In this document: positions 1-64,000 of the stretch, piece by piece
Layout of the letters: the number at the start of each line of letters is the position of its first letter
Numbering within the stretch: the first letter of the stretch is position 1
Assembly (NCBI GenBank): GCA_002401685.1
Contig: NVTU01000003.1
Span: 35,888-99,887, forward strand
Length of the DNA stretch: 64,000 nt
Direction of reading: 5' to 3'
DNA from: Kordiimonadales bacterium
GTDB taxonomy: Bacteria > Pseudomonadota > Alphaproteobacteria > Sphingomonadales > Kordiimonadaceae
Translations under genes and position numbers: made by a program
The notes under the pieces: generated by a model
Databases searched by the model: none
What the model was told of the DNA's origin: nothing
What the model saw: only the letters and a program-made list of their open reading frames with translations

Positions 1-1380
1 TCTACGCCTGACCGTATTATTCTTGACGTAAAGGTAGAAGAGCAGGCCACCGGTGAATTGAATGTGGGCGCGGGCTTCTCCAGTATTGAAAACTTTATTT
101 TCGACTTCTCGATTAGCCAGCGGAACTTGCTGGGTAAAGGCCAGCAGCTTTCCCTGGGGCTTCGGTTGTCCAGCCAGGCACAACAAGTTAACCTTGGGTT
201 TACAGAGCCATATTTCCTTGGACGCAGTGTATCCGCAGGCGCTGATATTTTTGCGCGGCGGCAGGACGCGTCTCAGTTTAGTTCTCAATTTGACACGCGC
301 TCCGTTGGCTTTGGACTCCGACTTGGGCTTAGGTTGGCAGATTTTTGGACCTTATCAACGCGCTATACCTTGCGGCAGGACAACATAACAATTGCCGATT
401 CGCTTATTACAAATGTGTTTAACAATTTCCTTGGCGATAATATACTCCTGCTTGGTGAGATTGGTGACGATGGGCCAACGGCCGAACAGCAGGCTCTACT
501 TGATCGGTTTGACCGCAATAATTCAGGCGGGATTGAGGCAAGTGATTTCGCGTTCCCTGATTTTATTGGGGTGCCGTCGATAGACGAACAGGCACAGGCG
601 TCATTGCCGCGGAACCTGTTCGAGACACTAGGCCGTCGTTTTCAGTCAATTATTGGTTATTCCGTTAATTACGATACGCGCAACAGCATCATTAGGCCCA
701 CACGTGGCCATAAACTGGGATTCTCTCAAGATTTCGCCGGTGTCGGTGGCTCGACACGCTATCTCAGAAATGGCATTGATTTCGATAATTACTGGACGCC
801 CTTCGCAGGCTTTACATTCCGGCTTGGCGGCGAGGCTGGGTTGGTGTTGGGTCTCGGTCAAACAATCAGACAAAATGATAAGTTCTTCATTGGCGGCCCT
901 CGGATACGCGGGTTTGACATTTCGGGTATTGGACCAAGAGATTTCAATACGGGCAGCTTGACTAGCGCTAACAGTAATCTAAACAGCCGGAATTCAGTCG
1001 GCGGGTCTGCTTTTTATATTGCTCGGGGCGAAGTATTCTTACCAATTGGTGATTTGGCGCTGGAAAGTGGTATATCTGTTTCAGCCTTCATTGATGCCGG
1101 GTCCTTGTTTAGAGCCAAAGAACTCGACGAAATCGGTGTTCCTCGCTTGAATTGTGGGTTTACACGGGCTGAATTTGATGAATTCCTGCTGGATCGTAGC
1201 ATTGGGCTTGACACGAACTGTATTGCAGGGAACTCTTCGGCGCCGCGGGTGTCTATTGGTATCGGGGTTTCTTGGCAGTCACCTTTCGGACCTTTCCGAA
1301 TTGACTTGGCTAAGAACTTACGCCAGCAAGTTGGTGACCGGCCGACTACTTTGCAGTTTAACATTGGTACAACATTTTAA
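1..1380 (+). CDS. bamA: BamA outer-membrane beta-barrel assembly factor, 3' part
   Basis: This is the C-terminal part of BamA (Omp85 family), which folds and inserts beta-barrel proteins into the outer membrane. The reading frame is open from base 1, so the gene starts upstream; a TTG at 58 is not a real start. The visible 459 codons begin at the end of POTRA5 (VEEQATGELNVGAGFSS) and cover the 16-strand barrel. The conserved loop-6 motif appears as IRGF (904-915). The protein ends in phenylalanine, the usual C-terminal beta-signal residue. Between the putative strands 7 and 8 lies an unusually acidic insert with an EF-hand-like loop (511-546). The ompH genes follow directly, as expected for a bam operon. 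The family call is very secure; the strand numbering is my estimate. Confidence 0.95.
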   Translation, partial: STPDRIILDVKVEEQATGELNVGAGFSSIENFIFDFSISQRNLLGKGQQLSLGLRLSSQAQQVNLGFTEPYFLGRSVSAGADIFARRQDASQFSSQFDTRSVGFGLRLGLRLADFWTLSTRYTLRQDNITIADSLITNVFNNFLGDNILLLGEIGDDGPTAEQQALLDRFDRNNSGGIEASDFAFPDFIGVPSIDEQAQASLPRNLFETLGRRFQSIIGYSVNYDTRNSIIRPTRGHKLGFSQDFAGVGGSTRYLRNGIDFDNYWTPFAGFTFRLGGEAGLVLGLGQTIRQNDKFFIGGPRIRGFDISGIGPRDFNTGSLTSANSNLNSRNSVGGSAFYIARGEVFLPIGDLALESGISVSAFIDAGSLFRAKELDEIGVPRLNCGFTRAEFDEFLLDRSIGLDTNCIAGNSSAPRVSIGIGVSWQSPFGPFRIDLAKNLRQQVGDRPTTLQFNIGTTF

Positions 1381-1407
1381 GTATTTGTAAGAAAATTGGA
1401 TAGAACT

Positions 1408-2013
1408 ATGACTACCACTAAATCAATTAAGCTGTTTGCAGCTGTTGTCTTATCAGCATTGAGTTTGACTGTAGCTGCTTCAGCTCAACAGATACTTACA
1501 ATTGACAACGAGCGTGTTGAACGTGAGGCGGCTGCTTATAAGGATTTTCGCCTGCAAACTACAGAGTTGCAGGAAACAATTCGTCAGCGGCAACAGTATC
1601 TCGTTGAGGGCGGTGTTCTGACACAGCAGTTAGTTGACCTGGAAAAGCGTAAGACACTTATCGGCAACGATAAGTTCGAAGAAGAACGCAATAAAATTCG
1701 CCAGAGAGCACAGCAGTTTCAACAGGACCTGCAGATTTTGAATACTATTTTTGAAAATGTAGGCAAAGAAGCGGCCATTCAGATTGATCGTGCCCGTCAG
1801 CCGTTGTTGCGCCAGTTAATCAAGGACCGTAAGGCCCTGATAATAATTCCTAAAAGAGTCGCGATGGCAAATGCGGCAGGCTTGGATATTACTACCGAGT
1901 TTATTGAATTGCTGGATGCGTCTCTAGCAGCTGTTACTCTGACTAAGCTGCCAAACTTGAACGCTGCTGCTAACCCAGCTACACCGCCGGCTGCTGCGCC
2001 AGCGGGCAACTAA
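1408..2013 (+). CDS. OmpH/Skp-family periplasmic chaperone, copy 1
   Basis: A 201-residue exported protein of the OmpH/Skp family, periplasmic chaperones that hold unfolded outer-membrane proteins for BamA. The ATG at 1408 is chosen over an in-frame TTG at 1396 because it gives a clean signal peptide (residues 1-26, cleavage after ASA). The mature part starts with the family signature [19 protein letters not shown]. It continues as a Gln/Glu/Arg-rich coiled coil and ends in a short beta region plus an Ala/Pro tail. It lies 27 bp after bamA, so the two are probably cotranscribed. A strong hairpin terminator follows at 2045-2072. A second, related copy lies just downstream. Family confidence is high; which copy is the main Skp is unknown. 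Confidence 0.9.
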   Translation: MTTTKSIKLFAAVVLSALSLTVAASAQQILTIDNERVEREAAAYKDFRLQTTELQETIRQRQQYLVEGGVLTQQLVDLEKRKTLIGNDKFEEERNKIRQRAQQFQQDLQILNTIFENVGKEAAIQIDRARQPLLRQLIKDRKALIIIPKRVAMANAAGLDITTEFIELLDASLAAVTLTKLPNLNAAANPATPPAAAPAGN

Positions 2014-2044
2014 AAAACCAAACGCTGGTTTTAACGATACACTG

Positions 2045-2072
2045 AAAAATACTGCCTTTGGGCAGTATTTTT
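2045..2072 (+). terminator. intrinsic terminator between the two ompH copies
   Basis: A perfect 12-bp inverted repeat (2045-2056 and 2061-2072) with a TTTG loop. The 5' arm is A-rich and the 3' arm ends in five Ts, so the U-tract is part of the stem. It lies 31 bp after the first ompH stop. It should end or attenuate bamA-ompH transcription before the second ompH and fabZ. Confidence 0.8.
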
Positions 2073-2114
2073 CGCGTTCTAGCTCCAGAAGTAAAAGGAA
2101 TGCAAGTGGGACAA

Positions 2115-2699
2115 ATGAAATTTATTGCGCAGATTATAGCGTTGTCTTTTGCGTTGCTTGTTGTGCCGTCTGCTGTGAAGGCGCAGGTTCTTATCGTAGA
2201 TAACGAGCGAATAGAACGGGAGGCTGCGGCCTACAAAGATTTTAATTTACAGGCCGATAGCGTACGAGAGCAAATTGTCGAACGACGCCAGTATATAGCG
2301 CGCGGGGGGACTCTTGAGGGGCAGTTAGCGGACCTTGAGAGGCGGCGTGCCGATATTGGTGATGAAACATACGAAGCCGAGAAGCAGACTCTTGGCGTTA
2401 CTTATAACCGGTTTCAGCAAGAACTACAGCAACTCGAATTGATCTTCGATCAATTGTTGCAGGAAGCCCGTATCCAGGTTGAGCGGGCACGTTTGCCAGT
2501 TATTCGGCAGATTTTAAAGACGCATGGCGCTCAGGTGATTTTACCAAAGAGACTGGTAATGGGCAGCATCGCAGGACTTGATGTTACAACTGAGTTTATT
2601 GAACTGTTGGACGAAGAACTTCCTTCTGTCGTCCTAACGAAACTGCCTGCGCCGCAGCAAATTGGACGACTTAAGTCGCCACTTGGTTCAGGTAACTGA
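2115..2699 (+). CDS. OmpH/Skp-family periplasmic chaperone, copy 2
   Basis: A tandem paralog of the preceding gene, with the same signature after the signal peptide ([19 protein letters not shown]) and the same C-terminal pattern ([10 protein letters not shown] in copy 1, [10 protein letters not shown] here). Two in-frame ATGs exist. That at 2100 touches its purine-rich stretch directly. That at 2115 has GTGGGA four bases upstream and gives a typical signal peptide (residues 1-23, cleavage after VKA), so I prefer it; the product is then 194 residues. The copies have clearly diverged, so the duplication is not recent. Sixteen bp separate it from fabZ, suggesting cotranscription. Role inferred: periplasmic chaperone, perhaps with a different client set or forming mixed trimers with copy 1. 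Confidence 0.88.
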
Positions 2700-2715
2700 A
2701 GAAAAAGGCCTTCAC

Positions 2716-3153
2716 GTGGATTTTGATATTACAAAAATTATGGAAACGATACCGCATCGGTATCCGTTTCTTCTGATTGATAAAGTTGTTGATATTGTTA
2801 AAGGCGAAAGCGCTGTAGGTATCAAGAATGTTACGATGAACGAACAGTTTTTTATGGGGCATTTTCCGCAAAAGCCTGTTTTTCCTGGTGTGCTCATTCT
2901 TGAGGCAATGGCGCAGACATCCGCTGTGCTATCAATTGATTTCCTTGGGGACGACGCCAAAGGGAAGCTCGTTTACTTTATGGGTATCGATAAAGTGAAG
3001 TTCAGGAAGCCTGTGGGGCCGGGGGATCAGTTGCACCTTAAAGTCACAAAGACGCGTGGCGGGGGCAAAGTTTGGAAGTATGATGCTGAAGCTACTGTGG
3101 ACGGTGTTCTTGTGGCTGAGGCGAAACTGACGGCGATGATTTCAGACGAGTAA
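2716..3153 (+). CDS. fabZ: 3-hydroxyacyl-[acyl-carrier-protein] dehydratase FabZ
   Basis: FabZ dehydrates (3R)-hydroxyacyl-ACP in fatty-acid elongation. I choose the GTG at 2716: it has AAAGG seven bases upstream and gives 145 residues, the normal family length. The longer frame starting at 2662 would overlap ompH copy 2. The hot-dog fold motifs are present: [12 protein letters not shown] near the N terminus and [20 protein letters not shown], which holds the catalytic His49 and Glu63. In most Gram-negative bacteria lpxD lies between skp and fabZ and lpxA follows fabZ. Here neither does: the gene ends at a terminator and the next gene, gltA, is on the other strand. Confidence 0.95.
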
Positions 3154-3201
3154 ACCTCAATCCGTTTGGCTTGCTATCACTCAAAATCATAACTGAATAA
3201 T

Positions 3202-3231
3202 AAAAAAGCCGACCAAATGGTCGGCTTTTTT
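3202..3231. terminator. bidirectional terminator between fabZ and gltA
   Basis: A 13-bp perfect inverted repeat, AAAAAAGCCGACC and GGTCGGCTTTTTT, around the loop AAAT. It lies between two convergent genes, with T-runs in both directions. Confidence 0.88.
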
Positions 3232-3251
3232 GTATCTACTGTATCTTATGT

Positions 3252-4538
3252 TTACCGGTCGTCCATCTGCACGAAGTCGCGCTTTGGTGTACCGGTGAAT
3301 AGCTGGCGAGGGCGGCCAATTTTCTGGCGCGGATCTTCAACCATTTCTTTCCACTGTGATACCCAACCCGATGTACGGGCTACAGCGAAGAGCACGGTAA
3401 ACATGCTTGATGGGAAGCCCATCGCACGCAAGATAATACCGGAATAGAAATCGACATTTGGATAGAGTTTCTTCTCTACGAAGTAGGGGTCTTCCAGCGC
3501 GATCTTCTCAAGTTCCATAGCAACATCAAAGAGCGGATCATCGACACCCAGTTCTTCAAGAACAGCGTGTGCCGTGTCTCGCATTACAGTGGCGCGCGGA
3601 TCAAAGTTTTTATAAACCCTGTGGCCAAAGCCCATCAGACGGAATGGATCCGCTTTGTCTTTGGCACGCGCTACAAACTCTGGGATACGGTCAACAGTTG
3701 CAATCTCTTCTAGCATATTGAGGCATGCTTCGTTGGCGCCGCCGTGTGCCGGGCCCCACAAGCAGGCAATGCCTGCTGCAATACAGGCAAACGGGTTCGC
3801 ACCAGATGAGCCCGCGAGCCGTACAGTAGATGTTGACGCGTTCTGTTCGTGATCAGCATGCAGGATAAAAATCAAGTCCATCGCACGCTCAAGAGTTGGG
3901 CTTACGATGTAAGGCGTGGTCGGAACAGAGAACATCATTTTCAGGAAGTTTCCTGCGTATGATAGCGAATTGTCGGGGTACACAAATGGCTGACCAACAG
4001 AGTACTTATACGCCATTGACGCAATCGTTGGTATCTTGGCGATCAGACGGTAACTGGCTACCATGCGCTGGTGCGGGTCATTAATATCAGTGCTGTCGTG
4101 GTAGAAGGCTGCCAGAGCACCAACAACACCAACCATGATGGCCATCGGGTGTGCGTCGCGGCGGAAGCCACTGAAGAAGCGGTGCAGTTGTTCATGCACC
4201 ATGGTGTGATTGATAATGTCTGCTAGGAATTTTGCTTTTTCAGCTTTATTCGGTAGCTCACCGAAAAGCAGGATATAGCATACTTCCATAAAGTCGCTGT
4301 GCTCAGCCAGCTGCTCAATTGGGAAACCGCGATACTGCAGTTCGCCTAAATCGCCATCAATATAGGTGATCTGGCTCTCACAGCTTGCAGTCGCCGTGAA
4401 ACCAGGATCAAAAGTGAACATACCTGTTTCAGCATAGAATTTACGAATGTCGACCACTTTAGGGCCAACAGATCCTTCCATCACAGGCAATTCAATATCA
4501 ATCCCATTTCCGGAAAGTCTAAGCGGATCAGTTGGCAT
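3252..4538 (-). CDS. gltA: citrate synthase
   Basis: Citrate synthase condenses acetyl-CoA and oxaloacetate, the entry step of the TCA cycle. The 428-residue product is of the hexameric bacterial type. The active-site segments are present: [15 protein letters not shown] (first catalytic His), [14 protein letters not shown] (second His) and the following acidic region. The ATG at 4538 is chosen because AGGAGT (4545-4550) lies seven bases upstream of it; the ATG at 4544 directly abuts that ribosome-binding site. It follows gltX on the same strand after 68 bp, so it may be read from the gltX promoter. It converges on fabZ through a shared terminator. Confidence 0.97.
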
Positions 4539-4606
4539 GGTCATACTCCTTATAAATTATAGTATCCGGATCGATCCAATTAAGGACCGGTACAGAAGTA
4601 AGTGTT

Positions 4607-6019
4607 CTAGGCTGCTGCTTGGTCACGCAGACGCGCAACCGTTTCTTCCCGGCCTAATATTTCCAGGGTCGCGGCTAGATCACCAGATTGTTTACCGCCG
4701 GTTAGTGCCGCCCTTATTGGCTGCATTAATTTGCCCGGCTTAAGTTCATTTTCTTCCGCGAATGACATCATGAAAGACTTTAGTGTGTCAGCTTCCCAAG
4801 GGGATACTGTCTCAAATCCGTCTGCCACGTTCGCAAGCACAGGCAGAATATCGCCCGCCAATTGCTTTGCAGCTTTGTCGGATAGTTGTAGCGGACGAGT
4901 ATTACAGAAGAGTGAACTCCCTTCCAAAAGGTCCGGAATTCGTTTTGCGCGTTCAGCCAAGCTAGGAATTGCTTTAATCAAACGTTGTTTCTCAACTGCA
5001 GTTAGCGTGTGCCCTACAAGGTTTTCTAGGTCGCTTTGCAAGTAAGGCAAGAGAACCGCAGGATTTAATTCCCGTAAATAGTGGCCGTTGAGGTTATCAA
5101 CCTTGTCAAAATCGAAGCGGGACGGGCCTTTTCCGATGTTTTCCAAGTTAAACCATTTAATTGCTTGTTCAGTCGAAATAATTTCGTCGTCACCGTGGCT
5201 CCAGCCTAGGCGCAATAAATAATTGCGCATTGCTTCTGGTAGGAAGCCCATTTCTTCGTAGGCTTCCACACCCAGTGCGCCGTGCCGCTTGGACAGTTTT
5301 TTGCCGTCTGGGCCGTGGATCAAAGGAATATGCGCATATACTGGGATGGCCCAATCCATGGCCTTGTAAACCTGGATTTGGCGGAAGGCGTTGTTCAAAT
5401 GGTCGTCGCCGCGAATAATGTGGGTCACGCCCATGTCGTGATCGTCGACTATCACAGCTAACATGTATGTCGGTGTACCGTCCGCACGGAGCAGGATCAT
5501 ATCGTCCAGCTCGTCGTTTTGAACGGTGACGTCTCCCTGCACTTTATCCGCAATTGTCGTCGCACCACCGCGCGGCATTTTCATACGCACTGTGTAGGGC
5601 TGACCTTCCGGAGCCTGGTCTTGCTTTTCGCGCCAGATATCACCACGGAATTTGGTGCCGTTCGTCCGGGCTTCGTCGCGAAGTCTGCCGAGCTCTTCTT
5701 GAGTGGCGTAGCAATTATAGGCGTTTCCTGATGCCAAAAGTGCGTTGGCGACCTCCTGATGACGTACTACCTGAGCTGCCTGGCTAACGGCTTCGCCGTC
5801 CCATTCAAGGCCCATCCATTTCATGCCAGCAACAATCGCGTCGATCGCTTCTTGGGTGGAACGCTCTTTATCGGTGTCTTCAATGCGCAGCAAGAATTTG
5901 CCGCCGTTTGCCCGTGCAAACAACCAGTTATACAGTGCTGTGCGCGCGCCGCCAATGTGCAAAAAGCCGGTGGGTGAGGGCGCAAAACGCGTTACAATAT
6001 CGGGCATGTCAGTTGTCAT
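4607..6019 (-). CDS. gltX: glutamate--tRNA ligase
   Basis: Glutamyl-tRNA synthetase charges tRNA-Glu. The 470-residue class I enzyme shows the HIGH-type motif as PTGFLHIGGARTAL near the N terminus and the KMSKS-type motif as KLSKRHGA in the middle, followed by an alpha-helical anticodon-binding part. A second in-frame ATG 12 bases further in (6007) is an equally possible start; neither has a strong ribosome-binding site. It diverges from comEC across a 180-bp gap in which I saw no clear element. Many alphaproteobacteria carry two GltX-type enzymes, so whether this one is discriminating cannot be judged here. Confidence 0.95.
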   Translation of the reverse strand: MTTDMPDIVTRFAPSPTGFLHIGGARTALYNWLFARANGGKFLLRIEDTDKERSTQEAIDAIVAGMKWMGLEWDGEAVSQAAQVVRHQEVANALLASGNAYNCYATQEELGRLRDEARTNGTKFRGDIWREKQDQAPEGQPYTVRMKMPRGGATTIADKVQGDVTVQNDELDDMILLRADGTPTYMLAVIVDDHDMGVTHIIRGDDHLNNAFRQIQVYKAMDWAIPVYAHIPLIHGPDGKKLSKRHGALGVEAYEEMGFLPEAMRNYLLRLGWSHGDDEIISTEQAIKWFNLENIGKGPSRFDFDKVDNLNGHYLRELNPAVLLPYLQSDLENLVGHTLTAVEKQRLIKAIPSLAERAKRIPDLLEGSSLFCNTRPLQLSDKAAKQLAGDILPVLANVADGFETVSPWEADTLKSFMMSFAEENELKPGKLMQPIRAALTGGKQSGDLAATLEILGREETVARLRDQAAA

Positions 6020-6199
6020 GCTCAGGACTAGTCCCTTATAAAAATTACTTAAAGCTGGCGCAGAAAAACAATGGCGCCATCCAAGATGGTTAACAAAAGT
6101 AGGGGCCTTGTATCATAGCTCCTTCAGGAACACAAATGGCGACTCGTTGACAACGAGTCGGAAATACTGCTTTTTGTATATGTTTAGCTCGCATAGCGG

Positions 6200-8389
6200 G
6201 TGGCCAATAAGGGGGTAAATATTTTCCAAAAACGGTCAGAATTAAGCATGCGGATACTTGACGCTACGGCCATAAGGGCATTGGTAGCTTCGCTTCACCC
6301 TGAATGGCGGCTTATTGCGTGGGTATGTGTCTTTAGTCTTACCGCAGCATTCCTTGTACAAAATTCCTGGGCCGCCGGCTATATCGCCCTCACTACCCCT
6401 ATATTCCTAGCGTTTTGGGTGTTGAAACTAGTAAATTGGCGTATTGTTTGGCTGGTATTACTCGCCGTTACACTATCTGCCGCCTCAGTCTTCTTGAAAT
6501 TTCAGATCATCGGGCCACCGATTATGCTGCAAGAGCAGTTTGTCAGCCTTGAAGGTGTGGTTACAAAGCTTGAGGTCCGCCCGAATAAGCCCACCCGCTT
6601 GGAGCTTGAAGTTACATCCCATACCGGACGCGGAGCGTTGGAGGGTGTGAAGAAGGTCCGGCTTTCTGTACGGACAGAGATTGACGGGCAACTGCGGGTG
6701 GGGTCAAAGGCTGAAATGAGCGCTGTACTCAGCAGGCTCGGCGGGCCGGTTGTGCCTGGTGGCTATGATTTTGGGCGGTATGCCTATTATTCAGGGCTTG
6801 ATGCGCAGGGATTTGCGACAAGCGCGATAAAAAAAGCCGATCTTTTTGAGAGCGATCCGACGACAAAGTCTGCGACGTGGCTTCGGGCGTTCCGTGATAG
6901 GCTAGCTGACAAAATTCTAAATCACGTTGATGGTCAGCCGGGGGCGGTGGCCGTGGCTCTTACGTTAGGCATTCGCCACCACCTTAGTGACGAAACTACG
7001 GAAAACCTTAGACGGGCAGGGCTTTCACATCTACTTGCAATATCCGGTCTCCACATGGGGCTCGTGACAGCTTTTGCCTTTTTCACCTTTCAGCTGCTGT
7101 TTGCTGCAGTACCGGCTGTTGCTCTCAGGTTTATGCCCAAAAAAGTAGCGGTTTTTCCTGCGTGGTCTATCGCGTTTATATACTTACTGCTGTCGGGCGG
7201 TAGTACAGCGTCGCTACGGGCTTTTCTTATGGTCAGTGTTGCTATGCTTGCTGTGCTAACAGATCGGCAAGTGGTATCGCTGCGCAGTGTGGCACTGGCG
7301 GCGCTGCTAATCGTTGCAATAGCCCCCGAAGCTGTTTTGTCGGCTGGGTTTCAGATGTCGTTCGCGGCAACCACTGGCCTTGTTGCGTTTTACGAATACT
7401 GGCGCCACAGAAAGCCGGAAAATGAAGGTACGTTCCGAGCGGGGCGAGTAAGGAAACTGCTTCAATATATTGGTTTCATTGCCATGACGAGCTTGATCGC
7501 ACAATTTGCAGTGGCGCCTTTTGCACTTTACCATTTTCAGGCGATTTCGCTTCTAGGCATTATCGCCAACGTGTTGGTTCTGCCGGTGATATCCCTGCTG
7601 GTTATGCCACTGCTCCTTGTTAGTTTGGTTTTCAGTGGCTTGGGCATGCTCGAAGTGACAGGTTGGCTGCTTGAGCTGGCTTTGGCTGGTGTCCTTAGTG
7701 TAGCTGCTGGTGTTGCAGACCTACCGTACTCAACTGCACGAGTAACCCCACTTGGAGACGGCGCATTTGCAGTGTTGGTTTTTGCCTTTGGGGTTTTAGT
7801 TATCTTTCGTTCCAAAGCAGGAGTGTCGTTGGCTGCGGTAGCAGTCTTCATCAGCGTAGTGATGCCGCCACCTGAACAAGCTTCGGTATTGATTTCAAGC
7901 TCAGGTAAAGTTGTTGCGGTGTCGGACGGACAGAATATGTTTGTGTCTGGGGGCCGTAAAAACTCATTCCGCCACCGCGCTTGGCGACAATATTGGGGGC
8001 TGGACCCAAATGGTTCTTCTAGGCTACTCGAAAAGAAATGTAGGGGGCAGAATTGCAGATACAGGCTCGCGGGTGGTCAGTTTCTGTCCTACGCGGGTTC
8101 CCTAGAAGCCGTGCGGGTGCTTTGCGCTCAGGGTGATTTCGTGATCTTGCCGCGCCGGTATCAGCGATACTGCCGCGGGGCGGTTTCATTTGTCACTCTT
8201 GAGACTTTAGCGGTGAAAGGCCCGCTGGGGCTGGCTATAAGTGGCCTGGGGGAGCCTATATTACTCTGGAGTAGTCCGTCCGCCGTAGCCCCGATATACA
8301 GAAGGCGTCGTACACAGGACGCAAAGCGCAACCTCAGGTCCAATGCTTCCGATAGTTCTGGTTCAACGAACAGTTCCGAGGCTAGTTAA
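6200..8389 (+). CDS. comEC: ComEC/Rec2-family DNA-uptake channel protein
   Basis: An integral membrane protein of the ComEC/Rec2 family, the inner-membrane channel for single-stranded DNA in natural transformation. The 729-residue frame has N-terminal membrane segments, a soluble DUF4131-like domain (about 70-200), then the polytopic Competence domain with the hallmarks HLLAISGLHMGLV and GGSTASLRAFLM. The C-terminal part (after about 560) has no metallo-beta-lactamase HxHxDH motif, so the nuclease-like domain of Bacillus ComEC is absent or degenerate, as in many alphaproteobacteria. The start is uncertain: GTG 6200 gives the longest frame, ATG 6248 is possible. It converges on lexA. No other competence genes are in view. 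Confidence 0.85.
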   Translation: MANKGVNIFQKRSELSMRILDATAIRALVASLHPEWRLIAWVCVFSLTAAFLVQNSWAAGYIALTTPIFLAFWVLKLVNWRIVWLVLLAVTLSAASVFLKFQIIGPPIMLQEQFVSLEGVVTKLEVRPNKPTRLELEVTSHTGRGALEGVKKVRLSVRTEIDGQLRVGSKAEMSAVLSRLGGPVVPGGYDFGRYAYYSGLDAQGFATSAIKKADLFESDPTTKSATWLRAFRDRLADKILNHVDGQPGAVAVALTLGIRHHLSDETTENLRRAGLSHLLAISGLHMGLVTAFAFFTFQLLFAAVPAVALRFMPKKVAVFPAWSIAFIYLLLSGGSTASLRAFLMVSVAMLAVLTDRQVVSLRSVALAALLIVAIAPEAVLSAGFQMSFAATTGLVAFYEYWRHRKPENEGTFRAGRVRKLLQYIGFIAMTSLIAQFAVAPFALYHFQAISLLGIIANVLVLPVISLLVMPLLLVSLVFSGLGMLEVTGWLLELALAGVLSVAAGVADLPYSTARVTPLGDGAFAVLVFAFGVLVIFRSKAGVSLAAVAVFISVVMPPPEQASVLISSSGKVVAVSDGQNMFVSGGRKNSFRHRAWRQYWGLDPNGSSRLLEKKCRGQNCRYRLAGGQFLSYAGSLEAVRVLCAQGDFVILPRRYQRYCRGAVSFVTLETLAVKGPLGLAISGLGEPILLWSSPSAVAPIYRRRRTQDAKRNLRSNASDSSGSTNSSEAS

Positions 8390-8431
8390 TTGGTTTGGTA
8401 AAGGGCCATTCATAACAGAAACTTAAGCAAA

Positions 8432-8453
8432 GCAGGCCAGCTAAAAGGCCTGC
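8432..8453 (-). terminator. probable terminator of lexA
   Basis: A 7-bp GC-rich inverted repeat (GCAGGCC 8432-8438 and GGCCTGC 8447-8453) lies between the convergent comEC and lexA. Read on the minus strand it is followed by TTTGCTT, so it better fits termination of lexA. Confidence 0.5.
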
Positions 8454-8467
8454 CTATAGGCCATTAA

Positions 8468-9148
8468 TCAATGATATTGGCGGATAAGACCAACCAAGCG
8501 GCCTTGTACCTGAACACGGCCGGATTCTAGTATTTGCGTTTCATAATCCCGGTTGGCAGGGATCAACACAATATGCTGGCCGTCTTTCTTGAATGTTTTT
8601 AGCGTTGCTTCCTCGCGATCAACAAGAGCGACAACAACTTCGCCGTCTCGTGCAGTGGTCACACTTTCAATGATAACCGTATCACCATCCAATATGCCAA
8701 GTTCAATCATAGAATCGCCGGAGATTTCAAGCGCATAACAATCACCGCGGCCAAGCATTGAATTCGGGACCGAAATAAAGCTGTCTTGGCGTTCCAGAGC
8801 TTCCACCGGTGTGCCTGCAGCGATTTTCCCGTGCAAAGGGATGTCGGTTACATCGGGCTCACTGACAGGCGCAGGGCTGGCACCGAAATTCCCAGAAATT
8901 ACGTTGGAAGGAGCCGCTGATACAGTTGCATGTATATCTGGCTGTTTTATGATCTCGAGAGCCCGCGCGCGGTTTGCCATCCGGCGAATAAAGCCACGCT
9001 CTTCAAGGGCGTTGATTAAACGGTGGACACCAGACTTGGATTTAAGCCCTAATGCGTCTTTCATCTCGTCAAACGAAGGCGAAACGCCATTTTGTGAAAG
9101 ACGTTCATGGATGAACTGCAATAACTGTTGCTGTTTGGCCGTTAGCAT
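8468..9148 (-). CDS. lexA: LexA SOS-response repressor
   Basis: LexA represses DNA-damage genes and cleaves itself when RecA is activated. The 226-residue product starts at the ATG at 9148 (MLTAKQQQLLQFI), the family's usual start; an in-frame GTG four codons earlier is less likely. It has an N-terminal winged helix (1-65), a long linker, and an S24 peptidase domain with cleavage site Ala111-Gly112 (KIAAGTP), Ser146 (SGDSM) and Lys184 (ATLKTF). All catalytic residues are present. A promoter overlapped by a GTTC-N7-GTTC box lies just upstream, so autorepression is expected. The order moaC-moeA-lexA is common in alphaproteobacteria. Confidence 0.96.
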   Translation of the reverse strand: MLTAKQQQLLQFIHERLSQNGVSPSFDEMKDALGLKSKSGVHRLINALEERGFIRRMANRARALEIIKQPDIHATVSAAPSNVISGNFGASPAPVSEPDVTDIPLHGKIAAGTPVEALERQDSFISVPNSMLGRGDCYALEISGDSMIELGILDGDTVIIESVTTARDGEVVVALVDREEATLKTFKKDGQHIVLIPANRDYETQILESGRVQVQGRLVGLIRQYH

Positions 9149-9176
9149 AACTGTTTCCACCCTTTGTTTTCCATAT

Positions 9177-9191
9177 GTTCCCTTTTAGTTC
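9177..9191 (-). promoter_or_regulatory. LexA operator (SOS box)
   Basis: GTTC, seven bases, GTTC on the plus strand (GAAC-N7-GAAC reading toward lexA). This is the direct-repeat SOS box known for alphaproteobacterial LexA. Its seven-base spacer contains the predicted -10 element of lexA, so bound LexA would block the promoter. It lies 29 bp upstream of the lexA start. Confidence 0.85.
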
Positions 9192-9211
9192 TCTTTTTGA
9201 CTGATTGTCAA
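9182..9211 (-). promoter_or_regulatory. lexA promoter
   Basis: On the minus strand there is a consensus -35 TTGACA (9206-9211), an 18-base spacer and TAAAAG (9182-9187) as -10. The -10 lies inside the SOS box. This gives lexA its own promoter although moeA lies upstream on the same strand. Confidence 0.65.
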
Positions 9212-9269
9212 GGGGCTTGATAAGAACAAATGGATTCAGTGGTGATTGCTGAAATGTGGCTTGAGCGTT

Positions 9270-10463
9270 CTAAAACGGTAGAAACGGAACTAAACTGCCA
9301 GCATCAACTGCCTCGGCGTTTGGAGCGCGTATAATCAAGCCGTCGGACTGTGCCAGCACGCTAAGTTGGCCGCTATCCTGCGAGGCTGCAGGATCAACGT
9401 GGCGTTCGCCAGGGTTTCCGATTAGACGTGCACGCATGTAATCTTGGCGTGGGCCGTTTTTACGGAGGCCGGTGGCCACGGGCAACAGCACACCAGAGGG
9501 CAACGGAGCAGGGCGGCCCATAAGCTTATCAATCAGTGGTCGCAGATATAATATTGCACATACAAAGGCAGATGCTGGGTTTCCGGGCAATCCTAGGATA
9601 TGCTGGTCGTTTCGCTTGCCAAATATGAGAGGTTTTCCGGGCTTCATTGCGACTTTCCAGAAGTCCAGTGTCATGTCGGCTTCTGCAAGCGCTTGTTTCA
9701 TGAAGTCTTTGTCGCCAACAGAGGCTCCGCCAATGGTTACAAGAATATCGGCGCCAGACGCCTCTTTGATGGCTGTACGGAGGCTTTTAAGGCTGTCACC
9801 TGCTTGGCCGATATAAACCACCTCTGCACCAATTGATGTCACGAGTGCCGATAACTGCGGCACAGTACTGTTCACTGTCTGAAAAGGCTCAAAGCTTTTG
9901 CTATCTGGCGCAACAAGCTCATCACCCGTGGCAAGGATGGCAACTTTCACGGCGCGGTGGACCATTAGATGACTGTGTCCGCCGCTGGCTGCAATGCCGA
10001 GCGACTTCGGCGTGATATAGGTCCCGCCGTCGAGGATTATTTGTTTTTCAGAAAAGTCATATCCGGCAAAACGGATGTTTTTGCCGATCAGAGGTGCGTC
10101 GTCTGTGAATATGCCGTTTTCGGCAGGCCCTGTATTTTCCTGGATAACGACTTGGTCAGTGCCAGAAGGCACCGCAGCGCCCGTATAGATACGCACTGTC
10201 TCACCGCTTTTCACTCTACCGCCGAAAGGCTGGCCCGCAGCGCTTTCACCGATGAGTTTCAGCGTAATATTTGAGCCCGAAAGATCGTCACTTTTTACAG
10301 CGTAGCCATCCATTGCTGATATATCGCACCCGGGTTGAGAACGTCTGGCTTTTATAGGAGCCGCGAGCACACGACCATTACTGTCAGCAAGGGTAAGCCG
10401 TTCAGTTCCCAGCGGTTTAGCGGGCCCAACGATGCGTTCAAATGCTTTTTCAACAGAAATCAT
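9270..10463 (-). CDS. moeA: molybdopterin molybdenumtransferase MoeA
   Basis: MoeA inserts molybdate into adenylylated molybdopterin, the last step of molybdenum cofactor synthesis. The 397-residue product shows the family segments SAMDGYAV near residue 50, the MoCF-binding motif [10 protein letters not shown] and [11 protein letters not shown]. Its ATG overlaps the moaC stop codon by four bases (ATGA), so translation is coupled with moaC. The MoaC-MoeA pair is attached to trpGDC, an arrangement widespread in alphaproteobacteria. Nothing is missing compared with the family. Confidence 0.95.
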
Positions 10464-10939
10464 AGTGCTTTAGCCTCAAAACGTCCGGATTTACCGCCTT
10501 CCTTAAGAAGGAGCCGTGTCTGGCTGATGATCATGCCTTTATCAACGGCTTTGGCCATATCGTATATGGTAAGCGCAGCGATTGAAACGGCTGTTAATGC
10601 TTCCATTTCCACGCCGGTTTGGCCGTTAACTTTAACTGTGCCGGTAAGACGCAGTTCTGTGTCACCACGCTGTTCGATGGCTATCTTCACACTAGTGATT
10701 TGCAAAGGGTGACAAAGCGGGATCAGATCACTGGTTCTTTTTGCCGCCATAATGCCTGCGAGACGTGCTGTTGCGAGGACGTCACCTTTGGGCAGGCCAT
10801 CATTTAGAATAAGTTTCAGCGTTTCAGCTTGCATCTGCACAGTGGCTTCGGCCACGGCGATGCGCTGATTGCTTTTTTTGTCACCAACGTCGACCATATG
10901 GGCGGCGCCTGTATCATCCAAATGAGTCAATTTGCTCAT
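10460..10939 (-). CDS. moaC: cyclic pyranopterin monophosphate synthase MoaC
   Basis: MoaC works with the radical-SAM enzyme MoaA to convert GTP to cyclic pyranopterin monophosphate, the first step of molybdenum cofactor synthesis. The 159-residue product has the conserved N terminus [19 protein letters not shown], the substrate-binding LCHPLQI and the C-terminal [20 protein letters not shown] segment. It overlaps trpC upstream and moeA downstream by four bases each, so all three are translationally coupled. No moaA is in the window. Confidence 0.96.
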
Positions 10940-11736
10940 GGCATATCCTTTTGAAGTTTGCGCACCGCTGCTTCGACGTCTTTCTCACGCATAAAAGTTT
11001 CGCCGATTAGAAAACAATCTGCGCCTACTGACTGGCATGTTTCGAGGTCTTTCTGAGTTTTTAGCCCCGATTCTGCGACGGCAATTCGGTCGGCAGGGAA
11101 TGTGGGAACAAGCGAGACTGTATTATCCAGCGAGACTTTCATCGTTTTTAAATTACGGTTATTGACGCCGATAAGCGGCGATTTGAGCTGAAGGGCTCGC
11201 TCAAGTTCTTCAGCGTCATGAACTTCAATCAGCGTGTCCATTCCGTACTGGTGGGCGCAGGCTTCCAGTTCTTGAGCGTCAGCGTCACTTAGCGCGGCCA
11301 TAATTATCAAAATACAATCCGCCCCTAAGGCTCGTGCTTCGACAACTTGGTAGGGGTCGATCATGAAGTCTTTTCGAAGAACAGGTATTTTCACAGCTGC
11401 GCGTGCTTCAACCAGATATTGGTCGTGCCCCTGGAAATAGGGCTCATCGGTTAAAACAGAAAGGCATGCAGCACCGCCGCGCTCGTAGGCAGCGGCTAAT
11501 GTTGCTGGGTCAAAACCATCGGGTCTTATCAGGCCCTTTGACGGGCTGGCTTTCTTAATTTCGCATATGAAACCATAGTGCCCAGCATCGCGGCGCGCCG
11601 ACAGGGCTGAGATAAAGCCTCTTGTCGGGCTGGCGGCTAAGGCGCGCTGTTCTTGTTCAGCCAAGGACACAGTAGTTTTAACGGTGCTTACATGGTCCCG
11701 CTTGCGGTCACAAATTTCTTTGAGAATGTCAGCCAC
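10936..11736 (-). CDS. trpC: indole-3-glycerol phosphate synthase
   Basis: TrpC closes the indole ring in tryptophan synthesis. The 266-residue TIM barrel has the expected motifs KKASPSKG (loop 1 lysine), LRKDF (catalytic lysine), IGVNNRNL and AESGL (phosphate binding). It starts with a GTG at 11736, two bases after the trpD stop, and ends overlapping moaC. It is not fused to TrpF, as is usual in alphaproteobacteria. Confidence 0.97.
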
Positions 11737-11738
11737 AA

Positions 11739-12770
11739 TTAGTTAGCCTTATTCGTCGCGGCAGCCGTGAAGGCTACCCACTTCGCAAGCGCGGCCTTTG
11801 CTTTACCTGTATCAATAATCTCTACGGCTTGTTCAATGCCTTGTGCGATGTTGCCGGCTTTTCCGCCCAGCATTAAGGATGCTCCAGCGTTGAAAAGCAC
11901 TAAATCCCTGAAGGGAAACTTTTCGCCGTCAAATACCCTGTTAATGGCGTTTGCATTGTGGCGGGTATCTCCGCCTAAAAGCTCATCAAGCGGCACCGTT
12001 GGCAAGCCAAAGTCGCCGGGCGAAATTTCGTATTCTGATATTTCATCGTTCTTGAGTTCGGCTACATATGTGGGGCCGCTCAGCGTAATTTCGTCCATGC
12101 CGTCGCTGCCGTGCACCACCATCACGTGATTGCTGCCAAGTTGCTGCAACACATCAGCCATGGGGCGCAGCCACCGACGGTCAAACACCCCGAGCAGCTG
12201 GTTTTTAGCCTGCGCTGGGCTGGAGAGCGGGCCGAGCAAGTTGAAGATTGTTTTATATTTCAAGGAGCTGCGAACCTGAGCCACGTGCCGCATCGCTTTG
12301 TGGTGCGCACGGGCAAACAGGAAGGTAAAACCAGTTTCAACAAGCGCTTGTTCGATTTGCTCAAAGCTAAGATCTAGGCTACCACCAAGCTCCTCAAGAA
12401 CATCAGCTGAGCCGGATTTGGAAGACGCTGCCCGGTTACCGTGCTTGGCAACCTGAATGCCGGCTGCACTTGCAACAAACGAGACCGCTGTTGAGACATT
12501 ATAGGTATCAAGCCCTGATCCGCCGGTACCAACAATATCAAGTGCGGTTTCTGGCGCTTTGATGAGCTCAGCGCGTGCACGCATGGCTTTGGCGCCGCCA
12601 AGTATCTCAGCTGTTGTTTCGCCGCGAACACGGAGGGCGGTTAGAAAACCCGCCATTTGTGCAGCATCTGCGGCACCCGACATTAAAATATCAAAAGAAG
12701 CCCTAGCTTCTTGTTCTGTTAGAATCTCACCGTCCGCGAGTTTGCTGAGAATGGCTGTAAGTTCAGACAT
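11739..12770 (-). CDS. trpD: anthranilate phosphoribosyltransferase
   Basis: TrpD transfers phosphoribose from PRPP to anthranilate. I prefer the ATG at 12770 (MSELTAIL, 343 residues), which overlaps the trpG stop by eight bases; the frame also opens seven codons earlier. The PRPP-binding glycine-rich loop [14 protein letters not shown] and the [17 protein letters not shown] segment are intact. Normal family length. Part of the coupled trpG-trpD-trpC-moaC-moeA series. Confidence 0.96.
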
Positions 12771-13374
12771 TATCTTTGGCCTTTTCCGCACATATCGTGA
12801 TGAAGTTTTCTAAAAGCTTGTGACCATACTCTGAAGCGATACTCTCCGGATGAAATTGTACGCCGTGGATTTCAAAATCTCTATGCTTTAATCCCATGAT
12901 CAGGCCATCTTCCGTTTGCGCCGTTACCTGCAGGCAGTCCGGTAGGCTTTCCCGTTCGACAATGAGGGAATGGTAGCGTGTCGCTAAATAGTTATCCGGA
13001 ATATCCGCGAAAACACCCGTTGCATCATGTTTTATAGCGCTTGTCTTCCCGTGCATAACATAGGGCGCGCGCGCGACGGTGCCACCAAAAACCTGGCCGA
13101 TGGATTGGTGCCCAAGGCACACACCTAAAAGCGGGGTTTTGCCTGCAGCAGCTGCAACAAGTTCTAGACAAATGCCTGCTTCGTCCGGTGAGCAGGGCCC
13201 TGGACTTAAAATGATGCCTGTAGGTTTCTTTGCAAGTACATCTGCTGCTGACAGCTGATCATTACGCCACACCTCTACCTCTACTCCTAATTCAAGGAGA
13301 TAATGATAAAGATTGTAGGTAAAGCTGTCGTAATTATCGATCAGGATATACATTGGAGCTGCCGTATGATTCAT
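12763..13374 (-). CDS. trpG: anthranilate synthase component II (glutamine amidotransferase)
   Basis: TrpG supplies ammonia from glutamine to TrpE. The 203-residue class I amidotransferase has the nucleophile in [12 protein letters not shown] and the His/Glu pair in HGVQFHPES. The first ATG (13374) gives seven residues before the canonical [11 protein letters not shown]; that internal ATG (13353) is an alternative start. It is the first gene of the trpGDC-moaC-moeA run. Its promoter should lie in the 91-bp gap to the divergent deacetylase gene. Its partner trpE is about 1.2 kb away, beyond that gene, in a different transcription unit. Confidence 0.95.
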
Positions 13375-13465
13375 CGCTAAATCAGGACAATGCTTTTTTC
13401 TTTGATATTGTCAATGCTGGACAGTGCTGGAGCTACTAAATAACACAATGGTGAATTGAGCAAAC

Positions 13466-14533
13466 GTGACTAATCTGACCGAAGACCCCAGTAATGATGA
13501 GTTAAATCAGGCACCAGCCTCGGCGTTTAGTTTGAGGTTTAAGAGGGCGGGCTTGGTGCTGTACGGAGCTGTTTTAGCAGGGTTTCTTGCTGCGATGGTT
13601 TACGTTTTAGTGCAACCACGCCCAATTAGCGGCGCGGTGGATCAGTCTTTTTCTGATGATGAAGTGATGGCTATACTGCAGTCTCCTGCGGGCGACGTTG
13701 AATTGCCGCTCGCGAGCCTTGACGAAGTTCTCCCCGTGCAGCGTGTAGCGCCTTCAACAAGTGCCCTGCCTATTGCGACAATCCCAGCATGGCAATCCAA
13801 TGCATCGTCCTGGAACCCTGATGCGAAAGCTATGATTGCGATTGTGATTGACGATTTAGGACTTAACGCCGACGCTAGCTTACAGCTAGCAACCATAGAG
13901 CCGCCGCTGACCCTTGCTTTTTTACCGTATGCTGAAGAGCTGAAAGAGCAGACCGCGATTTTGAGAAAAAACGGGCACGAATTGCTGGTCCATATGCCGA
14001 TGGAACCCAAAAACAAAAACACCGATCCCGGCCCTAATGCTTTAGTCTCTGGATTGGATGCAGAAGAATTTGAGCGCCGGATGAACTGGAGCCTATCGCG
14101 CTTCGATGACTTTGTAGGTATAAACAATCATATGGGTAGCGCCCTCACTGAGGACCCTGCTTTGATGATCCGGGTGATGGCAAGCCTGCGGAAGCGGGGT
14201 TTTTTGTTTCTTGATAGCCTAACGTCATCCAATAGCGTGGCGTTAATTGCCGCTAAGTCGACGAACGTGCCTCATATAGCCCGGGATGTCTTTTTAGATA
14301 ATGACCGGACAATGTCTACAATATTGCAGCAATTGGCAAAGGTAGAACGCATTGCAGCCCAGCGCGGTTACGCCGTCGCTATTGGGCACCCATATCCTGA
14401 AACATTGAAGGCGCTGCAGTTTTGGCGGGCAGGGCTGGATGCGGACCGTTATACAATTGTTCCGCTTAGTCAATTAGTGGCGCAAAATACCGCTAGAGTT
14501 AGAGCCGCAGCCACTGCAGCAAATGCACGCTAA
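13466..14533 (+). CDS. divergent polysaccharide deacetylase family protein
   Basis: A 355-residue protein with a cytoplasmic N terminus (about 27 residues), one membrane anchor (about 28-50) and a periplasmic domain of the divergent polysaccharide deacetylase family (DUF610/PF04748 type). Family motifs are visible: IAIVIDDLGLN, HMPMEPKN, NNHMGSALT and FLDSLTSSNSVA, followed by IGHPYPET near the end. Biochemical activity of the family is poorly defined; cell-wall or polysaccharide trimming is an inference. The start is GTG 13466. It is the only plus-strand gene between 9.2 and 18 kb. It separates trpG from trpE and ends two bases short of the trpE stop. In other alphaproteobacteria it commonly lies beside ctpA and rppH (from memory). 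Confidence 0.85.
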   Translation: MTNLTEDPSNDELNQAPASAFSLRFKRAGLVLYGAVLAGFLAAMVYVLVQPRPISGAVDQSFSDDEVMAILQSPAGDVELPLASLDEVLPVQRVAPSTSALPIATIPAWQSNASSWNPDAKAMIAIVIDDLGLNADASLQLATIEPPLTLAFLPYAEELKEQTAILRKNGHELLVHMPMEPKNKNTDPGPNALVSGLDAEEFERRMNWSLSRFDDFVGINNHMGSALTEDPALMIRVMASLRKRGFLFLDSLTSSNSVALIAAKSTNVPHIARDVFLDNDRTMSTILQQLAKVERIAAQRGYAVAIGHPYPETLKALQFWRAGLDADRYTIVPLSQLVAQNTARVRAAATAANAR

Positions 14534-14535
14534 CG

Positions 14536-16026
14536 TTAGCCCCGATTAGACCCAGCAAAGCGGAGCGCCTCTTTGGCCGCAACGATAAGGGCACGGGCCT
14601 TGTTCTGGCATTCCTGTTGTTCCATTTCGGGATCGCTGTCTGCAACAATTCCAGCACCTGCCTGGACGTGCATCACACCGTCTTTCACAATAGCCGTGCG
14701 AAGGACTATGGCAGTGTCCATGGCGCCGTTGGCACTGAAGTAACCCACGCTGCCTGCGTAAGGGCCACGGGCGTCGACTTCTAGCTCGTCTATGACTTCC
14801 ATCGCCCGTATTTTGGGCGCGCCCGACACTGTTCCGGCGGGGAAACCTGCTGCGAGCGCGTCGATGGCATCATATTTGGGATCAATTTCGCCGACCACGT
14901 TCGATACGATATGCATAACGTGGGAATAGAGCTCAATGGTGTTGCGGGCAGTCACCTTCACTGTGCCAGCTTTAGCCACGCGTCCTACATCATTGCGGCC
15001 AAGGTCCAGCAGCATCAAATGCTCTGACAGCTCTTTTTCGTCGGCGAGCAGTTCCTCAGAGAGCGCTTTATCTTCTTCTGGGTCTGCACCGCGTTTCCGG
15101 GTGCCGGCTATCGGGCGGATAGTAATTTCGTCGTCGCGTAGGCGGACAAGAATTTCCGGGCTGGAGCCGACGATCGCAAAGTCTTCGAACGCGAGATGGT
15201 ACATAAAGGGCGACGGGTTTGTGCGTCGCAGGGCGCGGTAAAGCGAGAAAGGTGGCAATTCAAACGGTACGGAAAAGCGCTGGCTAAGCACCACCTGAAA
15301 AATATCCCCAGCAAGAATATATTCCTGCGCTTTGGCAACCATGTTTCTGTACAGTTCTGGGTCTGTATTTGACTGCACGTCCAGTTCCGGAGGCGCAGCG
15401 ATAGATGTCACAAGCGGGATCGGCGCGTTCAGTCTATCGTGCATTTCGTCGAGGCGCTGTTCAGCAAGAAGATGCGCAGTTCCGGCATCGATGTCTTGTG
15501 CGGGACGAACGGGTGTTACCAAAGTGATGAGGTCCGTCACATTATCAAAAATGGCCATCACAGTAGGGCGTACGAAAATAGAGGTGGCCAAGCCCAAAGG
15601 ATCGTCTTTAGCGGGCCCAATATTTTCCATCTGGCGCACCATGTCGTACCCCATATAGCCTACAAGCCCAGCCGCCATAGGAGGGAGCGGGTGGGGAAGG
15701 TCGATCAGGCTTTCATCAAGTAGAGTCCGTAGGCAATCGAGCGGTGCTCCCACTTCGCTGGTATAAGTATTTTCACCATCGTCAGCCGCATCCCGACAAA
15801 TTGAACTGTCGTTGCCGTCGTTTTTCCATATGACATCGGGTCGTAGCCCGATGATAGAATAGCGCCCGCGGGTTTCCCCGCCTTCAACAGATTCGAGCAG
15901 AAAACTATAGTTTTCGCCCGCAGAGAGTTTTAGGTAAGCGGAGACCGGCGTGTCCAGGTCGGCGACCATAATATTCGAGATAACTTGTGGTTCGCCTGCC
16001 TGGTAACGCCGTATAAAGTCTTCCAT
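14536..16026 (-). CDS. trpE: anthranilate synthase component I
   Basis: TrpE converts chorismate to anthranilate using ammonia from TrpG. The 496-residue product has the N-terminal feedback domain (tryptophan-site segment LLESVEGGETRGRYSIIG) and the chorismate-binding C-terminal half with PFMYHLAFEDFAIVGSSPEI, RPIAGTRKRG and AGFPAGTVSGAPKIRAME. All appear intact. It starts 12 bp after the ppiD stop, so it is probably transcribed with ppiD. No space is left for the attenuator leader found before trpE in rhizobia. Confidence 0.96.
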   Translation of the reverse strand: MEDFIRRYQAGEPQVISNIMVADLDTPVSAYLKLSAGENYSFLLESVEGGETRGRYSIIGLRPDVIWKNDGNDSSICRDAADDGENTYTSEVGAPLDCLRTLLDESLIDLPHPLPPMAAGLVGYMGYDMVRQMENIGPAKDDPLGLATSIFVRPTVMAIFDNVTDLITLVTPVRPAQDIDAGTAHLLAEQRLDEMHDRLNAPIPLVTSIAAPPELDVQSNTDPELYRNMVAKAQEYILAGDIFQVVLSQRFSVPFELPPFSLYRALRRTNPSPFMYHLAFEDFAIVGSSPEILVRLRDDEITIRPIAGTRKRGADPEEDKALSEELLADEKELSEHLMLLDLGRNDVGRVAKAGTVKVTARNTIELYSHVMHIVSNVVGEIDPKYDAIDALAAGFPAGTVSGAPKIRAMEVIDELEVDARGPYAGSVGYFSANGAMDTAIVLRTAIVKDGVMHVQAGAGIVADSDPEMEQQECQNKARALIVAAKEALRFAGSNRG

Positions 16027-16038
16027 CTACCCTAACAC

Positions 16039-17976
16039 CTATTGCTGCTGATTCTGCTCAGAGAACAGAGATTGCTGAAGTGTCCGATTGATCGAAACCG
16101 GATATTCAGCAAGCAAATAGGCTTGGTATTGAGCATAGATTTCGTTGGCCAATTCACCATTGAGGCGGGTAATAAGCGTTTCGATTGCAACAACACCTTT
16201 TAGCGGGTCACCAGCTGTAACGTCGTCAACGCGTACGACAATGTATCCGTTGCCGTCTGCAGAGCGTTCAAAATCAATTGAACCAGTTGGTAGATCAAAA
16301 ATCAGATCACGGATATTGAGTGCTAGACTGGACCCTGCCTGGGCTGTACGCGACACATTCTTGGCGACAAATGAAGTGCCGCCAATAGCTGCAATAACGT
16401 CCTCAGGTTTCTCTCCAGCGGCAAGGCGCGTTCTCGCAAGCTCAGCTACTTCACCGGCTTTCTCTAGCCGTTTGACCGCTGTCCATGCGCTCGTCAAATC
16501 GCCTTTAACGTCTTCTAGAGGGCGTTGCTCCGGATCCTTGATGTCTGTAACTTCAACAAGGAAAAGGCCTTTAGCGCGGTCTCTTGGATCAATGTCTGTG
16601 ACACCAAGCTCGTCGCCAATATCAATGCCGTACGCGCGGTTCAATATTACATACTCGTTTTGCTGGGTGAGCTTTAGCTCACTAGAAGCACTCCTGCCTT
16701 GCGACGTAACGTTACTAACAGTCGCAAGCGTTAAGCCGGTTTCTTCGGCAACGGCAGCCAAGGTGGGGCTTCCGTCATCAATCCCTGCCTTATATATTTT
16801 GTCGATTGCGTCCTGCATTAAGCCGTCAGCTTGATACTCTTTCAACGCTTGCTCAATCTCAGGCCGGACGTCTTCAAGTGTTTTGGTCTCGGCAGGCGTA
16901 ATTCCTGCAACTCGAAACACACTCCAGCCGCTATAGCCGCGGACGGCTTCAGTACTGCCACCATCTTCCAATGCGAAGATCAGGTTTGCCGTAGACTCGC
17001 TATATTCAGTTACAACAGCTTCTTTGGCGAACGTACCGAGTTCAATTTCTTCGATTGTGAAGTCTGTCACTGAGGCACCAGCTTCCACAAAATCCGCACC
17101 GGCGTTTACCGCGGTTAGAAAGGCGTCCGCCCCGGCTTTGTCGTTGAAACTCACTTGCTGAAGGACCCGCTGTTCTGGTTTGTTATAAAGCGAGTTATTA
17201 GCTTCAAACTGTTCTAGAACGTCTTTTTCCTCGACTTCAATTCCATCAACGAATTGAGCTGGTGTCACCAAGATATAGTTATAAGTGCGAAGAGCTGCTG
17301 TTTTATATGCATCAATGTTTTCGTCGTAATACGTTTGCAAGTCTTCGTCTGTAGGCGTTGGGATGTCGATCATATCCGCAGCTTTAATGTCGATCAATGT
17401 GGCACGGCGGCGCTCGGCTTGCCAAATGTAAAGAGCCTCTGCAAATTTTGGCGGCATCGCGTTTTCTGACGCTAAGCTTTCAAATAACTGTTGCCGTGAA
17501 ATGCCCTGACGAACATCTGTCATGAACTCTACGCGGCTTAAGCCAGTGCGCTGCAGCGCTTGCTCGATCAAATCTTTGCTAAGCGTGCCGTCGGGCAAAA
17601 CAAAACCATCGATCTCCTGCAATGCAGAGCGAATCTCCTGATCTCCAGCCCGCATGGATAACGAGCCGAGATGTTCAGTGATGGCAGCTTCTGCGATCAT
17701 CTGATTGAGAATTTGTTGGTCCAGCTGCATCAAGTTAATGATCTGGGCGCTAGTGAATTGCCCGCCAAACTGATTTTGAAGCTGTTGTGCGCGGCTATTA
17801 ACCTGCCGGACATAGCTTTGTGTCGAAACATTTGTATCGCCAACCGTTGCAACACTTTGGTTGCCGCTGTTAAGCATGCTTGGACCAATACCAAATATAG
17901 CGAAGGCACCGATAAGCAGGCCAAGCAATATGGTTACGAAAAACGAGTCTAGTCCACCGCGAAGTTTGAGCAGCAT
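16039..17976 (-). CDS. PpiD-like peptidyl-prolyl isomerase, membrane-anchored
   Basis: A 645-residue periplasmic folding factor of the SurA/PpiD type. An N-terminal helix (about 13-32) anchors it in the inner membrane. A SurA_N-like chaperone region follows (about 40-190, including LMQLDQQILNQMI), then a parvulin-like domain (about 220-370) and a long C-terminal domain. AGGAG lies eight bases before the ATG. It is the first gene of a ppiD-trpE unit, a pairing common in alphaproteobacteria. The parvulin domain looks divergent, so isomerase activity is uncertain; E. coli PpiD itself has weak activity. Expected to act near the Sec translocon. Confidence 0.88.
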   Translation of the reverse strand: MLLKLRGGLDSFFVTILLGLLIGAFAIFGIGPSMLNSGNQSVATVGDTNVSTQSYVRQVNSRAQQLQNQFGGQFTSAQIINLMQLDQQILNQMIAEAAITEHLGSLSMRAGDQEIRSALQEIDGFVLPDGTLSKDLIEQALQRTGLSRVEFMTDVRQGISRQQLFESLASENAMPPKFAEALYIWQAERRRATLIDIKAADMIDIPTPTDEDLQTYYDENIDAYKTAALRTYNYILVTPAQFVDGIEVEEKDVLEQFEANNSLYNKPEQRVLQQVSFNDKAGADAFLTAVNAGADFVEAGASVTDFTIEEIELGTFAKEAVVTEYSESTANLIFALEDGGSTEAVRGYSGWSVFRVAGITPAETKTLEDVRPEIEQALKEYQADGLMQDAIDKIYKAGIDDGSPTLAAVAEETGLTLATVSNVTSQGRSASSELKLTQQNEYVILNRAYGIDIGDELGVTDIDPRDRAKGLFLVEVTDIKDPEQRPLEDVKGDLTSAWTAVKRLEKAGEVAELARTRLAAGEKPEDVIAAIGGTSFVAKNVSRTAQAGSSLALNIRDLIFDLPTGSIDFERSADGNGYIVVRVDDVTAGDPLKGVVAIETLITRLNGELANEIYAQYQAYLLAEYPVSINRTLQQSLFSEQNQQQ

Positions 17977-18239
17977 GCGCTCAGCTCCTATATAATAAGT
18001 TTGTTACAGTTACCTCAAGGCAATCAATGCCATATAGGGCGCGCATCATAAGCACGCAACCCCTTACCTGCAACCGTTGAAATTTGATATTTTCGCGATC
18101 CTCAATTCTCGGCTGGTAAGTGCGATTTATTTTTGCTAATCCGTGGTTCAGAACTTGTGAAAAAGACCAGTATATATAGAGCCCTTATTTAGATGACCTT
18201 TACATAACGAGCCCATACATAAAGAGAAAGTCCAAGAAT

Positions 18240-18995
18240 ATGGATACGCCCACACCATTGGTTGCCGGTAATTGGAAAATGAACGGTACCAGTGATCAAA
18301 TCACTGAATTTAAAAAACTGGTGCAGTTACTATCAGGTAATAGCTCTGCGCAGTGCCAAGTGGCCATTTGTCCGCCGTTTACACTCATTGCGGCGTTAGC
18401 TGCTGAGGGTGCGGAAAGCGTGCATGTCGGCGCGCAAGACTGTCACGCTGAACTGAGTGGGGCACATACTGGCGATATTTCTGCGGCAATGGTGGCGGAC
18501 GCAGGGGCCAAATTTATCATTGTAGGGCATTCAGAGCGCCGGGCTGACCACGAAGAAGGCAGTGAGCTGATACGCGCGAAGGCCCAAGCTGTATACAAGG
18601 CGGGGGTCACTGCCATTGTGTGCGTTGGCGAAACAGAGAGTGAGCGGGACGCAGGTAAAACCGAGGACGTGGTGTTAGGCCAGCTTCTGATATCTTTGCC
18701 AGACGATGCTACCTCAACTAACACAGTTGTTGGATATGAGCCTGTGTGGGCGATTGGGACAGGAAAAACTCCCACAGTTGCTGATGTGGCCGAGATACAT
18801 ACCGCAATCAGGGGGGCGCTGGTCGAACGATTCGGTGACGACGGCCATATGCTCAGAATTATCTATGGTGGGTCTGTAAAGCCGTCCAATGCCAAGGAGT
18901 TAATGACTGCGGAAAACGTTGACGGAGCCTTGGTTGGTGGTGCTAGTTTAAAAGCTCAGGACTTCAACGGTATTATTGAAGCCTACAGGGCGTAA
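18240..18995 (+). CDS. tpiA: triosephosphate isomerase
   Basis: Interconverts dihydroxyacetone phosphate and glyceraldehyde 3-phosphate. The 251-residue TIM barrel has the catalytic Lys in AGNWKMNG, the catalytic His in GHSERR, the catalytic Glu and flexible loop 6 in [10 protein letters not shown], and the phosphate-binding [10 protein letters not shown]. It heads the tpiA-secG-pyrG series. The 263-bp gap to the divergent ppiD is AT-rich and should hold both promoters, but I could not assign good boxes. Confidence 0.97.
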
Positions 18996-19104
18996 TTTAA
19001 CGCTTGGCAAACGAGGGCGATCTGGTTTAGAACGCGAGCTTAAATGTTCGGCAACTTTGCATAGTGTGCCGATCCTGTGGATTTGAGCTTTTTGGGACTA
19101 AAAA

Positions 19105-19437
19105 ATGGAAATCATTTTGCTAACAACCGATATCATTCTCGCGATCGCGATGGTGATTACAATTTTGCTGCAACGCTCAGAAGGTGGTGCACTTGGAATT
19201 GGTAGCGGTTCTGGCGGTTTCATGACAGCCCGCGGTGCTGGCGACGTGTTAACTAAATCAACTAAGTATCTTGCGATATTGTTTTTGGTTAATACACTGG
19301 CACTTGGCTGGTTAAGCGCCAACAGTGTTGATGACTTTGATCGAGCCTTTGATGCCACACCGGTTGAACAGCCGGCAGAGGATACTGGGGACAAGCTCCC
19401 CGAGCCTGATGGCTTACCTGAGCCAGGTGAAGGATAA
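19105..19437 (+). CDS. secG: protein translocase subunit SecG
   Basis: SecG is the small accessory subunit of the SecYEG channel. The 110-residue product has two membrane segments (about 4-22 and 50-70) flanking the conserved cytoplasmic loop (LLQRSEGGALGIGSGSGGFM and RGAGDVLTKST). The C-terminal tail is acidic and Pro-rich (PDGLPEPGEG), as is common in alphaproteobacteria. It lies between tpiA and pyrG, its usual neighbours, and is followed by a strong terminator. Confidence 0.95.
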   Translation: MEIILLTTDIILAIAMVITILLQRSEGGALGIGSGSGGFMTARGAGDVLTKSTKYLAILFLVNTLALGWLSANSVDDFDRAFDATPVEQPAEDTGDKLPEPDGLPEPGEG

Positions 19438-19447
19438 GAGACAGTTT

Positions 19448-19478
19448 AAGCGGGGGCCATGAGCCCCCGCTTCTCTTT
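19448..19478 (+). terminator. intrinsic terminator after secG
   Basis: A 10-bp GC-rich stem (AAGCGGGGGC and GCCCCCGCTT) around the loop CATGA, followed by CTCTTTT. It starts 10 bp after the secG stop, so pyrG needs its own promoter in the following 80 bp. Confidence 0.88.
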
Positions 19479-19546
19479 TGTAGAGAGTGTTTTTTTGAAA
19501 TCGTGTGATCGGGGCTAGGGCGGACAGGCGGTGGAATCTATTGTGA

Positions 19547-21190
<1,644 letters not shown>

Positions 21191-21221
21191 CTTAGTGCTG
21201 AAAATATAGTGAAATGATAGA

Positions 21222-21269
21222 ATAGGGGCAATCGGCCCCTATTTTGCATTTCGGCCCCTATTTTGCATT
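21222..21269 (+). terminator. pyrG terminator with a tandem duplication of its 3' arm
   Basis: The hairpin ATAGGGGC (21222-21229), loop AATCG, GCCCCTAT (21235-21242) is followed by TTT. The 19 bases 21232-21250, which hold the 3' arm and its T-run, are repeated exactly at 21251-21269. The 5' arm could therefore pair with either copy. Confidence 0.7.
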
Positions 21270-21338
21270 ATAGTCCGTATGAATAAGGCTGCAGGCAATT
21301 TATGCCTGCATTGGCCATGTACTGACGAAGGCGACGCT

Positions 21339-22238
21339 ATGGCAAAACACTCAAAATTGGCGACAAGCACGGGGCTCCTTTTGGCCTGCTGCTTTTTGGA
21401 CGCAGATGTATCGGCTCAAGAGAAAAACAAGGCAGGACCTCAAAAATCTGTTGAGCCCGTGGCCGAAGAAAGTAAAGTCGTTCCAAGGGAACTGAGTAGG
21501 TCAGAGATAAAAGCAAAAGAGCATGCCGCTTCTGTGCTCACTGCAGCTGAGATGTTAACTGGGCGGTTCAATGCTATGACGGATCCGAAAACCCTCAAGG
21601 CTGAACACCGTAAAATTGAAGCCGCGTGGCAGGCCTTTAGAAAGCTTTACGGCACCAAGCATGATCTCTCTGCGCAGTTTGCTCTATTACGGGCCCGAAG
21701 TGCATCTGCAAGCAGAGCCAACAAAAAAATTGCGGAGGTTTGGCGAACGGCCATACAGCTGCAGCCTATCGGAATGTCAGGGTCCCGTCGTTTGGGGCTC
21801 TTTACTGAAGCCGCGAATGCAACAACAGACGCAAAGGACTATCGGTCAGCGGAACGTTTTTTTGCTGCCGCGCGCAGCATGGCTTCTGTACGCGGAGAAA
21901 ACGCTGATAAAGCCCGGCTATATCTGCGTATCCATGAGCTGAGAACAACAGGGCAGGCAATGGAATGGCGGCGCCTAAACGATAATCTCAAAGATTTGCG
22001 TCGGTTTTCAGAGGCCTTTGTGATGTGGTCCATTCCTCGGTTGGACGCATTGTTGGGAGAAGCCGAAATCAGGTTGAGCTTTCAACCCAATGATGGGTCG
22101 GATAAACGCAACGTGCTTGGTGATTTGAAAGCGCGTATTGAGCTTGCGCAAAAAGGCATGAACGGCGCTGTGCCACCAGTCCAGCTCGCGCGTATCAGGT
22201 CTCTTTTTTACGCGCTTGAAGACCATTTTCAGCTTTAG
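21339..22238 (+). CDS. exported helical protein of unknown function
   Basis: I do not recognise this 299-residue protein. The start is chosen at the ATG at 21339 because it places a signal sequence at the N terminus; the frame also opens 20 codons earlier at 21279, with no hydrophobic signal there. The leader could be cut by signal peptidase I after VSA. The segment LLAC also resembles a lipobox, so a lipoprotein is possible. The rest is predicted helical, with Ala/Arg/Glu-rich pairs (for example DYRSAERFFAAARSM) that look TPR-like but match no clear repeat. No catalytic motif is visible. It lies after the pyrG terminator, where kdsA is often found, and converges on the M20 peptidase gene. 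Confidence 0.65.
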   Translation: MAKHSKLATSTGLLLACCFLDADVSAQEKNKAGPQKSVEPVAEESKVVPRELSRSEIKAKEHAASVLTAAEMLTGRFNAMTDPKTLKAEHRKIEAAWQAFRKLYGTKHDLSAQFALLRARSASASRANKKIAEVWRTAIQLQPIGMSGSRRLGLFTEAANATTDAKDYRSAERFFAAARSMASVRGENADKARLYLRIHELRTTGQAMEWRRLNDNLKDLRRFSEAFVMWSIPRLDALLGEAEIRLSFQPNDGSDKRNVLGDLKARIELAQKGMNGAVPPVQLARIRSLFYALEDHFQL

Positions 22239-22296
22239 TACTGGTACCTAGGGTTAGCAGTTGATTGTGGCTGGCAACATTCCGTACCCATGGCCG

Positions 22297-23832
22297 CTAA
22301 TTGCGGCCATATTGAGCGAGTATCGCCGCATAAACCTCTACCGCATCCCATAAGTTTTTAAGGCGAAGGTTTTCGTTTCGTCCGTGCTGGTTATTGTCGT
22401 GGTTTGCTATGGGTAGAATGATTATAGGCATGTCAGGTAACGCCTGTTTGAACAAATAGATTGGAAGACTGCCGCCCAGCGTTGGCATCAGCAGGGTTTT
22501 CTCGCCATTTAGCTCATTCAGTATTGATGTGAGCTTACGGGCGGGCTCGCTGTCCAGAGAGCTTCTGAAGGCGCCGTACCCACCCGTTACCCAGTGTGTT
22601 TTCAGTACTTTCGCGTGAGCTCTCAAAAGATCAGGGGTGGGGTCGTCCTTGGTTGTATGGAAGCCAGAATTCCTAAAAAATGTAGTGAGGGTTTTCTCGA
22701 CGTGGGCAGGGGTCTGCCCAGACGCTAGCCGCAGGTTAAGGGATGCCGTTGCGCTGGGCATAATGATATTGCGAGCTTTGTCTCCGACGCCGCCACCATC
22801 AAAGCCCTTAATCACAATTGCCGGTTCCATCATCAGTGCTTCTAGCCGCAAACCACCACCTTCTGTGGCGCCAAGGGCCAGTTCGTGGGCAAGGGACGTT
22901 GAAATGTCAGGTAGCGCTGCAACGGCTTGCAGCTCGGTTTCTGTAATGGGTGGGATTTGGTCATGATAGCCTGGCACAGTAATCCTGCCATTGTCGTCCT
23001 TTAGAGAAACCAGCAGCTTCATCAGCCTGTCGGTAGGGTTAGGAGCCCAATTGCCGTAATGGCCGCTGTGAAGAGGCCTAAGTGGGCCGTATGTGGTCAG
23101 TTCCAGCGTCATGCTGCCTCGCACGCCAAATACCAATTGCCGTTTGCGGCTCTGGTGCATAGGGCCATCACAGAAAAGCATTAGGTCTGCTTTTAGCCAA
23201 GCCGCATGGGCATGGAGGATGCCGTCGAGGGACGGGGAGCCCGCTTCCTCTTCGCCGTCCAAGATCAGTTTAATATTGACGGATAAAGCTTTCCCCGCTG
23301 CTTCTAGGCTGTCGATGGCTGCCATTAAGGCGATCACTGGTGCTTTATCATCGCCCGCTGAGCGCGCGAAAATACGCCAGTTGGGGTCAAGCATAGTCTC
23401 TGCGGTTGGCCAAGGCAGTGGCTCGCCACCTTCTTCAATGCTCGCGGTCCGAAGAATAGGCTCAAAAGGCGGGGAAGCCCAGTTCTCCGGGGCAACAGGC
23501 TGGCCGTCGAAGTGCGCGTAAATCACAATGGTTTTGGTGGCGCCTTGTGTTTTTTTCTCCGCAAGAACGTACGGTGCGCCGCCAGCGCTTACGATCTGTG
23601 ACGTGAAGCCGCGTTTGCCGATGTAGCTTGTGATCCAATGGGCGTTGACAAGCATATCTTCATTGCTTGTTGCCACATTGGGCAAGGCAAGAAAGTCTCT
23701 AAAATCACTCAGTATTTCTAATTGCTTTGTCGGCGACAATACGCCCGAACCTGGTTGATTGCTACTTCGTCCTTTTGTGGGAATTGCCACACTGATGAGT
23801 AGTGCGAAAAGAAAATACCTGAAGATTGTCAT
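22297..23832 (-). CDS. exported M20-family metallopeptidase
   Basis: A 511-residue protein with a signal peptide (about 1-22) and the di-zinc M20/M25/M40 peptidase fold. The metal and catalytic positions are visible in order: YAHFDGQPV (His and Asp), SAGDDKAPVIAL (bridging Asp), LDGEEEAGSP (catalytic Glu and metal Glu), FCDGP (Asp) and the late His in NHDNNQHGRNENL. A dimerisation domain is inserted between these. It is probably a periplasmic or secreted exopeptidase or dipeptidase; the substrate cannot be read from sequence. It is a single-gene unit on the minus strand, breaking the pyrG-eno run, and diverges from eno. Confidence 0.85.
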   Translation of the reverse strand: MTIFRYFLFALLISVAIPTKGRSSNQPGSGVLSPTKQLEILSDFRDFLALPNVATSNEDMLVNAHWITSYIGKRGFTSQIVSAGGAPYVLAEKKTQGATKTIVIYAHFDGQPVAPENWASPPFEPILRTASIEEGGEPLPWPTAETMLDPNWRIFARSAGDDKAPVIALMAAIDSLEAAGKALSVNIKLILDGEEEAGSPSLDGILHAHAAWLKADLMLFCDGPMHQSRKRQLVFGVRGSMTLELTTYGPLRPLHSGHYGNWAPNPTDRLMKLLVSLKDDNGRITVPGYHDQIPPITETELQAVAALPDISTSLAHELALGATEGGGLRLEALMMEPAIVIKGFDGGGVGDKARNIIMPSATASLNLRLASGQTPAHVEKTLTTFFRNSGFHTTKDDPTPDLLRAHAKVLKTHWVTGGYGAFRSSLDSEPARKLTSILNELNGEKTLLMPTLGGSLPIYLFKQALPDMPIIILPIANHDNNQHGRNENLRLKNLWDAVEVYAAILAQYGRN

Positions 23833-25437
<1,605 letters not shown>

Positions 25438-25462
25438 ATTTCACCATATGTTGATTCGAGAT

Positions 25463-25493
25463 AACGGCTGGCCATAGGGCCGGCCGTTTTTTT
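25463..25493 (+). terminator. intrinsic terminator after eno
   Basis: An 11-bp stem with one G-T wobble (25463-25473 and 25478-25488), loop ATAG, followed by a run of Ts. It lies 25 bp after the eno stop. Confidence 0.87.
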
Positions 25494-25537
25494 GTTCTAG
25501 TGGCGAATATAGCTTGCCTTGGTGATTCGCTCGTGAG

Positions 25538-25861
25538 ATGATTCGACTCATGGTTCGATTCGAAAATATATCTCGTGGTTTTGCAAAGGGGCGCTGGGCA
25601 GGTCTGTCTGTTCTGGTCTTGGCGTATTTTGCTTATCACGCCCTTAGCGGCGATAGTAGCCTAGCTGCGCTTAAGCGGTTAGAGGCGAAAGAGGGTGCCT
25701 TTATGTTGCAGGCTGAACAGGTTGCATCGCGTCGTGAATTCCTGGAACAGCGTATCGCAGGGTTAAGTTCTGAGGTGGTTGATATTGACCTGCTTGAGGG
25801 CCAAGTCCGTAAACGGCTTGGTTTTTTACACTCTGACGAGGTGATCATCCTTCTGAATTAA
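25538..25861 (+). CDS. ftsB: FtsB/DivIC-type septum formation protein
   Basis: A 107-residue single-pass membrane protein of the FtsB/DivIC family, which with FtsL and FtsQ activates septal wall synthesis. A short basic N terminus is followed by a membrane helix (about 20-38, WAGLSVLVLAYFAYHAL), a coiled coil (about 45-85) and the family's C-terminal motif LLEGQVRKRLGFLHSDEVII. The ATG at 25550, four codons in, is an alternative start. It lies between eno and pdhA as in most alphaproteobacteria. Confidence 0.88.
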   Translation: MIRLMVRFENISRGFAKGRWAGLSVLVLAYFAYHALSGDSSLAALKRLEAKEGAFMLQAEQVASRREFLEQRIAGLSSEVVDIDLLEGQVRKRLGFLHSDEVIILLN

Positions 25862-26023
25862 TGATTTTCATTTATTACTATAAAGTTAGTTAATTCTAAA
25901 AAATCGTTAATTTTCAAAGATTTAAACTCTATTGCATTGTCCTTCTAGCCGGGGTATTGATAAGGCACGTTATGGTCTTATGTACCTCCCCCCGTTCCCC
26001 TAGTTTCTTGTCAGGACACTTGA

Positions 26024-27061
26024 ATGCCCAGCAAAAAGCCCGCCGCAAAGCCTGCGGCTTCTCCGCGTCGGCGTAGTGTAAAAACTGCGCACTTTAAACC
26101 GTCAAATGATGACCTTGTTGATTTCTATCAGCAAATGCTGTTGATCCGCCGGTTCGAAGAAAAAGCGGGCCAGATGTATGGCATGGGGCTTATTGGCGGC
26201 TTTTGTCACCTGTACATTGGCCAAGAGGCCGTGGTTACGGGTGTGCAAACAGCGCTGAAAGACGGCGATAGTGTAATTACCGGCTACCGTGAGCACGGCC
26301 ATATGCTGGCGCTCGGTTGTGATCCAAAATCAATTATGGCGGAACTTACTGGTCGTTCGGGCGGTTGCTCGGGTGGCAAAGGCGGCTCGATGCATATGTT
26401 TGATCCTGATAAAGGCTTTTATGGCGGCCACGGAATTGTTGGGGCGCAAGCGTCGCTTGGCACGGGGCTTGGATTCGCGGCGAAGTACCGCAAAACCGAT
26501 AATGTTTCTGTAGCTTACTTTGGTGACGGTGCGTCCAATCAGGGGCAGGTATACGAGAGCTTTAACATGGCGCGTATCTGGAACCTGCCAGTGATTTATA
26601 TCATTGAAAATAACCAGTATGCGATGGGCACTTCAGTCAAGCGGGCGTCATCTGAAGTTGAGCTTTGCCGTCGCGGTGAAAGTTTCCGTATTCCGGGCGA
26701 GCAAGTAGACGGCATGGACGTGCTGGCTGTGCGCGGCGCAATGGATAAGGCCGTTAAATACTGCCGCGAGGGCAATGGCCCTTATATCCTTGAGATGAAG
26801 ACATACCGGTACCGGGGTCATTCGATGTCCGACCCGGCGAAATACCGTTCCAAAGATGAAGTGAAGAAGATGCGCGCTGAGCGTGACTGTATCGATCAGA
26901 TCAAAGAGAAGATCCTTGATCTAGGTATTACAGACGAAGCTGGGCTGAAGGCTTGGGATAAAGACATTAAGTCCCGCGTTGCTGACGCCGCTTCCTTCGC
27001 TCAGGAAAGCCCTGAGCCTGCCGCAGAAGAACTTTACACTAACGTCTACATAGAGGGCTAA
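26024..27061 (+). CDS. pdhA: pyruvate dehydrogenase E1 component, alpha subunit
   Basis: With PdhB forms the thiamine-diphosphate enzyme that decarboxylates pyruvate and acetylates the E2 lipoyl groups. The 345-residue product has a basic Ala/Lys/Pro-rich N-terminal stretch (1-25). The dehydrogenase fold follows, with the thiamine motif [15 protein letters not shown] ending in [11 protein letters not shown], and the phosphorylation-loop region [20 protein letters not shown] lies eight bases before the ATG. pdhB starts four bases after its stop, so the two subunits are cotranslated. Confidence 0.96.
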
Positions 27062-27065
27062 GATA

Positions 27066-28448
27066 ATGGCTATTGAAATCAACATGCCCGCACTGTCGCC
27101 GACCATGGAAACAGGCACGCTTGCCAAATGGATGGTCAAAGTAGGCGATACCGTTGAAAGTGGCGACGTGATCGCTGAGATCGAAACCGACAAGGCGACA
27201 ATGGAAGTTGAAGTTGTAGATGAGGGTACAATCACACAAATTCTGGTGGCTGAAGGTACGGAAGACGTCCCTGTAGGCCAAGTAATTGCCATATTGGTGG
27301 AAGAGGACGAAGACTTAAGTGCAATGCCTGTTCCCACAGCCGTTACAGCGTCTGCACCAGCGTCGGCCCCTGCTGCCGCTCCTGCGCCTGCACCAAATGT
27401 TCCGGCTCCTGTGGCGGCGACATCAGTCGCCGTGTCTGACCCTGCGATACCAAGCGGCACTGAGATGGTCTCTATCACTGTCCGCGAAGCACTTCGCGAT
27501 GCGATGGCCGAAGAAATGCGCCGCGATCCTGATGTGTTTATTATGGGTGAAGAAGTCGGTGAATACCAAGGTGCTTACAAAGTAACGCAAGGTTTGCTGG
27601 ACGAATTTGGTCCTGACCGGGTGATCGATACACCAATTACCGAGCACGGCTTTGCTGGCCTTGGTGCTGGTGCGGCTTTCGCTGGCCTGAAGCCGGTTAT
27701 TGAGTTTATGACCTTCAACTTCGCCATGCAGGCGATTGACCACATCATCAATTCGGCTGCCAAAACCCACTATATGTCAGGCGGCCTGGTGAAATGCCCA
27801 ATTGTTTTCCGCGGCCCGAACGGGGCAGCATCGCGCGTTGGCGCGCAGCACAGCCAAAACTACGCCGCATGGTACGCCAGTGTGCCGGGTCTTAAAGTGA
27901 TTGCGCCGTATGATGCCGCAGACTGCAAAGGCCTACTGAAAGCAGCGATCCTTGATCCGAACCCAGTGGTGTTCCTTGAGAACGAGCTGATGTACGGCGA
28001 AAGCTTTGATATTCCAGATCTGCCGGATCTTGTGCTGCCAATTGGCAAGGCACGTATTTTCCGGGAAGGTAGCGATGTAACAATTGTTTCTTATTCAATC
28101 ACAGTCGGTCAGGCGTTGAAAGCGGCTGATATGCTTGCTGAACAAGGCATAAGCGCCGAAGTGATTGACCTGCGTACTATTAGGCCGCTTGATATTGAAA
28201 CAGTGATCGAAAGCGTCAAGAAAACCAATCGCTGCGTTATTGCTGAAGAAGGGTGGCCGCAGTGTTCTGTCGCCAGTGATATCTCTGCGCAGTTGATGGA
28301 AAAAGCCTTCGATTGGTTAGATGCTCCAGTGACACGCGTAAACAGCGTCGATGTGCCACTGCCGTATGCGGATAACCTGGAAAAAGCAGCTGTTGTAACC
28401 GCTGAGAAAATCGTACAGGCGGCTAAAGCAGTTTGCTATAGCGACTGA
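27066..28448 (+). CDS. pdhB: pyruvate dehydrogenase E1 component, beta subunit with lipoyl domain
   Basis: The E1-beta subunit, 460 residues. Residues 1-80 form a complete lipoyl domain with the modifiable lysine in IETDKATME (Lys43). An Ala/Pro linker follows (about 88-125), then the transketolase pyrimidine-binding domain ([37 protein letters not shown]) and the C-terminal transketolase domain. A lipoyl domain on E1-beta is a known feature of alphaproteobacteria such as Zymomonas and rhizobia. The first 49 residues differ from those of the E2 protein at only two positions, so this domain was copied from E2 or kept similar by gene conversion. Confidence 0.96.
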
Positions 28449-28520
28449 AAACGATACCTGTGAGTGCTAGTTACCCTATTTTGCCTTGTAAGGCATTGTA
28501 AAGATTGAGAGAAAACAATC

Positions 28521-29870
28521 ATGGCTATTGAAATTTTTATGCCGGCTTTGTCACCAACCATGGAAACGGGCACGCTTGCCAAGTGGATGGTGAAAGAAGG
28601 TGACACAGTTGAAAGCGGCGATGTGATCGCTGAAATTGAAACCGATAAAGCAACAATGGAAGTTGAAAGCATCGATGACGGTGTTGTTGCTAAAATCCTG
28701 ATTGCTGATGGCACCGAAGATGTGCCTGTTGGGCAGATCATTGCGCTCTTGGCAGAAGAGGGCGAAGATGTTGCTGCTGTTGCTGCTGCTGGCCCAGTCG
28801 CTACGGCTGAACCTGCTGCGCCCGTGGCACCTTCCCCCGCGCCGGTCGTTGAAAGCGCTCCTGTAGCTGCAGTTGTTGATGCTTCGCCAGCGCCAGTGAA
28901 CGGACAAATTACGGATGCAGGAACTCAGGCCAGTGTGACGGCACGTAGCGGTGACCGTGTGAAGGCATCTCCGCTAGCAAAACGTATTGCCAGCCAAAAC
29001 GGTGTTGATGTTTCTGCGGTCACGGGCTCTGGCCCCTATGGCCGCATTGTGAAGCGTGATGTTGAAGCTGCGATTAAGTCTGGCACCGCCAGCGCGTCTG
29101 TTGCTGCTCCTGCTGCGCCGGTAGCGCCGGTTGCACCAAAGGCTGTGCAGGCTGCGTCCGTTTACGGCCCGCATGATGATATTCCGTTCCGGGAAGAGCG
29201 CCTTTCAGGCATGCGCAAGGTAATTGCCAAGAGGTTGACGGAATCGAAAACTACTGTGCCGCATTTCTACCTAACAATTGAGTGCGAGATTGATAACCTG
29301 CTAGCACAGCGCAAAGAACTGAATGCGAAGCTCGCTGACAGCGGCGTGAAAATCTCAGTGAATGATTATATCATCCGGGCAGTGGCGCTGGCGTTGAAAA
29401 AAGTGCCTGCGGCAAACGTTCAGTTTGCTGGTGATAAAATGTACTGGTACGAGCGCGCTGATGTATCTGTAGCGGTTGCGGTTGAGGGTGGCTTGCTAAC
29501 ACCTGTTGTGCGCGGCGCAGATAGCAAAGGCCTAGCCGAGATTTCTGCTGACGTGAAAGATCTTGCAGCAAAAGCACAAGCTGGCAAGCTGATGCCGGAA
29601 GAGTATGCTGGCGGTACGATCTCGGTATCAAACCTCGGTATGTTCGGCATCAAGGAATTCAGTGCAGTTATTAACCCGCCGCAGGGCGCTATTTTAGCAA
29701 TCGGTGCTGGCGAACAGCGGGCTGTTGTCAAAGACGGCGCGCTTGCCGTGGCCACCATGATGAATTGCACAATGGCCTGTGATCACCGCGCGATTGATGG
29801 TGCAGTGGGGGCAGAGTTCCTGGCGGCTTTTAAAGGGTTCATTCAGGACCCAATCACTATGCTGCTGTAG
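28521..29870 (+). CDS. pdhC: dihydrolipoamide acetyltransferase (E2 of pyruvate dehydrogenase)
   Basis: The core E2 subunit transfers acetyl groups from lipoamide to CoA. The 449-residue product has one lipoyl domain (1-80, Lys43 in ETDKATME), an Ala/Pro linker, the peripheral-subunit-binding domain (about 153-190, [17 protein letters not shown] and [11 protein letters not shown]), a second Ala/Pro linker and the catalytic domain, which ends with the active-site [14 protein letters not shown]. It lies 72 bp after pdhB and nine bases before a small cupin gene. Single-lipoyl-domain E2 is typical of alphaproteobacteria. Confidence 0.96.
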
Positions 29871-29879
29871 GGTGCGCTT

Positions 29880-30239
29880 ATGAACCCGATAAATTTAACA
29901 GAAAAATTCGGCTTGTTCACTGATCAGTGGACGCCGAAGGTCATTGGAAATATTGATAATTTTCAAGTTTACTTGTCCAAGCTTGAAGGCGATTTCGTCT
30001 GGCATACGCATGACGATAGCGATGAGTTTTTCCTTGTGGTGGAAGGCCGGTTCCGAATGGATTTCCGCGACAAACAGGTTTGGGTAGCTAAGGGCGAAGT
30101 TATCATTGTGCCCGCTGGTGTTGAGCACAAACCTTTTGCCCAAGAAGAATGTTCGGTCATGATCGTTGAGAAAAGCGATACAGATCATACAGGCGGTGTT
30201 AAAGACGCACGCCGCAAAGAAAATCACGAAAGAATATAG
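29880..30239 (+). CDS. small cupin-domain protein
   Basis: A 119-residue single-domain cupin. The first cupin motif is clear: HTHDDSDEFFLVVEGRFRM contains the His-x-His, Glu and Gly pattern that binds a divalent metal. The second motif is VPAGVEHKPFAQEE with its His. No other domain or signal peptide is present. It is embedded in the pdh operon, nine bases after pdhC and two bases before lpd, so it is made together with the complex. Its function is unknown. It could be a small metal-dependent enzyme or binding protein for a product of the complex; this is inference from position. Confidence 0.8.
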   Translation: MNPINLTEKFGLFTDQWTPKVIGNIDNFQVYLSKLEGDFVWHTHDDSDEFFLVVEGRFRMDFRDKQVWVAKGEVIIVPAGVEHKPFAQEECSVMIVEKSDTDHTGGVKDARRKENHERI

Positions 30240-30241
30240 CG

Positions 30242-31639
30242 ATGACGCAAACGTTTGATTTGGTTGTTATTGGTGGTGGCCCCGGTGGTTATGTGGCCGC
30301 AATTCGCGCCGCGCAGCTCGGCATGAAGGTCGCCTGTGTTGAGCGCGAGCATCTGGGCGGTATCTGCCTTAATTGGGGCTGTATCCCCACTAAGGCGCTG
30401 TTGCGGTCTGCTGAAGTATACCATTTGGCCAAGAATGCCGCCGATTTCGGCCTGAAGATCGATAAGGTTGAATATGACCTTGATGCGATCGTTAAGCGGA
30501 GCCGCGGTGTGGCAAACCAGATGAATGGCGGCATTAAAATGCTGCTGAAGAAAAATAAAGTCACTCATGTTGAAGGCGAAGCCAAAGTTGCCAAAGGCGG
30601 CAAGGTGTTGGTGACAGCCAAAGACGGAAAAATCAGTGAACTCACTGCGAAAAACACCATCATCGCAACGGGTGCCCGCGCCCGCGAGCTGCCGCACCTG
30701 AAAGCGGACGGCAAACTAGTGTGGACGTACAAACATGCGCTTACACCGGACGTTATGCCAAAACGGTTGTTGGTAATCGGCTCCGGCGCAATTGGGATCG
30801 AATTTGCCAGTTTCTTCAATGAGTTTGGTTCTGACGTAACTGTTGTGGAGATGATGGACCGTGTTTTGCCCGTGGAAGATGCGGACATTTCAAAATTCGC
30901 GCAAAAGTCCTTCAAAAAGCAGGGCATGACGATCAAAACAGAAGCGTCTGTTACGGCGTTGAAGAAGAACAAAGATAGCGTTACCTGTACTGTTGAGCGC
31001 AAGGGCAAAACAGAAGAAATCACAGTTGACCGCGTAATTCTTGCAATCGGTATTGCTGGCAATGTTGAAGGCTTAGGGCTTGAAGACGTTGGCGTTAAGG
31101 TTGACCGCGGGCATATCGTGGCTGACGAATGGGGTTTCACCGGTGTACCGGGATTGTGGGCGATTGGCGATGTAACCGGCCCACCGTGGTTGGCGCACAA
31201 AGCATCCCACGAAGGCTCAATTGCAGTAGAACGGATTGCAGGCCTGCCTGATCTTCACCCAATCGACAAAGGTAATATTCCTGGGTGCACATACTGTAGA
31301 CCGCAAGTTGCCTCGGTTGGAATGACGGAAGCGAAGGCGATTGAAGCCGGTTTTGAAGTGCGCGTGGGGAATTTCCCATTCTTTGGTAACGGCAAGGCGG
31401 TCGCGCTGGGCGAAGCTGAAGGGTTGGTTAAAACGGTTTTCGATAAGAAAACCGGCGAGTTGCTGGGTGCCCACATGGTCGGTGCAGAGGTGACTGAGAT
31501 GATACAAGGCTATGCCATCGGCCGCACGCTAGAGACAACAGAGACCGAGTTGATGCATACGGTGTTCCCGCATCCAACGCTGAGTGAGATGATGCACGAA
31601 AGCGTGCTGGATGCATTTGATAAGGCAATTCATATCTAG
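30242..31639 (+). CDS. lpd: dihydrolipoamide dehydrogenase (E3)
   Basis: E3 reoxidises dihydrolipoamide using FAD and NAD. The 465-residue product has the FAD-binding GGGPGGYVAAIRAAQLG, the redox disulfide in GGICLNWGCIPTKALL, the NAD-binding GSGAIGIEFASFFNEFG and the catalytic His-Glu pair in FPHPTLSEMMHE. The residue pattern around the disulfide (LNWGCIPTK rather than LNVGCIPSK) marks the E3 subtype common for pyruvate dehydrogenase in alphaproteobacteria. It starts two bases after the cupin gene and is followed by the DUF4287 gene and lipA. Confidence 0.96.
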   Translation: MTQTFDLVVIGGGPGGYVAAIRAAQLGMKVACVEREHLGGICLNWGCIPTKALLRSAEVYHLAKNAADFGLKIDKVEYDLDAIVKRSRGVANQMNGGIKMLLKKNKVTHVEGEAKVAKGGKVLVTAKDGKISELTAKNTIIATGARARELPHLKADGKLVWTYKHALTPDVMPKRLLVIGSGAIGIEFASFFNEFGSDVTVVEMMDRVLPVEDADISKFAQKSFKKQGMTIKTEASVTALKKNKDSVTCTVERKGKTEEITVDRVILAIGIAGNVEGLGLEDVGVKVDRGHIVADEWGFTGVPGLWAIGDVTGPPWLAHKASHEGSIAVERIAGLPDLHPIDKGNIPGCTYCRPQVASVGMTEAKAIEAGFEVRVGNFPFFGNGKAVALGEAEGLVKTVFDKKTGELLGAHMVGAEVTEMIQGYAIGRTLETTETELMHTVFPHPTLSEMMHESVLDAFDKAIHI

Positions 31640-31648
31640 GAACTTACG

Positions 31649-32254
31649 GTGAAACTTTGGGTCCATCCATCTGTTCAGCACGGCAAGGCGATTTTGCTGA
31701 GTACGGAAAAACGTACGGGTAAAACGGTGGATGCCTGGGTTGCGTTGGCGCGTGATCGCGGGCTAAAAGATAAGCGCGATATTATCAATTTTCTGCGCAC
31801 TGAGCACAGCCTCGGCGGCTCAACGGCTATGATGATCGCATCAAAGGTTCAAAGTCTTCCTGAGGATTTTGAAGAGGGTGCCTATTTGGCGCGGGCGCCT
31901 GAGTTGATTGACGCGCAATACGTTGGGAAAAAAGCCCATTTACGACCGGTCGCAGACCAGATTTATGCTATTCTTGATGCCTTGGGTGATGATGTTGGGG
32001 CAAGCCCTTGCAAAGGCTATGTACCCTTTTATAGACAGCACGTATTCGCTCAGGTAAAAGCTGCTACGCAAAAACGTATAGATGTGGGACTTGCTTTAGG
32101 GCGTTATAGTGGTGCAGTGCCGGACTTTGTAAAAAGCACCGGCGGCAGTGAAAAGGGTGACCGGATCACGCACGTGATTGCAGTTAGTAGCAGCGACGAC
32201 ATCGGGGATGAGTTAACCCAGTGGGCGAAGCGCGCATACGAGTTGGATAATTGA
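31649..32254 (+). CDS. DUF4287/DUF5655 domain protein
   Basis: A 201-residue soluble protein. The N-terminal part (about 15-60, [20 protein letters not shown] to [16 protein letters not shown]) matches my memory of DUF4287. The C-terminal half (about 95-198, with [19 protein letters not shown] and [16 protein letters not shown]) matches DUF5655. Neither has a known function. The GTG start at 31649 has AGGA upstream at a good distance. It lies nine bases after lpd, and its stop meets the lipA start region, so it is expressed with the lipoyl enzymes. Why it is there is unknown; in other genomes lipA usually follows lpd directly or nearly so. Confidence 0.75.
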
Positions 32255-32256
32255 GT

Positions 32257-33180
32257 ATGAATAAGCCAGTTGAGCAAAGCAAGTTTCAGCGTAAACCAAG
32301 CTGGATCAGGGTGAAGGCCCCGGTCAGCAAGGAATATCACGCCACACGTAAGCTGATGCGGGATAAAAACTTGCATACGGTTTGCGAAGAGGCAGCTTGC
32401 CCAAATATTGGTGAATGCTGGGCCAAGAAACACGCTACGGTGATGATTCTCGGTGATACCTGCACACGCGCCTGTGCCTTTTGTAATATCAAAACTGGTC
32501 GCCCAATGGCCGTTGACCCGCTAGAGCCCATGAACACAGCTGAAGCGTGCGCTGCGATGGGGCTCGCCCATATTGTTATTACATCAGTTGACCGAGACGA
32601 TCTGGAAGACGGCGGTGCAGACCAATTCGTTAAAGTGATCAAAGCACTGCGCGAGGTTAGCCCGCATACAACGATTGAAATTTTGACACCTGATTTCCGC
32701 AACAAACCCGGTGCGCTTGAAAAGGTTGTCGAAGCAAAACCTGATGTATTCAATCATAATTTGGAAACAGTACCAAGGCTTTACCCAAAAATTCGCCCGG
32801 GTGCGCGCTTCTATCATTCTCTGAAATTGCTGGATACCGTGAAGCAGTTGGACCCAACAATATTCACGAAATCAGGCATTATGGTAGGCTTGGGTGAAGA
32901 GCGGCTTGAGATCAGCCAAGTGATGGACGATATGCGCATCGCTGACATCGATTTTATGACCATTGGCCAATATCTTCAGCCCACACCGCGCCACGCAAAA
33001 CTCATCCGCTATGTAACGCCCGAAGAATTTAAGACGTACGAGCGCATGGGCAAAGGAAAAGGTTTCCTGCAAATCTCGTCCACGCCGCTGACACGCTCTA
33101 GCTATCACGCCGGGGATGATTTTGCCAAGCTGCGCCTAGCGCGCGAAAAGAAATTAGCGTTGGCAGCGGCAAACGGCTGA
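32257..33180 (+). CDS. lipA: lipoyl synthase
   Basis: LipA is a radical-SAM enzyme that inserts two sulfurs into octanoyl groups on lipoyl domains. The 307-residue product has both clusters: the auxiliary cluster cysteines in [12 protein letters not shown] and the SAM-cluster [18 protein letters not shown] near the C terminus holds the conserved serine. The ATG at 32257 is chosen; a TTG two codons earlier would overlap the upstream stop. It sits at the end of the pyruvate dehydrogenase genes, whose lipoyl domains are its substrates. lipB is not in the window. Confidence 0.97.
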
Positions 33181-33241
33181 TTTGTATCGGCCTTGACCTC
33201 CACATGATCCTCTGGCAGGTTTTTGGTTAGGGGAAGCTTTT

Positions 33242-34030
33242 ATGACTATTGTGACATTTGACGAGGCGGGCGTCTGCGCAAACTGCGGTGGCTCACCTGG
33301 TTTGAAATTCTGCGAACAGTGCGGGCAAAAGAGTAAAACTGAGCGTTTAAACGCCTTTCAGCTTCTAAAAGTGGGCATTCTTACAGTTTTGGACGCCGAC
33401 GCTAAAGTTCTTATGACCCTGAAAGCACTTCTGATAAACCCAGGGCAGGTGGCGCTGGATTATATCTCTGGCGCGCGTGTTCGTTATATAAATCCCATAA
33501 AATTGTTTTTCGTTTCCGTGGCTATAATGGTTGCCGTTGTTGCAATGACAGGCGAAGTTGCGACGACAATGAAAGCGACGGGCTCGTCCGCAGCGGACAT
33601 GGCTGATCTAGATGCTCAGGCGGGCACAGATATGGTCGGTATCATGGTCGCAATGGAATATGTGATAGCGACCTGGTTACAAGGGCTGGTCGTGTTCACC
33701 ATGCCTTTGTTTTGCCTTCTCGTCACGGCGCAGCACAGGAAAAGAGGGCGCAATTACGCCGAGGTTTTGGTGTTGACTTGCTACACTTACGGCTTTGCAA
33801 ACTTGTTGGGTGTGCTTGTCTCAATCGCAATGTTTTTAAGCGGGTATTTTTTCATCTGGCTAAAGCTCATAATAATTGCCGGATATTTTATGATGAGCGC
33901 GCGCACATTCTTCGCCTTAAGTAATGTGCGCACAGTATTTTCGTTTATTCTGTCCGCACTTTTATATATTGTAGCTATGTATTTGGTTTTAATACCCTTT
34001 GTCTCCGCGCGCTACGCGGGGTTCTTGTAG
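33242..34030 (+). CDS. DUF3667 zinc-ribbon membrane protein, copy 1
   Basis: A 262-residue protein with an N-terminal four-cysteine zinc ribbon (CANCGGSPGLKFCEQCGQ), a short amphipathic stretch, and the DUF3667 signature LLINPGQVALDYISGARVRYINPIKLFF leading into the first of about five membrane helices. AGGGGA lies eight bases before the ATG. Function unknown in all genomes I recall. It is followed by a second gene of the same design. Both sit between lipA and the RatA-type gene, which are usually adjacent in alphaproteobacteria. Confidence 0.8.
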   Translation: MTIVTFDEAGVCANCGGSPGLKFCEQCGQKSKTERLNAFQLLKVGILTVLDADAKVLMTLKALLINPGQVALDYISGARVRYINPIKLFFVSVAIMVAVVAMTGEVATTMKATGSSAADMADLDAQAGTDMVGIMVAMEYVIATWLQGLVVFTMPLFCLLVTAQHRKRGRNYAEVLVLTCYTYGFANLLGVLVSIAMFLSGYFFIWLKLIIIAGYFMMSARTFFALSNVRTVFSFILSALLYIVAMYLVLIPFVSARYAGFL

Positions 34031-34089
34031 CGGTTCGCGAGACGACAACAGCAGGTTCGGCGTTCTAAGCTGAATAAAAAGGTTAGAGT

Positions 34090-34857
34090 ATGGACGCGAG
34101 CAAATGTGAATGCGCAAATTGCGGCACACCGCTGGACGGACAATTTTGCCACCGTTGCGGCCAACGCAATTTAGAAGGCCGCCTTAATGCGCGTCATTTC
34201 GTCTCCCAAGCATTTGAAGAAATTACGAGCCTAGACAGCAAAATAGGGCGGACGGTCTGGGGCCTTATCCAGAACCCCGGCCAAGTATCGCTCCGCTATA
34301 TCGGCGGTGAGCGCATGCGGTATGTTAATCCGCTTAAGTATTTTCTTTTGGTGTTTGCGCTTTTTTATCTGGCTATGGTTACCACCGGCGGTATGGACGC
34401 GTTTGTCGACAATACGGTGAACGAGAATGGGCCGATAGATACCTCGCCTGAGCAAATGTTGGCTAACAGTGCGCTTGAATTGAAAGACGTTCTCAGAGAC
34501 CAATTGAATTTCGTTGTAATTTTGATACTACCGCTGTTCGCGCTCGTTCTTCGCTGGCAATTTTGGCGGTCGGGTAAAAATTACGTTGAGACGCTTTGCA
34601 TGGTATTTTATGCGTTTGCTCAAATCTATCTATACTCGATTTTTGCCGTATTGGCTCAGCATGCTTTGGGCTCATTCAATAACGATGTAGATGTCCTTAT
34701 ACGAACGGCTGTTCTTGCTTATACATTTAAAGTGTTTTTTGAAATGGGCTGGATAAAAGCTTTTGTTACATCCGTTCTTTCAGTCATTATTTATACGGTT
34801 ATCTTCATAGTGACAGTTGTTGCGGTCACTGCGCTGCGGGAATTTGTCGCGTTCTGA
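34090..34857 (+). CDS. DUF3667 zinc-ribbon membrane protein, copy 2
   Basis: A 255-residue paralog of the preceding gene, with the same layout: four-cysteine ribbon (CANCGTPLDGQFCHRCGQ), the conserved LIQNPGQVSLRYIGGERMRYVNPLKYFL and about five membrane helices. The sequences differ widely outside the signature, so the duplication is old or the two genes were acquired as a pair. The 59-bp gap makes cotranscription likely. The two products may pair in the membrane; that is inference. No function is known. Confidence 0.8.
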   Translation: MDASKCECANCGTPLDGQFCHRCGQRNLEGRLNARHFVSQAFEEITSLDSKIGRTVWGLIQNPGQVSLRYIGGERMRYVNPLKYFLLVFALFYLAMVTTGGMDAFVDNTVNENGPIDTSPEQMLANSALELKDVLRDQLNFVVILILPLFALVLRWQFWRSGKNYVETLCMVFYAFAQIYLYSIFAVLAQHALGSFNNDVDVLIRTAVLAYTFKVFFEMGWIKAFVTSVLSVIIYTVIFIVTVVAVTALREFVAF

Positions 34858-34918
34858 TGCTTGGGTCTTTACTGTTGCCGTGCATCGCATTACTTAAAAG
34901 CCGAAAGGTTTAGAGTGA

Positions 34919-35356
34919 ATGCCCCATTTTAGTGAACAGAAACAATTGCCCTACAGTGCAGACCAAGTGTTCGCGCTTGTCTCTGATGTGGCAAATTATC
35001 CTGAGTTTTTGCCCTGGTGTTTAGGTGCCCGCGTTTACAGTAAGAAACCCGGCAGGTTTGATGCGGATGTAATCATTGGGTTTAAAATGTTTCGGGAGCG
35101 TTTTACGTCCCGCGTCACGATGGAAGAAGGCAAGTCGCTTAACGTTGATTATATCAAAGGCCCTATGAAACGGCTTTATAATCACTGGGTCTTTACGCAG
35201 CAACCAGACGGCTCTTGTTTGGTGGATTTCGAGGTGGACTTCGAGTTTAAAAGCCGAATACTTGAAGAGCTAATCGGAGGGCTATTTGAAAAAGCCTGTC
35301 ACAAGATGATGAGTGCTTTTGAAGAACGCGCAGCGGTTCTTTACGGCGATAGCTAG
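34919..35356 (+). CDS. RatA/Coq10-type START-domain protein
   Basis: A 145-residue single-domain protein of the SRPBCC/START fold, the bacterial Coq10/RatA group. Diagnostic segments are YSADQVFALVSDVANYPEFLPWC at the N terminus and NHWVFTQQPDGSCLVDFEVDFEFKS in the C-terminal half. Coq10 binds ubiquinone and is needed for respiration. E. coli RatA was reported as a ribosome-association inhibitor. In alphaproteobacteria the Coq10-like role is the likelier one. AAAGG lies upstream of the ATG. It converges on pncC with six bases between the stops. Confidence 0.85.
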   Translation: MPHFSEQKQLPYSADQVFALVSDVANYPEFLPWCLGARVYSKKPGRFDADVIIGFKMFRERFTSRVTMEEGKSLNVDYIKGPMKRLYNHWVFTQQPDGSCLVDFEVDFEFKSRILEELIGGLFEKACHKMMSAFEERAAVLYGDS

Positions 35357-35362
35357 CGTGCT

Positions 35363-35863
35363 TTAAGAAGCAATGGCCTCAAGCAGCAACGAGAGCGCAG
35401 TTATAGTTGCCAGACGGCGTATCTCGTCTCTGTCAGCATCTTCATCATAGTGATGGCAAACGGCGACCGGCGCTTCGCCCAACTGTGCAATTGCGAACCA
35501 AACTGTGCCGATGGGCTTTTCTTCACTGCCGCCACCGGGCCCTGCAATGCCTGTAATCGCAACAGTTATATCAGCCATGCTGTTGGCGAGTGCACCGTAG
35601 GCCATTTCTTTTGCAACAGCTTCAGAGACGGCCCCATCACGCTCAATACTCTTGATGCTTACACTGAGCATTTCTTGTTTTGCTTCGTTTGTGTAGGTTA
35701 CAAAGCCTCGATCAACGACGTCAGAAGAGCCTGCCACGCTGGTTAGAGCGGCTGCAACCAAACCGCCAGTGCAGGATTCCGCAACTGCAACCATAAGGCC
35801 CCGTTGGCGTGCCGCTTCAAGCGCGCTGACGGCGAGTAAGCATGTGTCTTTGTCAAACTTCAT
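35363..35863 (-). CDS. pncC: CinA C-terminal-type nicotinamide-nucleotide amidohydrolase
   Basis: A 166-residue stand-alone CinA C-terminal domain, the PncC type, which deamidates nicotinamide mononucleotide to nicotinate mononucleotide for NAD recycling. The hallmarks AESCTGGLVAAALTSVAGSS and AITGIAGPGGGSEEKPIGTV are intact. Length is normal for the short form. It faces the RatA-type gene; lipA, coq10-like and cinA are frequent neighbours in alphaproteobacteria. Confidence 0.9.
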   Translation of the reverse strand: MKFDKDTCLLAVSALEAARQRGLMVAVAESCTGGLVAAALTSVAGSSDVVDRGFVTYTNEAKQEMLSVSIKSIERDGAVSEAVAKEMAYGALANSMADITVAITGIAGPGGGSEEKPIGTVWFAIAQLGEAPVAVCHHYDEDADRDEIRRLATITALSLLLEAIAS

Positions 35864-36173
35864 AGTCCAATCCTAGCGGAAATAGGTTAATGATTGCAAG
35901 ATGCTAGTTTACTGCTGTAATTGCCATTACCCCGAGTGGTAGGGCGAAGAAGGCAACTCTAAGAATAAGCCAAAACTCGTGACGCATCTCCAGCGTTTAA
36001 CCGGCACTGAGTTCTATTGGGATTGGGGTGTCTCCTGTGTCCTCATCAGCAAGGGTAACAGCTAGGTTTGTTATCAATGTATCCGATGTAAACCTTCTGG
36101 AAATCAAATTGATTTAAAGTCTACAACGAGTTATCAAGAACGAGGCGATATACACTTTTTTGGAGTATTACCG
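35864..36173. other. intergenic region with a possible 27-codon membrane-peptide ORF
   Basis: A 310-bp gap. On the minus strand, 35904-35987 encodes a 27-residue peptide (MRHEFWLILRVAFFALPLGV then seven more residues) with one hydrophobic helix. CTGGAG directly abuts its ATG, which is too close for a normal ribosome-binding site. It would precede pncC by 40 bp. I would not call it a gene without conservation data. No RNA gene or repeat was seen. TTTTTTGGAG shortly before 36174 is the ribosome-binding site of the next gene. Confidence 0.3.
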
Positions 36174-36599
36174 ATGAATACGTTTTTGCGATCCATAGCT
36201 GTCACCGCGCTGTTAGTATTCCCTTTTTCCGCCTCTGCAGATGATGCTACGCCTTCAACGGAGGGCGCCAAAGTTTATTTTATCTTCCCTGCTGATGGAG
36301 CCAAAATTTCGGGACCGGTCACAGTTCGTTTTGGCCTTAAGGGAATGGGCGTGGCACCTTCAGGCATTGAAAAAGCAGGGACCGGGCATCACCACCTGAT
36401 TGTCGATGCGCCGCTTCCTTCCGTTACCGATTTTATCCCCGCTGATGAGCATCACAAGCATTTTGGCGGTGGCCAAACAGAGGTGACACTAACGTTGGCG
36501 CCAGGCAAACATACCTTGCAGTTGTTGCTGGGGGATCAGTCTCATCTGCCGCATGTGCCTGCGGTATATTCCAAGAAAATCACGATCACCGTTGAATAA
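36174..36599 (+). CDS. exported DUF4399 protein
   Basis: A 141-residue protein with a signal peptide (about 1-22, cleavage near ASA-DD) and one domain of the DUF4399 type. Typical segments are VYFIFPADGAKISGPVTVRF, GTGHHHLIVDAP, the His-rich DEHHKHFGGGQTEVTLTL and a C-terminal TLQLLLGDQSHLPHVP. The fold is probably an immunoglobulin-like beta sandwich. The conserved histidines suggest metal binding, which is inference. Usually annotated only as a rod-shape or ATPase-neighbour hypothetical protein. It appears to be a single-gene unit. Confidence 0.78.
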   Translation: MNTFLRSIAVTALLVFPFSASADDATPSTEGAKVYFIFPADGAKISGPVTVRFGLKGMGVAPSGIEKAGTGHHHLIVDAPLPSVTDFIPADEHHKHFGGGQTEVTLTLAPGKHTLQLLLGDQSHLPHVPAVYSKKITITVE

Positions 36600-36691
36600 C
36601 TTACTCCTGGGCTTCTGACCGCGTTTACGCTGGACCTTTGCAGGCCCCTATGACAGTTATTCATTCACGGTTTTTTAACTAAAAAATCATC

Positions 36692-36721
36692 GTGGCAGCG
36701 ACACCGAAGTGTTGTTGCTAC
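36692..36721. repeat. 13-bp inverted repeat with CGAA loop
   Basis: Arms 36692-36704 and 36709-36721 pair over 13 positions (three of them G-T wobbles) around the tetraloop CGAA. CTCTGTTTG follows, which is too weak a T-run for a confident terminator. It lies between the DUF4399 gene and a cupin gene, 39 bp before the cupin start. It may be a terminator of the first or a leader structure of the second. Confidence 0.5.
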
Positions 36722-36759
36722 CTCTGTTTGGTGCGTGCTTGATTGAAGCGAGTTAAAGT

Positions 36760-37089
36760 ATGGAAATCAAAGATCTACCCTTTGGAACGACTGATTGGTC
36801 CGCCGTTGAGCGAACCCAACATTCTGGTGATACGGGTATGGCTTTCTGGCAAACTCAAAACTTCGGGCCTATGCGTGTTCGTATGGTTGAATATACGCCC
36901 GGCTATCTGGCTGATCATTGGTGTAGTAAAGGCCATATTCTTTTGTGTCTTGAAGGTGAGCTCGACACAGAATTAGACGATGGCCGCGTGTTCACACTTA
37001 AGGCGGGACAAAGCTACCAGGTGGCGGACGGCGCAGAAGCGCACCGGTCCTCAACAAAGGTTGGCGCGAAACTGTTCGTGGTTGATTAG
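36760..37089 (+). CDS. DHCW-motif cupin protein
   Basis: A 109-residue cupin of the group named for an Asp-His-Cys-Trp-like motif; here it reads ADHWCSKGHILLCLEGEL. A second conserved part is AGQSYQVADGAEAHRSST. No signal peptide. The group has no known function. It resembles metal-binding cupins but uses a rearranged ligand set (His, Cys, His). It is bounded upstream by a hairpin and converges on pgpA. Confidence 0.75.
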   Translation: MEIKDLPFGTTDWSAVERTQHSGDTGMAFWQTQNFGPMRVRMVEYTPGYLADHWCSKGHILLCLEGELDTELDDGRVFTLKAGQSYQVADGAEAHRSSTKVGAKLFVVD

Positions 37090-37153
37090 CCTTGTAGAAG
37101 TGCTAGTGAATATGGCTGGTGAGGTGCAAACACTTAGTTGCCTCAGTTGCTGC

Positions 37154-37657
37154 CTATAGCAGGTAAAGCATTGCAGTCGTTAGTAAAAGTGCTGCAATGA
37201 TGCCTGCAACAATATCATCAATCATCACGCCAAACCCACCTGATACTTTTTTGTCGAGCGGGCCAATCGGCCATGGTTTGATGATGTCGAAAATGCGGAA
37301 CAAAACAAAACTCAACGCCAGCGCGCGCCAGTCGTAGGGTAGTAAGGCTAGTGGCGCCATGGCGATCCACTGGCCTGCAATCTCATCAATAACGATTTCA
37401 GGTGCGTCATGTACTCCGGTGGCCGCTTCAATGGCGTTGATACTCCAAATCGATAGGGCGGTGACAAAGGCGGCGCCGCCTAGAAGCAGTGCGAACGCAA
37501 AAGGTAGCTGGAGAATGCCATACCCAAAAACAAGACCAAGTAGGCTGCCCCATGTGCCAGGAGCAGGGCGCATGAGGCCTGAGCCGAATCCTACAGCCCA
37601 CCAGTAAGCTATGCTTTTAAAGCGTCCGTCCCAATTGGATAGTGTCTCTTTTGCCAT
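37154..37657 (-). CDS. pgpA: phosphatidylglycerophosphatase A
   Basis: PgpA removes phosphate from phosphatidylglycerol phosphate in the inner membrane. The 167-residue product starts at the ATG at 37657; an in-frame TTG two codons earlier is less likely. Family motifs are visible: GSGLMRPAPGTWGSLLGL, the acidic EIVIDEIAGQW, and FRIFDIIKPWPIGPLDKKV followed by GFGVMIDDIVAGI. About four membrane helices. It lies 54 bp downstream of ispDF on the same strand, a pairing common in alphaproteobacteria. Confidence 0.93.
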   Translation of the reverse strand: MAKETLSNWDGRFKSIAYWWAVGFGSGLMRPAPGTWGSLLGLVFGYGILQLPFAFALLLGGAAFVTALSIWSINAIEAATGVHDAPEIVIDEIAGQWIAMAPLALLPYDWRALALSFVLFRIFDIIKPWPIGPLDKKVSGGFGVMIDDIVAGIIAALLLTTAMLYLL

Positions 37658-37711
37658 CTTCAAATTCCAGTTTGCTCAGTTGCCAGTTAGGCCGATTACC
37701 CGTTGGCTCTG

Positions 37712-38875
37712 TTAAACGTCAAACGGTAGGCGTACAGTTGCTGTCGCCTGTGCAGCAATGCCCTCGCCGCGCCCGGTGAAGCCTAGTTTTTCAGTAGTTG
37801 TCGCCTGCACGCTCACCCTAGATATATCAAGGGCTAGGATATCGGCGATACGAGCGCGCATTGCGTCCATATGGGGGCCAATCTTGGGCCGTTCGCAAAT
37901 GATAATTACGCTCACGTGGGCCAGTATACCGGATCTAGCGCGCACAAGCTTGGCTGCATGAGATAGGAAAATATGGCTTTCGACGCCGCGCCATTGCTCG
38001 TCGCTCGGCGGGAAATGGGTGCCTATATCACCTTCGGCAATTGCCGCCAGAACCGCGTCAGTTATAGCATGTAGCGCAACGTCAGCGTCCGAATGCCCTT
38101 TTAGGGACTGAGAGTGCGGGATGTTGACGCCGCAAAGCCATACGCTATCCCCGGCCTCAAAACGGTGCACGTCATAGCCAGATCCAACTCGGATATCAGC
38201 TGTTCGTAACATCATTTGCGTTTCTGCCCTGTCGAAATCAGCTGCTGTCGTCACTTTGAAATTTCCCTCGCTGCCTAGGCAGATTTCTACATTGTGGCCG
38301 GCGGCTTCCATAACCGCGCCGTCATCCGTATAGGCCTCACCAATGTTAGCTTCATGTGCAAGGCGTAGTTCGCGGTAGGAAAACCCTTGGGGAGTTTGAA
38401 TAGCGAACAGCCCATCGCGATCAACTGTATGCAATTCGCCCTCTGGATTGGTCCGCTTTATCGTATCAACGATAGGCACACCCGGTACAACAGCAGAGGC
38501 ACCGTTCTCCAGAGTTTGCAGCACAGCACCAACTACCTCACTGCTTACAAAAGGGCGAGCAGCATCATGTATGAGCACATAGTCAGCAGTCAGGTGTTCA
38601 ATGCCCGATAAGCCGTTGAGCACACTTTGTTGGCGTGTGTCCCCACCGAACACAGGTTCCATAAGGGCCAACCCTTCAACGGAACGGCTATAAAGCGCGC
38701 GGTCGTTTTCGTGAATGACAACCTGAATGTGTGCCTCTGGAGCTATCTTCTGCAAAGCAGTAACCGTTTGGCGCAACAAGGGTTTTCCGGCAATCATGCG
38801 GTATTGTTTTGGAAGCCCTTCGCCCGCGCGACTACCGCGGCCTGCAGCAACTATTATGATAACGAGTTTTTTCAC
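37712..38875 (-). CDS. ispDF: bifunctional IspD/IspF enzyme of the MEP pathway
   Basis: A 387-residue fusion. Residues 1-225 are IspD (MEP cytidylyltransferase), with the nucleotide-binding VAAGRGSRAGEGLPKQY and YVLIHDAARPFV. Residues about 228-387 are IspF (MEcPP synthase), with RVGSGYDVHRFEAGD, the zinc-binding GHSDADVALHAITDA and LGFTGRGEGIAAQA. The two act two steps apart in isoprenoid synthesis; the fusion is a known alphaproteobacterial feature. It diverges from dusB across 90 bp. Confidence 0.96.
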   Translation of the reverse strand: MKKLVIIIVAAGRGSRAGEGLPKQYRMIAGKPLLRQTVTALQKIAPEAHIQVVIHENDRALYSRSVEGLALMEPVFGGDTRQQSVLNGLSGIEHLTADYVLIHDAARPFVSSEVVGAVLQTLENGASAVVPGVPIVDTIKRTNPEGELHTVDRDGLFAIQTPQGFSYRELRLAHEANIGEAYTDDGAVMEAAGHNVEICLGSEGNFKVTTAADFDRAETQMMLRTADIRVGSGYDVHRFEAGDSVWLCGVNIPHSQSLKGHSDADVALHAITDAVLAAIAEGDIGTHFPPSDEQWRGVESHIFLSHAAKLVRARSGILAHVSVIIICERPKIGPHMDAMRARIADILALDISRVSVQATTTEKLGFTGRGEGIAAQATATVRLPFDV

Positions 38876-38965
38876 AGGCTTCCTTTAATCAGGGACTAGC
38901 GTTTTGTTCCGACTTCTGCCATAAGCGTGCCTAATTAATAGGCAGTTTAAAGTTGGACGTATATA

Positions 38966-39952
38966 GTGGCTCTTAACATCGGTCCCGTAGAAATTAAAGA
39001 CCCAGTATTTTTGGCACCCATGTGTGGTGTCACTGATATGCCCTTTCGCAGGCTTGTAAAAGGCTTTGGCGTTGGCCTTGTTGTGTCTGAAATGATTGCA
39101 TCTGAAGCCATGATCCGTGCTTCTGAAAAATGCATGAAAATGGCTACAAACTGCGCTGAAGAATTTCCGATGTCAGTGCAGCTCGCTGGTTGCGAAGGCT
39201 CGAAAATGGCGCAAGCTGCGCAGCTAAACGAAGACCGTGGCGCTGCTATCATCGATATAAACATGGGCTGCCCGGTTAAAAAGGTTGTGAATGGCCATTC
39301 CGGTTCCAGCCTAATGCGGGACTTGGATAAAGCAGGCGAATTGATTATTGCAACAGTGGGTGCAGTATCATTGCCTGTTACACTCAAAATGCGTCTAGGA
39401 TGGGACGATAGCAGTTTCAATGCGCCTGAACTGGCGAAAATTGCAGAGCAAGCCGGTGTAAAGATGATTGTTGTGCACGGCCGCACGCGTTGCCAGATGT
39501 ACAAAGGGCACGCTGATTGGCGCAAAGTTGGTGTCGTGAAGGAAGCTGTGAATATCCCTGTGATTGTTAACGGCGACATCAACACGATGGAAGACGTGGT
39601 AACTGCACTTGATCATTCAAATGCTGACGGCGTGATGATTGGCCGTGGTACCTACGGCAAACCGTGGTTCCCAAGCCAGGTTATCCATTATTTGAAAACT
39701 GGTGAAATTCTGGCTGCGCCTGATCTTGAGACCCAGCTCGATACCATCATCACGCATTATGATGCCATGCTTGAGCATTACGGTTCGGTAACTGCTGTCC
39801 GTATGGCGCGGAAGCATCTCGGCTGGTACAGTAAAGGGCTGCAAGGCTCAGCTGAATTTCGTCAGCATATCAACCGGCTGGATGATGCTGAGCAAGTGAA
39901 GCGCGATATTCGTGATTTCTACTTACCGATTTGTGAGCAGCTGGCTGCTTAA
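38966..39952 (+). CDS. dusB: tRNA-dihydrouridine synthase (NifR3 type)
   Basis: A flavoenzyme that reduces uridines in the tRNA D-loop. The 328-residue product has the FMN-binding [14 protein letters not shown], the MGCPVKKV segment and the catalytic cysteine in [16 protein letters not shown], followed by [10 protein letters not shown] and [13 protein letters not shown] is the start. The gene lies directly before ntrB, with stop and start overlapping in TAATG, the classic nifR3-ntrB-ntrC order of alphaproteobacteria. Confidence 0.95.
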
Positions 39953-41043
39953 TGGATCACGGCGGGACAGATATGCCTGCCGAGGTCGCCAAAGATATTC
40001 TGCTGAGCCTGTATCAGGCCATCATTCTTGTAGATGCAGACAGCTGCATTCAGGGTGTCTTTGCGCATACCGAGTCTATCTTCGAGCAGAGCCGTGAATT
40101 TTTGGTGGGTGCGCCAGTAAAATCCCTGCGTGGTGTTGGCTCTACTGCAAATGATTTAGTCGATCGAGCACGACAGGACAGTATGTCGCTGAACAGTTAC
40201 GATGTTTCTTGCGTGCCAGCTATTGGTGATATTGAACTAATGGACCTGCACGCACAGCCGCACGGTGCGGACGGCGTAATTTTACTGTCTATCCAGCCAA
40301 GGCGCATAACAGCGTTCCTTGAAAAGAAAGACGAAATGGAAGCCGCTGCGCGCTCCGTTGGTGGTCTGGCTTCGATGCTCGCGCATGAGATTAAAAATCC
40401 GCTTTCAGGTATTCGCGGCGCGGCTCAGTTGATGGGGCGTGCGCTGGAAGGCGCCAATGCCAGGCTTTCAGATTTGATCTGCAAAGAAGTTGACCGGATC
40501 AAAGACCTAGTTGAGGAATTAGAAACGTTCAGCAATCCGATCGAGCAAAAGCTTGAAGCCGTGAATATTCATGAAGTGCTGGATCATGTGCTGAATTTAA
40601 CGATTGCAGGGTTTGGCGCTAAGACGTCTATTAAGCCGCAGTTTGACCCCTCCCTCCCTGCTGTGTACGGACATTTTGACCGGCTTATCCAGACTTTTCT
40701 AAATTTGGTTAAAAACGCAGTTGAGGCAGCAGGCCCGGAGGCGGAACTCACCATTACTACAGCCTACCGTCACGGCATTTGGGTGAAAAGCAAAGGTGGG
40801 AAACGCGTGCGTCTTCCTGTTGAAGTGACTATTCGAGATAACGGCCCTGGCATTCCTGACGACTTGAAAAGTCATTTGTTTGACCCGTTTGTTAGCGGAA
40901 AAGATAGCGGCACTGGGCTTGGTCTTGCGCTGGTTGCTCGTTTTATTAGCGAAATGGGCGGCACTGTAACTGGTGATAACCACCCACAAGGCGGTGCAGT
41001 TTTTAAAGTGCAGCTTATGTTGCACGAGGATAACCTATCATGA
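39952..41043 (+). CDS. ntrB: nitrogen regulation histidine kinase NtrB
   Basis: NtrB phosphorylates NtrC under nitrogen limitation and is controlled by PII proteins. The 363-residue soluble kinase has an N-terminal PAS domain (about 10-120), the phospho-acceptor His145 in LAHEIKNPLSGIRGAAQLM, and an ATPase domain with NLVKNAVEAAG (N box), DNGPGIPDDL (G1) and GTGLGLALVARF (G2). The ATG overlaps the dusB stop by one base; a second ATG seven codons in (MPAEVAKD) is possible. Its stop overlaps ntrC by four bases. Confidence 0.95.
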   Translation: MDHGGTDMPAEVAKDILLSLYQAIILVDADSCIQGVFAHTESIFEQSREFLVGAPVKSLRGVGSTANDLVDRARQDSMSLNSYDVSCVPAIGDIELMDLHAQPHGADGVILLSIQPRRITAFLEKKDEMEAAARSVGGLASMLAHEIKNPLSGIRGAAQLMGRALEGANARLSDLICKEVDRIKDLVEELETFSNPIEQKLEAVNIHEVLDHVLNLTIAGFGAKTSIKPQFDPSLPAVYGHFDRLIQTFLNLVKNAVEAAGPEAELTITTAYRHGIWVKSKGGKRVRLPVEVTIRDNGPGIPDDLKSHLFDPFVSGKDSGTGLGLALVARFISEMGGTVTGDNHPQGGAVFKVQLMLHEDNLS

Positions 41044-42500
41044 GCAAAAGTAAGCCTAACATCATCGTTGCAGATGACGACATGACCATCCGTGTCGTGA
41101 TCGGCGAAGCGCTGCGCCAAGAAGGTTGGCAAGTTCTGGAAGCCGATGATTTGCCTGAACTTGAAAGGCTTGTTAAGGGTGGGCAGGGCGACGCTGTAAT
41201 AACAGATGTGATGATGCCCAGTGGGAATAGCCTGGATATTCTACCTGACCTGATCGCGGCTCGGCCAGATCTGCCTTTCATTGTCACAAGTGCTAGAAAT
41301 ACGCTTGCAACAGCGATGAGTGCAGCCAACCAAGGCGCATTTGATTACTTGCCAAAGCCTTTTGATATCGATGAGATGGTCTCGATTATAAAAAAGGCTT
41401 TGAAAAAAGCAGCTGTGCCTTCGGTATCTACTGATACTGACGAGGATGATGATAATGGCCTGATAGGCCGCTCGCCCGCAATGCAGGATATTTACCGCGC
41501 GATGGCGCGTATCGCTCAGACGGACCTTACGATCCTGATTGTTGGGGAAAGTGGGACGGGCAAAGAATTGGTGGCCAGAGCTATTCATACGCACGGCACT
41601 CGTAAGGAAAACCCTTTCGTGCCTGTGAATATGGCTGCAATCCCGAAAGAGCTGATTGAAAGCGAACTTTTTGGTCATGAACGAGGTGCTTTCACAGGTG
41701 CCGAAACACGCACTATCGGACGGTTCGGACAAGCCAAAGGCGGTACGTTATTTTTGGACGAGATTGGCGATATGCCGCTTGAAGCCCAGACTAGGTTGCT
41801 GAGAGTGTTGCAGGAAGGGGAATACCGGACAGTTGGTGGCCAAAAAACTATTAAAACCAATGTGCGTATCATCGCTGCGACCAACAAAAACCTTCAGAAG
41901 ATGGTCAAAAGTGGAGACTTCAGAGAGGACCTGTATTTTAGGCTGAATGTAGTGCCGCTTAATATCCCGCCACTTCGTGAGCGCGTTATGGATATTCCTG
42001 ACCTTGCTGAGCATTTCTTGTTGAAAGCCACCGAGCTTGGTTTACCGTTCAAAACATTGACCAGCAGTGCTAAAAAGGTTCTGCAATCCTTTGATTGGCC
42101 CGGAAACGTGCGTGAACTTGAGCATATGTTGCAGCGCATCTCTGCTCTGCACCCTGGTACCCAGATTTCCGGCACGGTTATCAAACATGAATTCGATCGT
42201 TCCACTTCAGAACTGGCCGGTGGACCAATGAGCATTATGGCCACCGTGTCTGGTGGAAATTTGTCGCAAACGGTGAGGAATCACCTCGACCAGTACTTCG
42301 ATTATCATGATGACGGGATGCCGCCCCCAGGATTATATCAAAGAATTCTTCGAGAAATCGAACGACCCCTTATCCAAAAAGTATTGCAAGTGATGAACGG
42401 AAATCAAGTTAAAGCGGCAGAAATGCTTGGTCTTAACCGAAATACACTTCGTAAGAAAATAAGAGAATTGGATATCTCGGCGATTGTAAAAAACAAGTGA
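41040..42500 (+). CDS. ntrC: nitrogen regulation response regulator NtrC
   Basis: A sigma-54-dependent activator of nitrogen-assimilation genes. The 486-residue product has a receiver domain with phospho-acceptor Asp56 (VITDVMMP), an AAA+ domain with Walker A GESGTGKE, the sigma-54-contact loop ERGAFTGAE and Walker B GGTLFLDEIGD, and a C-terminal Fis-type helix-turn-helix (NQVKAAEMLGLNRNTLRKKI). All motifs are intact. Translation is coupled to ntrB through ATGA. Confidence 0.96.
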   Translation: MSKSKPNIIVADDDMTIRVVIGEALRQEGWQVLEADDLPELERLVKGGQGDAVITDVMMPSGNSLDILPDLIAARPDLPFIVTSARNTLATAMSAANQGAFDYLPKPFDIDEMVSIIKKALKKAAVPSVSTDTDEDDDNGLIGRSPAMQDIYRAMARIAQTDLTILIVGESGTGKELVARAIHTHGTRKENPFVPVNMAAIPKELIESELFGHERGAFTGAETRTIGRFGQAKGGTLFLDEIGDMPLEAQTRLLRVLQEGEYRTVGGQKTIKTNVRIIAATNKNLQKMVKSGDFREDLYFRLNVVPLNIPPLRERVMDIPDLAEHFLLKATELGLPFKTLTSSAKKVLQSFDWPGNVRELEHMLQRISALHPGTQISGTVIKHEFDRSTSELAGGPMSIMATVSGGNLSQTVRNHLDQYFDYHDDGMPPPGLYQRILREIERPLIQKVLQVMNGNQVKAAEMLGLNRNTLRKKIRELDISAIVKNK

Positions 42501-42558
42501 TCAATTTTTGTCGCTCTTTGTTGTGATATATCTGGAACTATTGTGACAAATATGCATC

Positions 42559-44898
42559 ATGGCTATTATGAGCGACAAAACCAGCAACAAAGATGGCTTT
42601 ATAGAAGGGCCAATGTCCAAGTTCCCTAACCGACGATGGGCTAAGTTCATGCTTTGGGCGCGACGCATGAAATTGGCTGGGCGAATTGAGATTTTACTAT
42701 CGGGTCTTGCGATTATCTCTGCCATTGTCACCTATGTTGCGCTTGCAAACAAAAGCGGCCCTCTAAATTTGGCAACAGGGTCCACCATGAGTGTACTCAT
42801 GGGCATAAACCTTGCGTTGCTGTTGGCGTTAGGGGTCAGTATTGGCCGCTGGATAGTACGCAGTTGGATTTCCCGTAAAGGAATGGCTGCAGGGTCTAGG
42901 CTCCACGTCCGCGTAACGCGCTATTTTACCGGTATTGCAATTATCCCGCCTATCATAATGGCAATTTTCTCCGCTCTTTTCTTCGATATCAGCGTTGATA
43001 GCTGGAGCGAGAAGATGCGTTTCGCCCTCAATACCTCACTTGATGTTGCTGATACATACAGGCTGGAACATCGAGCTAATATTGGAAAAGACCTAACGCA
43101 GGTATCGTCGGGTTTCAATTTGCTATCCCCTTTCCAACAGGGCCGCCGCAGAGAATTGCAATTAGTTGCGGACGCGGCTCTAACCGCACGCTCTTTATCA
43201 GAGATCGTGATTTTTGCGGAAGATAGTGGCGGAGGGTTTGTGCTGGCACGCGCCAACGATAGGCTTAGTCTTCAGACGACTGAACTCGACCCAGATCTGA
43301 CACGCGGTGCCAATTCTGGGCGGCCTGTTATAGCGTTTGACGAAGCGAATAACCGTGTTGTTGGCATTGTTAAACTCTCATCGTTTTTTAAGCCCACCTA
43401 TTTGTATGTGGCCCGCGACTTTAGCCCGAACGTATTGGGGTATCTCAGCGACGCAAGGACGGCGCTTGACGAATATTCAAACTTGGAAGGCCAGCGCAGC
43501 GATATCCTTTTCCAGTTTAATCTGGTTTTTATTATTATCGCTATGTTGATACTTTTCGCGTCCATTTGGCTTGGGCTTTGGTTTTCAAGTCGGCTCGTTA
43601 CGCCGATTTCTAATCTTGTAGATGCCGCCGAACGCGTGGGTAAAGGCGACCTAGACGTCCGGGTGCCATATGTAGCTTCCGGCGACGAGGTTGGCACATT
43701 GAGCCGGGCCTTCAACCGGATGACTGACCAGCTGGCGCGCCACCAACGTGACCTGATAGCTGCAAATCTTGAGCTTGAAGAGCGCCGTAAGTTTCTGGAA
43801 GAAGTGCTGGACGGTGTATCCGCAGGGGTGGTTGGTTTGCAGCACGACGGGACGGTGTTTTTACCGAACAGATCGGCCAGTTCCTTGTTAGGAATGGGGT
43901 TCGACAGTCTGATCGGTCGCCGCCTTGACGAGGTCGTGCCTGAGTTTGCAGAAGTATTGCGGCAAGCGGAGCAAGCAGACTTTGGCCTGCAGCAAGACCA
44001 GATACAAATTGATGTTGAAGGCGAAACGCGAACGCTGCTGGTGCGTGTGATGGTAGAACGGGACGATGCAACAGCGATTAGCGGTTACGTGGTGACCTTT
44101 GATGATCTGACGGAGCAACTTGCCACTCAGCGAACAGCAGCCTGGGCTGATGTGGCGCGACGCATCGCGCACGAAATCAAGAATCCTTTGACGCCTATTC
44201 AGCTGGCTACTGAACGGTTGAAGCGGAAATACCTTAAGGTTATCCCGACCGACACAAAGGTCTTTAGCCAGTGTACAGATACTATCATTCGGCAAGTGGG
44301 TGACTTGCGAAGAATGGTTGATGAATTTTCTTCCTTCGCACGTATGCCTGCGCCAATTCTAAAGGACGCAGACATTACAGATATGGTTAAGCAAGCCGTG
44401 TTTTTGCAAGGGGTTGGGACCACGAAAATCCAATTCACCACAAGTTTTGTTGCCGACCTCTTACCAATAAAATGTGATCACCGACTTGTTGGTCAGGCCC
44501 TTACGAATATCCTCAAAAATGCCGTCGAATCGGTAACTGCACGTGTAACCACTGATGCGGCAAACCCCGGCGGTGAGAGCCCCGAGGGGGCCATTTCAGT
44601 TGAAGTCGAGCAAGACTGTGACCACACCAAGTTGATTATTGTGGATAATGGGCTCGGACTGCCGCAAGAGCAGAAAGACCGTCTGATGGAGCCCTACGTA
44701 ACAACGCGCGTAAAGGGCACGGGGCTTGGCCTCGCTATTGTTCGGCGGATTATGGAAGAACATGGCGGCACGGTTCGAATTGCTGATATGACACCCTCTG
44801 GGGCGAGAGTTGTTTTGTCATTCTCACACGCGGCGCTGGAGGTTAAATTTGAACAAGAGAATAACGGTAGGGATGTAGTTTCATCCGCCGCAGAGTAA
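42559..44898 (+). CDS. ntrY: membrane histidine kinase NtrY
   Basis: The sensor of the NtrY-NtrX pair, linked in alphaproteobacteria to nitrogen, redox and envelope responses. The 779-residue product has a short basic N-terminal tail, four membrane helices (about 35-55, 72-98, 118-140 and 318-340), a periplasmic part between helices 3 and 4, then HAMP (about 342-395), PAS (about 415-530), the phospho-acceptor His in ARRIAHEIKNPLTPIQLATE and an ATPase domain with GTGLGLAIVRRIMEEHGG. It is 58 bp from ntrC. Normal length for the family. A second ATG three codons in is possible. Confidence 0.94.
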   Translation: MAIMSDKTSNKDGFIEGPMSKFPNRRWAKFMLWARRMKLAGRIEILLSGLAIISAIVTYVALANKSGPLNLATGSTMSVLMGINLALLLALGVSIGRWIVRSWISRKGMAAGSRLHVRVTRYFTGIAIIPPIIMAIFSALFFDISVDSWSEKMRFALNTSLDVADTYRLEHRANIGKDLTQVSSGFNLLSPFQQGRRRELQLVADAALTARSLSEIVIFAEDSGGGFVLARANDRLSLQTTELDPDLTRGANSGRPVIAFDEANNRVVGIVKLSSFFKPTYLYVARDFSPNVLGYLSDARTALDEYSNLEGQRSDILFQFNLVFIIIAMLILFASIWLGLWFSSRLVTPISNLVDAAERVGKGDLDVRVPYVASGDEVGTLSRAFNRMTDQLARHQRDLIAANLELEERRKFLEEVLDGVSAGVVGLQHDGTVFLPNRSASSLLGMGFDSLIGRRLDEVVPEFAEVLRQAEQADFGLQQDQIQIDVEGETRTLLVRVMVERDDATAISGYVVTFDDLTEQLATQRTAAWADVARRIAHEIKNPLTPIQLATERLKRKYLKVIPTDTKVFSQCTDTIIRQVGDLRRMVDEFSSFARMPAPILKDADITDMVKQAVFLQGVGTTKIQFTTSFVADLLPIKCDHRLVGQALTNILKNAVESVTARVTTDAANPGGESPEGAISVEVEQDCDHTKLIIVDNGLGLPQEQKDRLMEPYVTTRVKGTGLGLAIVRRIMEEHGGTVRIADMTPSGARVVLSFSHAALEVKFEQENNGRDVVSSAAE

Positions 44899-44948
44899 TG
44901 AGATTATTTGGCGAAACAGACTTCGCTGAAACACGGGAGTAAACGAAA

Positions 44949-46349
44949 TTGGCGCTTGATATTTTAGTAGTAGACGATGAAGTGGATATTCGTGAGCTGA
45001 TCGCGGGTGTGTTGGAAGATGAGGGCTATTCCGCCCGGACCGCGCACAATAGCGATACTGCTCTCGCTGAGATTGAAGCACGTCTGCCCTCGCTGTTGAT
45101 TCTAGATATTTGGTTGCAAGGAAGTAAGCTTGACGGCCTGGAGATATTGGAGCTGGTTAAGTCCCGTCACCGGGATCTACCCGTTATTGTGATTTCCGGG
45201 CACGGCAATATCGAAACAGCTGTAGCTGCGATCCGCAAAGGGGCATATGACTTTATTGAAAAGCCGTTTGTTTCTGATCAGTTATTGTTGACGGTTGCTA
45301 GAGCAACAGAAGCGGACAAGCTACGCAAAGAAAACCAGGAACTACGTAAAAAAACTGGCTTCACAGTGGATATGACCGGACGGTCTGCCGTTATCAACCA
45401 TTTGAAACAGAATATTGAAAAAGTCGCAGCGACAAATAGCCGGGTCCTAATTCACGGCCCTTCCGGGGCTGGTAAGGAAGTCGCGGGCAGGCATATTCAT
45501 GCTCGTTCACACCGTTCCAAGGGCGCCTTTATTGTCGTGAGCGCAGCGTCAATGGAACCTCAGCGCATGGAACAGGAATTGTTTGGCGTAGAGCAAAATG
45601 GCGGCGTTGTTAAGACGGGTCTCTTTGAGCGGGCCCATGGCGGTACACTCTTCATTGATGAAGTAGGGGACATGCCGCCCCACACCCAAGCCAAAATATT
45701 GCGCGTTTTAACGAACCAGTCTTTCGAGCGGGTTGGCGGTAACAGTCGCGTCAAAGTGGATGTGCGGGTTATTTCTGCCACGAGTAAGAACCTGAATTTG
45801 GAAATTGAAGAAGGGCGTTTTAGAGAAGATCTGTTTCACAGGCTTAACGTTGTGCCTCTGACGGTTGCGCCTCTTTCTGACCGACGGGAAGACATCCCGC
45901 TTCTTATCGAACACTTTCTTGGAATGATGGCTACAGCAACGGGTAGGCCGATGGTTCGGCTGGCAGATGATGCAATTGCGGCTCTCCAGTCTTATGATTG
46001 GCCCGGGAATGTTCGCCAACTCAAGAATGTGATTGAGCGCCTGACCATTATGGGGCCTGAGAAAACAGGAGAAGCTATTGCAGCTTCTGAGCTGCCACAG
46101 GAAGTTCGGGTTGATAGCAACAGCCTGTTGCAATCGCACGGGGACACCGCAATCATGACCACACCGCTGCGTGAAGCGCGGGAAGCATTTGAGCGCGAAT
46201 ACCTGAAAGTGCAGATCAACCGATTTAGTGGCAACATATCGCGCACCGCTGCTTTTATCGGTATGGAGCGTTCTGCGTTGCACCGGAAATTGAAGTCACT
46301 TGGCCTTTCCAATGCAAATAATAACCGCGAAAGCCCCAAGGAGAACTAG
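44949..46349 (+). CDS. ntrX: response regulator NtrX
   Basis: The partner of NtrY, 466 residues. The start is TTG at 44949: GGGAG lies upstream, and any later start would cut into the receiver domain (ILVVDDEVDIRELI). Phospho-acceptor Asp53 lies in LLILDIWLQGS. The AAA+ domain has Walker A GPSGAGKE and Walker B GGTLFIDEVGD. The sigma-54-contact GAFTGA loop is missing: the equivalent part reads GVEQNGGVVKTGLFERAHGG. This is the known state for alphaproteobacterial NtrX, suggesting it does not act as a normal sigma-54 activator. A Fis-type helix-turn-helix (NISRTAAFIGMERSALHRKL) ends the protein. Confidence 0.94.
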   Translation: MALDILVVDDEVDIRELIAGVLEDEGYSARTAHNSDTALAEIEARLPSLLILDIWLQGSKLDGLEILELVKSRHRDLPVIVISGHGNIETAVAAIRKGAYDFIEKPFVSDQLLLTVARATEADKLRKENQELRKKTGFTVDMTGRSAVINHLKQNIEKVAATNSRVLIHGPSGAGKEVAGRHIHARSHRSKGAFIVVSAASMEPQRMEQELFGVEQNGGVVKTGLFERAHGGTLFIDEVGDMPPHTQAKILRVLTNQSFERVGGNSRVKVDVRVISATSKNLNLEIEEGRFREDLFHRLNVVPLTVAPLSDRREDIPLLIEHFLGMMATATGRPMVRLADDAIAALQSYDWPGNVRQLKNVIERLTIMGPEKTGEAIAASELPQEVRVDSNSLLQSHGDTAIMTTPLREAREAFEREYLKVQINRFSGNISRTAAFIGMERSALHRKLKSLGLSNANNNRESPKEN

Positions 46350-46387
46350 CGTGAAACGCTTTTTCTTTGAAAAATGTCCAAATTTAT

Positions 46388-46428
46388 CAATAATGCCGTA
46401 CACATAAGCTATACAGTCGGCATTATTG
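46388..46428. repeat. 11-bp inverted repeat between ntrX and trkA
   Basis: CAATAATGCCG (46388-46398) and CGGCATTATTG (46418-46428) are exact reverse complements, with 19 bases between. TTTAATCG follows. It may be a weak terminator for ntrYX or an operator for trkA, whose ATG is 19 bp further on. The long loop fits a protein-binding dyad as well as a hairpin. Confidence 0.5.
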
Positions 46429-46447
46429 TTTAATCGTAGGGTCATCT

Positions 46448-47824
46448 ATGAAGGTAATTGTTGGGGGAGCAGGGCAGGTTGGTTTCAATATTGCGAAACA
46501 TCTGTCAGAGCAAAACAACGACGTAACAGTCATTGATCAATCCCGTAGTTTGATCCGGAAAATCAGTGAGAGCTTGGACGTGCGCGCCATTGTGGGGCAC
46601 GCTTCTGATCCTGAAATGCTGAATGCCGCGGGGGCCGCTGACGCGGATATTATGATTGCGGTGACCCAGTCTGATGAAGTCAATATGGTGGCTTGCCAGG
46701 TTGGTCATTCGCTCTTCAGTGTGCCCACAAAAATTGCCCGCATTCGGAATCAGGCGTACCTTAAGAAAGGGTGGAGAGACCTTTTTTCACGGGACAATAT
46801 GCCGATCGACGTGATTATTTCCCCCGAGTTGGAGGTCGCCCAAGCCTTGGGGCGCAGGCTTAAGGTACCCGGCGCCTTTAATATGGTTCCTTTTGTCGAC
46901 GGCAAAGTCCGGATGATTGGATTGGTTCTTGAAGAGGATTGTCCGGTAATAAACACGCCGCTCCGGCAGTTAACAGAACTGTTTCCTAATCTACATACTA
47001 TCGTTACGGCTGTGAATCGTGCGGGGCACCTTTTTGTTCCGCGAAGCGATGATCAGCTTCAAGCTGGTGATGCCATTTATATTGCGGTTGAGGCCGAGAA
47101 TACTGAACGGGCTATGGCCGTGTTTGGCCATGAAGAAAAAGCGGCGCAGCGTATTATAATCGTTGGCGGTGGTAACATTGGTTACTTCCTCGCCAAGCAG
47201 CTGGAAGCTTCCGGTAGTGCAGTGAACCTGAAACTAATTGAATTAGACTCCGACCGCGCTGCCTGGCTTGCAGAGCGGTTAAAATCCACTGTTATCATAA
47301 ACGGTGATGCGCTTGACCGCGAAATTCTGAACGAAGCTAATATATCGCAGGCGGATACGATTGTTTCTGTGGCAGATGATGACGAAGTGAATATTTTGTC
47401 TTCCTTGCTTGCTAAACAGCAAGGCTGTCCACGCGCGATTACTCTGATGAACAATCCCATATATAGCAGCCTTGCGGGTACCATTGGTATTGATGTTGCG
47501 ATGGACCCCAGAGAGACAACCGTGTCGTCAATTGTACGTCATATTAGGCGCGGCCGCATCCGCGATTTATATAGTATTTTCGAGGGGCAGGCCGAAATCA
47601 TTGAAGCTGAAGTTCTCGAGGGATCCGAGGTCGCCGGTCAAACGATCGGTGCCTTGCGTCTACACGGTGACGTGAAGTTTGGGGTCATCGTTCGGGATGA
47701 TGTTACGATTATGCCGCAAGCGGATACATTGATGCTGAGCGGTGATCACGTCGTTATTTTGGCTATGAAATCTGCAGTCAAAAAGATCGAGCAACTCTTT
47801 TCGGCTAAAGCAGATATTTTTTAG
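46448..47824 (+). CDS. trkA: Trk potassium-uptake system protein TrkA
   Basis: The NAD-binding regulatory subunit of the Trk potassium channel. The 458-residue product has two TrkA-N/TrkA-C units in tandem: a first Rossmann motif GGAGQVGFNIAKHL at the N terminus and a second, GGGNIGYFLAKQLE, near residue 240. It forms a ring below TrkH, encoded ten bases downstream. trkA after ntrX is the usual alphaproteobacterial order; AGGG precedes the start at a short distance. Confidence 0.96.
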   Translation: MKVIVGGAGQVGFNIAKHLSEQNNDVTVIDQSRSLIRKISESLDVRAIVGHASDPEMLNAAGAADADIMIAVTQSDEVNMVACQVGHSLFSVPTKIARIRNQAYLKKGWRDLFSRDNMPIDVIISPELEVAQALGRRLKVPGAFNMVPFVDGKVRMIGLVLEEDCPVINTPLRQLTELFPNLHTIVTAVNRAGHLFVPRSDDQLQAGDAIYIAVEAENTERAMAVFGHEEKAAQRIIIVGGGNIGYFLAKQLEASGSAVNLKLIELDSDRAAWLAERLKSTVIINGDALDREILNEANISQADTIVSVADDDEVNILSSLLAKQQGCPRAITLMNNPIYSSLAGTIGIDVAMDPRETTVSSIVRHIRRGRIRDLYSIFEGQAEIIEAEVLEGSEVAGQTIGALRLHGDVKFGVIVRDDVTIMPQADTLMLSGDHVVILAMKSAVKKIEQLFSAKADIF

Positions 47825-47834
47825 GGTGTCCTGA

Positions 47835-49274
47835 ATGTGGCGTAACCGGCTATTTTATTTGCTTGGGTGCTGGATCGGTATTCTTTCGGCTTTGGAGCTG
47901 TTGCCCATTGGGATTGCGTTATTTTCGGGGGAAGTTCAGGCTTTTCAGGCCTTTCTGTCTGCGGCGATAATTACAGGGCTGCTGGGGGGCTCCCTTTTCT
48001 TAGGCTTCAGATCATCAGTAAAGCTGCGCACTCCTAAATTGACTTTATTGCTGCCCGTAAGCGGGGCTTTTTCTCTTGCGGTTACTGCTGGACTACCGTT
48101 TTTTTTCCTGCAAACAGACCGAGGCATTATAACGGCGATTTATGAAGGCATGTCGTTGATCACGACAAATGGCAGCAGTGCTTATGAGCATGCGTTTTAT
48201 AATTCGTTTGCAGTGTTGTTCTGGCGGGCGCTAGTTGCCTGGATTGGAGGCTATGTCGCAATTTGCATAACACTGTCTTTTTTAACGGCGATGAATATCG
48301 GTGGTTTGCAGCTACACCAATCACCGTTACCTTTTGGGGAAAGTCAGGCTGGCTACGCAAGGCTGCGAGCAACGGCTAAAGCACTTTACCCTGTATATTT
48401 GATGGCAACAGGCGCTTGCGCACTATTCTTGTGGGTTGAATTGTCATTTTTTAACGCCGTCGTTCTGGCGATGGCTACAATTAGCACCACCGGTCTCTTT
48501 GACAGCCTAGCTCATTTGTCAGTGGGTATTTGGACAGAAGCAATTCTGGTGGTTTTCATGTTGTTCAGTATTTTGAACTGGGACATGCATTATGCACGGA
48601 TGACAAAGAGGAAACTCTATGTAGGGCGGGATGCAGAATTTAATAGCACGCTTATTATTGTCGCTGTTCTCACGGCGGTAATATTTGTGATTGCGGAACA
48701 GGCCGACGTTAAAGCGCTTTGGCACGGTTTTTTTGCGTCGGTTTCAGCGCTTTCTACAACGGGGCTGATGCCAGTTGGGTTTATGGAAGATAATTCAGGG
48801 TATTTGGCTGTTGGTATTGCGCTGATGCTGGCCGCTAGCGTCGGCGGCTGCATTGTCAGTACTAGTGGTGGCTTAAAGCAATTACGATTGATGGTTATAT
48901 TTCGGGCCGGACGGGCGGAAGTGAACCGACTGGCACACCCGCACGGTGTTAGTACGGTTTCCATTAACCGGGTAAGCGCCCAGCAACAAGATATCGAAGC
49001 TGTCTGGCTCTTGCTGGGTAGTTTTGTTTTGGCATTGGCGACTGGATCTTTGTTGTTGGCTATACTCGGCGTGCATTTTCAGGATGCTTTGGCGATGTCT
49101 TTCACGGCATTAACGTTATCTGGGCCGTTAATTTCTGTTACAGATCCTCTGTTTGGCGGATTTGCCGCTCTAAGAGATGCCGATTACGCAATTTTAACAT
49201 TTTTGATGCTGGTGGGGCGTGTGGAGGCATCCTTGATGCTGGCATTGTTCGCAAAATCACTCTGGCGTGGATAA
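47835..49274 (+). CDS. trkH: Trk potassium-uptake system membrane protein TrkH
   Basis: The potassium-translocating subunit, 479 residues with about ten membrane helices and the repeated pore-loop units of the TrkH/KtrB family. Recognisable pore-region segments are TTNGSSAYEHAF, ATISTTGLF, SALSTTGLMPVG and SVGGCIVSTSGGLKQLR. It is made with TrkA, ten bases upstream. Sequence around the filter glycines is fairly divergent, as in other alphaproteobacterial TrkH proteins. Confidence 0.92.
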   Translation: MWRNRLFYLLGCWIGILSALELLPIGIALFSGEVQAFQAFLSAAIITGLLGGSLFLGFRSSVKLRTPKLTLLLPVSGAFSLAVTAGLPFFFLQTDRGIITAIYEGMSLITTNGSSAYEHAFYNSFAVLFWRALVAWIGGYVAICITLSFLTAMNIGGLQLHQSPLPFGESQAGYARLRATAKALYPVYLMATGACALFLWVELSFFNAVVLAMATISTTGLFDSLAHLSVGIWTEAILVVFMLFSILNWDMHYARMTKRKLYVGRDAEFNSTLIIVAVLTAVIFVIAEQADVKALWHGFFASVSALSTTGLMPVGFMEDNSGYLAVGIALMLAASVGGCIVSTSGGLKQLRLMVIFRAGRAEVNRLAHPHGVSTVSINRVSAQQQDIEAVWLLLGSFVLALATGSLLLAILGVHFQDALAMSFTALTLSGPLISVTDPLFGGFAALRDADYAILTFLMLVGRVEASLMLALFAKSLWRG

Positions 49275-49309
49275 AAACACATCGGCGCGGATAAAGTGTT
49301 AAAAGCCGG

Positions 49310-49337
49310 TTGACCACATTTCAAAATCTTCTACATA
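49310..49337 (+). promoter_or_regulatory. candidate hfq promoter
   Basis: TTGACC (49310-49315), 16 bases, TACATA (49332-49337). The -35 matches the sigma-70 consensus at five of six positions, the -10 at four. It lies 115 bp before the hfq start in the 177-bp gap after trkH. This would leave a long AT-rich 5' leader. Confidence 0.4.
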
Positions 49338-49451
49338 TATGGTAGCACGTTTTCTCTGAACGTTCGGCCAAAGCAGAACAGAGTTTCAGGGCAATGTGAT
49401 TAAAAATAATAAGTTCGAACAATAATTAGAAAAGAAAAGCACGAACAGTCC

Positions 49452-49700
49452 ATGTCAGAAAAAAACCAAAACCTTCAGGACGTCTTCTTAAACGCCGTTC
49501 GCAAAGAAAAAAACCCGGTGACCGTATTTTTGGTTAACGGCGTAAAACTGCAGGGCGTTATTACCTGGTTCGACAATTTTTGTGTGTTGTTGCGTCGGGA
49601 CGGCCAATCTCAACTTGTATATAAGCATGCTATTTCCACAGTTATGCCGTCAGGTCCGGTTCAGTTGTTTGAACCTGCTAAAGACGGTGCCGAGGACTAA
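49452..49700 (+). CDS. hfq: RNA chaperone Hfq
   Basis: Hfq promotes pairing of small RNAs with mRNAs. The 82-residue Sm-like protein has Sm1 ([20 protein letters not shown]) and Sm2 ([10 protein letters not shown]) complete, with the usual proximal-face residues. The C-terminal tail is short, as normal in alphaproteobacteria. Two bases separate its stop from the hflX start, so hfq-hflX is an operon. Confidence 0.97.
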
Positions 49701-49702
49701 TT

Positions 49703-51076
49703 TTGACTGATCCTACTGACCGAGATCGTTCCGTAAATCAGCCGGGCGACGGCTGGTCAACGGGCGGCGCTGGCTATTTCAATGACCAGGACGGGCTACA
49801 GCGCGTTTTCGTCGTTCATCCTTATTTAAAGGGCGAGCGGGCAACAGATTTGCGCCGAACGCCGGAAGCCCGGCTTGAAGAGGCGATGAGCCTTGCTGTC
49901 GCAATCGAAATTGAGTTGATCGGGGGCGAGACGATTTCTCTCCGTGCAATCAAGCCTTCGACGTACCTCGGAAAAGGAAAGCTACAGGACCTTAAGGACC
50001 TGGCGCACGATCAGGAAATTGACCTGATTGTCTTTGATTGTGATCTTTCGCCTATCCAGCAGCGAAATCTTGAGCGCGATATTGGCATTAAGGTCATTGA
50101 CCGGACGGCGCTTATTCTTGAGATATTTGGCGCGAGGGCCAGCACTAAAGAAGGTGAACTGCAAGTCGAACTGGCACACCTTGTGTATCAGCGTAGCCGT
50201 CTTGTTCGATCTTGGACACACTTGGAACGCCAGCGCGGTGGTTCTGGGTTCATGGGCGGTCCTGGTGAGACCCAAATTGAAAGCGATCGGCGCATCATTG
50301 CAGATAGAATTGTGCGCATTAAGCGGCAGCTCGAATCTGTTGCACGTACGCGTACATTGCACCGGAAAAACCGCCAGAAAACGCCTTATCCGATAGTGGC
50401 TTTGGTAGGGTATACGAATGCCGGGAAATCTACCCTTTTTAATAGATTGACCGGGGCGGACGTGATGGCAGAAGATGTGCTTTTCGCTACACTAGACCCC
50501 ACGCTGCGCGGCCTTGATTTGCCAAGCGGGCGCAAAATTATCTTGTCGGATACGGTGGGTTTCATTTCCGAGCTACCAACAATGCTAATCGCTGCTTTCC
50601 GCGCGACGCTTGAAGAAGTGCTGGAAGCCGACGTTATTATTCATGTACGGGATGCCAACCACCCCGACCACGAAATTCAAAAGAACGATGTTCTGACAGT
50701 TCTTGAAGAGCTTGGTGTTGAGCTTGATGCTAATAATAGTGCTACGCCTATTATTGATGCAATGAACAAATCGGATTTAGTCTCAGAAGAAGCGCTCGAG
50801 AGCATGGAAGTCTATGCGGAGCGTAATTCAGACTGTATGCCGATATCGGGGGTTTCTGGATATGGGTGTGAGCGTTTGGTGCGCACGATTGATGATGTGC
50901 TTGGCCAAAAAGATCATATTCTTGAGAAACTCATTCCTTACGCGGACGGTGCGGTGCAAAGTTGGATCCATGCCAATACAAAAATTCTGTCGGAGGATCA
51001 CGGTGCGGAAGGTGTTACGTTCAAATTTATCGTTGATCCCATTATTTGGGCTAAATTTGAAAAGCGCGACCGGTAG
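49703..51076 (+). CDS. hflX: ribosome-associated GTPase HflX
   Basis: HflX splits stalled ribosomes under stress. The 457-residue product has the N-terminal HflX domain (glycine-rich STYLGKGKLQDLK and GFMGGPGETQIESDRR) and a GTPase domain with G1 GYTNAGKSTLFN, G3 DTVGFISELPTMLIAAFRAT and G4 NKSD. The start appears to be TTG at 49703, with GAGGAC eight bases upstream, inside the hfq end; no ATG precedes the conserved region. It is coupled to hfq. Confidence 0.95.
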   Translation: MTDPTDRDRSVNQPGDGWSTGGAGYFNDQDGLQRVFVVHPYLKGERATDLRRTPEARLEEAMSLAVAIEIELIGGETISLRAIKPSTYLGKGKLQDLKDLAHDQEIDLIVFDCDLSPIQQRNLERDIGIKVIDRTALILEIFGARASTKEGELQVELAHLVYQRSRLVRSWTHLERQRGGSGFMGGPGETQIESDRRIIADRIVRIKRQLESVARTRTLHRKNRQKTPYPIVALVGYTNAGKSTLFNRLTGADVMAEDVLFATLDPTLRGLDLPSGRKIILSDTVGFISELPTMLIAAFRATLEEVLEADVIIHVRDANHPDHEIQKNDVLTVLEELGVELDANNSATPIIDAMNKSDLVSEEALESMEVYAERNSDCMPISGVSGYGCERLVRTIDDVLGQKDHILEKLIPYADGAVQSWIHANTKILSEDHGAEGVTFKFIVDPIIWAKFEKRDR

Positions 51077-51106
51077 ATCGTTTTAGGTGAGAAAGCATTA
51101 AACGGT

Positions 51107-51131
51107 GCCAGTGCCTCGATGGGGCGCTGGC
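51107..51131. terminator. possible hairpin between convergent hflX and mazG
   Basis: GCCAGTGCC (51107-51115) and GGCGCTGGC (51123-51131) pair over nine positions with one G-T wobble. No T-run follows in either direction, so its role as terminator is uncertain. Confidence 0.35.
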
Positions 51132-51137
51132 CTTAAC

Positions 51138-51953
51138 TTATCGGTCGGACTTTTCATCGCTCTTTACTTCATCCCATAAGGCGTCCATCTCTGCTAAATC
51201 GGACTGTTCTGGCGATTTTCCTTTAGCCCGCAGCTTTTCCTCAACGCCCTTAAATCGGCGTTCAAACTTCCGGTTAGCGCTACGCAAGCAGGTCTCGGGC
51301 TCAATATTTAGGTGACGAGCCAAGTTTGTCATCACAAACAGCAAGTCACCAAATTCTTCTTCAACCCGGCTGGCATCGGCACCAGACCTAACTTCCACAA
51401 GAAGCTCTGAGCATTCTTCCTGAATTTTTTCGATTACTTGCTCTGTTTCGGGCCAATCGAACCCAACACGTGCTGCGCGGTTCTGTAATTTCACCGACCG
51501 AAGGAGGGCGGGTAGGCCGCTGGTGACACCGTCGAGTGCGGAAGGAGCTTTCCCTGTAGACGCTGCTTTTGCGGCGCGCTCGGCGGCTTTGTGTTCTTCC
51601 CAGGCGGTAATTTGCGCTTCCGCGTCTTCAACTGTAGTATCCCCAAACACATGAGGATGCCGCCGCACCATCTTCTCAGACACATTTTGCACAACGTCAG
51701 CAAAGGAAAAGGCATTTTCTTCTTTGGCCATTTGCGCGTGAAAGACGGTTTGGAATAATAAATCGCCTAGTTCGTCCTTTAAACTGACCATATCATTGTT
51801 CTCTATGGCCTCTTCCACCTCATACGCTTCTTCAATTGTATAAGGCGCAATTGTCTTGAAAGATTGCTCAACATCCCATGGGCAGCCGTTCGTAGGGTCC
51901 CTCAACCTATTCATGATGTCCAAAAGGTCATTGATATCATACTGTTTGGTCAT
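51138..51953 (-). CDS. mazG: nucleoside triphosphate pyrophosphohydrolase MazG
   Basis: MazG hydrolyses NTPs to NMPs and pyrophosphate and affects stress signalling. The ATG at 51953 (MTKQYDINDLLDIM, 271 residues) is chosen over a TTG nine codons upstream, which would overlap the divergent gene further. The first MazG domain has the metal-binding EEAYEVEEAI then KDELGDLLFQTVFHAQ. A second copy of the motif (EECSELLVEVRSG, EEEFGDLLFVMTNLARH) makes this the full-length two-domain form. It follows hfq-hflX on the opposite strand, a common order. Confidence 0.94.
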   Translation of the reverse strand: MTKQYDINDLLDIMNRLRDPTNGCPWDVEQSFKTIAPYTIEEAYEVEEAIENNDMVSLKDELGDLLFQTVFHAQMAKEENAFSFADVVQNVSEKMVRRHPHVFGDTTVEDAEAQITAWEEHKAAERAAKAASTGKAPSALDGVTSGLPALLRSVKLQNRAARVGFDWPETEQVIEKIQEECSELLVEVRSGADASRVEEEFGDLLFVMTNLARHLNIEPETCLRSANRKFERRFKGVEEKLRAKGKSPEQSDLAEMDALWDEVKSDEKSDR

Positions 51954-52037
51954 AATGATAAGCCATAATCTATGTTGCAATTGATCCGAATTTTAGGTCA
52001 TATTCAGGCTTGGTCAAGTAATTGTGGAACAAGTCTT

Positions 52038-52988
52038 ATGATAAAAACTCTCGGCGCTCTAATCATTTCATGTCTCACATGGGCCGCTGCCGTTGCTGAA
52101 GATATTCCGCCGCCCCGTGCTTCCGACGTGCGGTACCATATTGAAATTCCGAAAGGCGGTTTGCCGGCTTTTCTAAAATGGCAGCCGATGCGCATTCCGA
52201 TGATTAGTCATCACCGCTCTGGCCCTTCAAAGGGGTTCCCTGAAAACGCGATCGAAACTATGGATCATGTTTTAGCGTATGGTCCGGGCATGATGGAAAT
52301 AGATGTTGCGACTTTGGCTGACGGCACCATGATCTTGATGCACGATGATACATTTAACCGTACCACCACAGGGGAAGGGCTTGTTTCATTGGCTTCATGG
52401 GAAAGTGTTTCCAAGTTTAAGCTGATCGATGATGTGGGGTCCGTAACGGATTTTGCAGTTCCAACGTTGGAAGCTGCGCTTCGGTGGACAATCGGTAGAG
52501 CGATTCTTACCTTAGATATTAAGCGAGGGACTGACTTTGCGAAAGTGGCTGCGCTGGTGGCAAAAACCGGTGCTGACGACTATGTTGTTGCAATTGCCTA
52601 CACACTAGATCAAGCAAAAGAATTTCACGCCGCTGCGCCCACTATGCCCATCACCATTACCATGCGGAATGATGATGAAATTGCTGCTGTACTCGCGAGC
52701 GGCATACCTTCTGAACTTGTTGTTGCATGGACAGGTACCGAGAGATTGCCTTCAGACCACTACCAAGCACTGCATGACAAAGGGTGGCGTGTTATTATGG
52801 GCACGCTCGGAGGCGCCCGTTCTATTGATACACAGATAGCCGCGAATGATAACGATAAGCGGTACTTGTCTATCTATAATCAGGGTGTGGATGTTATAGC
52901 CACCGACCGTTTTTGGGCAGTGCAGAGGCAAATACAGAATCCAAACTTCTTCTTATTCACCAAGAAACAGGCTGTCTCAGCGGAGTAA
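52038..52988 (+). CDS. exported glycerophosphodiester phosphodiesterase family protein
   Basis: A 316-residue secreted enzyme of the GDPD family, which cleaves glycerophosphodiesters such as glycerophosphocholine. The ATG at 52038 is chosen because it gives a signal peptide (about 1-20, ending AAAVAE); the frame opens 22 codons earlier. The active-site pattern is complete: HHRSG and PENAIETM (His-Arg, Glu-Asn), MEIDVATLADG (Glu, Asp) and MHDDTFNRTTTGEG (catalytic His). The end of the TIM barrel (IATDRFWAVQRQ) is recognisable. It could recycle membrane lipid headgroups. It diverges from mazG; 195 bp with no clear element separate it from the next gene. Confidence 0.85.
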   Translation: MIKTLGALIISCLTWAAAVAEDIPPPRASDVRYHIEIPKGGLPAFLKWQPMRIPMISHHRSGPSKGFPENAIETMDHVLAYGPGMMEIDVATLADGTMILMHDDTFNRTTTGEGLVSLASWESVSKFKLIDDVGSVTDFAVPTLEAALRWTIGRAILTLDIKRGTDFAKVAALVAKTGADDYVVAIAYTLDQAKEFHAAAPTMPITITMRNDDEIAAVLASGIPSELVVAWTGTERLPSDHYQALHDKGWRVIMGTLGGARSIDTQIAANDNDKRYLSIYNQGVDVIATDRFWAVQRQIQNPNFFLFTKKQAVSAE

Positions 52989-53183
52989 CGATACCGTTGA
53001 GTCGCCCGGTGTGCGGCTAAACACATGATCTGGCGGTCAAAAATAAGTGTCCATTGCGTTACCGAGGCTGGTCAGGTAAAGATGCAGGTTGAAGTTCAGC
53101 CAATTTGCTAATAATCCGTGGGGCTCGGGGGCAAATTACGGTGGACTACGGTGTTGTTGTCACCGGGGGAAGGAAAGTTTTGT

Positions 53184-54074
53184 ATGGCCATGTTTGATAG
53201 TTCGGCTAATGAGTTCGCGGGCGATCCTGCCACAACCACTGATTCGAAGACTAGGACAGGTGACTTTACTGCCATTGTTCTCGCTGGATCACGTTCCACC
53301 AATGACCCTGTCGCTTCGGTTTTTGGTGCGCGTTATAAAGCATTGGTGCCCATCTGCGGTAAGCCAATGATTGAACGTGTGGTTGAAGCCCTAATTGGGT
53401 CTTCTTCTGTAAAAAGAATTGTAATTGTTTTTGAGTGTGAAAAATCACTTTATGCGTCGTGCCCTGACTTTAAAACATTGGCTGAGCAGATCGATATCTC
53501 TGTTGTTGCTTGTCGCGACTCAATTTGCCGCAGCGTAAGTGGTGCCATGGAAGCATCGGGTGCTGAGTGGCCTTATCTTGTTACTACAGCTGATCATGCA
53601 CTTTTGACGCCTCAGATCGTGAACGAGTTTTGTGACAATGCCAGAGGCCAAAGTGATATGGCCATTGGTCTTGTTGAGAAGAAATATCTTGACGAGAAGC
53701 ATCCTAATTCTAAGCGCACGTACCTCCCGTTTCGTGAAACAAAGCTTTCAGGCGCCAATCTTTTTGCCTTTATGAGCCCGAAGACAGTTAAGGCGATCGA
53801 ATTTTGGGGATCAATTGAACAGCAACGCAAGAAGCCTTGGCGGCTTTTCGCGCAGTTCGGGTTCTTGAATCTGGTTAATCTACTGTTGAAGCGTTTGACT
53901 GTTGATCAAGCTTTTGAGAAAGCATCTGAGCGGCTTGGTTTGACGGTACGTGCTATTCGGTTGCCGTTTGCTGAAGCTGCGATCGATGTAGATTCACCGA
54001 AAGATTTTGCACAGGTTACTGAGATTTTGAAGAACCGCGCGCAAGTGCTGGTTGCTTCTGCGACATCTGCCTAA
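53184..54074 (+). CDS. MobA-like nucleotidyltransferase
   Basis: A 296-residue protein with a GT-A-type nucleotidyltransferase fold. The N-terminal signature is altered from the usual GGxSxRMGxxK: here FTAIVLAGSRSTNDPV, then a lysine in YKALVPICGKPMIERVVEAL. The acidic metal-site region is VTTADHALLTPQ. The C-terminal part has AAIDVDSPKDF, typical for the DxD-like end of MobA/IspD relatives. The ATG at 53184 has AAGGAAAG upstream; an N-terminal extension of 20 polar residues remains. The nucleotide and acceptor are unknown: sugar, polyol and lipid headgroup phosphates are all possible. It directly precedes the dioxygenase/ATP-grasp fusion gene but a 141-bp leader lies between, so they may be regulated separately. 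Confidence 0.75.
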   Translation: MAMFDSSANEFAGDPATTTDSKTRTGDFTAIVLAGSRSTNDPVASVFGARYKALVPICGKPMIERVVEALIGSSSVKRIVIVFECEKSLYASCPDFKTLAEQIDISVVACRDSICRSVSGAMEASGAEWPYLVTTADHALLTPQIVNEFCDNARGQSDMAIGLVEKKYLDEKHPNSKRTYLPFRETKLSGANLFAFMSPKTVKAIEFWGSIEQQRKKPWRLFAQFGFLNLVNLLLKRLTVDQAFEKASERLGLTVRAIRLPFAEAAIDVDSPKDFAQVTEILKNRAQVLVASATSA

Positions 54075-54215
54075 ATTTCCTTAATCCATTACCCCTTTGG
54101 TTTGTTTAGCTAAAGGGGTGCATTCCTGTGCGTGTTTTGTTGGCAAGTCGTTGCCTCTGCACGGAAAACCCCTTAGGGTGGGTAACAATTAGTCGCTTAC
54201 CCCTAGGTGAATTTC
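54075..54215 (+). promoter_or_regulatory. structured leader with alternating ACCCCT/AGGGGT elements
   Basis: The 141 bases before the fusion gene contain ACCCCTTT (54091-54098), AAAGGGGT (54112-54119), ACCCCTTA (54168-54175) and ACCCCT (54199-54204). The single AGGGGT element can pair with any of the three ACCCCT copies. The last copy abuts the ribosome-binding site AGGTGA (54206-54211 region). GGGTAA (54180-54185) and TTACCC (54197-54202) form a further competing stem. The first pair forms an 8-bp hairpin with a 13-base loop but no T-run. This looks like a leader able to switch between structures; that function is inference. No known riboswitch class was recognised. Confidence 0.4.
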
Positions 54216-56405
54216 TTGGCAGTGCCCGCTCTCAATATTTTGGACTTCTATCATAATGGTTCGGCGAATATGCCTATGCTCGCGTGGCGTATTGCTCAGG
54301 CCCTTTCGAAGCCACCTTATTTTGTGAAATTATCTGGCCTGACTGTCACCGCCGCATCCGATGATTTTTTGCAAATCATTGAGCATATGGGCCGCAAGAG
54401 CGCGCATACATTAGCGGTAAAGTTCAAGAAAACATCGCACACTGATGTTATGATTAATACGGGCCAAGCTGCTAAGCAGCGGGCGGTTACAGCTTACAGC
54501 CGCACAAACCTGGCTCTAAAGCCCCACACTGACAGCAGTTATCTGCCTGTTCCGCATGAGTTTGTTGGGTTTTTGTGTATTACAGCCGCGGAATCTGGAG
54601 GCCATAATACGGTGGCAGTGGCAGACGATATCATTGCCCGTTTAAGGCCGGAAACAGTGCGGCTGTTGCAGGAAACGGTTTACCCATTCGGTCGCGGTGA
54701 TCATGCAGTTGTGTCTCGCACAGCCCCGTTTGAAATTCGGTATTACCGCGGTCAGATTGATCATGCTTTTACACGCGGTGCTAGTCTTGATACTTGCTAC
54801 CTACAGGCGCTTGATGAACTTGACGCTGTTTTGGATCTGGAAGCCAATGAAACCAAGTTCATGTTGGCGTGTGGCGAGGCGTTGCTGCTGAATAACAGGC
54901 GTGCGCTTCACGGGCGGTCGGGTTTTGAAGAAGGCAGCAGCCGATATTTTATTAGGCTACGCCAGTTTATGGACCTAGATCGCCTGGCCGTGATGAGCCC
55001 TTCATGGGGTAACCGGATTGCATCAGTGTTTAGCCGGAGAAAGCCAGGACGTCTTGCAATAGAACGACACGACATTAAAGAGGCTGGAGCTCAACAGGCA
55101 GTTCGGTCTTCGGCCGCTTCGGGAATGTTGGAGAATTACGAATATCTGCTTCAGGGTGATGTCGCCGATGCGGATATCATCGATGCAGGACGGAGCACTT
55201 TGCGGGCTGGACGTTTTATTGAAGCAAGGCGGTTGTTCGAGAGAGCCCTTGAGCAAGATGATCAGAATATTTCGGTTAAATTTTCGCTGTCGGCGATCTA
55301 TCAGTATCTAGGTGACGAGGCGGGATCAGAACAATTGCGCCAGAGAATAGCGCATCAGTCACCGTTCAACGGTACATTCACCAACACCGATGTGCCGAAA
55401 GTTCTTAGAGTTCGCGGTCTGAAGGATATCAAATATACCCTTATGAAAGGGAAACGAGGTTATAAAGAGACCCTTCAGAGGGGCCATTTTTCCTTGAAGG
55501 AGCTCTGCAATCTCCGTGACTATGAAACAGTGATGTTGAGTATTTTTGATGAAGAGGAAGATCATGTGCTTTCCTCTGATCACTTGCCGGATTTGATATT
55601 AAATACAATGTCTTGTGGTGATCGGATGCGAGGCGCGCTTACTGCACTAGATAGGTTGAGCCGCAAATACCCGGACATACCGATTATCAACAAGCCGGCT
55701 TTGGTTATTGCGACTAACCGCGCGGAAAATGCCGTTCGTCTTGATGCAATTGACGGGGTTATTTGCCCTAAGACGCTGCTTTTCACGTGGCATGGCGGCT
55801 GTGCAGCCAAGATGGCACAGGAAGTGATAGGCCAAGGATTTGAGTTCCCCATCATCTTACGGCCTATGGGCACGCACACGGGAAGCGGCGTAAAATTGGT
55901 GCACAGTACCCGTGAGGCTGAGAGTTTTTTCAATGCAGCTCCTGTGGGCGATGAATATTACGCCATTCAGTACCGGGATTTGTCTGATAAGCGGGGGCTT
56001 TTCGCCAAAACACGTTTGTTTTTTATAGATGGCACTTGTTTTCCTGTGGCTAGCCTCATGCACAACGGTTGGAATGTGCATTCAGGGGACCGCTACAGTG
56101 TGATGGATAAAAATATGTTTATGCGGGATAAGGAAGAAGCCTTTTTGGCAGACATGCCCACCGCATTTGGTGACAAAGCGGTAAAAGCCCTAGCTAAGGT
56201 TTATGACACTGTTAAATTGGATTTCTTCGGTGTTGATTTGATGCAGCTGCCGGATGGAAATCTCTTTGTCTTCGAGTGCAATGCTGCGATGCGGCATAAT
56301 TATGATCACGTGAAATCCTTTCCGTATACACGTCCACATTTGCAAAACATCTCAAAGGCTTTTGAAACAATGATACAGCAGCGCGTGGGTATTCTCGACG
56401 CTTAG
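54216..56405 (+). CDS. fusion protein: TauD/TfdA-like dioxygenase, TPR-like linker, ATP-grasp ligase
   Basis: A 729-residue cytosolic protein with three parts. Residues about 1-265 resemble Fe(II)/2-oxoglutarate TauD/TfdA-type dioxygenases. The iron ligands are His104-x-Asp106 (LALKPHTDSSYLP) and distal His232 (NNRRALHGR); Arg247 probably binds 2-oxoglutarate (RYFIRLRQF). Residues about 300-385 are TPR-like helices (AGRFIEARRLFERALEQDD). Residues about 485-722 look like an ATP-grasp fold: FPIILRPMGTHTGSGVKLV (Arg549 where a Lys is usual), ARVD-like FFGVDLMQLPDG and the metal-binding Glu687/Asn689 in VFECNAAMRHNYDH. The start is TTG 54216, five bases after AGGTGA; GTG 54207 would put that site inside the gene. 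It suggests a protein that both hydroxylates and ligates one substrate, carried or recognised through the TPR part. Substrate unknown. Confidence 0.75.
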   Translation: MAVPALNILDFYHNGSANMPMLAWRIAQALSKPPYFVKLSGLTVTAASDDFLQIIEHMGRKSAHTLAVKFKKTSHTDVMINTGQAAKQRAVTAYSRTNLALKPHTDSSYLPVPHEFVGFLCITAAESGGHNTVAVADDIIARLRPETVRLLQETVYPFGRGDHAVVSRTAPFEIRYYRGQIDHAFTRGASLDTCYLQALDELDAVLDLEANETKFMLACGEALLLNNRRALHGRSGFEEGSSRYFIRLRQFMDLDRLAVMSPSWGNRIASVFSRRKPGRLAIERHDIKEAGAQQAVRSSAASGMLENYEYLLQGDVADADIIDAGRSTLRAGRFIEARRLFERALEQDDQNISVKFSLSAIYQYLGDEAGSEQLRQRIAHQSPFNGTFTNTDVPKVLRVRGLKDIKYTLMKGKRGYKETLQRGHFSLKELCNLRDYETVMLSIFDEEEDHVLSSDHLPDLILNTMSCGDRMRGALTALDRLSRKYPDIPIINKPALVIATNRAENAVRLDAIDGVICPKTLLFTWHGGCAAKMAQEVIGQGFEFPIILRPMGTHTGSGVKLVHSTREAESFFNAAPVGDEYYAIQYRDLSDKRGLFAKTRLFFIDGTCFPVASLMHNGWNVHSGDRYSVMDKNMFMRDKEEAFLADMPTAFGDKAVKALAKVYDTVKLDFFGVDLMQLPDGNLFVFECNAAMRHNYDHVKSFPYTRPHLQNISKAFETMIQQRVGILDA

Positions 56406-56688
56406 CTGGCATTGAGGATCGTCATTGTTCCGGTGCCGTAATTAGCTTTTAGTCCTTAATAATCCTATCGTGTTTTCAACGGCGTTCCTGAATAGCTAGT
56501 TTGTTCTAGCCGGGGGGCTTGAACTCACACCCTTGGCGTTACTTGTTAATGATTTGGCGCGATTGAATAAGTATTTCCTGCTCGTTGTTTCTAAGGTAAC
56601 GTTAGTTGTTATGATTGCGGCGTGAGCGGCCTGTTGGTGCTTTGCGCTGGTAGTTCATTATGCGGAATAAACGGGAAGGTTTGTAGGA
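56406..56688. other. intergenic region before the acyl-CoA operon
   Basis: A 283-bp AT-rich gap that should contain the promoter of the downstream operon. I found no convincing promoter, hairpin or small ORF. GGGAAGG followed by TAGGA directly before the ATG at 56689 is the ribosome-binding region. Confidence 0.4.
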
Positions 56689-58233
56689 ATGATGAATAGG
56701 TCAGCCCCAAAAGCGATCGACTGGATAGCGCATCACGCGGTTTTAAACCCAGAAAAATGCGCCACAATTGATATTGCAAGTGGCCGCAGGCATTCATACG
56801 GCTTTATGCATGACAGGGTAGGCAGGCTTGCGACTTATTTAAAGTCTCTCGGCGTTGCCCCTGGTGATCGAGTTGGGTTTTTGGCCGCTAACAGCACGGA
56901 TATTCTCGATATTATATTTGCTACATGGCGTATTGGCGGTATTTCCCTAGCGCTAAATTTCCGGCTAACCGCTACAGAACTTGAATATATTGTGTCGGAC
57001 GCAGGGGCGGACGTTCTGCTTTATGACGTCGAATTTCAGGAAACTATTGAAGCACTGAGGCCTTTGGTGGCGGTGGAACATTATGTTGCTCTTGATGGTC
57101 TTGGCGGAGCCTCTGAATTCGAAAGTGCTATTCGCGACAATGACGCCTTCACGGGAACTTTCGACCAGACAATGGACGATCAGTGCATGCTAATGTATTC
57201 GTCTGGCACAACGGGCCGGCCTAAAGGTGTTATCGTTACTTACGGCATGCTATTTTACTCGTTCGTGAACGGTGTAGGGCCTGCCCGAGGAACAGCAGAT
57301 GGGGTCTGGCTCTCTGTTATGCCGCTTTTTCATATTGGCGGACTGAATGTATCCTGCCTGCCAGCTTTGTGGATCGGCGGTACCACAGCCGTGATGCGCG
57401 TTTTTGATCCTGGCGACATGCTAGATAATTTTGATAATCCAGATCTAGGCATCACACATACTATTGGTGTGCCGGCCATGTATAACGCGATGCGGATGCA
57501 TGCGAAGGCCAAGACCACAGATTTCTCCCGTATGGTAACTGTGCTTGCTGGCGGTGCAAGCGTGCCGCAGGAACTGGTGGAATGGTGGGCTGAGCAGGGG
57601 CTAACCCTGCAGGATGGCTACGGCATGACGGAATCTGCGGCGTCTAACTGTATTAATTTACATGGCGGTAAGCTTGGCACCTCGGGTAAAGCACTCGCAC
57701 ACACTGAGATGCGTGTTGTAGGCCCTAACGGTAAGGAACTTCCCGCTGGCGAGGCCGGTGAACTATGGATGCGAGGGCCCGTAATTACACCCGGATACTG
57801 GAATAACGAAGAGGCAAACAAAAAGGCATTTCAGGACGGCTGGTTTAAGTCAGGCGATATCGCACGCTGCGACGCTGAAGGCTATATAACCATCGAGGAC
57901 CGTTCCAGCGATATGTATATATCTGGCGGCGAAAACGTCTATCCAGCTGAGGTTGAAGGTGTTTTGTCTGGCATGGATGCTATTGCTGAAGTAGCGGTGA
58001 TAGGTGTTGACGATGAACGATGGGGCGAAACAGGATGCGTAGTGGCTGTTCTCAGAGATGGGGCTAAGCTGAATATTAGCGAAATCCGCGCACACTGTGT
58101 ATCGTCACTAGCGAAATTCAAACATCCAAACCACATCGTTGTTCTTGATACCTTACCGCGAAACGCGACAGGAAAAGTTAAAAAGTTTGAGCTGCGAAAA
58201 AGCATCCCCGGCATGTTAAACCGGGAGAGCTAA
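56689..58233 (+). CDS. AMP-dependent acyl-CoA synthetase
   Basis: A 514-residue acyl-adenylate-forming ligase that activates a carboxylic acid to its CoA thioester. Core motifs are present: MLMYSSGTTGRPKGVIVT (P-loop-like A3), LQDGYGMTESAA (A5), GWFKSGDIARCD (A7), DRSSDMYISGGENVYPAEVE (A8) and the catalytic lysine in PRNATGKVKKFELR (A10). Substrate length or branching cannot be read, though the neighbouring genes suggest a branched or isoprenoid acid. It is the first gene of the operon; the AraC-type gene follows after one base. The ATG at 56692 is an alternative start. Confidence 0.9.
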   Translation: MMNRSAPKAIDWIAHHAVLNPEKCATIDIASGRRHSYGFMHDRVGRLATYLKSLGVAPGDRVGFLAANSTDILDIIFATWRIGGISLALNFRLTATELEYIVSDAGADVLLYDVEFQETIEALRPLVAVEHYVALDGLGGASEFESAIRDNDAFTGTFDQTMDDQCMLMYSSGTTGRPKGVIVTYGMLFYSFVNGVGPARGTADGVWLSVMPLFHIGGLNVSCLPALWIGGTTAVMRVFDPGDMLDNFDNPDLGITHTIGVPAMYNAMRMHAKAKTTDFSRMVTVLAGGASVPQELVEWWAEQGLTLQDGYGMTESAASNCINLHGGKLGTSGKALAHTEMRVVGPNGKELPAGEAGELWMRGPVITPGYWNNEEANKKAFQDGWFKSGDIARCDAEGYITIEDRSSDMYISGGENVYPAEVEGVLSGMDAIAEVAVIGVDDERWGETGCVVAVLRDGAKLNISEIRAHCVSSLAKFKHPNHIVVLDTLPRNATGKVKKFELRKSIPGMLNRES

Positions 58234-58234
58234 G

Positions 58235-59284
58235 GTGTCATCAGCGATGCAGTCGGGTCCGCTCGATCCCAATTGGTGTGTATATATTGCACCAATTCGG
58301 GCGCTTCTTACTGCCGCAGAGCATCGCGGCCATGACCCTTTGGTCTTGGCCGGTTCTGCGGGCATTTCCAAAGACGTTCTCTCCAGCCCCGAGAGCCGCA
58401 TTCCGGTTAAGCAGTACTTTCAGTTAATAGAACAAGTAGTTGGTTTAATAGATGATAATGATATTGGCCTAAAAACTGGTCGGATCAGCTTTCTAACTGG
58501 TTTAAATCTGCAGCTCTATATGGCAACCATCTGCCATAGTTTCCGGGACTATCTCAATTTGATGCCGTCGATGCTCAAGTTATGGGGGGATATAGGCGAA
58601 GTAAAGATCGCCGCTGATGGGGAATTTATCCGGCTTGAATGGCGGCCGCTAACGCAGGAGCATAATGACACCCGGTATCTGAGCGATAGCGTGCTCGCTT
58701 CTTCCGCAGCGATTGTTGATAGCCTTTGCATTGCGCCCGTTCCAGTACGAAAAGCGTGTTTTACTTACGGTTTGCCAGACGATACGGCTGAGCTAACAGC
58801 TGTTTTTGGCGGAGCTCTAAGTTTTAGCCAACCAATAAGCTGCCTGTATTTTGACCGCGCTTCGTTAGACTATCCGCTCGTTCAGCAGGACTATAGCAAA
58901 CGCAGGGACGGGCCTCGGTCCTTTTCGCAGCTATTTGACGGCAGGGACCCAAGCGACAGTTTTTGGCCGCGGCTCCGGCAATCTATTGTGCGCTGTTTGC
59001 CCCGAGGCGGTGTAAAGGTATCAGTTGTCGCTTCAGATCTTCACATGTCTGCCCGAACCCTGCAGCGTCGCTTGCAGAGCCAGCAAACCAGTTTCGACGC
59101 GGAAGTGCGGGCCGCGCGGCTTGAGCTCGCCAAACGCTATCTGTCTTCGGGAAAACTCAGCATTACCGAGATATCTTTCCTGCTGGGGTATAGCGGCCCA
59201 GGCGTATTTTCTGCGGCCTTTCGTAAATGGATGGGCCACAGCCCTAGCGCATTCCAGGCTGATCAGACGAATGGCGCTAAATAA
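58235..59284 (+). CDS. AraC-family transcriptional regulator
   Basis: A 349-residue regulator. Residues about 20-220 form the arabinose-binding-like sensor domain found in OruR/VqsM-type AraC proteins. The C-terminal 100 residues are two helix-turn-helix units (VVASDLHMSARTLQRRLQSQ and SITEISFLLGYSGPGVFSAA), ending FRKWMGHSPSAFQ. The GTG start lies one base after the ligase stop, so it is in the same unit as the genes it probably controls. The inducer is likely the acid or its CoA ester, by analogy. Confidence 0.9.
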   Translation: MSSAMQSGPLDPNWCVYIAPIRALLTAAEHRGHDPLVLAGSAGISKDVLSSPESRIPVKQYFQLIEQVVGLIDDNDIGLKTGRISFLTGLNLQLYMATICHSFRDYLNLMPSMLKLWGDIGEVKIAADGEFIRLEWRPLTQEHNDTRYLSDSVLASSAAIVDSLCIAPVPVRKACFTYGLPDDTAELTAVFGGALSFSQPISCLYFDRASLDYPLVQQDYSKRRDGPRSFSQLFDGRDPSDSFWPRLRQSIVRCLPRGGVKVSVVASDLHMSARTLQRRLQSQQTSFDAEVRAARLELAKRYLSSGKLSITEISFLLGYSGPGVFSAAFRKWMGHSPSAFQADQTNGAK

Positions 59285-59374
59285 CCTAATTTTGGCGTGA
59301 TTTACTAAGACCTATGAGGTGATTACCACTAAGTTATTCTCAGACGAAATGAATTCTGTGCGAGAGGACTATGC

Positions 59375-60547
59375 GTGGCTCTTGATTTTGATAGCTCTAG
59401 AATAGCGAACCCTTACCTTACTGAAGACCATCATGCGTGGCGTGATCAACTGCGGAAGTTCTTTGATGCCGAGGTTATGCCTTATGCATCAGACTGGGAC
59501 GAAGCTGGCGAAGTGCCAGATTCTCTTTGGCCGAAAGCCGCTGCAATGGGCATTCTTGGTCTCGGCTATCCAGAAGAATACGGCGGTGTGTCGGACGGTA
59601 TTGATATTTGGCACAAGAATATCCTGAGTGACGAACTAGCACGGATTGGTGCTGGCGGTATCGGTGCAAGCCTAACCGTGCATTCAATTGGTTTGCCGCC
59701 CGTTGTAAAATTTGGGCAGGAAAGCATCCGCGATATTGTCGTGCCTGCGGTTATCGCTGGTGAAAAACGTATTTCACTGGGCGTTACTGAGCCGGGCGCT
59801 GGGTCTGATGTGGCGCAGCTGACAACCACAGCAAAGCGGGACGGAGACCATTATATCGTCAACGGCTCCAAAACACTTATCACCGGCGGCATGAAGGCTA
59901 ATTGGGTAACCACTGCGGTACGCACAGGCGGTGCTGGGGCAGGCGGCGTCTCTACACTGTTGATCCCAACGGACAGCAAGGGCTTTAGCCGCACCGCGAT
60001 CGATAAAAAACAGGGTTGGTGGGCGTCTGATACTGCAACGCTATATTTTGATAATGTACGGGTGCCTGTTGAAAACCTGCTTGGTCAGGAAAATCGCGGT
60101 TTCAGCGTGATTATGCACAATTTTAATGGTGAAAGACTAGGTATGTCGGTCTCCATGATTGGCTCTGCTCGTGTATGCTTGGAGGAAGCCGTAAACTGGG
60201 CGCGTGAACGCAAAACGTTCGGGAAACGCCTCGCTGACCACCAGGTTATTCGCCACAAAATAGCTGACATGAAAATGCGGATCAATGCCACCGAAGCATA
60301 TCTGCAGGCTGTTTGCGCTGAAAGTGTGCGCGGTAATGAAAGCGTTGGCGACATTGCCATGCTGAAAGTCCAGTGCAGCCAAACCATGGAATATTGCGCT
60401 AGGGAAGCGATGCAGGTTTTGGGCGGTGCTGGTTATATACGCGGCAACCGCGTTGAACGTATCTACCGCGAAGTACGTGTAAACGCCATTGGTGGCGGTT
60501 CTGAAGAAATTATGCGCGATCTTGCCGCGCGCCAATATGGGCTTTAA
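59375..60547 (+). CDS. acyl-CoA dehydrogenase, copy 1
   Basis: A 390-residue FAD enzyme that makes 2,3-enoyl-CoA. GTG 59375 is the start, with GAGAGG seven bases upstream. The FAD/substrate motifs are visible: GVTEPGAGSDVAQLTTTA, IVNGSKTLITGGM, ERKTFGKRLADHQ and QVLGGAGYIRGNRVERIYRE. The position of the catalytic Glu of medium-chain enzymes (before GT) is Gly374 in IGGGSEE. Glu253 in the helix-G segment FNGERLGMS is in the place used by isovaleryl-CoA dehydrogenase. This points to a branched substrate; it is inference. GST and a second dehydrogenase follow closely. Confidence 0.9.
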   Translation: MALDFDSSRIANPYLTEDHHAWRDQLRKFFDAEVMPYASDWDEAGEVPDSLWPKAAAMGILGLGYPEEYGGVSDGIDIWHKNILSDELARIGAGGIGASLTVHSIGLPPVVKFGQESIRDIVVPAVIAGEKRISLGVTEPGAGSDVAQLTTTAKRDGDHYIVNGSKTLITGGMKANWVTTAVRTGGAGAGGVSTLLIPTDSKGFSRTAIDKKQGWWASDTATLYFDNVRVPVENLLGQENRGFSVIMHNFNGERLGMSVSMIGSARVCLEEAVNWARERKTFGKRLADHQVIRHKIADMKMRINATEAYLQAVCAESVRGNESVGDIAMLKVQCSQTMEYCAREAMQVLGGAGYIRGNRVERIYREVRVNAIGGGSEEIMRDLAARQYGL

Positions 60548-60549
60548 CT

Positions 60550-61185
60550 ATGACGATAAAACTTTGGCATTGTCATAACGCACGATCCCTCAGGCCTCTG
60601 TGGGCACTGGAAGAGATGGGCTTGGCGTACGAGTTGGAAATGCTGCCATTTCCGCCACGTTTTTTTAAGAAAGAGTATCTCGGTGTAAACGTGCTAGGTA
60701 CCGTCCCATATTTCGAGGACGGCGACATTACCATGACGGAATCGACCGGTATCTGCCACTATCTGGTAGAAAAGCACGGCCAGAAAAACTTTGGCCTAAC
60801 TGTTGATCATCCCGAATACGGTGATTATTTGAACTGGCTGTACCACAGCGATGCGACGCTCACGTTCCCGCAAACTATTGTTCTTCGCTACAGTATGCTT
60901 GAACCAGAAGAACGAAAATTACCGCAAGCCGTTCAGGATTACTCAGCGTGGTTCATTGCCCGGCTTCGCAAACTGGATGCTCATATCGAAAATCGGGAAT
61001 TTCTGTGTGATGGGCGTTTCACTATTGCCGACATTGCAGTTGGTTATGCCTTGCACCTGGGACAGTCTTTAGGACTGGATACTAATTATACACCGCAAGT
61101 CGCTGATTACCTAAAACGGCTGCAATCACGTCCTGCCTTTATAAAATCCGCCGCAATCGGCGCAGAAGATAGCGTATTTAAATAG
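60550..61185 (+). CDS. glutathione S-transferase family protein
   Basis: A 211-residue GST. The thioredoxin-like N-terminal domain has WHCHNARSLRPLWALEEMG (the catalytic-site serine/asparagine region) and the glutathione-binding NVLGTVPYFEDGDITMTEST. The all-helical C-terminal domain contains FLCDGRFTIADIAVGYAL with the conserved Asp. The gene lies two bases after one acyl-CoA dehydrogenase and eight bases before another, so it acts in the same pathway, perhaps detoxifying a reactive enoyl or epoxide intermediate; this is inference. Confidence 0.88.
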   Translation: MTIKLWHCHNARSLRPLWALEEMGLAYELEMLPFPPRFFKKEYLGVNVLGTVPYFEDGDITMTESTGICHYLVEKHGQKNFGLTVDHPEYGDYLNWLYHSDATLTFPQTIVLRYSMLEPEERKLPQAVQDYSAWFIARLRKLDAHIENREFLCDGRFTIADIAVGYALHLGQSLGLDTNYTPQVADYLKRLQSRPAFIKSAAIGAEDSVFK

Positions 61186-61193
61186 GAGCCCCC

Positions 61194-62357
61194 ATGCTTT
61201 TAACTGACGAACATAAAGCGATCCGCAACACGGCAGCCCAGTTTATTGCCGCTGAAATTAACCCGTTTGTTGATGAGTGGGAGGCGGCAGGCATTTTCCC
61301 TGCTCATTCGCTCTTCAAAAAGATGGGCGATTTGGGATTGTTGGGAATCACTAAACCAACCGAATATGGCGGTATGGGCCTGGATTACAGTTACCAGATT
61401 GTAATGACAGAAGAGCTTGGCACCATTAAGTGTGGCGGCGTGCCGATGGGTATTGGTGTGCAGATTGATATGGCAACGCCAGCGCTAGCAAAATTTGGTA
61501 GTGATGAACTGCGACAAGAGTTTTTGGTTCCTGCTATCGCTGGTGATGCGGTTTTCTCAATTGCCGTAAGTGAACCTGGGGCCGGTTCTGATGTCTCGGC
61601 TATCAAAACAAACGCAGTGAAAGACGGCGATGATTATGTGATCAACGGCACCAAGATGTGGATCACCAACTCGACGCAGGCAGATTACCTCTGTGTGTTG
61701 GTGAATACGGGCGATGGCCCCGTGCACCGCAACAAGTCGCTCGTGATTGTGCCCACGAATACCCCGGGCGTCAGTTTTTCTGAGAAACTCGACAAGCTAG
61801 GGATGCGGTCCTCTGATACGGCGCAAATTTTCTTTGATGATGTGCGGATCCCACAGCGGTACTTGATCGGCGAAGAGGGCGCAGGGTTTTCTTATCAGAT
61901 GCAACAGTTCCAGGAAGAACGCTTGCACGCAGCTGCCGCGTCCCTAAAAGGCATGGAAGGTAATATCAACGCGACGATTGAGTATACACGTGAGCGCAAG
62001 GCCTTCGGCCAATCGGTACTTGATAACCAAGTAGTGCATTTCAAAATGGCGGAACTGCAAACCGAAGTCGAGGCCCTACGTGCGCTGGTATACAGCGCGG
62101 TTGAGGGCTATATCAACGGTGAAGATGTAACCATGAAAGCATCCATGGCTAAGTTGAAATGCGGCCGACTTTCACGCGTTGTGTCAGATAGTTGCCTGCA
62201 GTATTGGGGCGGGATGGGCTTTATGTGGGATAATCCTGTGGCACGTTCCTACCGGGATGGCAGGCTTGGCTCGATCGGCGGCGGCGCTGATGAAGTGATG
62301 CTTGGTATCATTTGCAAGCAGATGAATATTCTGCCGCGCAGAAATCCTGCGAAATAG
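61194..62357 (+). CDS. acyl-CoA dehydrogenase, copy 2
   Basis: A 387-residue FAD enzyme related to the other dehydrogenase in the operon but clearly distinct. Motifs: AVSEPGAGSDVSAIKTNAVK, INGTKMWITNSTQADY, ERKAFGQSVLDNQVVHFKMA and YWGGMGFMWDNPVARSYRDG. As in copy 1, the medium-chain catalytic Glu position is a glycine (Gly363 in IGGGADE). Glu242 in the QEERLHAA helix occupies the isovaleryl-CoA-dehydrogenase base position. AGGAG lies eight bases before the ATG. Two dehydrogenases in one operon suggest two successive oxidations or two chain lengths. Confidence 0.9.
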   Translation: MLLTDEHKAIRNTAAQFIAAEINPFVDEWEAAGIFPAHSLFKKMGDLGLLGITKPTEYGGMGLDYSYQIVMTEELGTIKCGGVPMGIGVQIDMATPALAKFGSDELRQEFLVPAIAGDAVFSIAVSEPGAGSDVSAIKTNAVKDGDDYVINGTKMWITNSTQADYLCVLVNTGDGPVHRNKSLVIVPTNTPGVSFSEKLDKLGMRSSDTAQIFFDDVRIPQRYLIGEEGAGFSYQMQQFQEERLHAAAASLKGMEGNINATIEYTRERKAFGQSVLDNQVVHFKMAELQTEVEALRALVYSAVEGYINGEDVTMKASMAKLKCGRLSRVVSDSCLQYWGGMGFMWDNPVARSYRDGRLGSIGGGADEVMLGIICKQMNILPRRNPAK

Positions 62358-62366
62358 GGGCGGGCA

Positions 62367-63977
62367 ATGGCAATATTAGACACTCAGATAGATATTAATT
62401 CGTCTGAGTATAAAGAAAACCATGCTTGGATGCTGGCGGCTGTCGACGAGTTGCGGGCGATAGAACGCCGCGTAATTGACGCAGCCGCTGCGAAAGCGCC
62501 CCGCTACGAAAAGCGTGGGTTTATATCACCGCGTGACCGGTTGAACTTGCTAATTGACCGCGGCGCTCCATTCCTGGAACTCTCAACACTTTGTGGATAC
62601 CTTCAAGAAGGTGACAGAGACGGCAGCGGTGCTGGCGGCAGCTGTATTTCTGGTATTGGGTATGTAGGCGGTGTGCGCTGTATGGTGAAGGTGGATGACT
62701 ATCTTACCAAAGGTGGCACGATAACTCAGCTTGCGGGCTCCAAACGCAGTCGCATGATGGCGCTCGCGCTAGAGAACAAACTGCCAGTGATTACCCTTGC
62801 GCAAAGTGGTGGTGGTGATTTGAAAACGCTAGGGGACTGGTTTGGGCCGTCTGGTTCTGGATTTGCTGTTCAGGCCAAAATGTCGGCGGCGGGTATTCCG
62901 CAAATTACAGTGGTGCACGGCAGTGCAACGGCAGGCGGTGCTTATCAGCCAGGGATGTCGGATTATGTTGTGATGGTGCGGGGCCAGTCAACGATGTATT
63001 TGGCTGGGCCACCACTCTTAAAAGCTGCAACTGGTGAGATTGCTACTGATGAAGAAATTGGTGGTGCAGAAATGCACTGCGAGGTCGCCGGTACGGCCGA
63101 TTATTTGGCGGAAGACGACGCCGACGGGGTGAGATTGGCACGGGAAATAACGATCAAACTCGGATGGAACAAGGGCAAGCAGCCTGACCAAACGACACAC
63201 GCGGACCCACTGCACGACGCAGACGAACTGCTCGGGTTGGTGCCAGTTAATCCTAAAATCCCGTATGACGTACGGGAGATCATCGCTCGTATTGCCGATG
63301 GCTCTGACTATCTGGACTTTAAGCCGAGCTACGATACCGGCACCGTATGCGGCCATTTTGACATTGAGGGCCACACTTGCGGTGTGATTGGGAATAATGG
63401 ACCGATTACTGCCAGAGGTGCTGCAAAGGCTGGCCAATTCATACAGTTATGCGAACAGTCGGGCACGCCCATCCTGTTTTTGCATAATACCACGGGCTTC
63501 ATTGTCGGTACTGAATCTGAGCAGGCAGGCATCATCAAACACGGGGCCAAGCTAATTCAGGCTGTGACGAATGCCACAGTGCCTAAAATTAGCATTGTAG
63601 TGGGCGGTTCGTTTGGTGCTGGGAATTACGCAATGTGCGGGCGCGGCATGGACCCTCGCTTTATGTTCGCATGGCCGCGCAGCGTGGTCTCCGTGATGGG
63701 GCCACAGCAAGCAGGCAGTGTGATGCGTACTGTTGGTGAAGCCAAAATGAAACGTGCTGGCGCTCTTAATGTAGAGCTGCTTGACGCTATGGAAAAGGAC
63801 GTTGTCGATACTATGGAAGCCAAATCTGGCGCCCTTGTGAACACTGCTAGGCTTTGGGATGATGGGATCATTGATCCGCGCGACACCCGCAGCATCGTAG
63901 CCTTTGTACTCGATATTTGCCGCGAGTCCGGCACGCGACAGCTAAATACAAATAGTTTTGGCGTGGCGAGGTTCTAA
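62367..63977 (+). CDS. acyl-CoA carboxylase beta subunit (methylcrotonyl/geranyl-CoA type)
   Basis: A 536-residue biotin-dependent carboxyltransferase subunit. The two crotonase-like halves show GSATAGGAYQPGMSDYVVMV and LAGPPLLKAATGEIATDEEI in the N-terminal half, and SFGAGNYAMCGRGMDPRFMF and SVMGPQQAGSVM in the C-terminal half. The overall pattern fits the methylcrotonyl-CoA or geranyl-CoA group better than the propionyl-CoA group. It would need a biotin-carrying alpha subunit, not in view. Its stop overlaps the next ATG (TAATG), so that subunit or another pathway enzyme may follow. Confidence 0.88.
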   Translation: MAILDTQIDINSSEYKENHAWMLAAVDELRAIERRVIDAAAAKAPRYEKRGFISPRDRLNLLIDRGAPFLELSTLCGYLQEGDRDGSGAGGSCISGIGYVGGVRCMVKVDDYLTKGGTITQLAGSKRSRMMALALENKLPVITLAQSGGGDLKTLGDWFGPSGSGFAVQAKMSAAGIPQITVVHGSATAGGAYQPGMSDYVVMVRGQSTMYLAGPPLLKAATGEIATDEEIGGAEMHCEVAGTADYLAEDDADGVRLAREITIKLGWNKGKQPDQTTHADPLHDADELLGLVPVNPKIPYDVREIIARIADGSDYLDFKPSYDTGTVCGHFDIEGHTCGVIGNNGPITARGAAKAGQFIQLCEQSGTPILFLHNTTGFIVGTESEQAGIIKHGAKLIQAVTNATVPKISIVVGGSFGAGNYAMCGRGMDPRFMFAWPRSVVSVMGPQQAGSVMRTVGEAKMKRAGALNVELLDAMEKDVVDTMEAKSGALVNTARLWDDGIIDPRDTRSIVAFVLDICRESGTRQLNTNSFGVARF

Positions 63978-64000
63978 TGGCTGGCCAGTTCGGAGAAAAC
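63977..64000 (+). CDS. start of a further gene of the acyl-CoA operon
   Basis: An ATG at 63977 overlaps the stop of the carboxylase beta gene by one base (TAATG), and the frame stays open for the eight codons to the window end (MAGQFGEN). Too short to identify. The tight coupling makes it part of the same pathway. Confidence 0.6.

Follow-up and report, generated by a model that had tools for sequence, protein, structure and literature searches.

The ATP-grasp ligases RimK, ArgX and LysX work on protein or carrier-protein acceptors, namely ribosomal protein S6 for RimK and LysW for ArgX and LysX. BBOX1 and TmpA, dioxygenases of the TauD superfamily, act on free small molecules. Two further kinds of system bear on the locus described here. 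Graspetide pathways use ATP-grasp enzymes to modify precursor peptides, and parts of one report describe TPR proteins at some of these loci (PMC8939145). In part of another, MobA-like enzymes of the PntC type activate AEP (PMC6697681).

Here we describe a single protein in which a TauD-type dioxygenase, TPR-like helices and an ATP-grasp ligase are joined. It is encoded in the window, by which we mean the whole 64,000-nucleotide stretch of DNA, from a marine bacterium of the Kordiimonadaceae, that was analysed. No description of this architecture was found in the open-access literature searched, subscription papers being outside the scope, in keeping with the original prediction, to which no described system of the same composition was known. 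The proteins constitute a coherent enzyme family, apparently undescribed within that literature. The features of the locus are:

53184..54074, + strand: MobA-like NTP transferase (TTHA0179-like), a neighbour judged to lie outside the system
54207..56405, + strand: fused TauD-TPR-ATP-grasp protein, 732 aa, with a GTG start (TTG at 54216 possible)
54207..54986, + strand: TauD/BBOX-type Fe(II)/2OG dioxygenase domain, residues 1-260
54525..54533, + strand: iron ligands of HTD (H107, D109), both conserved throughout alignment A3 (18 dioxygenase rows)
54909..54911, + strand: distal iron ligand H235, in an LHGR motif, in 18 of 18 HxD-holding rows of alignment A2
54942..54956, + strand: R246...R250, candidate 2-oxoglutarate-binding arginines by analogy with the family, in 18 of 18 HxD-holding rows of A2
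54987..55118, + strand: linker, partly disordered in the model (pLDDT below 50 at residues 277-309), under relaxed selection (dN/dS 0.43 over residues 261-320)
55119..55376, + strand: TPR-like helical hairpins, residues 305-390 (TPR_19 at 332-385 below cut-off; model helices at 305-384)
55377..56402, + strand: pre-ATP-grasp and ATP-grasp ligase domain, residues 391-732
56274..56282, + strand: metal-binding ExN of the ATP-grasp domain, E690-C-N692, both E690 and N692 being present in all 42 rows

Architecture and active sites of the fused protein

The three-domain architecture of 54207-56405 (+) is real. Pfam places TauD at residues 47-251 (3.3e-19); its TPR match at 332-385 falls below threshold and its ATP-grasp matches are weak. 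A full-length AlphaFold2 model built from 42 aligned sequences reached a mean pLDDT of 87.1 and a pTM of 0.64, and a model of the C-terminal 343 residues (39 sequences) a mean pLDDT of 91.1. On the strength of these two models the division into residues 1-260, linker, 305-390 and 391-732 is settled; at a pTM of 0.64, the modelled arrangement of the domains relative to one another is tentative. The presence of three domains in one protein, first read from the sequence alone, is thus borne out by both models together with Pfam.

The dioxygenase half has a double-stranded beta-helix fold, and the fold neighbours listed for it are BBOX1 and TmpA, followed by AsnO, clavaminate synthase, KDO1 and VioC, all of which hydroxylate amines or amino acids in free form. 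KDO1 is matched also by sequence (4.5e-6). The C-terminal half combines the ATP-grasp fold with the metal-binding Glu and Asn, and its earlier assignment as an ATP-grasp enzyme is upheld by a comparison in which the best nine ligase rows are RimK, ArgX and LysX. When solved structures were searched, TPR proteins dominated the matches to the full alignment, and the ATP-grasp alignment returned weak matches only.

The catalytic residues are strongly conserved. H107, D109, H235 and R246 are invariant in alignment A3 (18 rows), and H235, R246 and R250 are kept in all 18 of the 42 A2 rows that hold HxD, so that the HxD...H site described as complete in the original prediction is also retained in homologs. 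In the ligase half, R552, K601, R603, D677, E690 and N692 are kept in 42 of 42 rows of A2, including the two residues previously named as metal ligands. The TPR segment is kept as well, as shown by G335 and A340, which hardly vary across the 42-row alignment. Compared with the L107 copy from Kordiimonadaceae NORP254, the fusion has a dN/dS of 0.093 overall and 0.43 in the linker, ratios that are rough because synonymous sites are near saturation in this comparison, and all domains are under purifying selection. The fusion gene is selected as one protein.

Distribution, partners and neighbourhoods

In the family of the window, 16 of 29 genomes hold a match to the fusion. The dioxygenase part is present in five of them (G000, G013, G016, G028 and G008), the G016 copy being cut by a contig end and the G008 copy consisting of two adjacent ORFs; the other 11 matches span the TPR/ATP-grasp part only, and the one in G022 is a 50-residue stretch where a contig ends. 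The wider order yielded matches in 30 of 296, the additional ones mostly covering one domain only. Among named genomes, a scan gave 54 relatives. One-ORF fusions occur in cyanobacteria (Mastigocoleus, Xenococcus and other Xenococcaceae, Richelia, Rivularia and others), in gammaproteobacteria (Thalassotalea and others) and in alphaproteobacteria, and two-gene versions in Leptolyngbya-like cyanobacteria, Roseovarius and others. The same domain order, which the original prediction had proposed to look for in other genomes, does recur in one ORF or two adjacent genes, both in Kordiimonadaceae and across these lineages. At E 1e-20, 11 of 388 genomes match in the class of Mastigocoleus, ten with the dioxygenase part; 12 of 369 match in that of Thalassotalea, where this part is covered only in the query's own genome; and 21 of 385 match in the class of the window, a count of the ligase family, as the model largely omits dioxygenase columns. 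With the Thalassotalea protein as query, eight of 72,556 plasmid records match, none covering 80% of the query. Phage records gave no match, and the defence-system models gave none for the three proteins compared with them. The architecture is conserved and its frequency is low.

A tree of the ATP-grasp ligases was built from 91 ligase-bearing ORFs, which a length filter and the removal of exact duplicates reduced to 73 rows. A single clade of 36 rows (bootstrap 99, SH-aLRT 97) contains the fusions. A TauD dioxygenase accompanies 35 of these 36 rows: it is fused in 24, adjacent in 10, and in L104 lies upstream in another frame, as two genes or one broken gene. In the remaining row, L113, it was not found. 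The motif HSG[DN]RY is present in 33 of the 35 TauD-linked rows versus one of the 38 others, that one being L113. The apparent long fusions L250 and L257, which lack a Pfam match, seem to be frame artefacts in GC-rich DNA; they were excluded as architectures yet retained as tree rows.

Outside the TauD clade the ligase keeps other company. In genomes of Kordiimonas, the genus of the window, eight rows lie near an aminotransferase, a PEP mutase and a phosphonopyruvate decarboxylase, and as one branch these rows are weakly supported (78/61). For the one copy scanned, PepM (TIGR02320) and Ppd (TIGR03297) score above the NCBIfam cut-off, and EDKx5N[ST] occurs in nine of the 29 PEP-mutase-superfamily loci examined. 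A deeper ligase branch (support 100/100) has a PLP decarboxylase beside it or one gene away in four rows, fused in one, and a SerC-type transaminase adjacent in one. From these three different partners we infer one ligase family that would swap its amine-supplying partner between branches.

The MobA-like gene directly upstream, by contrast with the pairing originally proposed, is probably unrelated to the fusion. Its best match is TTHA0179 (2dpw, 2.1e-19), and relatives are present in 29 of 29 family genomes. Ten regions were fetched around such relatives, eight with a close relative and two with longer paralogs. Each of the eight close relatives has GDPD and/or PAP2 beside it, seven have HflX as well, and a fusion match was not found in any of these eight regions; four of the genomes (G001, G010, G012 and G014) hold no fusion match at all. 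The neighbours that we take to be HflX, Hfq, MazG and PAP2 were identified by BLASTP matches to the copies of the window or of G013. Of the loci read, only those of the window, L107 and G013 place the nucleotidyltransferase next to the fusion. On the neighbourhoods compared, a functional pair is rejected and the adjacency is taken as positional. What stands of the original prediction, then, is the domains, the intact sites and the ligase-dioxygenase composition; the pairing falls.

The neighbourhoods of the fusion vary between lineages, and no universal third gene was seen. The HprK-related kinase A found beside gammaproteobacterial fusions (L108, L109, L110 and L116) is not specific, because 25 of the 29 genomes of the family, with or without the fusion, hold a match above its cut-off. 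The membrane protein k022, which lies beside some fusions, had no match in the 29 family genomes, a set without a positive control.

RTX, cadherin or two-partner-secretion (TPS) proteins lie near seven of the 36 TauD-clade rows (L095, L099, L100, L101, L113, L114 and L122), six of them detected by an exemplar search within 5 kb, with L122 in addition, and near L125, L135 and L138 outside the clade. The same 5 kb search found no protein of these kinds at the window's fusion, L107, L020, L023 or the gammaproteobacterial loci. Eight cyanobacterial genomes searched for RTX repeats at E 1e-8 gave 9-51 matches each, for most of them a lower bound. Because RTX repeats are common in those genomes, the cyanobacterial cases are weak, and much of the association may be chance. 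At E 1e-8, a threshold below which weaker matches are possible, the only RTX-repeat match of G320 lies inside a 1505-aa protein adjoining the gene pair; all four matches listed for G329 (of five) and five of the seven listed for G323 (of ten) lie in the protein beside the ligase; and G326 has one match in the genome.

Proposed function and alternative explanations

We read the fusion as a bifunctional amine-tailoring ligase whose acceptor is possibly a protein, a reading that we regard as evenly balanced between right and wrong; its class of chemistry is likely and its bifunctionality probable. In a first step, the BBOX/TmpA-like domain would hydroxylate a small zwitterionic amine or amino acid, either free or once attached. 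The RimK/ArgX-like ATP-grasp domain would then activate a carboxylate with ATP and join the amine to it as an amide. In the third and weakest step, the TPR segment may dock the acceptor. By analogy with RimK and ArgX/LysX, this would most plausibly be a protein or carrier protein, modified at its carboxyl end; in some lineages it could be the secreted RTX or two-partner-secretion protein encoded nearby. The amine source would differ by branch, with the hydroxylase in the TauD branch, PepM, Ppd and an aminotransferase in Kordiimonas, and PLP decarboxylases in the deeper branch. Counting against this explanation, the free small-molecule substrates of the dioxygenase's relatives also fit a free product. 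The TPRs may serve oligomerisation.

A broader and more tentative reading, which we consider rather unlikely, is that of a protein-tagging ligase family placing non-canonical amines onto the carboxyl ends of proteins, with a source of amine particular to each branch. The amines would then be hydroxylated ones in the TauD branch, 2-aminoethylphosphonate with the PepM of Kordiimonas, yielding a phosphonylated protein, and a decarboxylated amino acid with the PLP enzymes. On this reading, secreted calcium-binding RTX or TPS adhesins would be the likely targets in some hosts.

The strongest competitor of the protein-directed ligase, possible though less probable than it, is a small-molecule synthetase that would release a free hydroxylated amino-acid amide or dipeptide, as a natural product or osmolyte, the TPR only organising the enzyme. 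It is opposed by the best ligase matches, which are protein or carrier-protein ligases, and by the retention of the TPR with its nearly invariant G335 and A340.

Graspetide ATP-grasp enzymes provide a precedent, at loci where TPR proteins have been noted in parts of the report cited above (PMC8939145), for a ligase and hydroxylase acting together on a short precursor peptide. We consider this improbable here. A short precursor ORF nearby was among the checks named in the original prediction; comparison of the window with L107 showed no convincing small ORF in the three gaps that flank and separate the two genes. The fold neighbours listed for the dioxygenase, moreover, hydroxylate small molecules.

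Very improbable is a lipid-headgroup or phosphonate pathway in which the upstream nucleotidyltransferase would activate a phosphonate or polyol with CTP. The activation of AEP by PntC-type MobA-like enzymes (part of PMC6697681), the similarity of the dioxygenase to TmpA and the order of genes in G013, where GDPD, PAP2 (assigned by eye) and the MobA-like gene precede the fusion, all speak for it, but the locus of the nucleotidyltransferase occurs independently of the fusion. EDKx5N[ST] is absent from the best PEP-mutase matches of G000 (77% complete), G013 and G028, the single match in G000 lacking EDKx5NS, and strong PEP mutase matches (E <1e-80) occur in only four of 39 relatives' genomes. 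A phosphonate role of the window's copy is not supported by these matches.

Finally, that there is no single pathway and a chance gene fusion merely co-localises two enzymes is scarcely credible, since accidental fusions are possible but fusion or adjacency in 35 of 36 rows across cyanobacteria, alphaproteobacteria and gammaproteobacteria, with purifying selection on all domains, argues against one.

The amine-tailoring ligase offers two checkable activities in one chain, and its fused, split and partner-swapped variants form a natural set that brings identification of the substrate within practical reach. Should the acceptor be a protein, the reaction would amount to a novel type of protein modification in bacteria, and the Kordiimonas cousins would place a carbon-phosphorus compound on protein.

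Comparison with known enzymes

The fusion differs from each of its nearest described relatives. Its dioxygenase half shares about 20% identity with BBOX1 and TmpA, unlike which it is joined to a ligase; the alignment with BBOX1 begins at residue 119 of that enzyme, whose N-terminal domain has no counterpart in the fusion. Scores fall far below the NCBIfam equivalog cut-offs for TmpA/BBOX (43.5 versus 400 bits for TmpA; 28.7 versus 414.75 bits). The ligase half is 12-16% identical to RimK and ArgX-LysX, but is preceded by the TPR segment and dioxygenase, and it scores 28 bits against the RimK family (TIGR00768, rimK_fam; cut-off 143.4). It also lies outside the R2K ATP-grasp clade, with 14.6 bits versus the 26.3-bit gathering threshold of Pfam R2K_3, and holds ExN; in the part of the source describing R2K.3, that group has ExGD where others have ExN (PMC4431377).

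Two sets of proteins share the ligase itself. The Rhizobium and Paraburkholderia plasmid ATP-grasp proteins, recorded as 'RimK family' or 'tetratricopeptide repeat', have a homologous C-terminal ligase and belong to the deeper branch, without TauD and with SerC near L170 and a PLP decarboxylase near L171. Closer to the TauD clade, on a separate branch of the same ligase family, stands the Kordiimonas cassette of TPR-ATP-grasp protein, aminotransferase, PepM and Ppd, which, unlike the window's fusion, has no dioxygenase and carries dedicated phosphonate-making partners.

A predicted phosphonate-linked ligase in Kordiimonas

In the genus Kordiimonas, a TPR-ATP-grasp gene, related to the C-terminal half of the TauD dioxygenase-TPR-ATP-grasp fusion, forms a compact cassette with genes for an aminotransferase I/II, PEP mutase and phosphonopyruvate decarboxylase.

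L024, L025, L026, L027, L028, L029, L030, L032: PEP mutase cassette, aminotransferase I/II on the opposite strand

The composition of this cassette suggests that the TPR-ATP-grasp protein is a ligase conjugating 2-aminoethylphosphonate. Upstream, in L024, L025, L027 and L029, lie TRAP transporter genes, which Pfam identifies in L024 as DctM and DctP, together with a gene of neighbour cluster c06 (~800 aa).

Other partners of the ligase family

At L252, an ATP-grasp domain of this family is the C-terminal part of a single ORF.

L252:8124-10778 (-), PLP-dependent decarboxylase-ATP-grasp ORF

At L133, L142 and L144, an acetolactate-synthase-like TPP-enzyme gene lies immediately 5' of TPR-ATP-grasp, followed in L144 by an acetolactate synthase small-subunit gene.

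Surroundings of the fusion and split pair

Four genes lie 3' of the fusion on the opposite strand at L108, L109, L110 and L116, two being NTP_transf_5 and HprK-related kinase A (Pfam/NCBIfam, L108 copies). One opposite-strand protein has a twin-arginine-like start, very acidic stretches and a very acidic tail; another, of ~95 aa, we take to be PqqD-like.

L108, L109, L110, L116: ~95-aa protein, strand opposite to the fusion

A membrane-like protein of ~220 aa (cluster k022) recurs near the fusion or split pair in L106, L108, L109, L116 and L123; the one member scanned had no Pfam, NCBIfam or PADLOC match. The L120 pair, on a contig filed under the alphaproteobacterium Parvularcula, falls very close to cyanobacterial pairs in the tree, which could reflect either recent transfer or a binning error.

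The nucleotidyltransferase and its paralogs

Between the window's nucleotidyltransferase and fusion, a perfect 8-bp inverted repeat with a 13-base loop (54091-54119) was found by eye; terminator prediction in the window did not call it. Two paralogs of the window's nucleotidyltransferase carry a C-terminal extension, presumably resembling a HAD-type phosphatase, as judged from its motif by eye.

L156:3617-5329 (-), extended nucleotidyltransferase paralog
L157:4597-6426 (-), extended nucleotidyltransferase paralog
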